From positions 1 to 59,184 of the forward strand of contig JAEEUR010000003.1 of NCBI GenBank assembly GCA_016290595.1: a stretch of DNA of 59,184 bases. Direction: 5' to 3'. Below, piece after piece: positions 1-59,184 of this stretch (position 1 is the stretch's first letter; every line of letters starts with the position of its first letter). A program made the translations under genes and the position numbers. The notes under the pieces were generated by a model that saw only the letters and a program-made list of their open reading frames with translations, was not told where the DNA came from and ran no database searches. The DNA is from Lachnospiraceae bacterium (GTDB lineage: Bacteria > Bacillota > Clostridia > Lachnospirales > Lachnospiraceae).

Positions 1-29
1 GAATCTTTATAAATGGAAGGGGTGCTCCG

Positions 30-1115
30 GTGAAAGCTCTGATCGCCATGTCGGGCGGCGTGGATTCCAGCACGGCTGCGTATCTGATGCAGCAAAGCGG
101 CTATGCGTGCGACGGCTGCACGATGAAACTGTATACGAACGAGGACGCGGGCCTTTCCGGATCCGAAGAGGGATCCGCCGGGAAGACCTGCTGCAGCCTG
201 GACGATACCGAGGACGCCCGCAGCGTGGCGTTCCGCCTTGGCATGCCCTTTTACGTCTTCAACTACACGGATGCATTCCGCTGCCGGATCATCCGCGAAT
301 TCGCCGAGACCTATCTGCGCGGAGAAACACCGAATCCCTGCATCAGCTGCAACCGCTTCATGAAGTTCGGCGCGCTGCTGGAACGGGCCCGGGTGCTGGG
401 CTGCGATACGCTGGCGACCGGCCACTACGCGCGCGTCCGCTTCGACGGGACGAAATACCGCCTGCTCAAAGGGCTGGACGCCGCCAAGGACCAGAGCTAC
501 GTGCTGTACTGCCTGACACAGGAGCAGCTGGCGCATATCGCGTTCCCGCTGGGAGAGCTCACGAAGGAGACGGTCCGCGGGATCGCCGAAGCGCAGGGCT
601 TTCTCAACGCCCGCAAGCGGGAAAGCCAGGATATCTGCTTCGTTCCGGACGGGGACTACGCCCGCATCGTGGAGCAGGTGAGCGGCGAAGTGCCGCCGCC
701 CGGCGACTTCGTAAGCCTGGACGGCCGGGTGCTCGGGCGCCACAAGGGGATCATTCACTATACGATCGGCCAGCGGAAGGGCCTGGGGCTCTCCCTGCCC
801 GCTCCGCTTTACGTCTGCCGCATCGACGCCGAAAAGAACCAGGTGGTCCTGGGGCCGCACGAGGCGCTCTTTTCTGATACGGTGCAGGTACGGAACGTAA
901 ACTGGATCGGCGGAGAGGCGCCCGCCGGGCCGATCCCGGTCCAGGCCAAGCTGCGCTACCGCCAGCCGCCGGCCGCCGCGCTCGCCGTCCCGCAGGAGGA
1001 CGGCAGTCTTCTGCTGCAGTTTGCGGCGCCGCAGCGCGCCGTCACCCCGGGCCAGGCCGCCGTTTTCTACGACGGCGACGAGGTCCTCGGCGGCGGAACG
1101 ATCGTAACAAATTAA
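30..1115 (+). CDS. mnmA: tRNA-specific 2-thiouridylase MnmA (GTG start)
   Basis: MKALIAMSGGVDSSTAAYLM PP-loop motif; TPNPCISCNRFMKFG and catalytic Cys motifs. Confidence 0.95.
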   Translation: MKALIAMSGGVDSSTAAYLMQQSGYACDGCTMKLYTNEDAGLSGSEEGSAGKTCCSLDDTEDARSVAFRLGMPFYVFNYTDAFRCRIIREFAETYLRGETPNPCISCNRFMKFGALLERARVLGCDTLATGHYARVRFDGTKYRLLKGLDAAKDQSYVLYCLTQEQLAHIAFPLGELTKETVRGIAEAQGFLNARKRESQDICFVPDGDYARIVEQVSGEVPPPGDFVSLDGRVLGRHKGIIHYTIGQRKGLGLSLPAPLYVCRIDAEKNQVVLGPHEALFSDTVQVRNVNWIGGEAPAGPIPVQAKLRYRQPPAAALAVPQEDGSLLLQFAAPQRAVTPGQAAVFYDGDEVLGGGTIVTN

Positions 1116-1131
1116 TATCAGAAGTTTTAAT

Positions 1132-1250
1132 GCATCTCGAGCGCGCCCGAATAAACTTTCGAGGGGCATTGAGGAGACCTGACTACATCTGATATTCCGG
1201 AAGGTCTCCGAACCGCCCCGAGAAAGTTTTATCGAGGCAGCGAGAGATGC
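1132..1250. repeat. Imperfect palindromic intergenic element, copy 1
   Basis: GCATCTC...GAGATGC ends; inner stem GGAGACCT (1173-1180)/AGGTCTCC (1202-1209); shares sequence with 16036-16185. Confidence 0.75.
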
Positions 1251-1299
1251 CGATAACGATTCTTTTAAGACTGCCTCCGGCAGCCGAAAGGAGAAAATC

Positions 1300-4269
1300 A
1301 TGAAGCATCCGATGAAAAAGATCTTTGCCCTTCTTCTCGTGAGCGTCCTGCTCGTTTCCGCCTGCGGCAAGCAGCCGGCCGAAACCCAGGCCCCGACGAA
1401 GGAATCTCCCGCACCGGCAACGAATGCCCCGACGGAGCCCGTGCCGGCCGCCGAGACCACGCCGAAAACGGCTGAAACCACCGCGGAAGCCACTCCTGCC
1501 CCGACTCAGCCGCCCGCCACCGACCCTGCTCCGACCGAACCGCCGGCAACGGAAGCGGAAGCGACCACCGAAGCACCGACGGAGCCGCCGACGGAGCCCA
1601 CCACTGTCGAACCTACTACAACGGCTGCAACCTGGGAGGATCTGTCCGTTCAGGCAGCCAATCAGGCAAACCGGGGCGATCCTGCCAAGGCGGAAGCCTT
1701 ATACCGTCAGGCCCTGGAACTGACCGACGAGCACCCCGAGCTCTGGCTCCGGGTCGCAGAGATGGCGGAGCGCCAGGAAAAGGAAGCAGAACGGCTGGAA
1801 GCGATCCTGGCCAGCGGCTTCGTTTCCGCGGAAGAAGCCGCCGCGAACACCGTCGGCGTCTGCGGCGAAACGGCCGTCTTCGTGTTGGACAACAAGGGGA
1901 ATCTCACCATCCGCGGGACCGGTGCGGTTTACGAATTTTATTTCGGGAATTCCAGCTACCACAACAGCCACACGGAGCTCGGCCAGAAGCTCCGCTCCGC
2001 CGTCATTGAAGAAGGGATCGAAGAGCTGGGGTCCGGACTGTTCGACAGCTGCGGCAATCTCCGCAGCGTCACGCTGCCGGACAGTCTCCATACGATGCAC
2101 GGCTCCGTCTTTGAGTACTGCCACTCGCTTCGTGAGATCGTGATCCCGGACAGCGTTCAGTCCTTCGGCGGCGACATGTTTATGGAATGCGATTCTCTCC
2201 GCAGCGTTCAATTGCCGGCTTCTCTGACGGAGATCCCCACCTATACGTTTTATAACTGCCGCAAGCTGGAAAGCGTCACGATCCCGGCCGGCGTCACGAA
2301 GATCGGCTACGTGGCGTTTGAACAGTGCTCCTCCCTGAAAGAGCTCGTGCTTCCGGAAGGTCTGACGACGATCGAGGATTATGCTTTCGAGGGCTGCTAC
2401 GCTCTGGAAAAGATCAATCTCCCCGCCTCCATAACAAGCGTGGGCGAAAATATCTTCAGTCACGATACGGCGATGAAGGAGGTCTACGTGCCGGAAAACA
2501 GCAAGGTTTTCGCGCTGGAAAACGGGATCCTGACGGATTATGAAAAGACCACGATCATCGCAGTTCTGGCGGACGTCAGCGGCACGGTAACGCTGCCCGA
2601 AGGGATCACGGAAGTGCCCGAAGGGCTTTTCTATGACAAAAAGGGCCTGACCGAAGTGATCCTTCCCGCCTCTTTGCGCAAGATCTGCGCCGGCGCCTTC
2701 GACGACTGCTGCGATCTGGTCCAGCTCAACATCCCCGAAGGGGTGACCGAGATCAGCGATTACGCCTTCGACAGCTGCACGTCCCTGAAAAGCGTGAGCC
2801 TGCCTTCCACCTTAAAGAGCATCGGCTATCTGGCCTTCAATTTCTGCACCGCACTGGAAAAGATCGAGATCCCGGACAGCGTGACTAAGCTGGGAGAAAG
2901 AGCTTTCCAGAACTGCAAAAGCCTGACGGAGGTCCGCCTGCCGAAGACGCTCACGGAGATCCCGAAGGACTGCTTCGCTTACTGCGAGTCGCTGAAAAAA
3001 ATCGAGCTTCCGGACGGGGTCAGCATCATCTGCTACGCCGCCTTCAACGCCTGCTTTAATCTGGAGGAGGTGATCTGGCCGGAAAGCTTAGGTATCATCG
3101 AGAGCTGGGCCTTCGGCTGGACCGCCCTTAAGGAAGTGACGCTCCCGGAGGGCGTTGCGGAGATCCAGAGCAACGTCTTCGGAAGTTCAAAACTGGAAAA
3201 GATCTGGTTGCCGAAGAGCCTGGAAGAACTGGATGATTACGTTTTTGAGGACGGCGTGGAGATCTTCTACGCCGGCAGCGAAGACGACTGGGACGATCTC
3301 TACGGCGACGGCCCGGCGAAGTATAAAGAAAGCTGCGTCATGCACTACAACGCGGACGGGATCGTCTTCAGTCCGCTGGATTACAGCCTGACGGAGAACT
3401 GGGCCTACTTCGAACTGGGCCCGGAAAAAGACGTGGACGTCTTTCTGATCTGCCCGACGGTGGACACCAAAAGCGAAACAAATTCTTTTGACCTGAACGA
3501 TAAGCTGAAGGGCCGCTTCGTAAACGCCCTGGACATGGAAAAAGGCATCTACGAGGAGACCGGCAGGCTGTTTTCCCCGTATTACCGCCAGATGTCCATC
3601 AATGCCTACACGCTGCCGGCCGACGGGTATGAAAGGGCAAAGCAGATCGCTTATACGGATATCGCCGCCTCTTTCCGCTGGTATCTGGAAAACGAAAACG
3701 GGGGGCGCGGCCTGATCCTGGCCGGCTTTTCCCAGGGCGCGGAGATGTGTCTGGAGCTCTTAAAGGAGTTTTACGGCGGTGACAGCGCGGAGGCTGCCAA
3801 GCTGCGCGACGGCCTGATCACGGTCTATGCCCTCGGCTGGACGGTGACAAAGGAAATGACGGAAGCGTATCCGCAGATCGTTCCCGCCGCCGGCGAACTG
3901 GACGTCGGCACCGTCGTCAGCTTTGACTGCGAAAACGGGACCCTGACGGAGACCATCATTATTCCGGCCGGCGTTGCGGCGCTGTCCATCAATCCGTTAA
4001 ACTGGAAGACCGACGGGACCAAGGCGGATAAATCCCTCAATCTTGGCGCGGTGATGTCGACCGGCGCGGAAGCGGTTCCCGCCCTTTGCGGCGCCTATAT
4101 CGGTGCGCGCGGCGAGCTGATCGTCACGGACGTAAAAACGGAAGACTACCCGCCGGTACTGGATATCTTCCCGGAAGGCGCCTTCCATCTGTACGACTAC
4201 ATGTTTTTCTTTACCAATCTGAAGCAGAATATCGCGGACCGGACAGCGGCCTGGAAAGCCGCCCACTGA
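1300..4269 (+). CDS. Lipoprotein with P/T/E-rich linker, TPR-like segment, BspA-type leucine-rich repeats (LRR_5) and C-terminal DUF3089-like alpha/beta-hydrolase domain
   Basis: Lipobox LLVSAC; many copies of LPxxLxxIxxxAFxxCxxLxxVxIP; C-terminal VDVFLICPTVD...GGRGLILAGFSQGAEM. Confidence 0.8.
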   Translation: MKHPMKKIFALLLVSVLLVSACGKQPAETQAPTKESPAPATNAPTEPVPAAETTPKTAETTAEATPAPTQPPATDPAPTEPPATEAEATTEAPTEPPTEPTTVEPTTTAATWEDLSVQAANQANRGDPAKAEALYRQALELTDEHPELWLRVAEMAERQEKEAERLEAILASGFVSAEEAAANTVGVCGETAVFVLDNKGNLTIRGTGAVYEFYFGNSSYHNSHTELGQKLRSAVIEEGIEELGSGLFDSCGNLRSVTLPDSLHTMHGSVFEYCHSLREIVIPDSVQSFGGDMFMECDSLRSVQLPASLTEIPTYTFYNCRKLESVTIPAGVTKIGYVAFEQCSSLKELVLPEGLTTIEDYAFEGCYALEKINLPASITSVGENIFSHDTAMKEVYVPENSKVFALENGILTDYEKTTIIAVLADVSGTVTLPEGITEVPEGLFYDKKGLTEVILPASLRKICAGAFDDCCDLVQLNIPEGVTEISDYAFDSCTSLKSVSLPSTLKSIGYLAFNFCTALEKIEIPDSVTKLGERAFQNCKSLTEVRLPKTLTEIPKDCFAYCESLKKIELPDGVSIICYAAFNACFNLEEVIWPESLGIIESWAFGWTALKEVTLPEGVAEIQSNVFGSSKLEKIWLPKSLEELDDYVFEDGVEIFYAGSEDDWDDLYGDGPAKYKESCVMHYNADGIVFSPLDYSLTENWAYFELGPEKDVDVFLICPTVDTKSETNSFDLNDKLKGRFVNALDMEKGIYEETGRLFSPYYRQMSINAYTLPADGYERAKQIAYTDIAASFRWYLENENGGRGLILAGFSQGAEMCLELLKEFYGGDSAEAAKLRDGLITVYALGWTVTKEMTEAYPQIVPAAGELDVGTVVSFDCENGTLTETIIIPAGVAALSINPLNWKTDGTKADKSLNLGAVMSTGAEAVPALCGAYIGARGELIVTDVKTEDYPPVLDIFPEGAFHLYDYMFFFTNLKQNIADRTAAWKAAH

Positions 4270-4293
4270 TCCGGGCTGTTTCCGCTTCGATAC

Positions 4294-4710
4294 TTACCGC
4301 TCTAGTTTTTCAAGCAGCAGCTCGTGCAGATCGGGCCGCTGCTTTTTTAAGCGCAGCGGTCGGCCTTCCGCGCTCAGAAAGCAGTGTTCGCTTTCGCCAT
4401 CAAAGACAGGCCGGCCGTCTTCCTGCGTCATTTCATAGCGGAAGATCATGCGGATGCCGCTGTATTCCGTGAGGGATGCGCGGATGTGCAGCACATCGTC
4501 GAAGCGGCTGGTCCCCTTGTAATCGCCCCGGACGGCCGTCACGGCGGAGAGGATCCCCTCCCTTTCGAGCGCCGCCCAGTCAAGGCCCCAGCTTCTTAAG
4601 AGCTCCACCCGGGCCTCCTCCATAAAGCGGATATAGTTCGAATGATGGGTCAGGCCCATCTGATCCGTCTCGTAATATTTTACGCGGTGCACGTAGATAA
4701 AGTCTTCCAT
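4294..4710 (-). CDS. Acyl-CoA thioester hydrolase, YbgC/4HBT family
   Basis: HRVKYYETDQMGLTHHSNYIRFMEEARVELLR hot-dog thioesterase signature. Confidence 0.9.
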   Translation of the reverse strand: MEDFIYVHRVKYYETDQMGLTHHSNYIRFMEEARVELLRSWGLDWAALEREGILSAVTAVRGDYKGTSRFDDVLHIRASLTEYSGIRMIFRYEMTQEDGRPVFDGESEHCFLSAEGRPLRLKKQRPDLHELLLEKLER

Positions 4711-4756
4711 GACAGGTCTTCCTTCCTTTTTCTGCCCGGCTGCCGGGTCCTGCTTT

Positions 4757-6019
4757 CTACTCGATCCCGTGCTCCCGCGTGTCCAGCGTCTCCATCTTCA
4801 GCTTGGAATAGGCGAAGCGCTGCGTGCCGTAGAGGCTGTAATAGCCCGAAAGCACGAAGGACAGGGCGACCGTCACGGCAAAATACGACAGCCCCTGGCC
4901 GTGGAACATCTCCATGGCGATGAGGAGCGAAGCGACGGGGCAGTTCGTGGCGCCGGCAAACAGGGCGATCATGCCGCAGGCCGCGCTTAAGGAAACGGGC
5001 AGCCCCGTCAGGCTCCCGAAGAGCGCACCGAAGGCCGCCCCGATGCTTAAGGTCGGGACGATCTCGCCGCCCCGGAAGCCGCCGGCGACTGCGATCGCGG
5101 TAAATAAGAGCTTTAAGGCAAAGGCCGCCGGGATGACCTCCTCCCGCATGGCCTCGCCGATCAGCCCGGTCCCGGCGCCGGTATAGCGCTGGCCGCCGAT
5201 CAGAAACGTCAGGCCGGCGAACAGAAGGCCCGCCGCCAGCACCCGCAGATAGGGATTCGGCAGCCGTTTTTTCGCCTGTTTTTCCGCACCGTGCAGCACC
5301 ACGACCAGGATCACGGCCAAACCCGCACAGAGAAGCCCCAGCAGAATAGTCCAGAGCAGGTTTTTCCAGTCCATCTCCGGAACGGACAGAATGGTCCAGC
5401 TTTCCGCCTCCGCGCCCAGGAGCCGGCTGACGCCGGTCCCGATGAAGGCTGAAAAGACACAGGGGACCAGCGCCGCATAGTAAAACACGCCGACGCTGAT
5501 GACCTCGATGCAGAAGACGGCCGCCGCGACCGGCGTGCCGAAGAGCGCCGCGAAGACCGCCGCCATGCCGCACATGATGGCGCTGCGGGCGTCCTTTTCA
5601 TCCAATTTTAAGAGCTCGCCGAGCCTGGCGCCGAGCCAGCCGCCCAGCTGCAGCGCCGCACCTTCCCGTCCGACCGACGCGCCGCCCGCGTGGGACAGCA
5701 CGGTCGAGACGAAGATCAGCGGGCCGGTCGGCTTCGTGACTAGATCGTTCGCGGAGATGGAGGCCAGGACCATATTGGTGCCGCGGTTTTTCTCCTCTCC
5801 GGTGATCCTGTACAGAAAAACGATGACCAGGCCGAAAAGCGGCAGCAGCCAGACCATCCACGGCTGTCCCGTACGAAGGCCCGTGACCCGGCGGATACAC
5901 CAGCCGAAGGCCCCGCCGATGAGGCCGCCGGCCGCGCCGCAGATCAGGGCGAAGATCGTCCAGCAGATCAGGTACCGCGCGCCTTCCGCGATCGGATGTT
6001 TTTTCCAGTTTTTCAGCAT
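4757..6019 (-). CDS. ClC-family chloride channel/antiporter
   Basis: GREGAALQLGGWLG motif, polytopic membrane protein. Confidence 0.9.
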   Translation of the reverse strand: MLKNWKKHPIAEGARYLICWTIFALICGAAGGLIGGAFGWCIRRVTGLRTGQPWMVWLLPLFGLVIVFLYRITGEEKNRGTNMVLASISANDLVTKPTGPLIFVSTVLSHAGGASVGREGAALQLGGWLGARLGELLKLDEKDARSAIMCGMAAVFAALFGTPVAAAVFCIEVISVGVFYYAALVPCVFSAFIGTGVSRLLGAEAESWTILSVPEMDWKNLLWTILLGLLCAGLAVILVVVLHGAEKQAKKRLPNPYLRVLAAGLLFAGLTFLIGGQRYTGAGTGLIGEAMREEVIPAAFALKLLFTAIAVAGGFRGGEIVPTLSIGAAFGALFGSLTGLPVSLSAACGMIALFAGATNCPVASLLIAMEMFHGQGLSYFAVTVALSFVLSGYYSLYGTQRFAYSKLKMETLDTREHGIE

Positions 6020-6040
6020 AGTCGACTACTCTTTCCGGCC

Positions 6041-7417
6041 TTACGGCTCTTTCATCTTCCGCAATTCGGATATCGCCAGCGGGATCGACACGCTGACGGA
6101 CAGCACGTCGGCCGCCGCCTGCGTGATCTCCACGCCGAACAGCCCGAACAGCTCCGGCAGGATCAGGATCAGCGGGATAAAGAACAGGCCGCTGCGGGCG
6201 GACGCGGTGACGGACGCCTTCACGCCCTTTCCCATGGACTGCAGCATCATATTGGTGATCACGATGGTGGCTAAAAACGGCAGGGCCATCGCCTGGTACC
6301 GGAGCGCCACGGCCCCGACGGCGATCACGTCCGGATCGTCGCGGAAAAAGCCGATGATCGACGGGGCAAAGCAAAGGCACAGCGCCGCCATCCCGATCAG
6401 GAAAACCGTTCCGTAACGCACGCAGAAGAAGTACCCTTCCCGCACGCGGTCCTTCTTGCCCGCGCCGTAGTTGAACGCGCAGACCGGCTGATAGCCCTGT
6501 CCGAAGCCGATCATGGCGCTGGAGACGAACATCATCACGCGGGTCGTCACGCTCATGCCGGCGATGGCCGCGTCCCCGTAGACGCGGCAGGCCCGGTTTA
6601 AGAGCACCGTTGCGATGGCCGCCAGCCCCTGGCGGAACAGCGCCGGGATGCCGCCGTTTATGATCTGGACCAGATAGTGCGCGTTCAGGCGCACGTTCAA
6701 GACTTTCAGGCGGATATTGGCCCCGCGGCGGCTGCCGATGAAAAGCACCGTGAAGCTGATCATCTGCCCGCAGATGGTGGCCAGCGCCGCGCCGGCGACC
6801 TTTAAGTCAAAGACAAAGATCAGAAGAGGATCCAGCCCGATATTGAGGACCGCGCCGCACATCAGGCCGACCATTGCGTAAACGGCGCTGCCCTGATAGC
6901 GCAGCTGATTGTTCAGGACGAACTGGGCCATCATGAACGGCGCGCCGATCGCGATGATCCGGAGATAACTGACGGTATCCGCGACCGTCGTGTCCAGGGC
7001 GCCTAAAAAGTAGGCGAGCGGCCGGACGAAGAGATTGATGGCCGCTGCCGTTACCGCACCGATGATAAAGGCCAGCGCCAGGCCGGTGGCCGCCATCTCC
7101 TCCGCTTCCTTCTGCTTTCCTGCACCTAACATGCGGGAAAGGAAGTTTCCCGAACCCTGGCCGCAGAAAAAGCCGAAAGCCTGGATCACCGCCATGGCGG
7201 AGAAACAAAGACCGACCGCGGCCGTCGCTTCCGTTGAGATCTTTCCGACAAAAAAGGTATCCGCCGCATTGTAGAGCGCCGTCACCAGCATGCTGAGGAT
7301 GGTCGGGACCGACAGCCGCAGGATCAACTCCGGCACCGGCGTTTCCGTCAGTTTTTTATAGCGCGCCTTCGCGGCCTCGCTCATCGCCTGTTCATTCTTT
7401 TTGATTTCTTCCGGCAT
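6041..7417 (-). CDS. MATE family efflux transporter
   Basis: ALYNAADTFFVGKIS...PTILSMLV; polytopic membrane protein. Confidence 0.92.
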   Translation of the reverse strand: MPEEIKKNEQAMSEAAKARYKKLTETPVPELILRLSVPTILSMLVTALYNAADTFFVGKISTEATAAVGLCFSAMAVIQAFGFFCGQGSGNFLSRMLGAGKQKEAEEMAATGLALAFIIGAVTAAAINLFVRPLAYFLGALDTTVADTVSYLRIIAIGAPFMMAQFVLNNQLRYQGSAVYAMVGLMCGAVLNIGLDPLLIFVFDLKVAGAALATICGQMISFTVLFIGSRRGANIRLKVLNVRLNAHYLVQIINGGIPALFRQGLAAIATVLLNRACRVYGDAAIAGMSVTTRVMMFVSSAMIGFGQGYQPVCAFNYGAGKKDRVREGYFFCVRYGTVFLIGMAALCLCFAPSIIGFFRDDPDVIAVGAVALRYQAMALPFLATIVITNMMLQSMGKGVKASVTASARSGLFFIPLILILPELFGLFGVEITQAAADVLSVSVSIPLAISELRKMKEP

Positions 7418-7464
7418 GGATGGTTCACCTTTCAGAAATGCGGCAGTTCTGTATATAAACGGTT

Positions 7465-8349
7465 TTATTCTTTCTTTTCACTGAGAACTTGTTTTTTTGC
7501 CGTCTTTTTCTCCTCCCAGTGCGGCAGAAGCCCGTGCAGGGTGACGGCGGCGATGACGATGGCGGAGCCTAAGATCGCGAGCGCGCTCATCTTTTCACCG
7601 CAGAAAATGGCGACGGGAATCGGATTGAAAATGGGTTCTATGGTCAGCAGGATGGAAGCCTCCACGGGATCGACGCGGTGGATGTTCCGGGCGAACAGCG
7701 CGTTGGCCAGGCCGTACTGGAAGACCGCCATGATCAGCAGCCAGACGATGTTTTTCGCGTCAAACGCCAGCTTCTCCGTGAAAAAGAACGGCAGGCAGAT
7801 CAGAAAACTGAGAATATTGCTGAGAATGGCCGTATCTTCCGTATCGCAGTCCTGATCGTTCATGATGATGATCTGGCCGGCAAAGGTAAAGGCGCTCGCA
7901 AGCGCCAGCGCGTTGCCGAGGAGGCGCGTAAAGTCCAGGCTGTCCAGAAAGCTGATCGCGCAGCCCGCAAAGACGGCGAGCGTCAGCAGAAGTTCCGCCA
8001 GCCGTGCCTTCCGGTGACGGAACAGGACGGCAAAGACGAAGACCAGGACCGAGGCGGTGTACTGCAACACGATGGCGGTCCCTGCCGTGGTCAGCTTGAT
8101 CGCCATCACGTAAAGGATGCCGGTGGCGCTCATCATGAAGGCGCCGAGCAGGTTTTTCTTCGTGAATTTCAGGCGCAGGTTCCGCTTGACGGTAAAAAGA
8201 ATGATTAAAGAAATAAGGCTGCGGACCGCCACGATAGGCAGCGGTCCCCAGCTGATGGATTTCACGCACACGCCGGCCAGGCCCCAGAGCAGGGCCGTTA
8301 TCAGGATCATCAGGCGGCCGGTGTTATGTTGTTTACTTTCTCGCGGCAA
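7465..8349 (-). CDS. EamA/DMT family transporter
   Basis: Two EamA-type halves, about 10 TM. Confidence 0.88.
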   Translation of the reverse strand: MPRESKQHNTGRLMILITALLWGLAGVCVKSISWGPLPIVAVRSLISLIILFTVKRNLRLKFTKKNLLGAFMMSATGILYVMAIKLTTAGTAIVLQYTASVLVFVFAVLFRHRKARLAELLLTLAVFAGCAISFLDSLDFTRLLGNALALASAFTFAGQIIIMNDQDCDTEDTAILSNILSFLICLPFFFTEKLAFDAKNIVWLLIMAVFQYGLANALFARNIHRVDPVEASILLTIEPIFNPIPVAIFCGEKMSALAILGSAIVIAAVTLHGLLPHWEEKKTAKKQVLSEKKE

Positions 8350-9310
8350 CAGCCTTCACCTTCTCTGCGATATGCTCCGCGGTAAGTCCGAAACGTTTCT
8401 GCAGGTAGCTCTGCGGGCCGACTTCGCCGAATTCGTCCTCGACGGCGACCTGGCCGGCCGGGACCGGGCAGTTTTCCGCCAGCACTTCGAGCAGGGCGTC
8501 GTACAGACCGCCGTTTTTGTTGTGGTTTTCGGCCGCGACCAGGCAGCCGGTCTTCTTCACGGAGGCGATAACGGTCTTCTTGTCGATCGGCTTGATGGTG
8601 ACCGGGTCGATGACCTCGATCTCGATGCCCTCTTCCGCTAACATCTTCGCCGCCTTCATGGCTTCGTGCAGCATGATGCCGCTTGCCACGACGGTGCAGT
8701 CCTTTCCTTCGCGGACGACGACGGCCTTTCCGACCGTAAAGTGCGTGCCGGGCTCATAGACCTTCGCCAGATCCTTGCGGCCGACGCGGATATATTTGAC
8801 GCCGGGCAGGTCCTTGCTCTGCCGCAGCACGTCTTCCAGCTGCACCATGTCCGTCGGGTCAAAAATGATGGCTGTGGGGATGGTCCGGTACAGGGCGACG
8901 TCCTCAAAAGGCATGTGCGTGCCGCCGTTTAAGGCCGCCGTCACGCCGGGATCGGTGCCGAGCACGGTGATATCGTTCTTCGCATAGGCGCCGCTTAAAA
9001 AGACCTGGTCAAAGACGCGGCGGGAGGCGAAGGGGCCGAAGGTATGCAGCAGCGGCTTGAAGCCGGAGGCCGCCAGACCGCAGGCGACGCCGACCATGTT
9101 GGCTTCGGCGATGCCGCACTCGACCGCCCGGTCGGGGTTGGCCTTGCCCCACTTTAAGGTGCCGATGCAGCTCATTAAGTCCGCATCCAGATAGATGAAA
9201 TCGGGGTCTTCCGCCGCCAGACGCGGGATCAGACTGCCGAGGAGGCTCTTCGCCTGCGTCGGATCCATGCTTCCGTCATAAATGATCTTCATCACGCTTC
9301 CTCCTCCCAT
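8333..9310 (-). CDS. Transketolase C-terminal subunit
   Basis: Pyrimidine-binding plus C-terminal transketolase domains; overlaps the N-terminal subunit. Confidence 0.92.
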   Translation of the reverse strand: MGGGSVMKIIYDGSMDPTQAKSLLGSLIPRLAAEDPDFIYLDADLMSCIGTLKWGKANPDRAVECGIAEANMVGVACGLAASGFKPLLHTFGPFASRRVFDQVFLSGAYAKNDITVLGTDPGVTAALNGGTHMPFEDVALYRTIPTAIIFDPTDMVQLEDVLRQSKDLPGVKYIRVGRKDLAKVYEPGTHFTVGKAVVVREGKDCTVVASGIMLHEAMKAAKMLAEEGIEIEVIDPVTIKPIDKKTVIASVKKTGCLVAAENHNKNGGLYDALLEVLAENCPVPAGQVAVEDEFGEVGPQSYLQKRFGLTAEHIAEKVKAVAARK

Positions 9311-10140
9311 TTCGCGATCTCGGCCTTCAGCCCGGCCGTCCAGCGCTCGAACTGATCGTCGCTGACGGGGATGCTGTGGTTCATCTCGGTCTCTTCGACT
9401 TCCTTGACGCCGGCGCCCTTGACGTTGTCCATGACGATGGCATAAGGCTTGTCGCCGCCCTCCCGGGTCTTTTCGAGAGCTGCCGCAAGTTCTTCCACGT
9501 CGTTGCCGTTCACGACCTGCGTGTCAAAGCCGAAAGCGTTTAACTTTGCGGCGTAGTCGCCCATCGGCAGGATCTCGTCCACCCGGCCGTCCAGCTGCTT
9601 CTTGTTCCAGTCCAGAAGCACGACCAGATTGGAGAGCTTCTTGGCGGAAGCGAAAGCGAAGGCTTCCCAGACCTGGCCTTCGTCGCACTCGCCGTCGCCG
9701 ACGATGAGGAAGGTCCGGCAGTCACGCCCCTTCAGGCGGTCGCCGAGCGCCATGCCGCAGGCGAGAGAAGTGCCCTGACCCAGGGAACCGGTGGTCATAT
9801 CCACGCCGGGGGTCAGATTGCGGTCCGTGTGGCTCGGCAGATGGGTGCCGGGCTTGTTCAGGGTCGTTAATTCCTCATAGGAGAAGTAGCCCTGTACGGC
9901 CAGCGCGCCGTATACGCCGGGGCCGGCATGGCCCTTGGAGGTGACCAGTTTGTCGCGCTCCGGCCATTTCGGGTTCTTCGGATCGGTCTTCATTTCACGT
10001 CCGAACAGGACAGCCAGCGCGTCGCAGATGCTAAGGGAGCCGCCGACGTGGCCGCTGCCCAGGGAGTGGATGGCGGTCAGAGCCGCGATCCGGATCTCGG
10101 CGGCCTTGATTTTTAAGGCCGCAGCTTCTTTCTTGTCCAA
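9292..10140 (-). CDS. Transketolase N-terminal subunit (TPP-binding)
   Basis: GSGHVGGSLSICDALAVL...GDGECDEGQVWEA. Confidence 0.93.
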   Translation of the reverse strand: MDKKEAAALKIKAAEIRIAALTAIHSLGSGHVGGSLSICDALAVLFGREMKTDPKNPKWPERDKLVTSKGHAGPGVYGALAVQGYFSYEELTTLNKPGTHLPSHTDRNLTPGVDMTTGSLGQGTSLACGMALGDRLKGRDCRTFLIVGDGECDEGQVWEAFAFASAKKLSNLVVLLDWNKKQLDGRVDEILPMGDYAAKLNAFGFDTQVVNGNDVEELAAALEKTREGGDKPYAIVMDNVKGAGVKEVEETEMNHSIPVSDDQFERWTAGLKAEIAKWEEEA

Positions 10141-10170
10141 GATGGCACCTTCTTTCCTATACGTAATTTT

Positions 10171-12696
<2,526 letters not shown>

Positions 12697-12706
12697 ACTC
12701 TCTCCC

Positions 12707-15725
<3,019 letters not shown>

Positions 15726-15735
<10 letters not shown>

Positions 15736-15935
15736 GTGAGCGTTACACTCTTTCCTTCCATTTCTATGAGATCGCCGGGCACGCACTTCCGTCCGCGTCT
15801 GGTATCGACTTCGCCGTTGACCTTCACTTCTCCGTTCTGGATCCGTTCCTTCGCCTCGGCGCCGTTCTCCACCAAGCCCGCCAGTTTCAGGGCCTGCCCC
15901 AGCTTGATAAAACCGTCTCTGATCGCAACTTCCAT
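15726..15935 (-). CDS. yaaA: S4-domain RNA-binding protein YaaA-like
   Basis: FIKLGQALKLAGLVENGAEAKERIQNGEVKVNGEVDTRRGRK; position between recF and dnaN. Confidence 0.88.
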
Positions 15936-16035
15936 ACTTTTTTCTTTTTCCACCCCTGACGCTGCTTCCTGCGGCATACCGCGTTCTTTCCGCCGCGCTT
16001 CATACCGAGCTTTTTATTTGCGCCTCATTCTTTCC

Positions 16036-16185
16036 GCCTCGCTGCCTCGATAAAACTTTTGAGAACGCGTGCCCTGCTATGCAGGCCCCGCTACCTCTCA
16101 GCCCGCTTCGGCGACCTTCCTGAATGCAAGATGAGCAGTCAGGTCGCCTCAAGGAGCGTTCGAAAAGTTTATTCGGACGCGAGGC
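16036..16185. repeat. Imperfect palindromic intergenic element, copy 2
   Basis: GCCTCGC...GCGAGGC ends; GAACGC (16063-16068)/GCGTTC (16156-16161); inner stem GGCGACCT (16110-16117)/AGGTCGCC (16141-16148). Confidence 0.75.
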
Positions 16186-16197
16186 GTAAAATAAATC

Positions 16198-17313
16198 TTA
16201 CCTCGTCACGAAATTCACCGGCAGGATCAGGTAGATGTAGGTGCCCTCCTCGTCGCGGATAAAGCCCGGCGCCCGGGAATTCGTCAGATACAGCGTCACC
16301 TTCTCATCGCTGATGGCCCGCAGCGCATCGATCAGGAAACGCGGATTGAAGCCGATCATCAGATTGCTTCCTTCCTTCTCCACTTCCATCTCCTCCTTCA
16401 TCGATCCGATGATCGAAGTCAGGCTCAGCGTCACGCTGCCGTTCTTGATGTTCAGGATCAGCGGCTTCTTATCCGACTCGCGCACCAGGATCACCGAACG
16501 TTCGATGCAGTTTAAGAGGCGCTTGCGGTTGAAGACCAGTTTCGTCTCGTAATTGTCCGTGATCATCTGGTCGATGCGGAAATATTCGCCTTCTATCAGG
16601 CGGCTCACCACGGTCGTTCCCTCAAACGCGAACAGGATGTGGTTCTTTCCGATATAGATGTTCACCATCTTCGTGGCATCGCCCGTGATGATGCGGCTTA
16701 AATCGTTCAGCGTCTTGCCCGGAACGATGACCGAAACGGGGTTTACCGCCTCGTGATTGTTCATCACGCTGTAGCGGATCGCGATCCGGTGCCCGTCCAG
16801 CGCGGCGACCCGGAGCGTATTCCCCTTGATCTCGAAAAGCTCGCCGGTCATCATCTTGTTGTTTTCATTCGCCGCGATCGAGAAGATGGTCTGCTCGATG
16901 ATCTCCTTTAAGGTAAGCTGCGAGATCACGACCGGGATTCCCTTGTTGATGGAAGGCATGCCGATGAAATCGTCCCCGTTTTTGCCGGACATCGTGAAAT
17001 ACGCGTCCGCAGAGGTGATCTCCACCTGCAGATTGCTGTCCACCTTAATGTGGATCTCCTCCTCCGGCAGATTGCGGATAATATCGGAAAACAGCTTGGC
17101 GTCCAGCGCGACGGTCCCTTCGGAAATGATGGTGCCGCCGGTCTCCGAACGGATGGCCATCTCCATATCGTTTGCCATCAGCGTAACGATGCCGTTCTTC
17201 GCTTCCAGCAGCAGGCATTCCAGGATCGGAAGGGAGGTGCGGGTCGGCACAGCCTTCAGGGTCGTGTTGATCGCCTGCATCAGTTTCGATTTCGAGAAGA
17301 AAAGGTCTAACAT
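16198..17313 (-). CDS. dnaN: DNA polymerase III beta subunit (sliding clamp)
   Basis: Three-domain clamp sequence; syntenic with dnaA; C-terminal YLILPVN(F). Confidence 0.96.
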   Translation of the reverse strand: MLDLFFSKSKLMQAINTTLKAVPTRTSLPILECLLLEAKNGIVTLMANDMEMAIRSETGGTIISEGTVALDAKLFSDIIRNLPEEEIHIKVDSNLQVEITSADAYFTMSGKNGDDFIGMPSINKGIPVVISQLTLKEIIEQTIFSIAANENNKMMTGELFEIKGNTLRVAALDGHRIAIRYSVMNNHEAVNPVSVIVPGKTLNDLSRIITGDATKMVNIYIGKNHILFAFEGTTVVSRLIEGEYFRIDQMITDNYETKLVFNRKRLLNCIERSVILVRESDKKPLILNIKNGSVTLSLTSIIGSMKEEMEVEKEGSNLMIGFNPRFLIDALRAISDEKVTLYLTNSRAPGFIRDEEGTYIYLILPVNFVTR

Positions 17314-17534
17314 AACAACTCCTTTTTATGGTGACGTAGTATTTATAGTTATAAGGGCTGTAGAATTGTTGAAAGCCCGTTTTTTCCCAGCAGCCGTCCC
17401 GTTTTTCGCCTTGGATAAGGCAGTTGAGGAGCCTTTGAAAGGCCGGGGATAAGGGTCTGTTTTTCCACTGCCCCGGAAGGGGGCTGAAAAGCCTTGAAAT
17501 TTATCCGCCTCTTTTCCACGGGAAACGGTGGATA

Positions 17535-18875
17535 TCAGGGTTTGATCTTCTTGCGCAGGACCTCCATGACGCTGCGCAGGGATTCGTCCGTCTGCAGCTG
17601 CTCTTCGATCTTCCGCTTGCCGTACAGAACGGTGGTATGATCCCTTCCGCCCAGAAACTGGCCGATGTATTTGAGCGGGGTCTGGGTCAGATCCTTGGCC
17701 AGGTACATTACGATCTGGCGCGGGAAGACGATCTCGGCGTCCTTTTTCTTGGAAATGATGTCCGCCGTCCGGATGCCGAAGTGGTCGGAAACAACCTCTA
17801 ATATATAAGGAAGCGTGATCTCGCGCGGCGCGTCCGGATTGATTTGGTCGCGCAGGGCTTCCTCGGCCAGCTCCAGCGTGATGGGCCGCACCGTGACGCG
17901 GGATAAGGCGACGATCTTGGTCAGGGCGCCCTCCAGCTCCCGGATATTGGATTTGATATTGCTGGCGATGTACTTGACGACTTCGTTGTCGATGTTGTAG
18001 CCGGCGATCTCCTCTTTTTTGCGCAGGATCGCCATGCGGGTCTCAAAATCCGGCAGGCCGATATCCGCGGTGAGGCCCTGTTCGAAGCGGGTGCGGAGCC
18101 GCTCCTCCAGGTCGTCGATCTCCTTCGGCACGCGGTCACTGGTGATCACGATCTGCTTGTTCTTTTCATACAGGGCGTTGAAGGTATGGAAAAGCTCTTC
18201 CTGCATGCCGAACTTTTTGGAAATGAACTGGATGTCGTCGATCAGCAGCACGTCCACGAAGCGGTATTTCTCGCGGAAATCCGTCATGGTCGTGTTGTTC
18301 TTGTTGGCGAGCGCGTCCACGTAGTCGTTCAGGAACTTTTCGCAGGTCACGTAAAGGACGCGGGCGTTCGGCCTTTCCTTTAAGATAAAGTGGGCGATGG
18401 ACTGCATCAGGTGGGTCTTGCCCAGGCCGGCGCCGCCGTAGATATACAGCGGATTGTAGATCTCGCCGGGCGCCTCCGCCACGGCCAGGGAGGCGGCGTG
18501 CGCCAGCTTGTTGTTCTGGCCCACGACGAAGGAATCAAAGGTGTAGCGAGAGTTCAGATTGGCGATGCTGAATTCCCGGCGGGACACGGAGGGATCGTCC
18601 TCGCGGTCCTCCTCCCGCGTGGTGACGAATTTCAGCGTACAGCTGACGCCGGTGATCTCCTCCACGGCATAGCGCAGGAAAAAGGCATAGCGGGTCTCCA
18701 CGAAGGACGCGGCATGGCTGTCCCCCGGAAAATAGATCGTCAGAACGTTTTTATTGCTTAAGGAAACCGGAATCAGCGGCAGGATCCAGGTCCGGTAGCT
18801 GACGTCCGTCAGGCCTCTGTCCTCCCGTACTTTTTCCAGAATATCGTCCCATTTACTCTTAATTAATGTAAACAT
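17535..18875 (-). CDS. dnaA: Chromosomal replication initiator DnaA (start refined to MFTLIKSKW; track start 18887)
   Basis: NPLYIYGGAGLGKTHLMQSIAH Walker A; ALTKIVALS; GGRDHTTVLYG box-recognition motif. Confidence 0.98.
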   Translation of the reverse strand: MFTLIKSKWDDILEKVREDRGLTDVSYRTWILPLIPVSLSNKNVLTIYFPGDSHAASFVETRYAFFLRYAVEEITGVSCTLKFVTTREEDREDDPSVSRREFSIANLNSRYTFDSFVVGQNNKLAHAASLAVAEAPGEIYNPLYIYGGAGLGKTHLMQSIAHFILKERPNARVLYVTCEKFLNDYVDALANKNNTTMTDFREKYRFVDVLLIDDIQFISKKFGMQEELFHTFNALYEKNKQIVITSDRVPKEIDDLEERLRTRFEQGLTADIGLPDFETRMAILRKKEEIAGYNIDNEVVKYIASNIKSNIRELEGALTKIVALSRVTVRPITLELAEEALRDQINPDAPREITLPYILEVVSDHFGIRTADIISKKKDAEIVFPRQIVMYLAKDLTQTPLKYIGQFLGGRDHTTVLYGKRKIEEQLQTDESLRSVMEVLRKKIKP

Positions 18876-18899
18876 AGCATACCTCACCGTATAAGGGCA

Positions 18900-19200
18900 A
18901 AATCCGACTTATACAACTGTAATATAGCAAAAAAGGCCTGAAAATTCAAGAAGAAAATGATCCGGAAGGTGGAAATAATCAATCTGAACAGGTCAAATGT
19001 GGAATATTTCGGGCAGGTTTTTCACATTCCGCGGCAGTTATACACTGCCAAAAGAACAGTCATCCACAATTCCGGAAACGCTAAAGCCTCAAAAAATGCG
19101 GAAATACGGGAAAATTTAAATAATTATCCACTTTGTCAACAGCGCCGGAAAACGGAAAGGTGTATAGAAAAAGGGATGTGCATCTATCCACAAAATATCC
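18900..19200. other. Chromosomal origin oriC, DnaA-box cluster between dnaA and rpmH
   Basis: DnaA-box-like 9-mers: TTATACAAC 18909, TGTGGAATA 18998, TTATACACT 19038, TCATCCACA 19060, TTATCCACT 19124, TGTATAGAA 19161, CTATCCACA 19184; AT-rich TTTAAATAATT; gene strand flips here. Confidence 0.88.
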
Positions 19201-19267
19201 CCATTTTTCCCTCATTTTGGGGATATTGACTTTTTTCGGGCGCCGGAGGACGCCGTGAAAAAAGTGC

Positions 19268-19296
19268 TTGACGGAGAAGAAACTTTTCCTTATAAT
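19268..19296 (+). promoter_or_regulatory. Sigma-A promoter of rpmH operon
   Basis: TTGACG-N17-TATAAT. Confidence 0.8.
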
Positions 19297-19336
19297 ACCT
19301 ACTGCGTTTTACTAAAAAACGAGGAGGTAAGTTGCC

Positions 19337-19471
19337 ATGAAAATGACGTTTCAGCCCAAGAGAGTCTCTGATAAAAGAGTCCACGGTTTCCGGGCGAGAA
19401 TGAAAACGGCCAGCGGCAGAAAAGTATTATCCGCCCGCAGAGCAAAAGGCAGAAAAGCTATTTCGTTTTAG
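19337..19471 (+). CDS. rpmH: 50S ribosomal protein L34 (44 aa; not in supplied ORF track)
   Basis: [54 protein letters not shown]. Confidence 0.96.
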
Positions 19472-19501
19472 GCCGCGCTAAGTGGTCTATTTTTTACGGA
19501 A

Positions 19502-19864
19502 ATGGGCGCTTTTAAGCCAATGGAGACGCTGAAGAAAACAGCGGAGTTTGCCGAAGTCTATGAAAAAGGAAAGGCTTACGGCTCGAAACTCCTGGTCCTG
19601 TATGTTTTGAATCCGGAAAAGGACCGGGAAGAAGGCCGATTGGGAATATCGGTCAGCAAAAAGGTCGGCAACAGCGTGGTGAGACACCGCCTCCGCCGGC
19701 TGATAAAGGAAAGCTTCCGCCTTCAGAAATCGAAATGGGCAGCAAGGGATTACGTTGTGGTTGCCCGAAAGGAAGCCGCCGGGAAGAGTTATGCGGAAAT
19801 CGAAGAAACGCTCTTCTGTCTCGGCAACAGATCGAACAGTTTGGCTAAGGGTGAGAACCGATGA
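19502..19864 (+). CDS. rnpA: Ribonuclease P protein component
   Basis: [29 protein letters not shown] motif; synteny. Confidence 0.95.
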
Positions 19865-20094
19865 AACGCTTGCTGATGTCTCTTGTGCGATTCTATCAGA
19901 AAAGGATCTCGCCCTTAAAACCCTCCGGAACCTGCAAGTATATTCCGACCTGTTCCCAGTACGCGCTGGAGGCGCTGGAACGGCACGGAGCTTTAAAAGG
20001 AAGTATTCTGGCAATCTGGAGAGTATTGCGCTGCAATCCCTTTTCGGAAGGGGGATATGATCCCGTCCCTGAAGTATGGCCGAAAAAAAGGTAA
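19861..20094 (+). CDS. yidD: Membrane protein insertion efficiency factor YidD
   Basis: [38 protein letters not shown]. Confidence 0.95.
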
Positions 20095-20109
20095 GCGCTG
20101 GAGGAAAAA

Positions 20110-21201
20110 ATGTATTATCTATTGTTAAGTACAGCGGAGACGGCGACGAGATCCACGAAATTCTTCTATGAAGACTGGATCATCGTAAAGCCTTTTATCT
20201 GGCTGTTCAGTCAGTGCATGAACGGTATCATGTTCGTACTGGACAAGGTCGGCATTTACAATATTGCCCTCTGTATCGTTCTTTTCACCATTCTGACCAA
20301 GTTCCTGCTGCTGCCCATGACCGTCAAGCAGCAGAAAACCATGCGGATCCAGAGCATCATGAATCCGGAGATCCAGGCCCTGCAGAAAAAGTACGCCGGC
20401 AAGACGGACACCCTCTCCCGCCAGAAAATGATGGAGGAGCAGCAGGCGATCCAGCAGAAATACGGCGTATCCATGTTCGGCGGCTGCCTGCCGACCCTGA
20501 TCCAGATGCCGATCCTCTTCGCCCTGTACCCGGTCATCTACCGTATGGAAGAATACGTTAAGTATCTGGGTACGCTGGAAAGCAAGCTGAGCGCCGAGCA
20601 GTATACCCGCATGTGGCAGCTCTTCGACCTGAATCTGAAGGATGCGCCGAAACAGGCGGCGGGCTTCCCGCTCTCCTGGTCCGTCCTGATCCCGCTTCTG
20701 GTCGCCGGCTCGCAGTACCTGCAGACCAAGCTGATGACGTCACGTCAGCAGACGAACAACAACAGCGACAATCCGATGGGCAGCTCCATGAAGATGATGA
20801 ATATCATCATGCCGCTCATGCTCGGCTTCATGGCGATCTCCTTCCCTGCTTTCCTGGGCCTGTACTGGCTGGTGCAGTCCCTGGTCATGCTGGTGCAGCA
20901 GATCATGATCAACAAGGCGCTGGATAAGAAGACGAACGAGGAACTGATCAAAGAAAACATAGAAAAAGCCAATAAAAAGCGCGCCCGCAAGGGTCAGCCG
21001 CCGATCTCGGACAAGGCCAGCATCTCGACCCGCAATCTGGACCGCCTGAACGCACGCGGCCAGGATCTGACGTCGCAGGAAGAAAAAGAAGCCAAAATGA
21101 AGGCGGCAACGGAATATTATCAGAGCCGCTCGGCCGCGCCGGGTTCCCTGGCAGCCAAGGCCAACATGGTCCGGGATTACAACGAAAGGAACAAAAAGTA
21201 A
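20110..21201 (+). CDS. yidC: YidC/Oxa1 membrane protein insertase
   Basis: FTILTKFLLLPMTVKQQKTMRIQSIMNPEIQALQKKY. Confidence 0.95.
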   Translation: MYYLLLSTAETATRSTKFFYEDWIIVKPFIWLFSQCMNGIMFVLDKVGIYNIALCIVLFTILTKFLLLPMTVKQQKTMRIQSIMNPEIQALQKKYAGKTDTLSRQKMMEEQQAIQQKYGVSMFGGCLPTLIQMPILFALYPVIYRMEEYVKYLGTLESKLSAEQYTRMWQLFDLNLKDAPKQAAGFPLSWSVLIPLLVAGSQYLQTKLMTSRQQTNNNSDNPMGSSMKMMNIIMPLMLGFMAISFPAFLGLYWLVQSLVMLVQQIMINKALDKKTNEELIKENIEKANKKRARKGQPPISDKASISTRNLDRLNARGQDLTSQEEKEAKMKAATEYYQSRSAAPGSLAAKANMVRDYNERNKK

Positions 21202-21210
21202 GAAAAACCT

Positions 21211-21879
21211 ATGAAACAGGAAATCTTTAACGGAAAAACGGTGGATGACGCCATCAATAAAGCGATCATGGAGCTTCGGGTGTCCAGCGATCAGCTCGGC
21301 TACGAAGTGATAGACAAAGGTTCCAACGGGATTTTAGGCATCGGCGCCCGTCCGGCGACGATCAAGGCCTGGGCGCTGGCGCAGGGCGCGGAGGATATCG
21401 CCCGGGAGTTTTTAACCAACGTTTTTGAAACCATGGGCCTGGAAGTGGACGTGATCTCCGAATACAACGAGGAGGAACGGACCATTTCCCTGGATCTGCA
21501 GGGCGAAAACATGGGCATCCTGATCGGCAAACGCGGCCAGACGCTGGATTCCCTTCAGTATCTGACCAGCCTGGTGGTCAACAAAGGCAGCGAGGAATAC
21601 ATCCGCGTGAAGCTGGATATCGAGAACTACCGCGAAAGACGCGAGGATTCGCTGGAAAATCTGGCCCGCAGCTGTGCGGCCAAGGTCAAAAAGACCAGAC
21701 GGCCCGTGGTGCTGGAGCCGATGAACCCCTACGAGCGCCGGATCATCCATTCCTGCCTGCAGAACGACCGGAACGTGGTGACCTCCAGCGAGGGCGAGGA
21801 ACCTTACCGGCACGTCGTCATTTCCTTAAAGCGCTACAACAAGGACAAGAAAACCGAAAAAGCGCCGGAGGAGGAGTAA
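21211..21879 (+). CDS. jag: Jag/KhpB RNA-binding protein (Jag-N, KH, R3H)
   Basis: GNMGILIGKRGQTLDSLQYLTSLVVNKG-type KH motif; R3H C-terminus; synteny. Confidence 0.93.
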   Translation: MKQEIFNGKTVDDAINKAIMELRVSSDQLGYEVIDKGSNGILGIGARPATIKAWALAQGAEDIAREFLTNVFETMGLEVDVISEYNEEERTISLDLQGENMGILIGKRGQTLDSLQYLTSLVVNKGSEEYIRVKLDIENYRERREDSLENLARSCAAKVKKTRRPVVLEPMNPYERRIIHSCLQNDRNVVTSSEGEEPYRHVVISLKRYNKDKKTEKAPEEE

Positions 21880-21890
21880 GATACCGGAAA

Positions 21891-21916
21891 AGCGGGGCGC
21901 TTCGCCCCGCTTTTTT
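21891..21916 (+). terminator. Rho-independent terminator after jag
   Basis: AGCGGGGCGCTTCGCCCCGCTTTTTT. Confidence 0.85.
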
Positions 21917-21928
21917 GAAGGAGTTTCT

Positions 21929-23296
21929 ATGGAATTCGATACTATTGCCGCGATCTCTACGGGCCTGGTGCCCGGCGGGATCGGGATCGTTCGGGTCAGC
22001 GGGCCCCGGGCTGTCGCGGTCTGCGAGCCGCTGGTCAGGCTCCGGAAGGGAGCGTTAAGCGGGTCAGCGGCCAATCATTTATATTACGGAAAGATCACGG
22101 ACGGGGAAACGGTGCTGGACGAGGCGCTGATCGCTGTCTTAAAGGCGCCGCACAGCTATACGGCGGAGGATACGGTGGAGCTGCAGTGCCACGGCGGCCC
22201 CTACGTCTTAAACCGGGTGCTGGAGGCGGTCTTAAAAGCCGGCGCCAGACTGGCGGAGCCGGGCGAGTTTACCAAACGGGCCTTCTTAAACGGCCGTCTG
22301 GACTTAAGCGAAGCCGAAGCCGTGATGGATCTGATCTCCTCTCACACCGAGCTGGCCCGCGAGACCGCCTTAAAGCAGCTGCAGGGCGCGCATTCCGAAA
22401 AGATCCGCGCCATGCGGGCGGTAATACTGGAGAAAACGGCCTATCTGGAGGCGGCGCTGGACGACCCGGAGCACTATGAGCTGGAAGGCTTTGCCGACGA
22501 GGTCTCTTCTGCGGCAAAAGCGCTGCGGGATGAGATCCAGGGGATGCTGCGCCTGGCCGATAACGGCAGGCTTCTGACCGAGGGCGTCAGGACCGCTATC
22601 ATCGGCTGCCCGAACGTGGGCAAATCTTCTCTTCTCAACCGGCTTTTAGGCTTCGAGCGGGCGATCGTGACGCAGATCCCGGGTACGACGCGGGATACGA
22701 TCGAGGAAAGCGTCCGCTTCGGGGACCTGGTTCTCAGGCTGTCGGATACCGCCGGGATCCGGGAAAGCGAGGACACCGTGGAGCGCATCGGGATCGGCCG
22801 CGCCCGGGAAGCCATCCGGGAGGCGGAGCTGATCCTGCTGTTAACGGACGGATCAAAGCCGTTTTCGAAAGACGACGAGGCACTGCTGGCTCTCTGCGGG
22901 GGCAAAAAGTGCCTGCTTCTGCTCAATAAGGCGGATCTGGGGCTGGCGGAAACGCCGGAAAGCCTCGAAAAACGTCTGAAACTGCCCTGCTTTGCGGTTT
23001 CGGCCTTAAGCGGCAGCGGCCTGGACGCGGTCCTGGAAAAGATACGGGAACTCTTCTGTCTCTCCGAGATCCGCCAGCAGCCGCTGATCGTGACGAATAT
23101 AAGGCACAAGGAGCTGCTGCGGCAGGCGGAGCGCTCGCTCTCGTGCGTGCTTGACACGGTCGAAGCCGGCGCGCCGGAGGATCTTCTGACCATCGATCTG
23201 ATGGACGCCTACCGCGCGCTGGGACAGATCCTGGGCGAAGAGGTCGAGGAAGACCTGATCAACGAGATCTTCGGAAAGTTCTGCATGGGGAAATAA
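21929..23296 (+). CDS. mnmE: tRNA modification GTPase MnmE
   Basis: DTIAAISTGLVPGGIGIVRVSG; GCPNVGKSSLLNRLLG; C-terminal FCMGK (FCIGK-type). Confidence 0.97.
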   Translation: MEFDTIAAISTGLVPGGIGIVRVSGPRAVAVCEPLVRLRKGALSGSAANHLYYGKITDGETVLDEALIAVLKAPHSYTAEDTVELQCHGGPYVLNRVLEAVLKAGARLAEPGEFTKRAFLNGRLDLSEAEAVMDLISSHTELARETALKQLQGAHSEKIRAMRAVILEKTAYLEAALDDPEHYELEGFADEVSSAAKALRDEIQGMLRLADNGRLLTEGVRTAIIGCPNVGKSSLLNRLLGFERAIVTQIPGTTRDTIEESVRFGDLVLRLSDTAGIRESEDTVERIGIGRAREAIREAELILLLTDGSKPFSKDDEALLALCGGKKCLLLLNKADLGLAETPESLEKRLKLPCFAVSALSGSGLDAVLEKIRELFCLSEIRQQPLIVTNIRHKELLRQAERSLSCVLDTVEAGAPEDLLTIDLMDAYRALGQILGEEVEEDLINEIFGKFCMGK

Positions 23297-23299
23297 ACG

Positions 23300-25207
23300 A
23301 TGCCGACGGGAAAGAAAATCGAAAACACGGAAAAAGCGGACGTTCTGGTGGTCGGCGCGGGCCATGCGGGCTGCGAGGCGGCGCTGGCGGCAGCCAGGCT
23401 CGGCTGCGAAACGGTCCTTTTCACGGTCAGCGTGGATTCCATCGCCATGATGCCCTGCAATCCGAATATCGGCGGCACCTCCAAGGGCCATCTGGTCCGG
23501 GAGGTAGATGCCTTAGGCGGTGAAATGGGCCGCAACATCGATAAAAGCTACATTCAGAGCAAGATGCTGAACGAGTCCAAGGGCCCGGCGGTCCATTCCC
23601 TGCGCGCGCAGGCGGACAAGCGGGACTATTCCCAGAAAATGCGGGAAACGCTGGAAAAAACCGAGCACTTAAGGATCCGGCAGGCCGAGGTCGCAAAGAT
23701 CCTCGTGGAGGACGGAAAGATCATCGGGGCGGAAACGGTCAGCGGCAAGAAATATTTGGCGCCGGCCGTGATCCTCTGCACGGGCACCTACCTAAACGCC
23801 CGCTGCGTGTACGGCGAAGTCAGCGAGGAAACCGGTCCGAACGGTTTAAAGCGGGCTACGCATCTCTCTGACTCCCTGCGCGAAAACGGCTTGAAGCTTT
23901 TGCGCTTCAAGACCGGGACGCCGGCCCGGATCGACGGGCGGACCGTGGATCTGTCCAAAATGGAGGAACAGAAAGGCGACGAAACGATCACGCCCTTCTC
24001 TTTCGAAAATAAAGAAAACGAAATAAAAAAGCAACAAATAAGCTGCTATTTGACTTATACAAACGAAAATACCCATAGAATAATAAGAGACAATATCGAC
24101 CGCAGCCCTCTTTATTCGGGTGCGATCCGGGGAACGGGACCCCGCTACTGCCCTTCTATCGAGGACAAGGTGATGAAATTTCCGGATAAGGACCGGCATC
24201 AGCTCTTCATTGAGCCGGAAGGTCTTTACACGCACGAGCTGTATATTTCCGGGATGTCCAGCTCCCTGCCGGAGGACGTGCAGGAAGCCATGATCCGTAC
24301 GGTGCCCGGCCTTGAGCAGGCCGTGATCGTCCGCAACGCCTACGCGATCATGTACGACTGCCTGGATCCGATGCAGCTGAAGGCCTCGCTGGAATGCAAG
24401 TTCATCCGGGGCCTGTTCAGCGCCGGCCAGAGCAACGGCAGTTCCGGCTATGAGGAGGCCGCCGCCCAGGGCTTGATCGCCGGCATCAATGCGGCGCGTA
24501 TGGTCCATGGGCAGGAAGCGGTTGTCTTAAAGCGCTCGGAAGCCTATATCGGCGTGCTGATCGACGACCTGGTGACCAAGGAAAACACGGAACCCTACCG
24601 GATGATGACCTCCCGGGCCGAATACCGTCTTCTGCTGCGCCAGGACAACGCGGATCTGCGCCTGACGGAGCTGGGCCACGAGATCGGCCTCATCAGCGAG
24701 GAACGCTACCGGAAGCTGCTGGCGAAAAAGGACGCGATCGCGGCGGAGATCCGCCGCACGGAGCATACGGTGATCGCGCCGATGGAAAATGTACAGGCGC
24801 TGCTCTCCTCACACTTCAGCACGCCCTTAAAGTCCGGGATCACGCTGGCGGAGCTGATCCGCCGTCCGGAGCTGGGCTATCAGATCCTGGCGCCAGTCGA
24901 TCCCGAACGGCCGGAACTTTCGGAGGATATCTGCGAGCAGGTCGAGATCTCGCTGAAATACGAAGGCTATATCGCCAGACAGGCCGCCCAGGTGGAGCAT
25001 TTCCTGAAGCTGGAGCGCCGGCGCATCCCCGCGGAGCTGGATTATAACGACGTCGGCTCCTTACGGATCGAAGCCCGCCAGAAGCTTGAAAAGTTCCGCC
25101 CCGAAACACTTGGACAGGCGTCCCGGATCGCGGGCGTTTCCCCGGCCGACGTGGCGGTCCTGCAGGTCTATCTGGAAAAACATAAGAATGTTTCACGTGA
25201 AACATGA
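23300..25207 (+). CDS. mnmG: tRNA uridine-5-carboxymethylaminomethyl synthesis enzyme MnmG
   Basis: [25 protein letters not shown] motif; [26 protein letters not shown]. Confidence 0.97.
25189..25204. promoter_or_regulatory. parS site 1 (overlaps mnmG 3' end)
   Basis: Perfect palindrome TGTTTCACGTGAAACA. Confidence 0.97.
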
Positions 25208-25257
25208 TTTTCCGATTCGCTTCTTTACAAAACACCGAAAATATTTTACAATGCAGA

Positions 25258-25273
25258 TGTTTCACGTGAAACA
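25258..25273. promoter_or_regulatory. parS site 2
   Basis: Perfect palindrome TGTTTCACGTGAAACA. Confidence 0.97.
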
Positions 25274-25284
25274 TTCGGAGGATT

Positions 25285-26061
25285 ATGGATCAAAACCGTG
25301 AATATCTGGAAAACGCCTTTGCCGGGCTCGGGATCCGTCTGGATCCCGGGCAGATTCAGGCGTTTGAACTGTATATGCAGCTGCTTCTGGAATGGAATGA
25401 GAAATTCAACCTCACGGCGATTACGAATCCGAAGGATATCGTGATCAAGCATTTCGCGGACAGCTGCGGGACCGTCGGCCATGAGATCACGGGCGGCGAA
25501 GGCCTTCTGGCGGATATCGGCAGCGGCGCCGGATTTCCCGGAATACCGCTCAAGATCCTGTGTCCGGATCTGACGGTCGTTCTGATGGATTCCCTCAAAA
25601 AACGGGTCGGATTCCTGGAAACCGTTATCGAGGCGCTGTCGCTCAAAAACATCTGCGCCGTGCACGGCCGCGCGGAGGATCTGGCCCGCGCCATGGAATT
25701 CCGCGAGCAGTTCGATTACGTTACGGCCCGCGCGGTGGCTTCGCTGCCGGTCCTTTCGGAATACTGCCTGCCGTTTGTCAAAACGGGCGGACTTTTTCTG
25801 GCGTATAAATCCGCCGGCGCCCGCGAAGAGGCGGAACAGGCGTCCGCGGGGATCCGCGTGCTGGGCGGCGGCCGTCCGAAGATCCGCGAGTACCTGCTGC
25901 CGGATTCGGACTATCGGCGCAGCGTCGTGATCATAGAAAAACGCAGGGAAACCCCGAAAAGCTTCCCGAGAAAGGCCGGAACGGCCGCCAAAAAGCCGCT
26001 GATCCGGGATCCGCAGAAGGATCTGAAGAAAAATACGGCAAAAACGAATTCAATCAGGTGA
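25285..26061 (+). CDS. rsmG: 16S rRNA (guanine527-N7)-methyltransferase RsmG
   Basis: LLEWNEKFNLTAITNPKDIVIKHFADS; LADIGSGAGFPGIPLKI. Confidence 0.96.
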   Translation: MDQNREYLENAFAGLGIRLDPGQIQAFELYMQLLLEWNEKFNLTAITNPKDIVIKHFADSCGTVGHEITGGEGLLADIGSGAGFPGIPLKILCPDLTVVLMDSLKKRVGFLETVIEALSLKNICAVHGRAEDLARAMEFREQFDYVTARAVASLPVLSEYCLPFVKTGGLFLAYKSAGAREEAEQASAGIRVLGGGRPKIREYLLPDSDYRRSVVIIEKRRETPKSFPRKAGTAAKKPLIRDPQKDLKKNTAKTNSIR

Positions 26062-26064
26062 AAA

Positions 26065-26835
26065 ATGAGTCGAATTATAGCAATTGCCAATCAAAAAGGC
26101 GGCGTCGGCAAAACGACGACGGTCATCAACCTTTCGGCCTGCCTGGCGGAGGCGGGGAAACGGGTGCTGACGGTGGACATGGATCCGCAGGGAAACAGCA
26201 CCAGCGGACTCGGCCTGGACAAGGACCGGCTGGAGAACACCGTATATCAGCTGATGATCGGGGAATGCGCGGTACGTGACTGCATCTGCCGTTCCAGCAT
26301 GAAAAACGTGGACGTTCTGCCCGCTACGGTCCATCTGGCCGGCGCCGAGGTGGAGCTGATCGGGGAGCAGGGAAGCCAGTATATCCTCAAAAGAGAGCTG
26401 GACCGGGTCCGGGACGGCTACGATTTCGTCCTGATCGACTGCCCGCCGTCCCTGAATCTGCTGACCATCAACGCCATGACGGCCGCCGATTCGGTTCTGG
26501 TCCCGATCCAGTGCGAATATTATGCGCTGGAGGGGCTGTCGCAGCTTTTATATACCATCGGACTGGTGCAGAAGAGCTTAAATCCGGGCCTGGCGATCGA
26601 GGGCGTGGTCTTTACGATGTACGATGCCCGGACCAATCTGTCGCTGCAGGTCGTGGACAACGTCAAGCAGTATCTGAAGCAGAAGATCTATAAAACGATC
26701 ATTCCGCGGAACGTCAGGCTGGCGGAGGCGCCGAGTCACGGCCTGCCGATCATTCTGTACGATCCGCGCTCCGCAGGGGCGGAGAGTTACCGGAAACTGG
26801 CCAAAGAAGTGCTCGCTTACAACGGAAAAAAGTAA
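26065..26835 (+). CDS. parA: Chromosome partitioning ATPase ParA/Soj
   Basis: IAIANQKGGVGKTTTVINLSACLA deviant Walker A. Confidence 0.96.
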   Translation: MSRIIAIANQKGGVGKTTTVINLSACLAEAGKRVLTVDMDPQGNSTSGLGLDKDRLENTVYQLMIGECAVRDCICRSSMKNVDVLPATVHLAGAEVELIGEQGSQYILKRELDRVRDGYDFVLIDCPPSLNLLTINAMTAADSVLVPIQCEYYALEGLSQLLYTIGLVQKSLNPGLAIEGVVFTMYDARTNLSLQVVDNVKQYLKQKIYKTIIPRNVRLAEAPSHGLPIILYDPRSAGAESYRKLAKEVLAYNGKK

Positions 26836-26876
26836 TTTTCCCATAAAGACGGAAGAAGATAGGAAAAACAAGGAAA

Positions 26877-27815
26877 ATGAACAGGAAAAACGCGCTCGGA
26901 AAGGGCTTATCGGCCTTAATTCCCTCTTACGGGGAGGAAAAAGTGGAAAAGGTTCCGGAAAATTACACGGAACCCAAAAAGTTATCCACATCTTCAAAGG
27001 AAAAAGTGGATAAATCGGTGGACAATTCGAACAAAGTTTTGCAGCTGCCGCTCTCCAAAGTAGAACCCCGGCAGAAGCAGCCGCGCTTTATTTTTGACGA
27101 AGGAGCCCTGACGGAGCTGGCGGAATCCATCCGGCAGCACGGCGTCCTGCAGCCGATCCTGGTCTGCGAAAAGGGCGATCATTACGAGATCGTGGCAGGA
27201 GAGAGACGCTGGCGGGCGGCCAAGCTGGCCGGTCTGACCAAGATTCCGGCGATCCTGGGCAGTTTTGACGAAAAAAAGGCCAACGAGCTGGCTCTTATCG
27301 AAAATATCCAGCGCGAAGACTTAAATCCGATCGAAGAAGCGCTTGCCTATAAGCAGCTGATCGACGAATACGGCTTAAAGCAGGACGAGCTGGCGCGGCG
27401 GATCGCCAAGAGCCGGACCGCGGTCACGAACAGCCTGCGTCTGTTAAAGCTGGACGAGCGGGTCCAGGCCATGCTGATGGACGGATCCTTAAGCGAAGGC
27501 CACGCCCGTACGCTGCTTGCCTTAAACGATAAGAAGCAGCAGAACGATCTGGCGCAGGAAATCCGGGACAAAGCGCTGAGCGTCCGTGAGACGGAGCGGC
27601 TGATCCGGCGGCTGGCCGCCAAAGAGGCCGAAAAGAAGGAACCCGCACCGGCCTGGCGCGACCAGACCGCTTACGACGAGCTGGTGATGTCGCTCAGGCG
27701 TTCGCTGGGCACCAAGGTTTCCATCCGACGGACCGAACAGGAAAAGGGCCAGCTTGTGATCGATTACTATTCGGTGGAAGAGCTGGAGCGCATCGCGGCC
27801 CTGCTGAAGAAATAA
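26877..27815 (+). CDS. parB: Chromosome partitioning protein ParB/Spo0J
   Basis: ALGKGLSALIPSY N-terminus; GERRWRAAKLAGLTKIPAIL; HTH domain. Confidence 0.96.
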   Translation: MNRKNALGKGLSALIPSYGEEKVEKVPENYTEPKKLSTSSKEKVDKSVDNSNKVLQLPLSKVEPRQKQPRFIFDEGALTELAESIRQHGVLQPILVCEKGDHYEIVAGERRWRAAKLAGLTKIPAILGSFDEKKANELALIENIQREDLNPIEEALAYKQLIDEYGLKQDELARRIAKSRTAVTNSLRLLKLDERVQAMLMDGSLSEGHARTLLALNDKKQQNDLAQEIRDKALSVRETERLIRRLAAKEAEKKEPAPAWRDQTAYDELVMSLRRSLGTKVSIRRTEQEKGQLVIDYYSVEELERIAALLKK

Positions 27816-27899
27816 GGTTAATATAGGCAAGAAAACGACAATATTGCGTTATATTATTGGAAATATATTGTAAATATTTACCCTTCTGAGGACGGTACT

Positions 27900-28442
27900 A
27901 TGGGAAGTAAAATCTTAAATGAGATCGGGATCGACAGCGGGCTGCTCCTGCTGATCCTTCTGTTTTTAGTCGTAATCTATACGGTGCTGATGATCTACTG
28001 GCTCATCCGTTCCGGGAAAATGTTCCAGCGATATGAAGTTTTCATGCGCGGCAAGGACGCGGCCTCGCTGGAGGACCTTCTGGCGCAGCTGACCTTCAAG
28101 ATCGACAACCTGCAGAATCAGGATATGGCGAACAAGGACATGCTGCGCGTGATCAACCGGAACCTGGTAAACAGCTACCAGAAGACCGGCATCACGAAGT
28201 ACAACGCCTTCGAGGGCATGGGCGGCATGGCGAGCTTCGCCCTGGCGCTGCTGGACCTTAACAATAACGGCTATATCATCAACGTGATCCATAGCCGCAG
28301 CAGCTGCTATACGTATTTAAAGGAGATCAAGAACGGCAGCTGCGAGGTGGCGCTCGGCGCGGAGGAAAAGTCCGCCCTGATGCAGGCTATGCGCAAGCGC
28401 GACCGCTTCTACGACAACGATGAAGAGGTCCTGGAAAGCTGA
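27900..28442 (+). CDS. DUF4446 family membrane-anchored protein
   Basis: Single TM then coiled segment, GMGGMASFALALLDLNNNGYIINVIHSRSSCYTY; next to parB as commonly seen in Clostridia. Confidence 0.85.
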   Translation: MGSKILNEIGIDSGLLLLILLFLVVIYTVLMIYWLIRSGKMFQRYEVFMRGKDAASLEDLLAQLTFKIDNLQNQDMANKDMLRVINRNLVNSYQKTGITKYNAFEGMGGMASFALALLDLNNNGYIINVIHSRSSCYTYLKEIKNGSCEVALGAEEKSALMQAMRKRDRFYDNDEEVLES

Positions 28443-28497
28443 AACGATATAAAATGCCGTGAAAGACGGCCGACAAAAAAGAAACAGGTGACTGACC

Positions 28498-29739
28498 ATG
28501 AACAGGGATGAAAAAAAGACGGGAGTTATGCAAAGCGTGCCGGCCGTGAAGATCAAAAAGCTGCTGACGGCCGCTTTGTTTTTGGCGGCGCTGGCGCTGA
28601 TCGGGACCGCGGCCGCGCGGATCCTTCAGAAAGTGCCGGTAACGGGAGAGAAGAGCATTCTTTTTATCCGCGCGGAGGCTTCTCTGGAGGATGAATTTGA
28701 GGACGAAACGGTCTGCCCCGTCACGTACGGATCCGCGGACGGCGCGTACGAATGCGTCGTAAACTACGATTTTGAAGAGTGGGAGAGTCTGCCGGCGGAT
28801 CACAGCTTCGAAGGCACGGTCTATCTTTTTGAAGACGGCCGCTACGCAGCCTTCGACCACGCGGCTTCGGAGGCGGAGCTCGCCGCCGCGCTAAGGGATC
28901 TGAACGCGGACGAGAGCCGGGAAGCCCTCGGCGCGGCCCTCGCGATAGCTCTTATGGCCGTCAGCCTGCTGGTCATGGCAGTCTGGGGGCGTTTTTTCAC
29001 GGATTATGAACAAATCTGGTTCCTGTCGATCATGATCCTGGCCGGGATCATCTCCATTCTGTTCCCCGAGGAGGACGTCAACGGCGTAAAGGGCGTCGTC
29101 ATCATGGCGCTGTACCTCGCTGATACCTTCCTGAATATCCTCTGCGAGCTGCTGATCTCCAAGCAGAGCAAGTGGAATTTCGTCGTTTCGATCTTCGTGG
29201 AGATCACCGAAATCGTGATCTGCCTGGTGCTGGCCTACCGCTTCGCGACGCTGGCTACGACCTTGTTCTTCTGGCTGCCGATCGATATCGTCAGCTTCAT
29301 CAACTGGCATAAGCATCCGGACCGGGAAGAGGAGGATCTGACCAAAGTCCGCCGCCTGAGCGGCTTGACGAAGGCGCTGATCCTGCTCGGCATCGCGCTC
29401 TGGACCGTGGGCGTGGGATATCTGCTTTCCGGCCTCAATATTTCGACGGACTTTTTCGGCGGCAACACGACGCTGGCGGCCGTCGTCTGCTACCTGGATG
29501 CCTGCGCTTCGGCGGTGGGCGTCGTGAACGGCGTGCTGATCTTCCTGCGCTACCAGGAGCAGTGGCTCGCATGGATCGCGGAGGCCCTGCTGGAAGGCGT
29601 CATCAACGTCCTTTCCGGCCAGTACGTGCTGCTGGTCTTAAAAGCTGGGTACCTGACCAACTCCACCTACGGGTATATTAAGTGGCGGAAGTACATCGCG
29701 ACGCACGAAAAAGAAGAGCAGAACCTCTTGTCGCTGTAA
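28498..29739 (+). CDS. PnuC-like nicotinamide mononucleotide transporter with extra N-terminal TM/extracytoplasmic domain
   Basis: C-terminal half: LNILCELLISKQSKWNFVVSIFVEITE...LRYQEQWLAWIAEALLEGVINVLSGQYVLLVLKAGYLTNSTYGYIKW. Confidence 0.7.
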   Translation: MNRDEKKTGVMQSVPAVKIKKLLTAALFLAALALIGTAAARILQKVPVTGEKSILFIRAEASLEDEFEDETVCPVTYGSADGAYECVVNYDFEEWESLPADHSFEGTVYLFEDGRYAAFDHAASEAELAAALRDLNADESREALGAALAIALMAVSLLVMAVWGRFFTDYEQIWFLSIMILAGIISILFPEEDVNGVKGVVIMALYLADTFLNILCELLISKQSKWNFVVSIFVEITEIVICLVLAYRFATLATTLFFWLPIDIVSFINWHKHPDREEEDLTKVRRLSGLTKALILLGIALWTVGVGYLLSGLNISTDFFGGNTTLAAVVCYLDACASAVGVVNGVLIFLRYQEQWLAWIAEALLEGVINVLSGQYVLLVLKAGYLTNSTYGYIKWRKYIATHEKEEQNLLSL

Positions 29740-29742
29740 GAA

Positions 29743-29819
29743 AACGTTAAAAATCGCGGAAAACGTTAATGAAACGTTAATCTTTCCTCAAAGACCCGTT
29801 AATCAACGGGGGGTATACT
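29743..29819 (+). promoter_or_regulatory. Promoter with CGTTAA direct repeats upstream of DUF4342/two-component operon
   Basis: CGTTAA at 29745, 29764, 29775, 29797 (spacings 19, 11, 22); CCCGTT-aatc-AACGGG; -10 TATACT 29814-29819. Confidence 0.6.
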
Positions 29820-29869
29820 CGGATCATCAAAAGCAAACGGCGGATGATCCGGCGGGAAAGGAAGATAAA

Positions 29870-30388
29870 ATGGATAAGTTTGAAAAGGTCGAAAAGTTAG
29901 CGGTCAAGGCGGGGGTTTCCTACGAGGATGCGAGATGGGCCCTGGATGAGGCGAACGGCGATATGCTGGACGCGCTGATCCTTCTGGAGCGGATCGGCAA
30001 GACCGAGCCTCCGAAGAAGAGCAGCTATTCCACGCAGTACGAGGATCAGGCGGAATACGTTCCGGTGGACACGGCGAAGGCGATCGGCGACGGGAGCGGT
30101 TCTGCGAACGGAAAATTCAAGGATTTCTGCAAAAAGGTCTGGCACGAACTGTCGACGAATTTCCTGATCATCAAGCATCGCGGCGAGCTTTTCGCGAAGC
30201 TGCCGATCTGGGCGATGATCCTGCTGATCCTGGTGTTCTGGCACATCGGGCTGGTGCTGCTGATCGTGTCCCTGTTCTTCGGCTTCACCTATCAGTTCCA
30301 GGGTGAGGCGGACATGGAGGCGGCGAACCGGGTGATGTCGAAGGCGTCGGACGTTGCCGAGAAGGTGAAGGAAGAGATCAAGAAATAA
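29870..30388 (+). CDS. DUF4342 protein with UBA-like N-terminal domain and TM segment
   Basis: VEKLAVKAGVSYEDARWALDEANGDMLDALILLERIGK UBA/TS-N-like; C-terminal TM. Confidence 0.8.
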   Translation: MDKFEKVEKLAVKAGVSYEDARWALDEANGDMLDALILLERIGKTEPPKKSSYSTQYEDQAEYVPVDTAKAIGDGSGSANGKFKDFCKKVWHELSTNFLIIKHRGELFAKLPIWAMILLILVFWHIGLVLLIVSLFFGFTYQFQGEADMEAANRVMSKASDVAEKVKEEIKK

Positions 30389-30457
30389 ATCGCTTGCCCT
30401 CCCCCGCCTGACGCGGGGGAGGGCGATTTGAGATATTACAAGAGGAGTGATGATCCC

Positions 30458-31189
30458 ATGTCCGCACGGATATTAGTCGTAGAAGACGAAGAAAAGCTGG
30501 CGCGCTTTATCGAACTGGAGCTGATGCATGAGGGCTACGAAGTCGAAAAAGCCTTCGACGGCCGCAGCGCGCTCGCGCTGGCCCTGGAAGAGGACTTTGA
30601 TCTGATCCTTCTGGACGTGATGCTGCCGCAGTTAAACGGCATGGAGGTCCTGCGGCGCCTGCAGCAGGAAAAGAAGGTCCCGGTGATCCTCTTAACGGCC
30701 CGCGACGCGGTCATGGACAAGGTCGCCGGCCTGGACGCCGGCGCCGTGGACTATATCACCAAGCCTTTTGCGATAGAAGAGCTGCTGGCGCGGATCCGCG
30801 TGGCCATGAAGCTCTCCGGCATGCAGAAACTGGCCCGCGAGGCCGAAAAAGCGGCCGCGCTGGCGAAGGAAAGCGCGCCCGAGGAAGGCGTGATGACCTG
30901 GGAGGCGCTGCGTTTTGACGAAAAGCGCCGCCGCGTCACCTACGCGGGGCAGGAGATCGAGCTCTCGAACCGCGAATTCCTGATGCTCGGCACGCTCCTT
31001 CAGAACCGGGACATCGTTCTTTCGCGGGAAACGCTGCTCGAAAAGGTCTGCGGCTACGACTATTACGGCGAAACGAATATCGTCGACGTGTACGTGCGGC
31101 ATCTGCGCGCCAAGATCGACGAGAGCTTCGGCGTCAAAATGATCCAGACGGTACGGGGGACAGGCTATGTCATCCGATCAGAATACTAA
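30458..31189 (+). CDS. OmpR-family response regulator (start refined)
   Basis: ARILVVEDEEKLARFIELEL; DLILLDVMLP; winged-helix C-terminus. Confidence 0.93.
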   Translation: MSARILVVEDEEKLARFIELELMHEGYEVEKAFDGRSALALALEEDFDLILLDVMLPQLNGMEVLRRLQQEKKVPVILLTARDAVMDKVAGLDAGAVDYITKPFAIEELLARIRVAMKLSGMQKLAREAEKAAALAKESAPEEGVMTWEALRFDEKRRRVTYAGQEIELSNREFLMLGTLLQNRDIVLSRETLLEKVCGYDYYGETNIVDVYVRHLRAKIDESFGVKMIQTVRGTGYVIRSEY

Positions 31190-32450
31190 TTCGGCGGCGG
31201 CGGGCAGTACACAGGCCCGCCGCATGAGTTCCATCCGGCGGCGGCTTTCCGGCGCCTGGCTGAGGCACCGGCTGGGAGGTCTGTTCGGAAGAACGCTTTT
31301 TTTGCTGCTTCTGGTCCCGGTTTTGATCCTCGGGACCCTCGAATGGCGGGAGCTCGGCACCGTGCGCCTGAAAACGGAGCGCCGCATCGAGGCGGAGCGG
31401 AATACGGACGGGAAGATCACGCAGCTCAACTATACGGCGAAGCTGCCGGAATCGGAGCAGACGATAACGGTCGGGCTGCTGCCGGAGATGAGCGTCTTTC
31501 TGATCGCGGTCGGCGGCCTTTTCCTGCTGCGCCTGATCCTGCTTTTCGCCCTTGCCCTGCCGTCGTACAACGCGGACTTAAAGGAGATCTTAAAGCCGCT
31601 GGACGAGCTTGCGAAGAAGGCGGACGAGCTTTCGCGCCTCGAATTCGGGGAAAACAAGTATCAGCGCATCGAAAACGCCATCTCGCAGCTGGAGGCGGAC
31701 GAATCCTCGCGCCTGTCCCTGGGTGACCGGGACCTGCTCGGCATCGAGGCGGCCATCAACAACCTGCTGGTGCGCATCCGTGAGAGCAACCGCCAGCAGG
31801 CGCGCTTCGTGAATGACGCCTCGCACGAGCTTAGGACGCCCATCGCGGTCATCAGCGGCTACGCGGACATGCTGGCGCGCTGGGGCAAGGATGACGAAAA
31901 GGTGCTGGACGAGGCTATTTCGGCCATCCGCACCGAATCCGCCCGCATGAAGCACCTGGTGGAGCAGCTGCTGTTTTTAGCGCGCGGCGACGCCGGCAGG
32001 ACGCAGCTCGCGAAGGAGCCCGTAAAGCCGGACGAGCTGATGCGCGAAGCCTACGAAGAATCCGTCATGATCGACGAAAAGCATATCTACCGCTTCTCGC
32101 CGGGCCTGCCGGAGACGACGCTTGAGGCAGACCCCGGGCTCTTAAAGCAGGCGGTGCGGATCCTGCTGGACAACGCCGCCAAATATACGAAGGAGGGCGA
32201 CGAGATCCTCCTCAGCACAGGGCTAAAGGACGGCCGCCCCTATCTGCAGGTGCAGGATACCGGCATCGGCATGGCGGAGGCGGACGTGCCGCACATGTTT
32301 GAGCGCTTTTACCGCGCGGACGAGGCCCGCAGCTTCGAGGGCACGGGTCTGGGCCTGTCCATCGCCAAGTGGATCGTGGACAAGCACGGCGGCTACTTCG
32401 AGATCACCTCGCGGGAGGAGATCGGGACAAGGATACGGATCGTGCTGTAA
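31167..32450 (+). CDS. Sensor histidine kinase
   Basis: FVNDASHELRTPIAVISGYADML H-box; GTGLGLSIAKWIVDKHGG G-box. Confidence 0.93.
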   Translation: MSSDQNTNSAAAGSTQARRMSSIRRRLSGAWLRHRLGGLFGRTLFLLLLVPVLILGTLEWRELGTVRLKTERRIEAERNTDGKITQLNYTAKLPESEQTITVGLLPEMSVFLIAVGGLFLLRLILLFALALPSYNADLKEILKPLDELAKKADELSRLEFGENKYQRIENAISQLEADESSRLSLGDRDLLGIEAAINNLLVRIRESNRQQARFVNDASHELRTPIAVISGYADMLARWGKDDEKVLDEAISAIRTESARMKHLVEQLLFLARGDAGRTQLAKEPVKPDELMREAYEESVMIDEKHIYRFSPGLPETTLEADPGLLKQAVRILLDNAAKYTKEGDEILLSTGLKDGRPYLQVQDTGIGMAEADVPHMFERFYRADEARSFEGTGLGLSIAKWIVDKHGGYFEITSREEIGTRIRIVL

Positions 32451-32527
32451 AAAACTCTGAATAATAATGTACTTACTTTCTTCAAATCTTGAAACATAAC
32501 GGAATACCTGCTATTATTACAGTAAAC

Positions 32528-32606
32528 ATAGGCAAAAAATACAAAACGACCTATATTTTGTTAAATAATTATACCAATTACAGGTCAAAATATAGTTTTA
32601 GCCTAT
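32528..32606 (+). promoter_or_regulatory. Nested inverted repeats upstream of AbiEi-like gene
   Basis: Perfect 10-bp IR CTATATTTTG (32551-32560)/CAAAATATAG (32586-32595); outer imperfect IR ATAGGCAAAA/TTTTAGCCTAT. Confidence 0.65.
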
Positions 32607-32631
32607 AATTACTTAAAAAGGGGAATCCATT

Positions 32632-33174
32632 ATGGTCATAACTTATTCTGACTGTCTTGAAAGGTGGAAGTCAGATTACCAGATAAAAAAACAAATAGCA
32701 GACGGAAAACTGTACCAAATCGAGAAGGGCGTATATGCAGACACCCCGGATGTGTCAACACTGGCGCTCCTTTCCTCTAAATATCCTAAAGCGGTTTTTA
32801 CTATGGACAGTGCTTTTTACTATCATGGACTGACAGATGTGATCCCGGATGAATATCATATCGCAACCGACAGGCATTCCATGCATCTCAGTGATAAGCG
32901 TATCCGGCAGTATTACATTCAATCGGATATTTTTGAAGTTGGCGTGACGACGATGACACGCCGTGATGCAACATTCAGGATCTACGACAGGGAAAGAATG
33001 CTGATTGAATTATTGCGTTATAAAAAAAAGCTGCCATTCGATTACTATAAAGAGATTCTCAGCAACTACAGAGACTTGGTTTATGAACTTGATATTGAAC
33101 GAATACAGAAATATGCAGCCAGCTTTCCCCGACATAAAATGATTAGTGAAGCTTTGGATGCGGAGGTGTTCTGA
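32632..33174 (+). CDS. AbiEi-like type IV antitoxin/transcriptional regulator
   Basis: N-terminal wHTH, YQIEKGVYADTPDVSTLALLSSKYPKAVFTMDSAFYYHGLTDVIP. Confidence 0.8.
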   Translation: MVITYSDCLERWKSDYQIKKQIADGKLYQIEKGVYADTPDVSTLALLSSKYPKAVFTMDSAFYYHGLTDVIPDEYHIATDRHSMHLSDKRIRQYYIQSDIFEVGVTTMTRRDATFRIYDRERMLIELLRYKKKLPFDYYKEILSNYRDLVYELDIERIQKYAASFPRHKMISEALDAEVF

Positions 33175-33269
33175 TGCCAACAATCAAAGAAATGATACAG
33201 AAGGCAAATGCTGATGGATATTACGATGAAAATGCAGAAGCTAAAGTCTGTCAGCTATTTTTTTCATAA
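33174..33269 (+). pseudogene. Truncated AbiEii-like nucleotidyltransferase toxin remnant (31 aa)
   Basis: MPTIKEMIQKANADGYYDENAEAKVCQLFFS*; TGATG overlap with antitoxin stop; reads like an AbiEii N-terminus that stops abruptly. Confidence 0.65.
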
Positions 33270-33271
33270 GA

Positions 33272-33679
33272 TCATTTTTCTCCTTTGTTTAAATTATGGG
33301 AGTTATCTTCCCAAGTTTGTTCTATCTCTATATTACCTTTTATAGATTCCCCTTCCGCCGAATGGTGTGCATCAATAAACTCTGCGATGCATAATCCGGC
33401 AAACAGCATGATCAGCGCGGCAGCCACAATGACAATAATCTTTTTAAGCCACTTCTGAAAGCGCACTTTTTCTGCAATTTCAAGCGCAGGCATGATTTCA
33501 ATCTGGGTAGCAGCCATAGCCGCCGGTGTTCCGAAGCGCTCGACAATTTGATTGAAGCTCAGATTGGCGGCATCTGACAGCACGTCTTCTTTCAGCAACT
33601 TAATAATGCCCTGTGTTTGTTTTTTTGTTCCGGGCAGATATGTGGATACCTTCCTGAGATATTTGGTCAGGTCATTCAT
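33272..33679 (-). CDS. Small single-TM protein with HAAS-like N-terminus, paired with PadR regulator
   Basis: N-terminal helical region, TM LKKIIVIVAAALIMLFAGLCIA; overlaps the PadR gene end. Confidence 0.6.
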   Translation of the reverse strand: MNDLTKYLRKVSTYLPGTKKQTQGIIKLLKEDVLSDAANLSFNQIVERFGTPAAMAATQIEIMPALEIAEKVRFQKWLKKIIVIVAAALIMLFAGLCIAEFIDAHHSAEGESIKGNIEIEQTWEDNSHNLNKGEK

Positions 33680-34031
33680 TTTCTTGAATATCCTCCTTTA
33701 GAATCAGGCGAATGCCTTGTATGACTTCGTCAAACTGCTTCTGAAGGAATTCCAGATACAGAAACCCCTTTTCTTCAAGGTGGTAGTAAATATGACGAAG
33801 GCGTGACGTGGCATATTGTTCATAGGAAGTAATAAATCCGCCTTCGAGCAGTTTATAAAGTATGGGATATAAAGACCCTTCCTGCGTTATATACTTCCCT
33901 GCACTCTGTTTTGCTGTTTCCTGAACCAGCTGATATCCGTACATATCTTTCTGTGAAAGGAGAGAAAGGATAATCAGCTGCAGAAAGCCGCGTTTGTAAT
34001 TAATCGGTTCAAAATCCCCCATGTAGGTCAC
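33672..34031 (-). CDS. PadR family transcriptional regulator
   Basis: GFLQLIILSLLSQKDMYGYQLVQET...EGSLYPILYKLLEGGFITSY. Confidence 0.92.
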   Translation of the reverse strand: MTYMGDFEPINYKRGFLQLIILSLLSQKDMYGYQLVQETAKQSAGKYITQEGSLYPILYKLLEGGFITSYEQYATSRLRHIYYHLEEKGFLYLEFLQKQFDEVIQGIRLILKEDIQENE

Positions 34032-34090
34032 TCCTTGTGATTGTTAAATTAAAATAACACAATATTTTTTTGAAGTCAACTATTATGTTA

Positions 34091-34131
34091 CAAGAATAGT
34101 TCTTGAAAAAGGCGGCCGCGTGTGTTATTCT
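34091..34131 (+). promoter_or_regulatory. Promoter with overlapping palindrome upstream of metzincin gene
   Basis: TTGAAA (34103)-N17-TATTCT (34126-34131); CAAGAATAGTTCTTG palindrome 34091-34105. Confidence 0.65.
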
Positions 34132-34218
34132 ATTCATGAACCTGTTTGTGAACGGTCTCAATCAAAGGCAATGTGGTTTACAACAAACACTATAAAACAT
34201 GGAGGAGAAGTAGATACA

Positions 34219-34867
34219 ATGAAAAAAGTGATAACCCAAATAAGTGTTTTAGTTGATCATTGCTATTGTAATGAGTATATGTATGCCCTGTAAGGTAGCT
34301 GCCTACGATCCTGATTTATTGACCTGCTGGTATTCTGACGGGTATAAAGTCGGCATGTGGATGAATACGCCCTCCTTCTCATATGAAACGTTAAGTGCAC
34401 CAGCAAGCACCTTTTCCAATTACCTTTCCACGGCTTATTCCCATGCCTGGTTAAAATGGAAACAGGGCGGGAAGAATACTACGTATAATGGTTCCACTGG
34501 AGGAACAGGCGATATACACTGCATTGGAGGAACCTATACTGAAATATATGCTCAAACAAATTATCAGTTGGATCCAGGTAGCACGGCGGCAACTGCTTAT
34601 ACGTCTTATTTCCTTTCATATCTGGATTATAACGGAGCAACAAAAGAACTCCGCACGATTCAATCTGGGGTACGGATATATTTTGCAGAACATAATTATA
34701 GTTCAACGGAGGCAACAGACCGATATAAGAATACCATGATGCACGAGTTGGGCCATGCGCTTGGCTGGTTTGGACATGCATCGTCCGGTTGTATTATGTA
34801 CGCTTATTCAAGTATGCTTACAGAGTTGTCATATAAAGATAAAGATCATATTAATCAGATCTACTAA
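34219..34867 (+). pseudogene. Secreted metzincin-type zinc metalloprotease with frameshift in signal peptide (track ORF starts at TTG 34253)
   Basis: HELGHALGWFGH (HExxHxxGxxH) plus CIMY Met-turn; GGAGGAG RBS and ATG at 34219 are one frame off the rest. Confidence 0.75.
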
Positions 34868-34911
34868 GTAAATGGAGATATATTATATCAGAAAAATACG
34901 GAGGTTAACGA

Positions 34912-35754
34912 GTGATGAAAAAAATAATTGCGGTACTCATAATGCTTATCTGCGTTTTATCTGCCTGTACTTCACAAACAGAAAAGACGGTATCTCTTTA
35001 TGACACAAAAACACATGTAGATGTGCAGATAATTGTTCGCACTCTCAACGAACTTTTAGAAACCTACCCGTTTGTGATTGAGGGGACCTGTCTGGAAAAG
35101 AATTGGGATAAGGAGCAATCTGCCTTTACGGCAAAAATTGAAGTGGAAAGAATCTATCAGGGGGAACTGTCCGAAAAGGTGATTTTTTACAAAAGTACAT
35201 ATGATGCTTTTCCGGAAGGGAAAAGGTTGTTCCTTTTCGCTCAGAAGTGGGAATCCGTTTTTACAGGAGAAGAATCCTTTACCGGTATCCCGTTGGTGGA
35301 AGGTACGCAGGGATACAGTTCAAAATATGTAGACGGCATTGAGGGCTATAACGAACAGCTGTTAGTACAGGAAATAGAACAGGGAATGAAAACGCATTCC
35401 TTCTCGGGACAGGCGGTGATCGGTGCCTACATTCATTCCGATGATGTTGAGACGATCGTGAAAGAATCCCCTTACGTAGCAGAAGTCCTGATAACATCAG
35501 TCAGGGAGGGGCTCGCAGATGACAGGGACAGAGCTGACGTGCTCCTGGTCAATGCGCTGAAAGGGGAGATGGCCGGCAGCTTTGAAGTCGTGGTGCCGAA
35601 AGGAAGCGTAAAGACGGGAGGCAGGTATATTTTGATGCTGGATAAGCCTTCCGAGACATCGGTGTTCTATATTGTTTCCTCTCGTAACAGTATTCACCTC
35701 TATAGCGCGGAAGAAGCAGAGCGTGTAATGAAGGGAATAAAAGACCGCCAATAG
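34912..35754 (+). CDS. Lipoprotein with two NTR/TIMP-like or similar beta domains (family uncertain)
   Basis: Lipobox ICVLSAC; two repeats of (F/Y)VxE...VxxxxxGE(L/M)...(K/R)xxLxL pattern. Confidence 0.6.
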   Translation: MMKKIIAVLIMLICVLSACTSQTEKTVSLYDTKTHVDVQIIVRTLNELLETYPFVIEGTCLEKNWDKEQSAFTAKIEVERIYQGELSEKVIFYKSTYDAFPEGKRLFLFAQKWESVFTGEESFTGIPLVEGTQGYSSKYVDGIEGYNEQLLVQEIEQGMKTHSFSGQAVIGAYIHSDDVETIVKESPYVAEVLITSVREGLADDRDRADVLLVNALKGEMAGSFEVVVPKGSVKTGGRYILMLDKPSETSVFYIVSSRNSIHLYSAEEAERVMKGIKDRQ

Positions 35755-35790
35755 CCGACAATAAAGTGTATATACTGAAATACCTAACGG

Positions 35791-35836
35791 CGCATGCCTG
35801 CCGGCGGGATCTTCCCGCAGCAGGCATGCGTTTTTT
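35791..35836 (+). terminator. Rho-independent terminator after lipoprotein
   Basis: CGCATGCCTG-ccg-GCGGGAtctTCCCGC-ag-CAGGCATGCG-TTTTTT. Confidence 0.9.
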
Positions 35837-36036
35837 GTGTGGCACAGGCACTTCTCCGGAATAACGATCCATGGTATAATATTATATTCAAAGACGACGG
35901 GCGCTTAAAACGATCTGCCGGGATCACATCAGCACCCGGACTGCAGTAAATGGTTGCAACAACGAAAAAAGAATGACAAAAACAAGGCAAAGAGATTCAA
36001 CAAATCTTTAATAAGATAACTATGTATCTTTTTTGC

Positions 36037-36079
36037 ACCTCCAGGTTGGTTGGCGGACCATTGGCGCCTGGAGGTTTTT
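36037..36079 (+). terminator. Terminator-like hairpin
   Basis: ACCTCCAGG (36037-36045)/CCTGGAGGT (36067-36075) followed by T run. Confidence 0.65.
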
Positions 36080-36172
36080 CTTATTCTAACGCAAAAATGT
36101 TGGGAGAAATACCCACCCCAACATTTATTTATAAAACCTTTATTATACAACCAAATTTTTATAAAAAACCTC

Positions 36173-36222
36173 TTGACATATCAGGGTTACAGTTGTAAAC
36201 TGAAGGTGGTTTATAGCTGTAG
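36173..36222 (+). promoter_or_regulatory. blaI-like promoter and operators
   Basis: TTGACA-N17-TAAACT; TTACAGTTGTAA (36187-36198) between the boxes; related dyad TTATAGCTGTAG (36211-36222). Confidence 0.8.
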
Positions 36223-36292
36223 CCCTTTTGTAAACGGCAAAAAAGGGCAGAAAAAGATACAAAAATCTCAAAAGATTCAAGGAGAACGAAAG

Positions 36293-36688
36293 ATGAGTCC
36301 TGTCAATGATACGTTACGGATCGGACCGGCAGAAAACGCCTTTGCTCAGATCGTTTGGGATCATGCGCCGGTCAGTTCGGGAGAGCTGGTAAAAATATGT
36401 AAAGAAAGGCTGCTCTGGGCAAAATCAACCACCTATACGGTCCTGCGGCGCCTGTGCGAAAAAGGGATCTTCCGCAATGAAGACGGGATGGTTGCCGTAC
36501 TGATCAGCCGGGAAGCTTTTCAGGAGGCGCAGAGCGAACTGGTGGTAGCGGAGAGCTTCCGCGGATCCCTGCCGGCTTTTATTGCGGCTTTTACCGCGCG
36601 TAAAAAATTGAGTCAGGAGGAAATCGAGCAGATCCGGCGGATGATAGAAGACGCCGGAGAGGAGTCGCCGAAAGGAGGCCGATCATGA
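36293..36688 (+). CDS. BlaI/MecI/CopY family repressor (start refined from 36050)
   Basis: IGPAENAFAQIVWDHAPVSSGELV...WAKSTTYTVLRRLCEKGIF. Confidence 0.88.
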   Translation: MSPVNDTLRIGPAENAFAQIVWDHAPVSSGELVKICKERLLWAKSTTYTVLRRLCEKGIFRNEDGMVAVLISREAFQEAQSELVVAESFRGSLPAFIAAFTARKKLSQEEIEQIRRMIEDAGEESPKGGRS

Positions 36689-38673
36689 AAAATCTGTTTC
36701 TGATACTTTTAAACATCAGCCTTTCCGCCTCGGTCGTGGCGCTTTTCGTTATCTTGCTGCGCGCCGTCTTCCGGAAGGCGCCGCGCAGTCTGATTTGCGG
36801 CCTGTGGCTGCTGGTGGCGCTTCGGCTGTTGATTCCGGTGTTTCCGGAGAGCAGCTTCTCGCTGATTCCGAAGCAGCTGGGCGACGGCAGCATCGTCCGG
36901 GAAATAAGCGGTGAAACCGCAGAAAAACCTGATCAGATGGTCGTTTCGCAGAACAGCCCGTATCAGGAACCGTTTTGGACGCAGTACAATGCGTCGGGAA
37001 ACAGGACGGATCCCCTGCCGGAACAGCCAGGCCAGGTTTCTTCCGCAGAAAAGCAGCCGGCGGCTCAAAATCCCGTGACAGAGCCGGGAAAAACAAAGGT
37101 GGAAATCCTGACGGCTCTGTCAGCAGTGTGGCTGGTCGGCGCGGGGCTGATGCTGCTGTATACGGTGTTCAGCTATCTGCACATCTGGAAACAGACAAGA
37201 ACCGCCGTCTGGCAGGGCGAAAACGTCTTCCTTTGCGACGCGGCAGCCTCGCCTTTCCTTTTCGGGCTGTTCAGGCCCAGAATATACCTCCCCTTCGGGA
37301 TGAAGGAAGAGGCGCGGGAGTGCGTGCTGGCGCATGAAAAGGCACACATCAGGCGGATGGATCCGTTCTGGAAGCTGCTGGGCTTCCTGCTGCTTGCGCT
37401 GCACTGGTTTAATCCGATCCTCTGGCTTTCCTTTGCCCTGTTCAGCCGGGATATCGAAAGAGCCTGCGACGAGCGGGTGATCCGGAACGCATCTCTGGAA
37501 TACCGGAAGACGTATTCCGCCACGCTTTTGTCTGTCGGCGCGTTCTCACGGAGTCTGCGTGCCTGCCCCCTGGCTTTCGGCGGACTCAGTGTGATGAGCC
37601 GCATCCGGGCGGTCCTGAATTATCGGAAGCCGTCCTTCTGGCTGGTCTGTCTGCTGGCGGTGGGGATGATCGTTGTTTCGGCAGGCGCACTGACGAATCC
37701 CAAAGGAAATGAAGGGGAACAAATCCCGGCGGAGAGTGTTCCGGAAAGCACAGAGGCGCATCGGGTCTCTTCAGACGATGCAAATTCGCTCCCGGATGAA
37801 AGGGAAGCAAAAACAACACAAACACCGAGCGAATCTCTGCCGCAGTCCGATTCACCGATCATTACGATGTCGTATATACGGTATACCCCGGAAGAGGCTA
37901 TGGCAAATGCCACGCATATTATTAATGCGAGGTACGAAAAAAAAGAAATATACGGGTGGCACGGATATCAAGGGTATTACTATGTTTTTGAGCCGGTAAG
38001 TATTATTAAAGGGACGCTGGAAGAGAGTGACAGAAAAAAGATAATTGTTGTTCCAATCATGGAAACGATTGATGACAATAATATTGATAAACAGGACCCG
38101 TTTGAACCCGGTACTCTATATTTACTCTGCCTTGAGAAACACAAAGGGGTTTATAGTGAATATAACAAATATTGTCAGTTGAGCAAATGGACGGTTTCAG
38201 AAAAGGATGAGGACTGGAATGATTATCAAAATAAAGCATTAGTGATTTCAAAAGACACAAATAGTACGCCAGATTATTATGGTACGCCCTATACAGAGTC
38301 CCAAAATGTGAAAGAAATAGCAGATTATGCCACCGCTGTTTTTGTAGTAAGGATAGATTCTGTCTTTACAGAAGGTTACATTAGCCCGACAACAGTATAC
38401 AGATGTACGGTTACAAAGACCGTTCGCAACACACCGAACAACGGAGGCAAAATCCTGATAACGCTTTTTGACAATACTGTTCAAATCGGCGAAGAATACC
38501 TGATTCTTCTGGCAGAAGTCTCGGAAAGTTCAAAAATTTATGCCCTGGCAGCCAGAGAAAACGCGGTCTTTTCTCTGGAAGAAATCGCAGAGAATGCTGC
38601 TATTGCGGAGCTGTATGCACAGGCAGAAGAATATACAGCATCTGAATCCGGGACAACGGTCCCCGATCCGTAA
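36685..38673 (+). CDS. BlaR1-like M56 metalloprotease sensor with C-terminal extracellular tandem beta domains
   Basis: ECVLAHEKAHIRRMDPFWKLLGFLLLALHWFNPILWLSFALFSRDIERACDE (HExxH M56); ATG overlaps blaI end. Confidence 0.88.
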   Translation: MKNLFLILLNISLSASVVALFVILLRAVFRKAPRSLICGLWLLVALRLLIPVFPESSFSLIPKQLGDGSIVREISGETAEKPDQMVVSQNSPYQEPFWTQYNASGNRTDPLPEQPGQVSSAEKQPAAQNPVTEPGKTKVEILTALSAVWLVGAGLMLLYTVFSYLHIWKQTRTAVWQGENVFLCDAAASPFLFGLFRPRIYLPFGMKEEARECVLAHEKAHIRRMDPFWKLLGFLLLALHWFNPILWLSFALFSRDIERACDERVIRNASLEYRKTYSATLLSVGAFSRSLRACPLAFGGLSVMSRIRAVLNYRKPSFWLVCLLAVGMIVVSAGALTNPKGNEGEQIPAESVPESTEAHRVSSDDANSLPDEREAKTTQTPSESLPQSDSPIITMSYIRYTPEEAMANATHIINARYEKKEIYGWHGYQGYYYVFEPVSIIKGTLEESDRKKIIVVPIMETIDDNNIDKQDPFEPGTLYLLCLEKHKGVYSEYNKYCQLSKWTVSEKDEDWNDYQNKALVISKDTNSTPDYYGTPYTESQNVKEIADYATAVFVVRIDSVFTEGYISPTTVYRCTVTKTVRNTPNNGGKILITLFDNTVQIGEEYLILLAEVSESSKIYALAARENAVFSLEEIAENAAIAELYAQAEEYTASESGTTVPDP

Positions 38674-38850
38674 GATAAGCGTATTTAGAATGAAAAAAAG
38701 AACGGTCTCATATCACAGAAAGAGAACATAAAGGACCAAATTTGCAGATGAATGCGCTTATACAGAAAAGAAATATCAAGACAAGGGGGATATAATGCGA
38801 TTACAGAACATACTGTGGAAAAGACTTCCCCCATATTGCAGGGGGATGCT

Positions 38851-39117
38851 ATGCAAAAAATAGAAAAATACAGAATTTGGCTTAAATGGAGGTTCTATAT
38901 TGCATCACCGGGCGTTATTGTGTTTTTGTTAGGGTCTCTGTTATGGAACAAGTGGCTGGCTCTTGCAGGGCTGAATTTATTACTGGCGGCCAATATCGTC
39001 AAAATCTGTTTATGGCGCTGCCCCTGCTGTAATAAGCCGATCGGGTGGGTGCCAACCCTGCGAGGAAAATACCCGTATAAGTGTACCTATTATGGGCAGG
39101 AATTTATGCTGAAATAA
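38851..39117 (+). CDS. Small membrane protein with zinc-ribbon-like C-terminus
   Basis: Two hydrophobic segments; CPCCNKPIG...YKCTYYGQEF; internal ATG of track ORF 38752. Confidence 0.5.
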   Translation: MQKIEKYRIWLKWRFYIASPGVIVFLLGSLLWNKWLALAGLNLLLAANIVKICLWRCPCCNKPIGWVPTLRGKYPYKCTYYGQEFMLK

Positions 39118-39191
39118 AGGGGAAGAGAACAATGATTATGGGGTTAAAGAGGGGATAAAAAGGGTTCAGAATATAAGAAAATAAAGGCGCG

Positions 39192-39224
39192 AGTGCAAAG
39201 CATTGTGATGTTTTGCACTTTTTT
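39192..39224 (+). terminator. Rho-independent terminator
   Basis: AGTGCAAA...TTTGCACT-TTTTT. Confidence 0.75.
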
Positions 39225-39247
39225 ATTCGGCGGAGGCAGACGGCCGC

Positions 39248-39316
39248 TATCGGCTGAATAAAAACGAGTTTGCGTGAGAAAAACACCTTGATAAACAGCC
39301 GATAAGGCGTTATACT
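39248..39316 (+). promoter_or_regulatory. fic promoter with split inverted repeat
   Basis: TTGATA (39288)-N17-TATACT (39311); TATCGGCTG (39248-39256)/CAGCCGATA (39296-39304). Confidence 0.65.
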
Positions 39317-39344
39317 TATCCTGTAAAGGAAAAGGAGTTGCATC

Positions 39345-40232
39345 ATGGATTACACGTCGGTCAGAGAAACAGCAGAAAAATGGGGGATCACGGAACGGGT
39401 CGTCCGTGGATACTGCGCAGACGGAAGGATCGAGGGGGCCTATCTGAAGGGAAAAACCTGGAATATCCCGGAAAATGCAGAGAAACCGGCCCGAAAAGAA
39501 AGGCAGCGGCTGATCCCGGCAGATCTTCTCGGTCGGCTGCGGCTGGAAAAGGAGCAGGGAATATCCGGCGGGATCTATCATAAGATCCAGATCGAGATGA
39601 CTTATAATTCAAATCATATGGAAGGCAGCTGCCTGACACACGAGCAGACACGGTTCATCTTTGAAACAAATACGGTCGGAGTAACGGACGGGGACGTCCG
39701 TGTGGACGATATCATAGAGACGGTAAACCATTTTCGCTGTATCGACGCCGTGATCGGGTGGGCGGAGCGTCCGCTTTCTGAAAATATGCTCAAACAGCTG
39801 CACCGGATGCTAAAAACCGAAACGGCGGACAGCCGGAAAAAATGGTTCGCCGTTGGAGAATACAAACGGGTAGTGAACGAGGTCGGCGGCCTGCCTACGG
39901 TTTCGCCCAGGGAGGTGCCGGCAAGAATGAAGGCGCTGATGGCAGACTATCGGTCTCTGCATAAGCCGGAACTGGATGATCTGCTGGAGTTTCATTACCG
40001 CTTTGAACGGATCCACCCCTTCCAGGACGGAAACGGCCGGATCGGGCGGCTGATCCTGTTGAAAGAATGCCTGAAAAACGGGATCGTTCCGTTTATCATA
40101 GAAGACGAGATGAAATGGTATTATTACCGCGGACTGCGCGAATGGGAAAAGGAGCGCGGTTTTCTGCGGGAGACCTGTCTGGCGGCGCAGGACCGCTTCC
40201 GGGCCTGGATGGAATATTTTGAACTGCATTGA
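39345..40232 (+). CDS. Fic family protein with N-terminal HTH
   Basis: HPFQDGNGRIGRL Fic motif; SNHMEG inhibitory motif; N-terminal helix-turn-helix-like segment. Confidence 0.92.
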   Translation: MDYTSVRETAEKWGITERVVRGYCADGRIEGAYLKGKTWNIPENAEKPARKERQRLIPADLLGRLRLEKEQGISGGIYHKIQIEMTYNSNHMEGSCLTHEQTRFIFETNTVGVTDGDVRVDDIIETVNHFRCIDAVIGWAERPLSENMLKQLHRMLKTETADSRKKWFAVGEYKRVVNEVGGLPTVSPREVPARMKALMADYRSLHKPELDDLLEFHYRFERIHPFQDGNGRIGRLILLKECLKNGIVPFIIEDEMKWYYYRGLREWEKERGFLRETCLAAQDRFRAWMEYFELH

Positions 40233-40291
40233 GATATTCTCTTCTAAATCCGTAATATAAGGGTAAAAGACCCGGAAAGGAGGGCAGACGC

Positions 40292-40849
40292 TTGGAAGAT
40301 AAGAAAATCGTAGACCTGTTCTTTGAGCGCTCGGAGCAGGGGATCGCCGAACTGTCGGAAAAATACGGCCCCCTCCTGAACAGAATCGCCGAAAACATCC
40401 TGGGCAGCCGGCAGGACGCCGAGGAGTGCGTGAACGACACGTATCTGGCCGTCTGGAACACGGTGCCGCCGAAGCGGCCGGACCCGCTCGTCAGCTACGT
40501 GTGCCGCATCGTCCGCAATCTGGCCCTCAAAAAGTACCACGCAAACACCGCGAAAAAGCGGAACAGCACGTACGACGTGGCGCTGGAGGAGATCGCGGAC
40601 TGCTTCCCTGCCGCCGCTTCCGTGGAGGAGGCGCTGGAGGCGAAGGAGACGGCGGCCCTCATCAACGCTTTCCTGGAGACGCTGGACGAGGCGGGCCGGG
40701 TCCTGTTCGTGCGGCGCTGGTGGTATTCCGAGTCGATAGAGGCGCTGGCCGCGCTGTTTCAGACGAGCCGGCACAACGTTTCGGTGCGGCTGTCCCGCAT
40801 CCGGAAGGCCCTGAAGAAGTACCTGGAAAAGGAGGGAGTATCCTTATGA
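40292..40849 (+). CDS. ECF-type RNA polymerase sigma factor
   Basis: Sigma-70 region 2 QDAEECVNDTYLAVWNTVPP and region 4 ALFQTSRHNVSVRLSRIRKALKKYL. Confidence 0.9.
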   Translation: MEDKKIVDLFFERSEQGIAELSEKYGPLLNRIAENILGSRQDAEECVNDTYLAVWNTVPPKRPDPLVSYVCRIVRNLALKKYHANTAKKRNSTYDVALEEIADCFPAAASVEEALEAKETAALINAFLETLDEAGRVLFVRRWWYSESIEALAALFQTSRHNVSVRLSRIRKALKKYLEKEGVSL

Positions 40850-42378
40850 AGAAAGAAAAAGTATCCGAAGTCATCTCGCAGATCGATGATAAATATATTG
40901 CGGAGGCGGCCGCCTTTGCGGGCGGGCAGGAGGCATCCGGCGTGCGTGCGGCGCAGGAAAATGCGGCCGGGAAAAAGCCGCTTCGCTTCCGTTTCGGACT
41001 GGCGGCGGCCTGTCTGGCGGCGGTGCTGCTGATCGGGACCGGCGCCTTTGCCATCCGCGCCGAAGCGAAGGAATATCACGCAGCCATCCTGTTTTTTGAG
41101 GAAAACGGCCTGTCCGCGGAAGGCCTTTCGCGCGCCGAGATCAAGGCGGTCTACCGGGATATCACCACGAAGAGCTTTACTTACGGCAAAACGGCCGAGG
41201 TGATAAAGCAGGCGGTTCCCGGCTTTGAGATCGCGCAGAAGGAGCCGACGCCCGAGGAGCTGGCCCTCGCATGGCAGCAGAAGACGCAGATCGTCGACGG
41301 GTTCGATCCCGCCGTCGATCCCCGCCTGGGGCCCGGCATCCGCTATATACGGGAGGAAGTGCACCGGGAGACCTGGAATGAACAGACCGGCAGCTTTGAA
41401 AAGAGCATCCTGAAATGCTACCGGGACCGGCAGCTCGTCTGGACGGCGGAATTTACGTTTTTCTGGGTGACCGGCTGCGAGCATCTTTCGGAAGGGACCG
41501 TGGTCTGGGGACAGACGCCCCCTTTGTCTTCCGCGCAGAAAAGACTTTTGTGGCTCGCTTTCGTGGATGAGAGCGGGAAGATCCTCTGGCAGCAGTGCTA
41601 CGATCACGCTTTTACGGACGAGTATGCGGCAGCCGTGCTGGAAAACGACGACGGGACCTGGGCCGTCATCAGCCGGGGCGATCTGAAATTCGTGTGCCTC
41701 GTTACCGTGGACCGGAACGGGAAAGAGCTGAGCTTCCGAAAGACGGAAGTGGGCAATCTCGGGATCTGGAACGCGGCGCGGTTCGGGGACGGGTATATCC
41801 TGCATCTGGGCAGCTATATTGAAGGAGATTACGCGCACCTGTACCGGATGGACCGGGAGGGGAATCTGACCGAAAATTTCTTCTATGAGGGCGACGGCTG
41901 CACGTATCATATCGTGGATATGGCGGAGTTCGGTGGACAGGTGTATCTTTCCACCTATGCGGTGCCGGAGCAGAACGCGCCCGGCTTCGGACGCGAGGAG
42001 ATCGCGGATATTCTGGAGTATGCTTTTAACAGGATGCAGGAAGGATGGGAACCCAACGACGCGTTAATGTTTTCCGACGAAGAACTGATCCGCCGCGTCC
42101 GGGACAACTATACGGCGGTCCTTCTGATCTGCGATCCGGAGGGCGGCGCGCCGCAGACCTTCTGGTCCGTGAACGGGTCCCGGGGCGGAAAGCTGGCCGC
42201 AAGCGACGGCGGGCAGTTGGAATGGGACGTGGAGAGCATCGTTTACGCGTTCTATTCGCCGGCGACCAGCGCGTTTTCCATCGGCGGCAGCTGCAGCGTG
42301 TTCCGCTACACCTTTAATGCGGAGGGCGGCCTGACCGGCCAGACGGAGACCGGAGAAACGGCGAGTTTTCAGAGATAA
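40846..42378 (+). CDS. Membrane-anchored anti-sigma-like protein with large extracytoplasmic domain (start refined from 40426)
   Basis: ATGA overlap with sigma stop; one TM (FGLAAACLAAVLLIGTGAFAI) then about 430 aa outside. Confidence 0.7.
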   Translation: MKKEKVSEVISQIDDKYIAEAAAFAGGQEASGVRAAQENAAGKKPLRFRFGLAAACLAAVLLIGTGAFAIRAEAKEYHAAILFFEENGLSAEGLSRAEIKAVYRDITTKSFTYGKTAEVIKQAVPGFEIAQKEPTPEELALAWQQKTQIVDGFDPAVDPRLGPGIRYIREEVHRETWNEQTGSFEKSILKCYRDRQLVWTAEFTFFWVTGCEHLSEGTVVWGQTPPLSSAQKRLLWLAFVDESGKILWQQCYDHAFTDEYAAAVLENDDGTWAVISRGDLKFVCLVTVDRNGKELSFRKTEVGNLGIWNAARFGDGYILHLGSYIEGDYAHLYRMDREGNLTENFFYEGDGCTYHIVDMAEFGGQVYLSTYAVPEQNAPGFGREEIADILEYAFNRMQEGWEPNDALMFSDEELIRRVRDNYTAVLLICDPEGGAPQTFWSVNGSRGGKLAASDGGQLEWDVESIVYAFYSPATSAFSIGGSCSVFRYTFNAEGGLTGQTETGETASFQR

Positions 42379-42451
42379 ATAAAATTGTTGTAAGATTTTT
42401 CCTCTTTCCAACGAATTATAAACAGAAAGGATCCTTTTTTCGGAGGGCGCT

Positions 42452-43000
42452 ATGCGGGAGCAGGAGCTCTTTAACCTGATACGGCAAGACCCGAACAGCG
42501 GCTTTGAAAAGCTGATGCGTGAGTACGGCGAGCTGGCGGCTTCCGTGGCGCGGGGCCTTCTGCTTCCGGCCGGATTGGATGAGGCGGACGTGGAGGACTG
42601 CCTGGCGGAAAGCCTGGTCGAACTGTACCGGAAACGGGACGGGCTGGATCCGGAAAAAGGGAGCCTGAAGGCGCTTTTCTGCAGTATCGCGCGGCACAAG
42701 GCACTGGATAAGCTCCGCAGCCGCCGGGAGAGCGTCCCGCTGGAATCGCTTCCGGAGCGGCCGGACGGGCTGTCTCTGGAGGAGCGCTTCGCTGAAGAGG
42801 ATCTGCGCGAAAGAGTCCTGGCAGCGGTAAAGGCGCTGCCGGAGCCGGAGCGGGAGATCCTTCTGCGGAAGTACTATCTGGGGCAGAGCTCGAAGGAGAT
42901 CGCCGAAAAGCTGGGATTGAAGCCCGGAACGGTGGACGTCAAGGCGCACCGCGCCGTGCGGATCCTGAAGGCCAGACTGGGGGAAGAGGAAAATGAGTGA
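42452..43000 (+). CDS. ECF-type RNA polymerase sigma factor (second)
   Basis: Region 2 and region 4 (YYLGQSSKEIAEKLGLKPGTVDVKAHRAVRILKARL). Confidence 0.9.
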   Translation: MREQELFNLIRQDPNSGFEKLMREYGELAASVARGLLLPAGLDEADVEDCLAESLVELYRKRDGLDPEKGSLKALFCSIARHKALDKLRSRRESVPLESLPERPDGLSLEERFAEEDLRERVLAAVKALPEPEREILLRKYYLGQSSKEIAEKLGLKPGTVDVKAHRAVRILKARLGEEENE

Positions 43001-44018
43001 AGAAAGAAAAGAGATCTGGGAGCTGCTTTCCGAAGAGGAAATGGCAGAGCTTCTGGAACCGATAAAAGAAAAAGCCCCGGAAAAGGCCTTCTCCGGCCGG
43101 GTGGCGGAAAAGGCGGCGGCGCTTCTGGAAACCTGGACGGCGAAAGAGCCGGCGGAAGTCCGGAAACCCGCAAGGGGGAAGGGGTCCCCCTTCTTGCGGT
43201 GGGCGATCCCGGCGGCCTGCCTGCTGCTGGCACTGGGCGGCCTGGTCCTCGGCCCGCAGACGTTTCCGAGCAGAAAGGAAACGGCGCAGACGACGGAAGC
43301 GCAGACCAAAACGCCGGAAACCGCCCTGAGCTACTACACGACGGTCCTCACCGCCTCTGAGGCGAAAATGACGGATGAGCCGACGCTGCAGGCGCCGCCG
43401 ACGCAGCAGGGGAATGAACAAAATCCGTTGGAAGTGCTGGAAGAATCCGGGCAAACGTCCGCCTCTCCGGGGGTTCCGCCGATCAGTGTGAAATTTGAAA
43501 GCCGGGACGATATCAGGCTGCTTTTGTCCTTCGGACCGGAGCTGTCCGAGGAGGAAGCGCAGCAGTACAACGCTTCTCCGGGTCGGGGTGTGGATCGTGA
43601 TTCTTACGAAAAGGTGTATGCCTGGCTGAAGGAAATGCCGCTGCCGGAAAGCGAAGAGTGGCTGACCTGGAACATGTATATCTACCCGGATCGGGGCCGG
43701 GAATACGCGTTTTTCGGCTTTGACGCCGGCAGAGGCTCTGTTTTCTGGGTCGGAATCGATCTTTCGGGAAGCGATCCGCAGGAAAAGCTGAAAGAAGCGG
43801 CGGATCGGAACGGATATCAGCTGGAAGCCGTGGAAAACCCGAACGTAGAAGCGCTGTATTACTGCCGCCCGGCACAGCAGTATTCGATAGAAATGTATTA
43901 CGGGATCGTCGACGGATACTTTTTCTCGCTCAGATGCGCCCGCGCGGAAGAGGCGTATCGGAATCAGGTCGCCTCAACGCTGCACTTTATTAAAGCAGGG
44001 GAAATCGGGTCAGATTGA
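42993..44018 (+). CDS. Membrane-anchored anti-sigma-like protein (second)
   Basis: Overlaps sigma end; acidic N-terminus, one TM, extracytoplasmic domain. Confidence 0.65.
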   Translation: MSEERKEIWELLSEEEMAELLEPIKEKAPEKAFSGRVAEKAAALLETWTAKEPAEVRKPARGKGSPFLRWAIPAACLLLALGGLVLGPQTFPSRKETAQTTEAQTKTPETALSYYTTVLTASEAKMTDEPTLQAPPTQQGNEQNPLEVLEESGQTSASPGVPPISVKFESRDDIRLLLSFGPELSEEEAQQYNASPGRGVDRDSYEKVYAWLKEMPLPESEEWLTWNMYIYPDRGREYAFFGFDAGRGSVFWVGIDLSGSDPQEKLKEAADRNGYQLEAVENPNVEALYYCRPAQQYSIEMYYGIVDGYFFSLRCARAEEAYRNQVASTLHFIKAGEIGSD

Positions 44019-44846
44019 TTCTTCCGGCTCCATCTCGCCCATGCGGGCGATGATGAGGCGGACGGGCGCGTCGGGGACGCCGGAAGCCGAGCAGAGCGTG
44101 AAGGGCCGGCGGTTTTCGCCTTCGATCAGGAAGGGCTCACCCTCTTTTAAGAGGAATTCACGCCGGTGCGGGCCGATCTGCGCGGAAAGCAGGGCGGAAC
44201 CCTCCGCCACGTACAGCAGCGTATCGCGTATGCCCCGCTCCGGCAGGATCAGTTCGGGCGTTAGTCCGATCGAAAGCGTTTCCAGACGGCCGAAGGCCTT
44301 CCCTTTGCGCAGCATCAGGTTGAAATCCGTGCAGCAGCCGCGGGAAATGGTGGCGTCGGCGCCGTCGAAGCAGTGGACCCGGTAAGGGGGCAGATGGATC
44401 TCCGGGCCGCCGCTGTGGGCGATATGCATCTCACCTTTTAAGGTCGCGATGAAGCGGTAATAATCCGGCAGGGCCGTGAAGTCGGATTCCTCGTTCTCCA
44501 CAGTGGCGGAGCTGATGCGCCAGAGGAAATTGCGGTCCGGATATTCCGCCTCACGGGGCCAGATCAGGTACTGGGTCGTGAAGCCGCCGGACCAGGCGGT
44601 GGTGCGGAAATCACAGGCAGGCACATGGAAAAAGCTCACCGGTTTATGATCCTCCGGCAGCAGTTCGACAGCGGCGATCTCCTCTTCGCGGAAGAGCCAT
44701 TCTTCCATCTGAAGCATATCGTCCGTGAGGCCGAATTCAGATTCCATAAATTCCGCATCGTTAAAAAGGACTTCGCCTTCAAAGACGTCGCCGTTTTCGA
44801 AAAAAATACGCACGGATTTGTCGTCATAAACGGACAGCTTGTTCAT
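44010..44846 (-). CDS. HutD/Ves-family protein with about 80-aa N-terminal extension
   Basis: FRTTAWSGGFTTQYLIWPREAEYPDRNFLWRISSATVENEESDFTALPDYYRFIATLKGEM. Confidence 0.75.
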   Translation of the reverse strand: MNKLSVYDDKSVRIFFENGDVFEGEVLFNDAEFMESEFGLTDDMLQMEEWLFREEEIAAVELLPEDHKPVSFFHVPACDFRTTAWSGGFTTQYLIWPREAEYPDRNFLWRISSATVENEESDFTALPDYYRFIATLKGEMHIAHSGGPEIHLPPYRVHCFDGADATISRGCCTDFNLMLRKGKAFGRLETLSIGLTPELILPERGIRDTLLYVAEGSALLSAQIGPHRREFLLKEGEPFLIEGENRRPFTLCSASGVPDAPVRLIIARMGEMEPEESI

Positions 44847-45046
44847 ACGCGCCTCCTGTAGTAGAATAAAAAAACAGGGTCAACCGGTGGAAATCAGATT
44901 TTTTCGTTGCGGGTGAGGTAATAGTAGCACAGACGGAACGAACGCGCAACATTTTTCGGATACGGGTTGTATTATATTCAGAGAAGGCAATTTTTAGAGA
45001 CGGCGCCGTTCCGTCGGGACGGACGGAAAAAGAAAGGAGAGCAGCC

Positions 45047-47218
45047 GTGAAAAGAGTGATCGTATTTGTCATACTGGCCGCGCTGATGGTTTCGGCGGCG
45101 GTTTACGGAAAAAATAAAACGGAGGAGAAAGGCATGTCTCTGACAGGCGCTTTTGCGGCCGGTACGGAAAAAGACGTCTGGAAGGACGCAAGTCCGGAGA
45201 CCAGCCTGCTCGGCTTCGGCTGGTTTGACGGCAGCGAAGGCCGCTTCGGTTACTATCATCAGTCCCGCTATACGATCCTGGAAGAGCTGAAAAGCGTTCC
45301 GGCCGTCCCGGCTTCGGATTTTACCGCGGAAAAGATGAGCTATCCGGTCTATGCGCTGCAGATCGGCGGGAAGGACGGCTTTGAGAGGTCTTACCTGTGG
45401 ACGAACGGCTATCTGATCACGAAGGACGGATCGGCCTACTATTACAATTATGATTTTTCCAGGCTGAAGGCGAAGGATTTTGATTCCAGCGCGGGGGTGG
45501 GCCGCATTGCAAGCCTTTCGGAGCTGCCGAACGGCTACTACCTGACGCGGGTCCAGGAAAAGTGGGATCCCTCCCGTCTGACGGCGGATCAAGAGGTCAG
45601 GGAGCCGGAGGACGTGACGCTGACGGTCTCCTCCCGGCTCGTGCCGAATATCGTCCTGGAACTGAAAAACGAGGGACGGGCCAGCTGGATGTACGGGGAG
45701 GACTATGCCCTGCAGGTCTTTCTGAACGGTACCTGGTACAACGTCCCGGCCAACGGGATCCTGGCGTTTACCGCCATCGGCTACGGGCTGGAGCCGGGCG
45801 AAAGCCGGAAGATCAGCTGCTCGCTCACGCCTTTCGGGGATCTGCCGGCCGGCCGCTACCGGATCTGCAAGGGGATCATGAAGTCAGAGAACGGCCGCTG
45901 GGAGAGCTACCGGCTCACGGCGGAGTTCGGGCTGGGGAGCGGATCCGGAGAGGAGGTGCGGAAAACTGTTCCGCTTCTGTACGTCCTGTACGGAAACGCG
46001 CGGTACTGGATCGCGGCGGGCACCAGCTCCTGGTACTGGGTCGATGCAGACGGCAAAGGCCAGGGCAGGGAGGCCGACGGGCCGCATCCGCTGATGCAGG
46101 AAAACCTTGTGACCGTCACGGTGGAGGAAGAGGCCGAAATGACGCTTCTCTTTGACGAGAAGCCGGATGAAGTCCGGATCCTCTGCTGGGACAGCCGGTA
46201 TCAGGGCGATGAGACGGCTGTTGAGGCTCACGCGCAGGAAATAGACGTTTCCGAGTACGGCTTCTTTGACGTTCCGGCCGGGAGATCCTATATCTATCTG
46301 GTCGAAGCCCGCTGGACGGCGGAAGATCCCGCGGAAACGCAGGGACCGCACGCGTCCGGAAGCGCTTATTACGGCTTTAAGACGGTCTGTCCGGCGGCGG
46401 AAGCGGAGCCGGCGGCGCAGGAGCCTCTCCCGGAAGGCGCCGTCGACGTGTGGGAAAACGAAAGCCTGAAAAACAGCGTGCTGACGTTCGCGTATTTTGA
46501 CGGGAAAGAAGGCCGTCAGGGCTTCTTCCACCAGGACCGCTTCGAGATCTTAAAAACACTTAAGAGCACGCCCGCCTATCCGGCCGACGATTTTACGCCG
46601 GAAAAGATGACCTACCCGGTCTACGGCCTGGAAATGGGTTCCAGGGACGGGTTCGGGATCTCGTTTTTCTGGACGAACGGCTATCTGATCGCGAACGACG
46701 GGACGGCGTACCGCTTCGACTACGACTTTGAGCCGCTGACGAAGAAGGAGATGACGGCTGAAACTCCGGTTATTTGTGCGGCGCAGATCCCGGGCGGCTG
46801 GCAGCTGTTAAAAGATTCGGCGGGGCGGTGGATCCCGGAGCGGATGTATAAAAACGAGCCGCAGGCTCAGCCGGCGGACGTGAAGCTGTCCGTCACCGGC
46901 CGGGAGGGCGAAAGCCTGAAGCTGGAGCTGAAAAACAGCGGAAACAGGACCTGGATGTACGGAAGGGACTACTGGGTGGAGGTGAATCTGGACGGCGTCT
47001 GGTACAGCGTGCCGGTCAATTCGGCCCTGGGCCTGGCCTTTACGCTGGAAGGCTACACCCTGTCCGCCGGCGGGAGCGTGAAGATGAGCGCTTCACTGGA
47101 GGTTTTCGAGCCGCTGCCGGCGGGAAAATACCGGATCGGGAAGAGTATTCACAGCGAAACGGAGGACGGGACCGGACGGGAGTTCTGCTCGGTGTACGCG
47201 GAATTCACGGTTGAGTAA
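45047..47218 (+). CDS. Secreted protein with two internal repeats containing Big_14-like Ig domains
   Basis: Signal peptide; repeat 1 FGWFDGSEGRFGYYHQSRYTILEELKS vs repeat 2 FAYFDGKEGRQGFFHQDRFEILKTLKS; both end LPAGxYRIxKxI. Confidence 0.7.
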   Translation: MKRVIVFVILAALMVSAAVYGKNKTEEKGMSLTGAFAAGTEKDVWKDASPETSLLGFGWFDGSEGRFGYYHQSRYTILEELKSVPAVPASDFTAEKMSYPVYALQIGGKDGFERSYLWTNGYLITKDGSAYYYNYDFSRLKAKDFDSSAGVGRIASLSELPNGYYLTRVQEKWDPSRLTADQEVREPEDVTLTVSSRLVPNIVLELKNEGRASWMYGEDYALQVFLNGTWYNVPANGILAFTAIGYGLEPGESRKISCSLTPFGDLPAGRYRICKGIMKSENGRWESYRLTAEFGLGSGSGEEVRKTVPLLYVLYGNARYWIAAGTSSWYWVDADGKGQGREADGPHPLMQENLVTVTVEEEAEMTLLFDEKPDEVRILCWDSRYQGDETAVEAHAQEIDVSEYGFFDVPAGRSYIYLVEARWTAEDPAETQGPHASGSAYYGFKTVCPAAEAEPAAQEPLPEGAVDVWENESLKNSVLTFAYFDGKEGRQGFFHQDRFEILKTLKSTPAYPADDFTPEKMTYPVYGLEMGSRDGFGISFFWTNGYLIANDGTAYRFDYDFEPLTKKEMTAETPVICAAQIPGGWQLLKDSAGRWIPERMYKNEPQAQPADVKLSVTGREGESLKLELKNSGNRTWMYGRDYWVEVNLDGVWYSVPVNSALGLAFTLEGYTLSAGGSVKMSASLEVFEPLPAGKYRIGKSIHSETEDGTGREFCSVYAEFTVE

Positions 47219-47240
47219 AACAGAGGCCTGTGATATGATA

Positions 47241-47265
47241 AAGGCGGGAATTGTCCCGCCTTTTT
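47241..47265 (+). terminator. Rho-independent terminator
   Basis: AAGGCGGGAATTGTCCCGCCTTTTT. Confidence 0.88.
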
Positions 47266-47323
47266 GCATGCCGGCGAAGGTTTTTGCGGCCGGCAGGGAA
47301 GATCCGCAGGACGGAGGCGGCTT

Positions 47324-48724
47324 ATGGAACAGAAAAACAAAGGACTGGATATCAGCGCGAAGAGCTTTATCACGGCGATCGCGATCATTTTCGCGCTCAT
47401 GGTCGTGACCTACGTCCTGACCTTCCTGATCCCGGGCGGCGAATACGCCCGGACCGTGGACGCGGAGGGGCATACGGTGATCGATACGGCGGCCGGCTTT
47501 AAAGAGGTGCAGGGCGGCCTTCCTTTCTGGAAATGGCTGCTTTCGCCCTTCCTGGTGCTCGGCGCGGAAGGTTCCGGCACCCTGATCGCGGTCCTGATCT
47601 TCCTGCTGGTGATCGGCGGGATCTTCAACGCGCTGGCGGTCTCCGGGCTCATGAACTACATGCTGGACAGGCTGGTCGCCCGTTTCGGCGCGGTGCGCGA
47701 TAAGCTGATGGCCGTTCTGGTTTTCTTCTTTATGGCGATGGGGTCGCTCGTGGGCTCTTTTGAGGAGGTCATACCGCTGGTGCCGATCGTGGTGAGCCTG
47801 GCCATCGGCCTGGGCTGGGACGCGGTCACCGGCGTGGCGATGAGCCTGCTCGCGGTGGGCTGCGGCTTCGCGGCGGGCGTGGCGAACCCCTTTACCATCG
47901 GCGTGGCGCAGACGCTGGCGGGGCTGCCCATGTTCAGCGGCATCTGGCTGCGGCTTCTGTCCTTCGTCTGCATTTATTTCTTGCTGATAGGCTTCCTGCG
48001 GCTGTACGTCAGGAAGCTGCCCGGCGGCGCGTCGGTCCCGGCGGCGGCAAAGACGCATGTGGCGGATCCGAAGATGGACAGGGGCTTAAAGCTTTTTGCG
48101 ATCATCCTCGGCGCCGGCATCCTGCTGGTCATCAGTTCCGGCTTCCTGCCGTTCTTAAGAGATTTCACGATGATCATCGTGGCGGTGATGTTCCTGGCGG
48201 CCGGCATTGCAGCGACGCTTGCCTCCGGCATGAGCTTAAAAGAGCTGGCGGCGGCCTTCGGAAAGGGGCTCGTCACCATCGCGCCGTCCATCCTGATGAT
48301 CCTGATGGCTTCCTCCATCAAGTACATCATGACGGAGGGCAAGCTTCTAGACAGCCTGATCCATGCGGCGGTCGGCGCGGCGGGCTCGCTCTCCAAGCCG
48401 CTGCTGATACTCTTTATTTATCTGATCTGCCTGGTGATGAATTTCTTCATTTCCTCGGGCTCGGCGAAGGCCTTCCTGCTGATCCCGCTCATCATTCCGA
48501 TCGCGCAGATCTTCGGCGTCAGCCCGCAGCTGTGCATCGTGGCCTTTGCCTTCGGCGACGGCTTCAGCAACGTGTTCTATCCGACGAACGCGGGGCTTTT
48601 GATCGCGCTGGGGCTGGCCGACGTGGGCTACGGCAAGTGGGCGAAGTTCTCGTGGAAGTTCCAGGCGCTGAACCTGGTCCTGACGGCGGGTCTTCTGCTG
48701 TTCGGCCTGGCGGTCGGGTACTGA
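47324..48724 (+). CDS. YfcC/C4-dicarboxylate anaerobic carrier family transporter (start refined)
   Basis: TYVLTFLIPGGEYAR...GGIFNALAVSG...FSNVFYPTNAGLLIALG. Confidence 0.85.
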   Translation: MEQKNKGLDISAKSFITAIAIIFALMVVTYVLTFLIPGGEYARTVDAEGHTVIDTAAGFKEVQGGLPFWKWLLSPFLVLGAEGSGTLIAVLIFLLVIGGIFNALAVSGLMNYMLDRLVARFGAVRDKLMAVLVFFFMAMGSLVGSFEEVIPLVPIVVSLAIGLGWDAVTGVAMSLLAVGCGFAAGVANPFTIGVAQTLAGLPMFSGIWLRLLSFVCIYFLLIGFLRLYVRKLPGGASVPAAAKTHVADPKMDRGLKLFAIILGAGILLVISSGFLPFLRDFTMIIVAVMFLAAGIAATLASGMSLKELAAAFGKGLVTIAPSILMILMASSIKYIMTEGKLLDSLIHAAVGAAGSLSKPLLILFIYLICLVMNFFISSGSAKAFLLIPLIIPIAQIFGVSPQLCIVAFAFGDGFSNVFYPTNAGLLIALGLADVGYGKWAKFSWKFQALNLVLTAGLLLFGLAVGY

Positions 48725-48944
48725 GAAAAAACTGTATAAATGTTGACAGTAAAAGAGACCGCCTTAAAGCAAGGGGAGAGGAGAGGGGGCTGTTTAAGCG
48801 CTATGGGAAAGAAAAGTCCGCTGATTTTACGGAAATCACTTTTGCCGTTGTGTTTATTCCTGACAGATAAATAGAACAGGTTATGAAAGAAACAAGATCA
48901 TAACCAAGATAAAAAACGTACGGTTTTTGGTTTTTTTTGCGTTT

Positions 48945-48980
48945 GCCGGCAGCAGATTTTTAGCTACCGGCTGTTTTTTT
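48945..48980 (+). terminator. Terminator-like hairpin upstream of adhesin
   Basis: GCCGGCAGC-agatttttA-GCTACCGGC-TG-TTTTTTT. Confidence 0.65.
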
Positions 48981-49035
48981 ATACCGGCAAAGCTTCATTT
49001 TTTTCGAAAAATATTTGCCGGCACTTTCTTTTTAT

Positions 49036-49063
49036 TTGACGCTTGCCGGATTTGTGTTATAAT
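49036..49063 (+). promoter_or_regulatory. Promoter of adhesin gene
   Basis: TTGACG-N16-TATAAT. Confidence 0.75.
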
Positions 49064-49138
49064 ATTATGCGGCAGAGTAGGGCTGCTTGCTTTTGCTTTA
49101 CTGAAAAAGATTCTGACGATTACAGAAAGGAAAAACGT

Positions 49139-52100
49139 ATGAAGAATCGGCGTCAGAAAAGAGTATGGGCTTTGTGTCTGGCCGTTGTAATGACGGTCTC
49201 TGTGATGGGCTTTTCGGTCCCCCGCGTAAGAGCGGAAGAGCCGGCAGCCGGAGAAGCGGCGCAGGAAGAAAATAAGGCGCCGGGAGCGGAAAATCCGGAA
49301 GCGGAAACCACGGAAGCGCCCGCAGAACCGGCCGCGGAAGCGGATCCGAAGGCGGATGGTGCGGATGCGGAGGTCGAAGCCGTTATTGCAATGCTGAAGG
49401 GGATCGATTCTCTGCAGGAGATGCAGGATAAAAGGAAGACTTTTACGGTATCAGGCAAGCTTGATCCTTCCAGCGAAGCCAGCGTGGCCGAGCATCAGGC
49501 GGCACAGCAGGGTTATGCGGACTATCTGGCTGACATGAACCAAAAACGGGCGGCGGCGCAGGCGGCGTACGATGCTTTGAGCGACGATCAGAAGGCACAG
49601 CTGGATCCGGCTCTGGTCAAAAAGCTGACGGATACCCTTTCGAACAAGTTCAGCACGGCTTCCTATGAGATCGAGCCGAGTACGAACGAATACAACTATT
49701 CAATGGTCCAGATCGGAGCAAACTCATGGCTGTCCTATGAGCTGAGCCAGCATTCAACGATCGATTATGATATGCCGTGCATCCTGATCGTAACGGACTG
49801 CTCGGGCGATGCCACGAGCTTTACTCCGGACGGCCCCTACGTTTACGGGACGAACAACTACGAGCTGACCTACTGCTGCGACGAGCTGGAGCCTACGGCA
49901 TTCAAGGCGCACTATAAGCGCGTCAATCTGGAGGACTGCAGTTACTTCAACTCCTATCAGGCCGGAAAGATCCGTGCGATCATCAGCCGCTCCTATCCTT
50001 TTGTAACCATGGATGCGATGAAAGCGGAGCTGATCGCCGCCGGCGTGGAAGGTGCCAAGGATCTCAATAAGTCCGACATCATCGCGGGCGTGCAGTTCGC
50101 GGTCTGGTATTTTTCCAACCGCATGGCCAACGACGGCCATCTGCATGATGATACGACCTACGGCTGGACGTGGAACGCGATTGCCTACGGTCTGATCGCT
50201 TCGGTCAATGATTACCGGAACGATCTCTGGTTCTGGTGGGATGCTAATCACGTCAAGTATCAGACCTACGAGCAGGACGCGTATGACAAGATCACGGCCC
50301 TTTTCAACTATCTCATCAATCTGCCCGGCGAAACGGCTTCGGATGACCAGCTTGTGATCTCTGACATCCGGATCACCCGCACGGATATGGTGCCCGGAAG
50401 CGACGACACCTACACGATAGGCCTCAACGTGATCTTAAATCACGGTGCCGGTGCCGACGATGCGGTCACGCTGACCGTTTCCGGCCCGAACGGCTCGGAT
50501 TCCGTCCGCGTGTCCGGAGAGACCAGCTATCAGATGAGTATCACGGCGAAATACGGCGACACGATCACGGTAAGCGCGGAAGGCACGCAGGAACTGAAAA
50601 AAGGCGTGTATTTCTATGAGCCGGAGGGCGGCTACGATGCTTCGCAGTCGCTGGTCGGCGTCGCGGAAGGCACCACAAAAGTCAAGGCGCAGGATTCCTT
50701 CGTTTTTGAACAGGATATCGAAGCCGGCATCCGCATCTATAAGACCGAAAAAGAGACCGGCAAACCGATCGAAGGGATCGTCTTTACGCTTTACACGGTA
50801 CCCGAAGGACAGGACGTGAGCGGAACCCCGACCGAGGAGGAGATCGCAGCCTATGCCGTAGCGGCGAACAAGGCGGGCTCCGTGACTACGGATGAGTCCG
50901 GCTACGCAGCCATTACCCTGCAGCCCGGAACGTATCTTCTGATCGAGGAGCCGAACAACAAGGTCAAGGCGCCCGTTAATCCGATGTATGTGACCCTTCC
51001 GGTCTATGCGGAAGATGGGACGGTGACGGCGGACATCGCAGAGCTGCACCTTGAGAACGAGCCGGCCGACGAGCCGGGCTCCGTCTCCGTGCGCCTTGCG
51101 GTCACGAAGGAGATCAACGACTGGGGCGCGGCGGAGTCCTTCACCTTCAAGATGGCGGCTGACGGTGAAAATATGCCGATGCCGCAGGAAACGACGGCCG
51201 TCGCCACAAAGGCGGATCCGACGGCGCTCTTTGAGAAGATTACCTATTATGATGCGGGAATCTACACCTATACGATCACCGAGGTGAACGGCGGCGCGGA
51301 CGGCGTCTCCTACGATACAACGTCTTATCCGGTCACGGTCACCGTGACGGAGGAGAAGATCTACGGCGAGCCGGAGAACCCGGGAGAGGACCCGCCGCAG
51401 ATCGGACTCATCCTGCATGCGGAGGTAAAGTACGGCAACGCCGACAGCCTGACCGTCACCAATACCTTCGAGCCGGCGGAAGCCGTTCCGGAAGTGACGA
51501 AGGCTTTAACGGGCCGCGAGTGGACGGATGACGATTCCTTCACCTTCACGCTGGCGGCCGTCACCGAAGGCGCACCGCTGCCGGCGACGGTAACGGGCAC
51601 GGCGACCAAGGCGCAGCCCAAGGTCAGCTTCGGCACGATCACGTTCAATAAGGCCGGGACCTACGAATATACGATCACCGAGACGGCCGGCAGCGCGGAC
51701 GGCGTGGCCTACGATACGGCGGCGTACAGCGTCGTGATCACGGTCACGAAGGACGAAAACACGAACGCCTTAAGCACGACGGTTAAGTACGACGGCGCCG
51801 ACAGCCTGACCGTCACCAACCCCTTCACGCCGGCGGAAGCCTCTCCGGAAGTGACCAAGGCCTTAACGGGCCGCGAATGGAAGGACGATGATTCCTTCAC
51901 CTTCACGCTGGCGGCCGTGACCGAAGGCGCGCCGCTGCCGGCGACGGTAACGGGCACGGCGACCAAGGCGCAGCCCAAGGTCAGCTTCGGTACGATCACG
52001 TTTAATAAGGCCGGGACCTACGAATATACCATCACCGAGACCGCCGGCAGCATTCCGGGCGTGACTTACGATACGGCGGCGTACAGCGTCGTCGTCACGG

Positions 52101-52870
52101 TGGCGAAGGACGAAAACACGAACGCCTTAAGCGCGGCGGTCAAGTATGACGGCAGGGATTCCCTGACCGTGGAAAACAGCTACAAGGCGGAGCCGGTCTC
52201 GGTGGATCTCGGAGGCCGCAAATTCATCGAAGGCCAGCCGGAGGATACGCTCAGCTTCACCTTTATCTTAAAGGAAACGACCTCAGGCGCGGACTACAGC
52301 GACTCGGTCACGGTCAAAGGCGCAGGCGAAGCCGCCTTTAAGACGCTCAGCTTTGACAAGACGGGCGTCTACACCTTTGAGATCACGGAAGAAGCCGGCG
52401 GCGAAAAGGGCTGGACCTACGACAGCACCGTCTATACGGTCACGGTGACCGTGACGGACGACGGCTCCGGCCAGCTGGCTGCCTCCGTCGAGGGCTTAAA
52501 GAACAACAAGGCGGAATTCACCAACACCTACGTGCCGGAGACCACGCCGGAAGAGACCACTACGCCGGAGGAGACGACCCCCGAAGAGACCACCCCGGCG
52601 GAAACCACCCCCGAGGAGACTCTGCCGGAAGAAACCACGACCCCCGCCGAAACCACGCCGGCCGAAACGACGCCGACGGAGACCACGCCGCCGTATACGC
52701 CGGATACCGGCGAAAGCAACGATCTGGCGCGCTGGGGCATCGTGCTGGGCGCCTCCGCCGTCGTGGCGGTCCTGGTGCTGATCTTCCGCAAACGCTCGAA
52801 CAAAGACGCGGACGCAGACCCGGATAAAGACCCGGAGGAAGATTCAGACAAGGATCCGGACAAAGAATAA
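49139..52870 (+). CDS. Surface adhesin: thioester (TQXA/TED-like) domain, SpaA/Cna_B domain, FctA/Spy0128-like pilin repeats, T/P/E stalk, TPDTG sorting-like motif, TM (start refined from 49043)
   Basis: YCCDE + AGVQFAVWYFSN thioester-like pair; GIRIYKTEKETGKPIEGIVFTLYTVPEG; repeated ALTGREWxDDDSFTFTLAAVTEGAPLPATVTGTATKAQPKVSFGTITFNKAGTYEYTITE. Confidence 0.85.
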   Translation: MKNRRQKRVWALCLAVVMTVSVMGFSVPRVRAEEPAAGEAAQEENKAPGAENPEAETTEAPAEPAAEADPKADGADAEVEAVIAMLKGIDSLQEMQDKRKTFTVSGKLDPSSEASVAEHQAAQQGYADYLADMNQKRAAAQAAYDALSDDQKAQLDPALVKKLTDTLSNKFSTASYEIEPSTNEYNYSMVQIGANSWLSYELSQHSTIDYDMPCILIVTDCSGDATSFTPDGPYVYGTNNYELTYCCDELEPTAFKAHYKRVNLEDCSYFNSYQAGKIRAIISRSYPFVTMDAMKAELIAAGVEGAKDLNKSDIIAGVQFAVWYFSNRMANDGHLHDDTTYGWTWNAIAYGLIASVNDYRNDLWFWWDANHVKYQTYEQDAYDKITALFNYLINLPGETASDDQLVISDIRITRTDMVPGSDDTYTIGLNVILNHGAGADDAVTLTVSGPNGSDSVRVSGETSYQMSITAKYGDTITVSAEGTQELKKGVYFYEPEGGYDASQSLVGVAEGTTKVKAQDSFVFEQDIEAGIRIYKTEKETGKPIEGIVFTLYTVPEGQDVSGTPTEEEIAAYAVAANKAGSVTTDESGYAAITLQPGTYLLIEEPNNKVKAPVNPMYVTLPVYAEDGTVTADIAELHLENEPADEPGSVSVRLAVTKEINDWGAAESFTFKMAADGENMPMPQETTAVATKADPTALFEKITYYDAGIYTYTITEVNGGADGVSYDTTSYPVTVTVTEEKIYGEPENPGEDPPQIGLILHAEVKYGNADSLTVTNTFEPAEAVPEVTKALTGREWTDDDSFTFTLAAVTEGAPLPATVTGTATKAQPKVSFGTITFNKAGTYEYTITETAGSADGVAYDTAAYSVVITVTKDENTNALSTTVKYDGADSLTVTNPFTPAEASPEVTKALTGREWKDDDSFTFTLAAVTEGAPLPATVTGTATKAQPKVSFGTITFNKAGTYEYTITETAGSIPGVTYDTAAYSVVVTVAKDENTNALSAAVKYDGRDSLTVENSYKAEPVSVDLGGRKFIEGQPEDTLSFTFILKETTSGADYSDSVTVKGAGEAAFKTLSFDKTGVYTFEITEEAGGEKGWTYDSTVYTVTVTVTDDGSGQLAASVEGLKNNKAEFTNTYVPETTPEETTTPEETTPEETTPAETTPEETLPEETTTPAETTPAETTPTETTPPYTPDTGESNDLARWGIVLGASAVVAVLVLIFRKRSNKDADADPDKDPEEDSDKDPDKE

Positions 52871-52960
52871 GGGGATATTCGGGGCGGACTTGAAAAAAGA
52901 CGGCATTATGTGCTAAAACTGTAGCGGAAAGGGAAGCCTTTCCGCAAAAGGAGTTGGCGT

Positions 52961-53593
52961 ATGAAGAAAGATATCCTGATCGTGGGTGTTGCCGGCGGGT
53001 CCGGCAGCGGAAAAACCACCCTGACCAACAACCTGATCGCCCGTTTCGGAGACCAGGTGACGGTGGTGCATCACGACAATTACTATCGCTCGCATCACGA
53101 TCTGACCTACGAGGAAAGAACGCATCTCAATTACGACTGCCCGGAGGCTTTCGAAAACGAGCTGATGATCGAGCAGCTGCAGCTTTTAAAAGAAGGCCGC
53201 AGCGTGGAATGCCCCATCTACGACTTCACGATCCACGACCGGAAGCCCGAGACCGTCACCATCGAACCGAAGCCGGTCATTTTAGTGGAGGGGATCCTGA
53301 TCTTCGCGGAGCCGGAGCTGCTAAAGCAGATGGATATCAAGATCTTCGTGGACACGGACGCGGACATCCGCCTGGCCCGCCGGATCCGGCGGGACGTGGA
53401 AAAGCGCGGCCGCAGCATGCAGAGCGTACTGGATCAGTGGTGCGCGACCGTCAAGCCCATGTATGAGATGTACGTCGAGCCGACCAAAAAGAAGGCGGAC
53501 GTCATCGTGCCGGAAGGCGGCCGGAACCAGGTGGCTCTGGAGATGCTCTTCGGGCGGCTGGAGCGGCACCTGAAACAGATCCGGGAAGACTGA
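52961..53593 (+). CDS. udk: Uridine kinase
   Basis: IVGVAGGSGSGKTTLTNNL; HHDNYYRSHHDLTYEERTHLNYDCPEAFE. Confidence 0.93.
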   Translation: MKKDILIVGVAGGSGSGKTTLTNNLIARFGDQVTVVHHDNYYRSHHDLTYEERTHLNYDCPEAFENELMIEQLQLLKEGRSVECPIYDFTIHDRKPETVTIEPKPVILVEGILIFAEPELLKQMDIKIFVDTDADIRLARRIRRDVEKRGRSMQSVLDQWCATVKPMYEMYVEPTKKKADVIVPEGGRNQVALEMLFGRLERHLKQIRED

Positions 53594-53623
53594 GACCGGA
53601 AAAAGAGCGGAAAGGAGAAACGT

Positions 53624-54508
53624 ATGGCTGATTACATCATCGCAACATCATCCACCTCGGACCTTCCGAGGACCTGGCTGGATGCGCATCAGGTCCCGTT
53701 CATCGCTTACAGTTACACCGTGGGCGATAAGGTCTATGAGGACGACTGCCGGGAGGAGAGCCGCGCGGCCGTTTACGCGGGCATGCGCAAAGGCGATCTT
53801 TTAAAGACCTCCATGATCAACGCCTTCGTTTATCACGAGTTCTTTGAAAAGCTGATGCAGACAGGGAAAAACGTGATCTTCCTGGATATGTCCGAGAAGA
53901 TGTCCGCCTCCTTCCAGAACTGCGCGGAGGCGGCCCGTCGGATCAGGGAAGAGTTCCCGGGGCAGCAACTTTACGTGATGGATACGCGCTGCATCTCCGG
54001 CGGCCTGGGCCTTCTTGTGGACGAGATGGTCCGGCGCAAGGAAGCCGGCGCCTCCTTCGACGAGGTGATCGCCTGGGGCGAAGCGCACAAACTAAAAATC
54101 GCCCACCGCTTTACGGTGGACGATCTGAAATACCTGAAGATGGGCGGCCGCGTTTCCAATTCCGCCGCGCTGATCGGGCAGCTGCTGCAGATCAAGCCGG
54201 TGCTGTACGTGCCGGACCGCGGGACGCTGGACGTGGTCAAGAAGGCGCGGGGCCGCAAAGCTGCCTTAAAGGCCATCCGCGACGGGATCTTAAGCGACCT
54301 TTCGAAGATCGATCCCACCGGAACGGAGTTCCACATCCTGCACGCGGACTGTCTGGCGGACGCCGAATGGGTCCGCGACGAGGTGAAAGCGGCTTATCCG
54401 CAGGTCGGCCGGATCACCATCACGCAGCTGGGCGTGGTCATAGGCGCGCACTGCGGTCCGGGCCTGCTGACGGTCTTTTATCTCTGCAGCGGCCGGAATC
54501 CGGAATGA
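53624..54508 (+). CDS. DegV family fatty-acid-binding protein
   Basis: TSSTSDLP...DTRCISGGLGLLVDEMVRRKEAG; DLKYLKMGGRVSNSAALIGQLLQIKPVL. Confidence 0.92.
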   Translation: MADYIIATSSTSDLPRTWLDAHQVPFIAYSYTVGDKVYEDDCREESRAAVYAGMRKGDLLKTSMINAFVYHEFFEKLMQTGKNVIFLDMSEKMSASFQNCAEAARRIREEFPGQQLYVMDTRCISGGLGLLVDEMVRRKEAGASFDEVIAWGEAHKLKIAHRFTVDDLKYLKMGGRVSNSAALIGQLLQIKPVLYVPDRGTLDVVKKARGRKAALKAIRDGILSDLSKIDPTGTEFHILHADCLADAEWVRDEVKAAYPQVGRITITQLGVVIGAHCGPGLLTVFYLCSGRNPE

Positions 54509-54517
54509 TCCGGAGGA

Positions 54518-55066
54518 TCAGTCCAGCTCAAGCCGCATGAGCACCGTTTCCTGCCAGCCGCTTAAGCGGGAGCGGAAGCCTCTGGGGTTTCTGCCGTATT
54601 CAACAAAACCGACGCTCTGATACAGCGAGTACGCCCGGGTGTTGGCCGCGACGACTTCCAGCTCCAGCTGGAGATAGCCGGCCGCCCGGGCGCATTCTAT
54701 AGCGGACTCCGTGAGCGCTCGTCCGATGCCGAGCCCCCACCAGTCCTTGTCGATGCTGATGCCGAAGCCGGCCCGGTGTCTTGTTTTTTCGGCGTTGCGG
54801 ATGCTGTCGACGCCCGCCGTTCCGGCGATGACGCCGCCGATATCGGCGACCAGCTCGACGTCCCGCGCGCTTTCCGTCTGCTTATTCAGATACGCTCCCT
54901 CCGCCTCGACGGTGAAGGTGCACTCCTCCGGATAGGTGGTCAGAAAGTCCGTCTGTCCGTGCGTTGACACAAAATTCGTTAAAACGGCCTGCGCATCTTG
55001 CGCAGTGCCGTTTCTTATGATACAGCTCGTTCCGTTTTTCAACGTGACCGTCCGCTGATACCGCAT
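54518..55066 (-). CDS. GNAT family N-acetyltransferase
   Basis: GFGISIDKDWWGLGIGRALTESAIECARAAGYLQLELEVVAANTRAYSLYQSVGFVEYG. Confidence 0.92.
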   Translation of the reverse strand: MRYQRTVTLKNGTSCIIRNGTAQDAQAVLTNFVSTHGQTDFLTTYPEECTFTVEAEGAYLNKQTESARDVELVADIGGVIAGTAGVDSIRNAEKTRHRAGFGISIDKDWWGLGIGRALTESAIECARAAGYLQLELEVVAANTRAYSLYQSVGFVEYGRNPRGFRSRLSGWQETVLMRLELD

Positions 55067-55108
55067 CGGCGTTCTCCTTTTTCCGGATCGTTTTTTGCAG
55101 GCGGCGCG

Positions 55109-55771
55109 TCAGCGCAGGCTGATCCTCGCGCCGGTGCAGCGCTCCTTCATGTAGTTGAAAACAAAATCAAAATCGCTGTCCTTAACGTAGACCTGATTGT
55201 GCTTCAGCAGAGTGTTGACCTTGATCAGGTGCTTGCGGCGGATGCCGGCGAGCCGCCGGACCTTATCGTAGCGGCAGGAAAGGCTGCCCCCGCCCAGCTG
55301 CATCATGCCGATGCCGGTCGTGGTCATATTGCCGGCGGCGCCGCCGACCAGCATGGTCAGGATGTTCAGCGCTTCGGCCTTTTCGTTCTTGATCTGGATG
55401 TGGGCGATCCACAGGTTGTCCATCTCGAACAGAACGGTGTATTTGCCGTTGTTGGCCTTGGTCACGATCCAGTAGGCCGGGATGGACAGCACGAAAAGGA
55501 TGCCGCCGACGATCAGCAGGGTGATGGCGGCGTATTTGAGCCGCTCCAGGAAGGTCCCGTCGGTGAAGATGATCATCAGCAGGAAGGGCGCGACGGCGGC
55601 GATCAGCAGCGCCCGCCAGACTTCGAAGAGCAGGAAAAAGCTCTTCCGCATCGGAAGCTCGTAGATCCAGCGGTAGGTGCCGTCGTTGCAGAGCAGGACG
55701 TCGTCGGACTGGGCGGTGCTGCCGGCCTGGATGACGTTTCCGGCCTGTTGGGGGTTCTCTAAGTAAGGCAT
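55109..55771 (-). CDS. Hypothetical membrane protein (DUF6106-like)
   Basis: Two TM segments, conserved-looking N-terminus; family call tentative. Confidence 0.45.
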   Translation of the reverse strand: MPYLENPQQAGNVIQAGSTAQSDDVLLCNDGTYRWIYELPMRKSFFLLFEVWRALLIAAVAPFLLMIIFTDGTFLERLKYAAITLLIVGGILFVLSIPAYWIVTKANNGKYTVLFEMDNLWIAHIQIKNEKAEALNILTMLVGGAAGNMTTTGIGMMQLGGGSLSCRYDKVRRLAGIRRKHLIKVNTLLKHNQVYVKDSDFDFVFNYMKERCTGARISLR

Positions 55772-55807
55772 GGGTTCTCCTTTATTATCGTAGGGGGCCG
55801 CCGGCCG

Positions 55808-55851
55808 CGGCAGGCATCTGGTGATTTGAATATATAGGGAGATGCCTGCCG
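55808..55851. repeat. Perfect 12-bp inverted repeat
   Basis: CGGCAGGCATCT (55808-55819)/AGATGCCTGCCG (55840-55851). Confidence 0.8.
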
Positions 55852-55867
55852 TGTCAAGGCATTTCGT

Positions 55868-56524
55868 TTATTTGCCCTTTTTTCCCCGTGCCTCGTAATC
55901 CTCCTCGATCTTTTCCTTCCAGTCTGCTTTCAGCGGCGCGCCGGCGCGGACGCGGCAGACGGCTTCGGAGACGACTTCGTAGTTGAGTGCGGTGCCGGTA
56001 TGATCGCTGTTGTAGCGCACAGCCCGGTCGGCCCGGATGCCGAAGTGCGAAGCGGTGGTAACGGCGTCGATATTGGCGCCGAGGAAGAGGAATTCCCAGC
56101 CGTATTCTTCCTGCTGACGCTTCACCAGACGCTTCACTTCTTCGGCGGAGCAGCGGCGGCTGGCGTTTTCGAGGCCGTCCGTGGTGATGACGAAGAGTGT
56201 CCTGCCGGGTTTATCCTCCTCGCGGGCGTACTTGTGGACGTTTGCGATGTGCTTCACCGCGCCGCCGACGGCGTCCAGCAGGGCGGTGCAGCCGCGCACG
56301 TAGTACTGGCGGTCCGTCATGGGCTCGACCTTTTTTAAGTCGACACGGTCGTAGATGACGTCGCATTCGCTGTCAAAGAGGACGACGGAGACGAAGGCTT
56401 CGCCGGCTTCTTTTTTCTGCTTTTCGATGAGGGCGTTGAAGCCGCCGATGGTGTCGCTCTCTAAGCCGGCCATGGAGCCGCTGCGGTCTAAGATAAATAC
56501 GAGTTCGGTCAGGTTCTTGTTCAT
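55868..56524 (-). CDS. VWA domain protein
   Basis: ELVFILDRSGSMAGLESDTIGGFNALIEKQK MIDAS motif DxSxS. Confidence 0.92.
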   Translation of the reverse strand: MNKNLTELVFILDRSGSMAGLESDTIGGFNALIEKQKKEAGEAFVSVVLFDSECDVIYDRVDLKKVEPMTDRQYYVRGCTALLDAVGGAVKHIANVHKYAREEDKPGRTLFVITTDGLENASRRCSAEEVKRLVKRQQEEYGWEFLFLGANIDAVTTASHFGIRADRAVRYNSDHTGTALNYEVVSEAVCRVRAGAPLKADWKEKIEEDYEARGKKGK

Positions 56525-56602
56525 GATGGGTCCTCCTTGTTGCTTTCTGCGGGAAGGATACCGGATCTATACGCCGCTCAGGTCAACTGCCGGTTGACAA
56601 TT

Positions 56603-56631
56603 TTGACATTCGGCCGCTTCTGTGGTAGCAT
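56603..56631 (+). promoter_or_regulatory. Promoter for SUV3-like helicase
   Basis: TTGACA (56603-56608)-N17-TAGCAT (56626-56631). Confidence 0.6.
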
Positions 56632-56638
56632 GAGAGCC

Positions 56639-59184
56639 ATGAAAGACTATTATCAGATCCGGGGCATAAACCCCAAAAAGACGCCGCTGCAGCCGCTCGC
56701 GCAGTACTGCGCAGCCGCCGAGATAGCGGAAGAAGAAATCAAACAGCACGGGGAAGAGGCACGGGACTGCCTCGGTGCCTTCCTCGTTTTCCGGCTGTCC
56801 GAAGAAGCGAAGGCCTTAGGGCCGGCGTTTCCGGAAAACCTTACGGTATCGGACCTGATCTACGTGGGCGTAACGGGTCAGGACGGCGCGCTTTTGGCGG
56901 AACCGCTGCATGAAGAGGCAGAGGATATCTTCCGGGACGCGTATAAAAGCATCCTACGGGCCGTCGCGGAAACGGCTTTTCAGCACGGCCTCCGGGCGGG
57001 CTTCAACCGGCCGGGCGAGATGGCGGACCACTTGAGGGACGATATCGGCCTCTCGCTTTCGTCGCCGCTGGAGGTGCTGCTGCCGGCCCCGTTCTGGCAG
57101 CTGACGGGAAAGGACCTGCGGGAAAGCTACGGCGCGCTGGCGGAGGAGATCCGCGGCGAGCGGGAGCGCTATCTTCGGGATTCTCAGGCGGCGAAGGCCG
57201 CCCGGCTGGCGGAACTGGACGAAAAAGCAAAAGAAGTGCCCTACGAGGGCGAGATCGGAAAGTACTATTCGGGAGAAAAGCGGGCGGAGCTGGAGGCCCT
57301 GAAGGAGCGCTACAGCGCGGAGGAGATCGGACTTTTGTTCTACAGCAAAAAGATCCGCCTGTCTCCGGCCTTAAAGAAGCAGTATGCCTTGAGCCGGGAG
57401 CCGAAGCTGGAAAAGAGCGAGTATCGGACGGAATTCGTTCCGGCGTACCGCTGCGAAACGGACCGGGCGGCCTTCCGGACGCTGGCCAAAGCCTATGAGG
57501 CGGAGATCCGTGCGGACCGCGAGGCGGCGCAGGAGGAGGGCCGGGTCAAAAACCGGGAGAAAAACCTGCGCAAGAAGAGAAACGCGGCGGTCCGGACCGC
57601 CATCGTCAACTCCATCCCGGACAACTATATCGACCTGTTCCCGCTGGCGCGCGCCATGGAGCGGCACTTCGTGCTGCACATCGGGCCGACCAATTCCGGC
57701 AAGACGCACGACGCCGTCGAAGCCTTGAAGGCGGCGGAGAACGGGATCTACTTAGGCCCGCTGCGCTTGCTCGCCTTCGAGCAGTACGAAGCCTTAAACG
57801 AGGCGGGCTTCCCCTGCAGCCTCGTGACCGGCGAGGAAAGAATAGAGGACCCGTGGGCGCGCTATCAGGCTTCGACCATCGAGATGCTGAACACACGGAA
57901 CGAATATGAGGTCGCCGTCATCGACGAGGCGCAGATGATCGGCGATCCGGACCGGGGCGGCGCCTGGACCAGCGCCATCCTGGGCGTGTGCGCGAAGGAG
58001 ATCCACGTCTGCGCGGCGCCGATCGCGAAAAAACTGCTGATCCGCCTGATCCGCGACTGCGGAGACAGCTACACGGTGGTGGAGCATCACCGCATGACGC
58101 CCTTAAAGCTCGAACGGGAGCCGTTCTCCCTGGAGGAGGACGTGCAGCCGGGGGACGCACTGATCGTATTTTCGAAGAAAAGCGTGCACGCGGTCGGGGC
58201 TTTCCTGCAGCGGCACGGCCTGCGCTGCAGCGTCATCTACGGCGCCCTGCCCTACGACGTGCGCCGGGAGCAGGCGAGGCTCTTTGCCCGCGGGGAGAAC
58301 GAGGTGGTGGTCGCGACGGACGCCATCGGCATGGGCATGAACCTGCCCATCCGCCGCGTGGTGTTCCTGGAGCAGGAAAAGTACGACGGTATCTCGGTGC
58401 GGGAGCTGAAGGCGGAGGAGGTCAAGCAGATAGCAGGCCGGGCGGGCCGCTACGGGATCTATCCGGAGGGACTCGTCAATTCGACCGAGCCGAAAAATCC
58501 CATCCGGGCCGGTCTGGAAAGCCGCAGCGAGACGGTGCATGAAGCCGTGATCGACTTCCCGGAATCGCTGCTTGGCGTGAACGCGCCGCTGTCGGAGATC
58601 ATCGAACGCTGGGCGCAGCTGGAGATCAAGCCCGGCTACACGCGGGCGGATCCGGTGCGGATGTTAAAGCTCTGCCGGATGATCGAGCCTTTATCGGAGG
58701 ACAAGCGTTTCCTTTACGACTGCATCAGCATGACTTTTGACGAAGAGTCGGCGGATCTTCTGCAGATCTGGCGCGTCATGTGCGCGAAGGAAGCGGCGGG
58801 AGAGGTGTACGGCGTGGAGAACGCCCTGCCGGGAGAGAAGTGGATAGACGATACCGACAACTTAAGCGAGCTGGAGGAGGCCTTCCGGCTCTGCGACCTT
58901 CTGTTCGGCTACTGCGAGAAGTTCGACCACACCGAATGGCGCGGGGAGATCATGCGCAGAAAAAACAGGATCTCCGCGAAAATGACGGAGATCCTGGCGA
59001 GACAGTCGCTGCACGGCAGACGCTGCGCGGTCTGCGGGAAGGCTCTGCCCTGGAACGTGCCTTTCGGCCTGTGCGAGAGCTGTTTCAGGAACGGCCGGGG
59101 CCGGACGTTCGTCGGAAAGAGAAGCGCTATGCGGGGAGACCGGTCTTCAAGGGGGGAAGGCCGCAGTCGAAAAGAAGATCGGAA
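56639..59184 (+). CDS. SUV3-like DExH RNA helicase, incomplete at window end (not in supplied ORF track)
   Basis: HFVLHIGPTNSGKTHDAVEAL; VAVIDEAQMIGDPDRGGAWTSAILGVCAKEIHVC; EVVVATDAIGMGMNLPIRRVVF; EVKQIAGRAGRYG; C-terminal zinc-finger-like CAVCGKALPWNVPFGLCESC. Confidence 0.9.
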   Translation, partial: MKDYYQIRGINPKKTPLQPLAQYCAAAEIAEEEIKQHGEEARDCLGAFLVFRLSEEAKALGPAFPENLTVSDLIYVGVTGQDGALLAEPLHEEAEDIFRDAYKSILRAVAETAFQHGLRAGFNRPGEMADHLRDDIGLSLSSPLEVLLPAPFWQLTGKDLRESYGALAEEIRGERERYLRDSQAAKAARLAELDEKAKEVPYEGEIGKYYSGEKRAELEALKERYSAEEIGLLFYSKKIRLSPALKKQYALSREPKLEKSEYRTEFVPAYRCETDRAAFRTLAKAYEAEIRADREAAQEEGRVKNREKNLRKKRNAAVRTAIVNSIPDNYIDLFPLARAMERHFVLHIGPTNSGKTHDAVEALKAAENGIYLGPLRLLAFEQYEALNEAGFPCSLVTGEERIEDPWARYQASTIEMLNTRNEYEVAVIDEAQMIGDPDRGGAWTSAILGVCAKEIHVCAAPIAKKLLIRLIRDCGDSYTVVEHHRMTPLKLEREPFSLEEDVQPGDALIVFSKKSVHAVGAFLQRHGLRCSVIYGALPYDVRREQARLFARGENEVVVATDAIGMGMNLPIRRVVFLEQEKYDGISVRELKAEEVKQIAGRAGRYGIYPEGLVNSTEPKNPIRAGLESRSETVHEAVIDFPESLLGVNAPLSEIIERWAQLEIKPGYTRADPVRMLKLCRMIEPLSEDKRFLYDCISMTFDEESADLLQIWRVMCAKEAAGEVYGVENALPGEKWIDDTDNLSELEEAFRLCDLLFGYCEKFDHTEWRGEIMRRKNRISAKMTEILARQSLHGRRCAVCGKALPWNVPFGLCESCFRNGRGRTFVGKRSAMRGDRSSRGEGRSRKEDR

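Follow-up and report, generated by a model that had tools for sequence, protein, structure and literature searches.

The window analysed here, a 59,184-nt stretch of DNA from a rumen Lachnospiraceae MAG (contig JAEEUR010000003.1), encodes a secreted matrixin-like metzincin, a lipoprotein with two TIMP-like (Tim) units, a BlaI repressor and a BlaR1 receptor whose ectodomain is related to that lipoprotein. All four genes lie on the + strand (34,219-38,673), in the order that an earlier note had read from the sequence and that open reading frames, motifs and Pfam domains bear out. The metzincin-Tim (Mtz-Tim) pair of Listeria, including the cleavage of Tim, is already known (PMC8235301); new here are a Tim with tandem domains and the transfer of such a Tim to receptors that proteolysis activates. 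We consider it an even call that the locus constitutes a tandem-domain Mtz-Tim module with an adjacent blaI-blaR1 whose Tim-derived ectodomain is activated by the metzincin or by the ligand of Tim.

The metzincin open reading frame (34,253-34,867) contains the HExxHxxGxxH metzincin motif, as HELGHALGWFGH, and a CIMY Met-turn, and matches Peptidase_M10 at E=5e-5, just short of the Pfam gathering score. The ATG with a good Shine-Dalgarno sequence, at 34,219, lies in a different frame from this reading frame, which leaves the gene with a frame break where the signal peptide is encoded, due to either a real mutation or a MAG error. No pro-domain is evident in the protein. The lipoprotein gene (34,915-35,754; lipobox VLSAC) follows directly 3' of the metzincin, about 45 nt after its stop, and, judging from the gap alone, without a separate promoter.

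The two units of the lipoprotein align with each other in hhalign at 1.6e-7. Unit 1 (approximately residues 40-135; 35,032-35,319) was delineated by AF2 model and hhalign, and unit 2 (approximately residues 165-262; 35,407-35,700) by AF2 model, sequence comparison, profile and hhalign; single-sequence alignment of units made no internal repeat visible, and profiles were required. Within the lipoprotein group, invariant alignment columns mark YIHSxDxxxI, at the inter-unit linker (35,428-35,457), as the most conserved motif. Foldseek searches with the predicted structures, which are of moderate confidence and derive from shallow alignments restricted to window sequences and related loci (6 and 7 rows, with the lipoproteins included in the alignment behind the BlaR1 model), returned agrin NtA, PCOLCE1 NTR and TIMP-1 as top matches (prob 1.00, TMt up to 0.67, best NTR/TIMP E of 1.4e-3 for the lipoprotein and 4e-5 for BlaR1). 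Both models present the OB/NTR fold of TIMP (PF00965) and NTR (PF01759) domains, in support of the earlier proposal that the tandem domains of lipoprotein and BlaR1 have a common, NTR/TIMP-like OB fold. In contrast to the TIMP and NTR proteins, the window lipoprotein is bacterial, lipid-anchored and tandem, and it has no sequence match to them: Pfam reports no TIMP/NTR match, and the lipoprotein profile drew no match when run against PDB sequences. It likewise lacks the TIMP disulfide cysteine pattern and free Cys1, the mature protein having one cysteine besides the lipidated one. With a lipidated N-terminus, it has no free cysteine there through which to chelate as TIMP does.

By sequence, the window pair is homologous, through family-level pairs, to the Mtz-Tim system of Listeria monocytogenes, in which a metzincin cleaves the TIMP-like lipoprotein Tim (PMC8235301, Boichis et al. 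2021). The Listeria pair and one Lachnospiraceae pair present 54% and 38% identity, the Listeria origin of the former having been confirmed through L. monocytogenes records, and a pooled profile including Listeria Tim found lipoprotein P0002 at 1.2e-4 (hhalign 2e-6). In both systems a secreted metzincin gene is immediately followed by that of a TIMP-like lipoprotein, and both have mobile-element links (PMC8235301). Unlike Listeria, the window has a two-unit Tim, no XRE switch and, beside the pair, a blaI-blaR1 whose receptor carries a Tim ectodomain. Listeria Mtz-Tim sensitises cells to lysins and penicillin, and this phenotype needs both proteins (PMC8235301). By analogy, the window metzincin would cleave its Tim, and the pair would sensitise the cell.

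A different reading of the pair, possible if short of probable, makes the lipoprotein a membrane-bound inhibitor or immunity protein, potempin- or TIMP-like, that guards the producer from its own metzincin, with BlaR1 a functionally unlinked neighbor. In the Gram-negative Tannerella, potempins are lipoprotein inhibitors encoded beside the KLIKK metalloproteases. The likeness to the window lies in a lipoprotein gene beside a metalloprotease gene; no potempin appeared among the 50 Foldseek matches listed. The TIMP-like fold and a metzincin without evident pro-domain agree with an inhibitory role, as does the decay seen in the genus: of seven loci, six carry a broken or fragmentary metzincin and six an intact lipoprotein, the pattern that an antidote would give, although the count is small and the genomes are MAGs. 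What is reported for Listeria, however, is cleavage of Tim by Mtz and not a demonstrated inhibition of Mtz by Tim, and both proteins are required for the phenotype (PMC8235301). The lipidated N-terminus argues further against TIMP-type inhibition.

BlaR1 is the textbook beta-lactam sensor, and the window shares with the BlaR1/MecR1-BlaI/MecI systems an M56 receptor, a BlaI repressor and a TACANNTGTA-type operator. BlaI (36,293-36,688; Penicillinase_R 1.8e-23) is followed by BlaR1 (36,685-38,673), in which the M56 zinc protease domain (HEKAH) covers residues 7-291 (Peptidase_M56, 2e-46). In place of the penicillin-binding ectodomain of BlaR1/MecR1, however, stand tandem Tim units: Pfam finds M56 only, with no transpeptidase domain, and the match to the NCBIfam blaR1 model is confined to residues 184-317. 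Ectodomain unit 2 (38,230-38,619) is homologous to unit 2 of the lipoprotein, with an alignment score of 59 against 28.5 ± 4.9 for shuffled sequences (0/500) and an hhalign value of 5e-8, and a profile of lipoprotein relatives built without BlaR1 found the BlaR1 segment genome-wide at E=4e-6. The sequence match of unit 1 (37,870-38,229) is weak, and its OB shape comes from the model, at modest confidence (pLDDT 61). The ectodomain can accordingly be described, as previously proposed, as two lipoprotein-like units without a penicillin-binding domain, on the basis of sequence for unit 2 and chiefly of the model for unit 1. Its closest kin are the metzincin-partner lipoproteins of two sister species (G010, G012; 33-36% identity, tree support 100/99), whose partners are a metzincin or its remnant. 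No paper combining BlaR1 with TIMP was found in the literature.

Metzincin and lipoprotein genes are adjacent at 7/7 loci of the genus and at 14 of 15 that were inspected in the rest of the family, and metzincin-Tim pairs also occur on phage contigs, with phage or mobile-element links at L116 and L118-L119. Neighbors of metzincins picked by the metzincin profile alone ranked top for the Tim profile, over 98 other open reading frames. The pair recurs in other genomes; the full trio with BlaR1 does not, a receptor with a Tim ectodomain having been found in this genome alone (1/16 genus genomes). ECF anti-sigma factors bear Tim ectodomains as well, with identity to a metzincin-partner lipoprotein reaching 87%, and Tim domains have been exchanged between lipoproteins and receptors.

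These receptor ectodomains might instead be generic OB/NTR binding modules for unrelated ligands, such as cell-wall or lipid fragments or peptides, their kinship with metzincin partners being purely ancestral, a tenable view with less than even prospects. The genome harbors several BlaR1 paralogs with unrelated ectodomains; many family-level Tim-like proteins stand alone; and some anti-sigma factors with Tim ectodomains belong to genomes without a detected metzincin, Tim ectodomains or lipoproteins being present without one in G005, G009 and G014. Against this view, both nearest kin of the BlaR1 ectodomain partner a metzincin or its remnant.

A strong Rho-independent terminator (35,789-35,832; z=-6.1) closes the metzincin-lipoprotein unit and parts it from blaI-blaR1, which is a separate transcription unit. 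The BlaI operator, GTTACAGTTGTAAAC (36,186-36,200), sits over the -10 region of the promoter of blaI itself (36,173-36,200). The half-site-like GTTTACAA occurs three times in the window, twice within the blaI promoter and once, as a weak lone copy (34,176-34,183), 36 nt ahead of the ATG of the metzincin, where no full operator was found. A genome-wide operator scan allowing 3 mismatches performed no better than its reversed-pattern control, and an Rfam search of 33-40 kb yielded chance matches only. That a decaying mobile metzincin-Tim cassette simply landed beside one of many blaI-blaR1 units is improbable: the broken metzincin frame, the separate terminators and promoters and the phage or mobile-element links of such pairs (PMC8235301) would fit, but the adjoining BlaR1 itself bears a Tim ectodomain, the sole one found among the several BlaR1 units of the genome. 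Weighing against the explanation favored below are the single genome with a Tim-BlaR1, the Tim genomes without a detected metzincin, the many lone Tim-like proteins of the family, the terminator between the units, the missing full operator before the metzincin, the broken metzincin frame and the modest confidence of a BlaR1 model built with the lipoproteins in its alignment.

In the favored explanation, the secreted metzincin would be co-expressed with the membrane-anchored TIMP/NTR-fold lipoprotein, which would bind it and probably also be cut by it. The ectodomain of BlaR1 would derive from a different lineage of Tim lipoproteins and would most likely retain the binding property of Tim. The receptor may sense the metzincin-Tim pair, the protease or its ligand: a metzincin, its own or a neighbor's, or whatever Tim binds, would engage or clip the ectodomain and activate the M56 domain, which would cleave BlaI and open the TACANNTGTA-operator promoter. 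A precedent is the anti-sigma factor RsiV, a lysozyme receptor whose ectodomain binds the secreted enzyme and triggers regulated proteolysis (PMC4183432), although RsiV has DUF4163/DUF3298 domains and another ligand, whereas BlaR1 uses its own M56 protease.

Together, these results suggest that a surface protease-partner system has been turned into a signaling sensor. It is doubtful, if conceivable, that TIMP-fold domains of the Tim type were fitted several times to receptors that proteolysis activates (BlaR1, ECF anti-sigma), allowing rumen Lachnospiraceae to sense their own or competitors' metzincins, or the Tim ligand that metzincins release; such a protease-sensing system would descend from a protease-partner pair. 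The little-studied Mtz-Tim pair extends through the Lachnospiraceae and into phages, no Pfam family matches its Tim partner, of which a tandem form exists, and the TIMP-like domain is shared with receptors that signal by proteolysis. A protease-inhibitor-like fold as the ligand-binding part of BlaR1 provides a concrete candidate ligand for a non-antibiotic BlaR1, and, given the sensitivity to penicillin and lysins that Mtz-Tim confers in Listeria, surface proteolysis would be connected with cell-wall defence if the pair were linked to a BlaR1 regulon.

The window, contig C13 of a 2.3 Mb MAG, carries on its forward strand a metzincin ORF (34253-34867; a sub-threshold match to Pfam Peptidase_M10), followed after ~45 nt by a lipoprotein gene (34915-35754) for which Pfam gave no match, and by a strong terminator (35789-35832, z = -6.1). 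A separate promoter with a BlaI-type operator, GTTACAGTTGTAAAC (36186-36200), precedes blaI (36293-36688; Pfam Penicillinase_R) and blaR1 (36685-38673), in which M56 is the sole Pfam match. The metzincin frame is broken (34219-34300), its ATG and Shine-Dalgarno sequence at 34219 being out of frame with the ORF; the break may stem from misassembly, the source being a MAG. The locus is flanked by genes for a PadR regulator and a DUF6120 membrane protein on the reverse strand (33272-34031) and a Fic-domain protein with an N-terminal HTH on the forward strand (39345-40232). This anatomy, and the homology of the locus, are secure.

The likeness between lipoprotein and BlaR1 ectodomain noted earlier was confirmed. 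Plain alignment confined it to unit 2, the second tandem domain of each protein (Smith-Waterman score 59, against 28.5 ± 4.9 for shuffles), but profiles settle the resemblance as real. A profile of ten lipoprotein relatives, with BlaR1 left out, matched BlaR1 at 38290-38586 (E = 4e-6), and hhalign linked unit 2 of the lipoprotein to unit 2 of BlaR1 (5e-8) and to the lipoprotein's own unit 1 (1.6e-7); unrelated controls gave 0.2-0.45. When 27 single-domain partners from other genomes, one Listeria sequence included, were pooled into a profile, it ranked the lipoprotein and the BlaR1 ectodomain above 98 other ORFs; sequence support for unit 1 of BlaR1 was weak. For the lipoprotein, AlphaFold2 predicts two units, each of one helix and ~5 strands (pLDDT 68.6), and this model best matches agrin NtA (TMt 0.67), PCOLCE1 NTR, TIMP-1 and meteorin NTR in the PDB; the model of the BlaR1 ectodomain (pLDDT 61) resembles tandem-OB proteins, agrin NtA, TIMP-2 and TIMP-1. 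These matches support the NTR/TIMP-like OB fold proposed in the earlier note, the two models being not fully independent because lipoproteins were present in the BlaR1 ectodomain alignment.

Among the 16 genus genomes, Lachnospiraceae MAGs that include RUG10682, RUG13475, RUG13928, RGIG2725 (goat omasum) and UBA6987 (the RUG records being of rumen source), six harbor a metzincin or its remnant, at seven loci, and at each the next gene downstream encodes a tandem-unit lipoprotein or is a remnant of one. In other genera of the family the partner is a lipoprotein or membrane-anchored protein of this kind with a single unit, lying downstream at 13 of 15 inspected loci and upstream, in broken form, at another, with one exception (genome G383); the inspection covered all but the weakest metzincin-profile matches, which are long frames with E above 5e-5. 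For five of these loci the metzincin profile was the sole means of detection, and their neighbors still top the Tim profile search. The reverse fails, many Tim-like proteins lacking an adjoining metzincin. Phage contigs carry metzincin-Tim pairs as well: a clostridial-type one has the pair close to tail-like genes, and on two actinobacterial prophage contigs the metzincin has a long N-terminal repeat region (L116, L118 and L119; host types judged from sequence).

Similar pairs on mobile elements have been noted in Bacillus, Clostridium and others (PMC8235301). In the L. monocytogenes pair (Boichis et al. 2021, PMC8235301), the secreted metzincin Mtz cuts the TIMP-like lipoprotein Tim in the region of residues 49-55, and the two proteins jointly make cells more sensitive to phage lysins and penicillin. 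One of the Lachnospiraceae pairs from this analysis shares 54% and 38% identity with a Listeria pair, and the window pair is therefore a divergent, tandem-domain member of the Mtz-Tim group, its protein products likely standing, by homology, in a protease-partner relation. L. monocytogenes records (matrixin, then hypothetical protein) confirmed that the compared pair is from Listeria; they may hold another copy than that studied in PMC8235301. A YIHSxDxxxI motif is conserved at the inter-unit linker, and from the alignment we infer that its position is comparable to that of the segment ahead of the OB domain near which Listeria Tim is cut.

Tim-type domains also occur on receptors. The BlaR1 ectodomain shares 33% and 36% identity over ~240 residues with metzincin-partner lipoproteins of two congeners (G010 and G012), with which it groups on the tree (support 100/99), and is less close to the adjoining lipoprotein (27% over 95). 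ECF anti-sigma proteins in G005 and G014 have ectodomains that share 85-87% identity with the lipoprotein partnering the G013 metzincin, and the window's own genome encodes two anti-sigma-like proteins with other Tim-type ectodomains. The anti-sigma label was given for G005 and C81 because the gene follows one for an ECF sigma factor and the protein has a single membrane span, and for sequence C24 on likeness alone; Pfam identified no anti-sigma domain in the anti-sigma-like Tim proteins, and on the tree the label needs at least two changes. Locus L016 (3914-7128) has three consecutive genes, for an ECF sigma factor, an anti-sigma-like protein whose ectodomain is a Tim tandem, and another Tim-like protein. 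The window's own genome carries several BlaR1 paralogs with varied, often very long ectodomains (L002-L009 and L018-L024; ORFs up to >1000 aa), several with their own BlaI and a different promoter dyad (e.g. TTTATCGGTGATAAA in L020, GTCTATCTTTGATAGAC in L024); the Pfam transpeptidase domain was absent from the three paralogs tested.

The earlier observation thus stands, and its interpretation in part: fold and metzincin-lipoprotein co-occurrence (7/7 genus and 14/15 family loci) hold up, whereas Tim-BlaR1 was found in one genome only. Inhibition of the metzincin by the lipoprotein is unproven. An antidote role fits the lipoprotein, which is intact at six of the seven genus loci while the metzincin is broken, truncated or a remnant in most congeners (L037 6493-7131, L038 2381-2614, L039 2976-3443, L066 6750-7000, L067 4815-5160); the same decay counts against metzincin sensing by BlaR1, as do the restriction of Tim-BlaR1 to one genome, the failure to detect a metzincin in G005 and G014, and the lack of a convincing BlaI operator at the metzincin, where there is one half-site at 34176. 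Three copies of GTTTACAA lie in the window, against 0.64 expected: two in the blaI promoter (36186-36235) and one at 34176-34183, 36 nt before the metzincin ATG, a suggestive but weak pattern.

BlaR1 and anti-sigma receptors both signal by proteolysis. Under the hypothesis of sensing by BlaR1, the simplest reading is that its Tim domain would still bind metzincins, or the ligand that released Tim recognizes; once engaged or clipped, this domain would set off M56-dependent BlaI cleavage. The lysozyme-binding anti-sigma factor RsiV (PMC4183432) offers a precedent for a receptor whose ectodomain engages a secreted enzyme. A literature search for BlaR1 together with TIMP found no paper. What is new is a tandem version of Tim, seen mainly in this genus and in genome G173, and a Tim-type domain common to lipoproteins and receptors.
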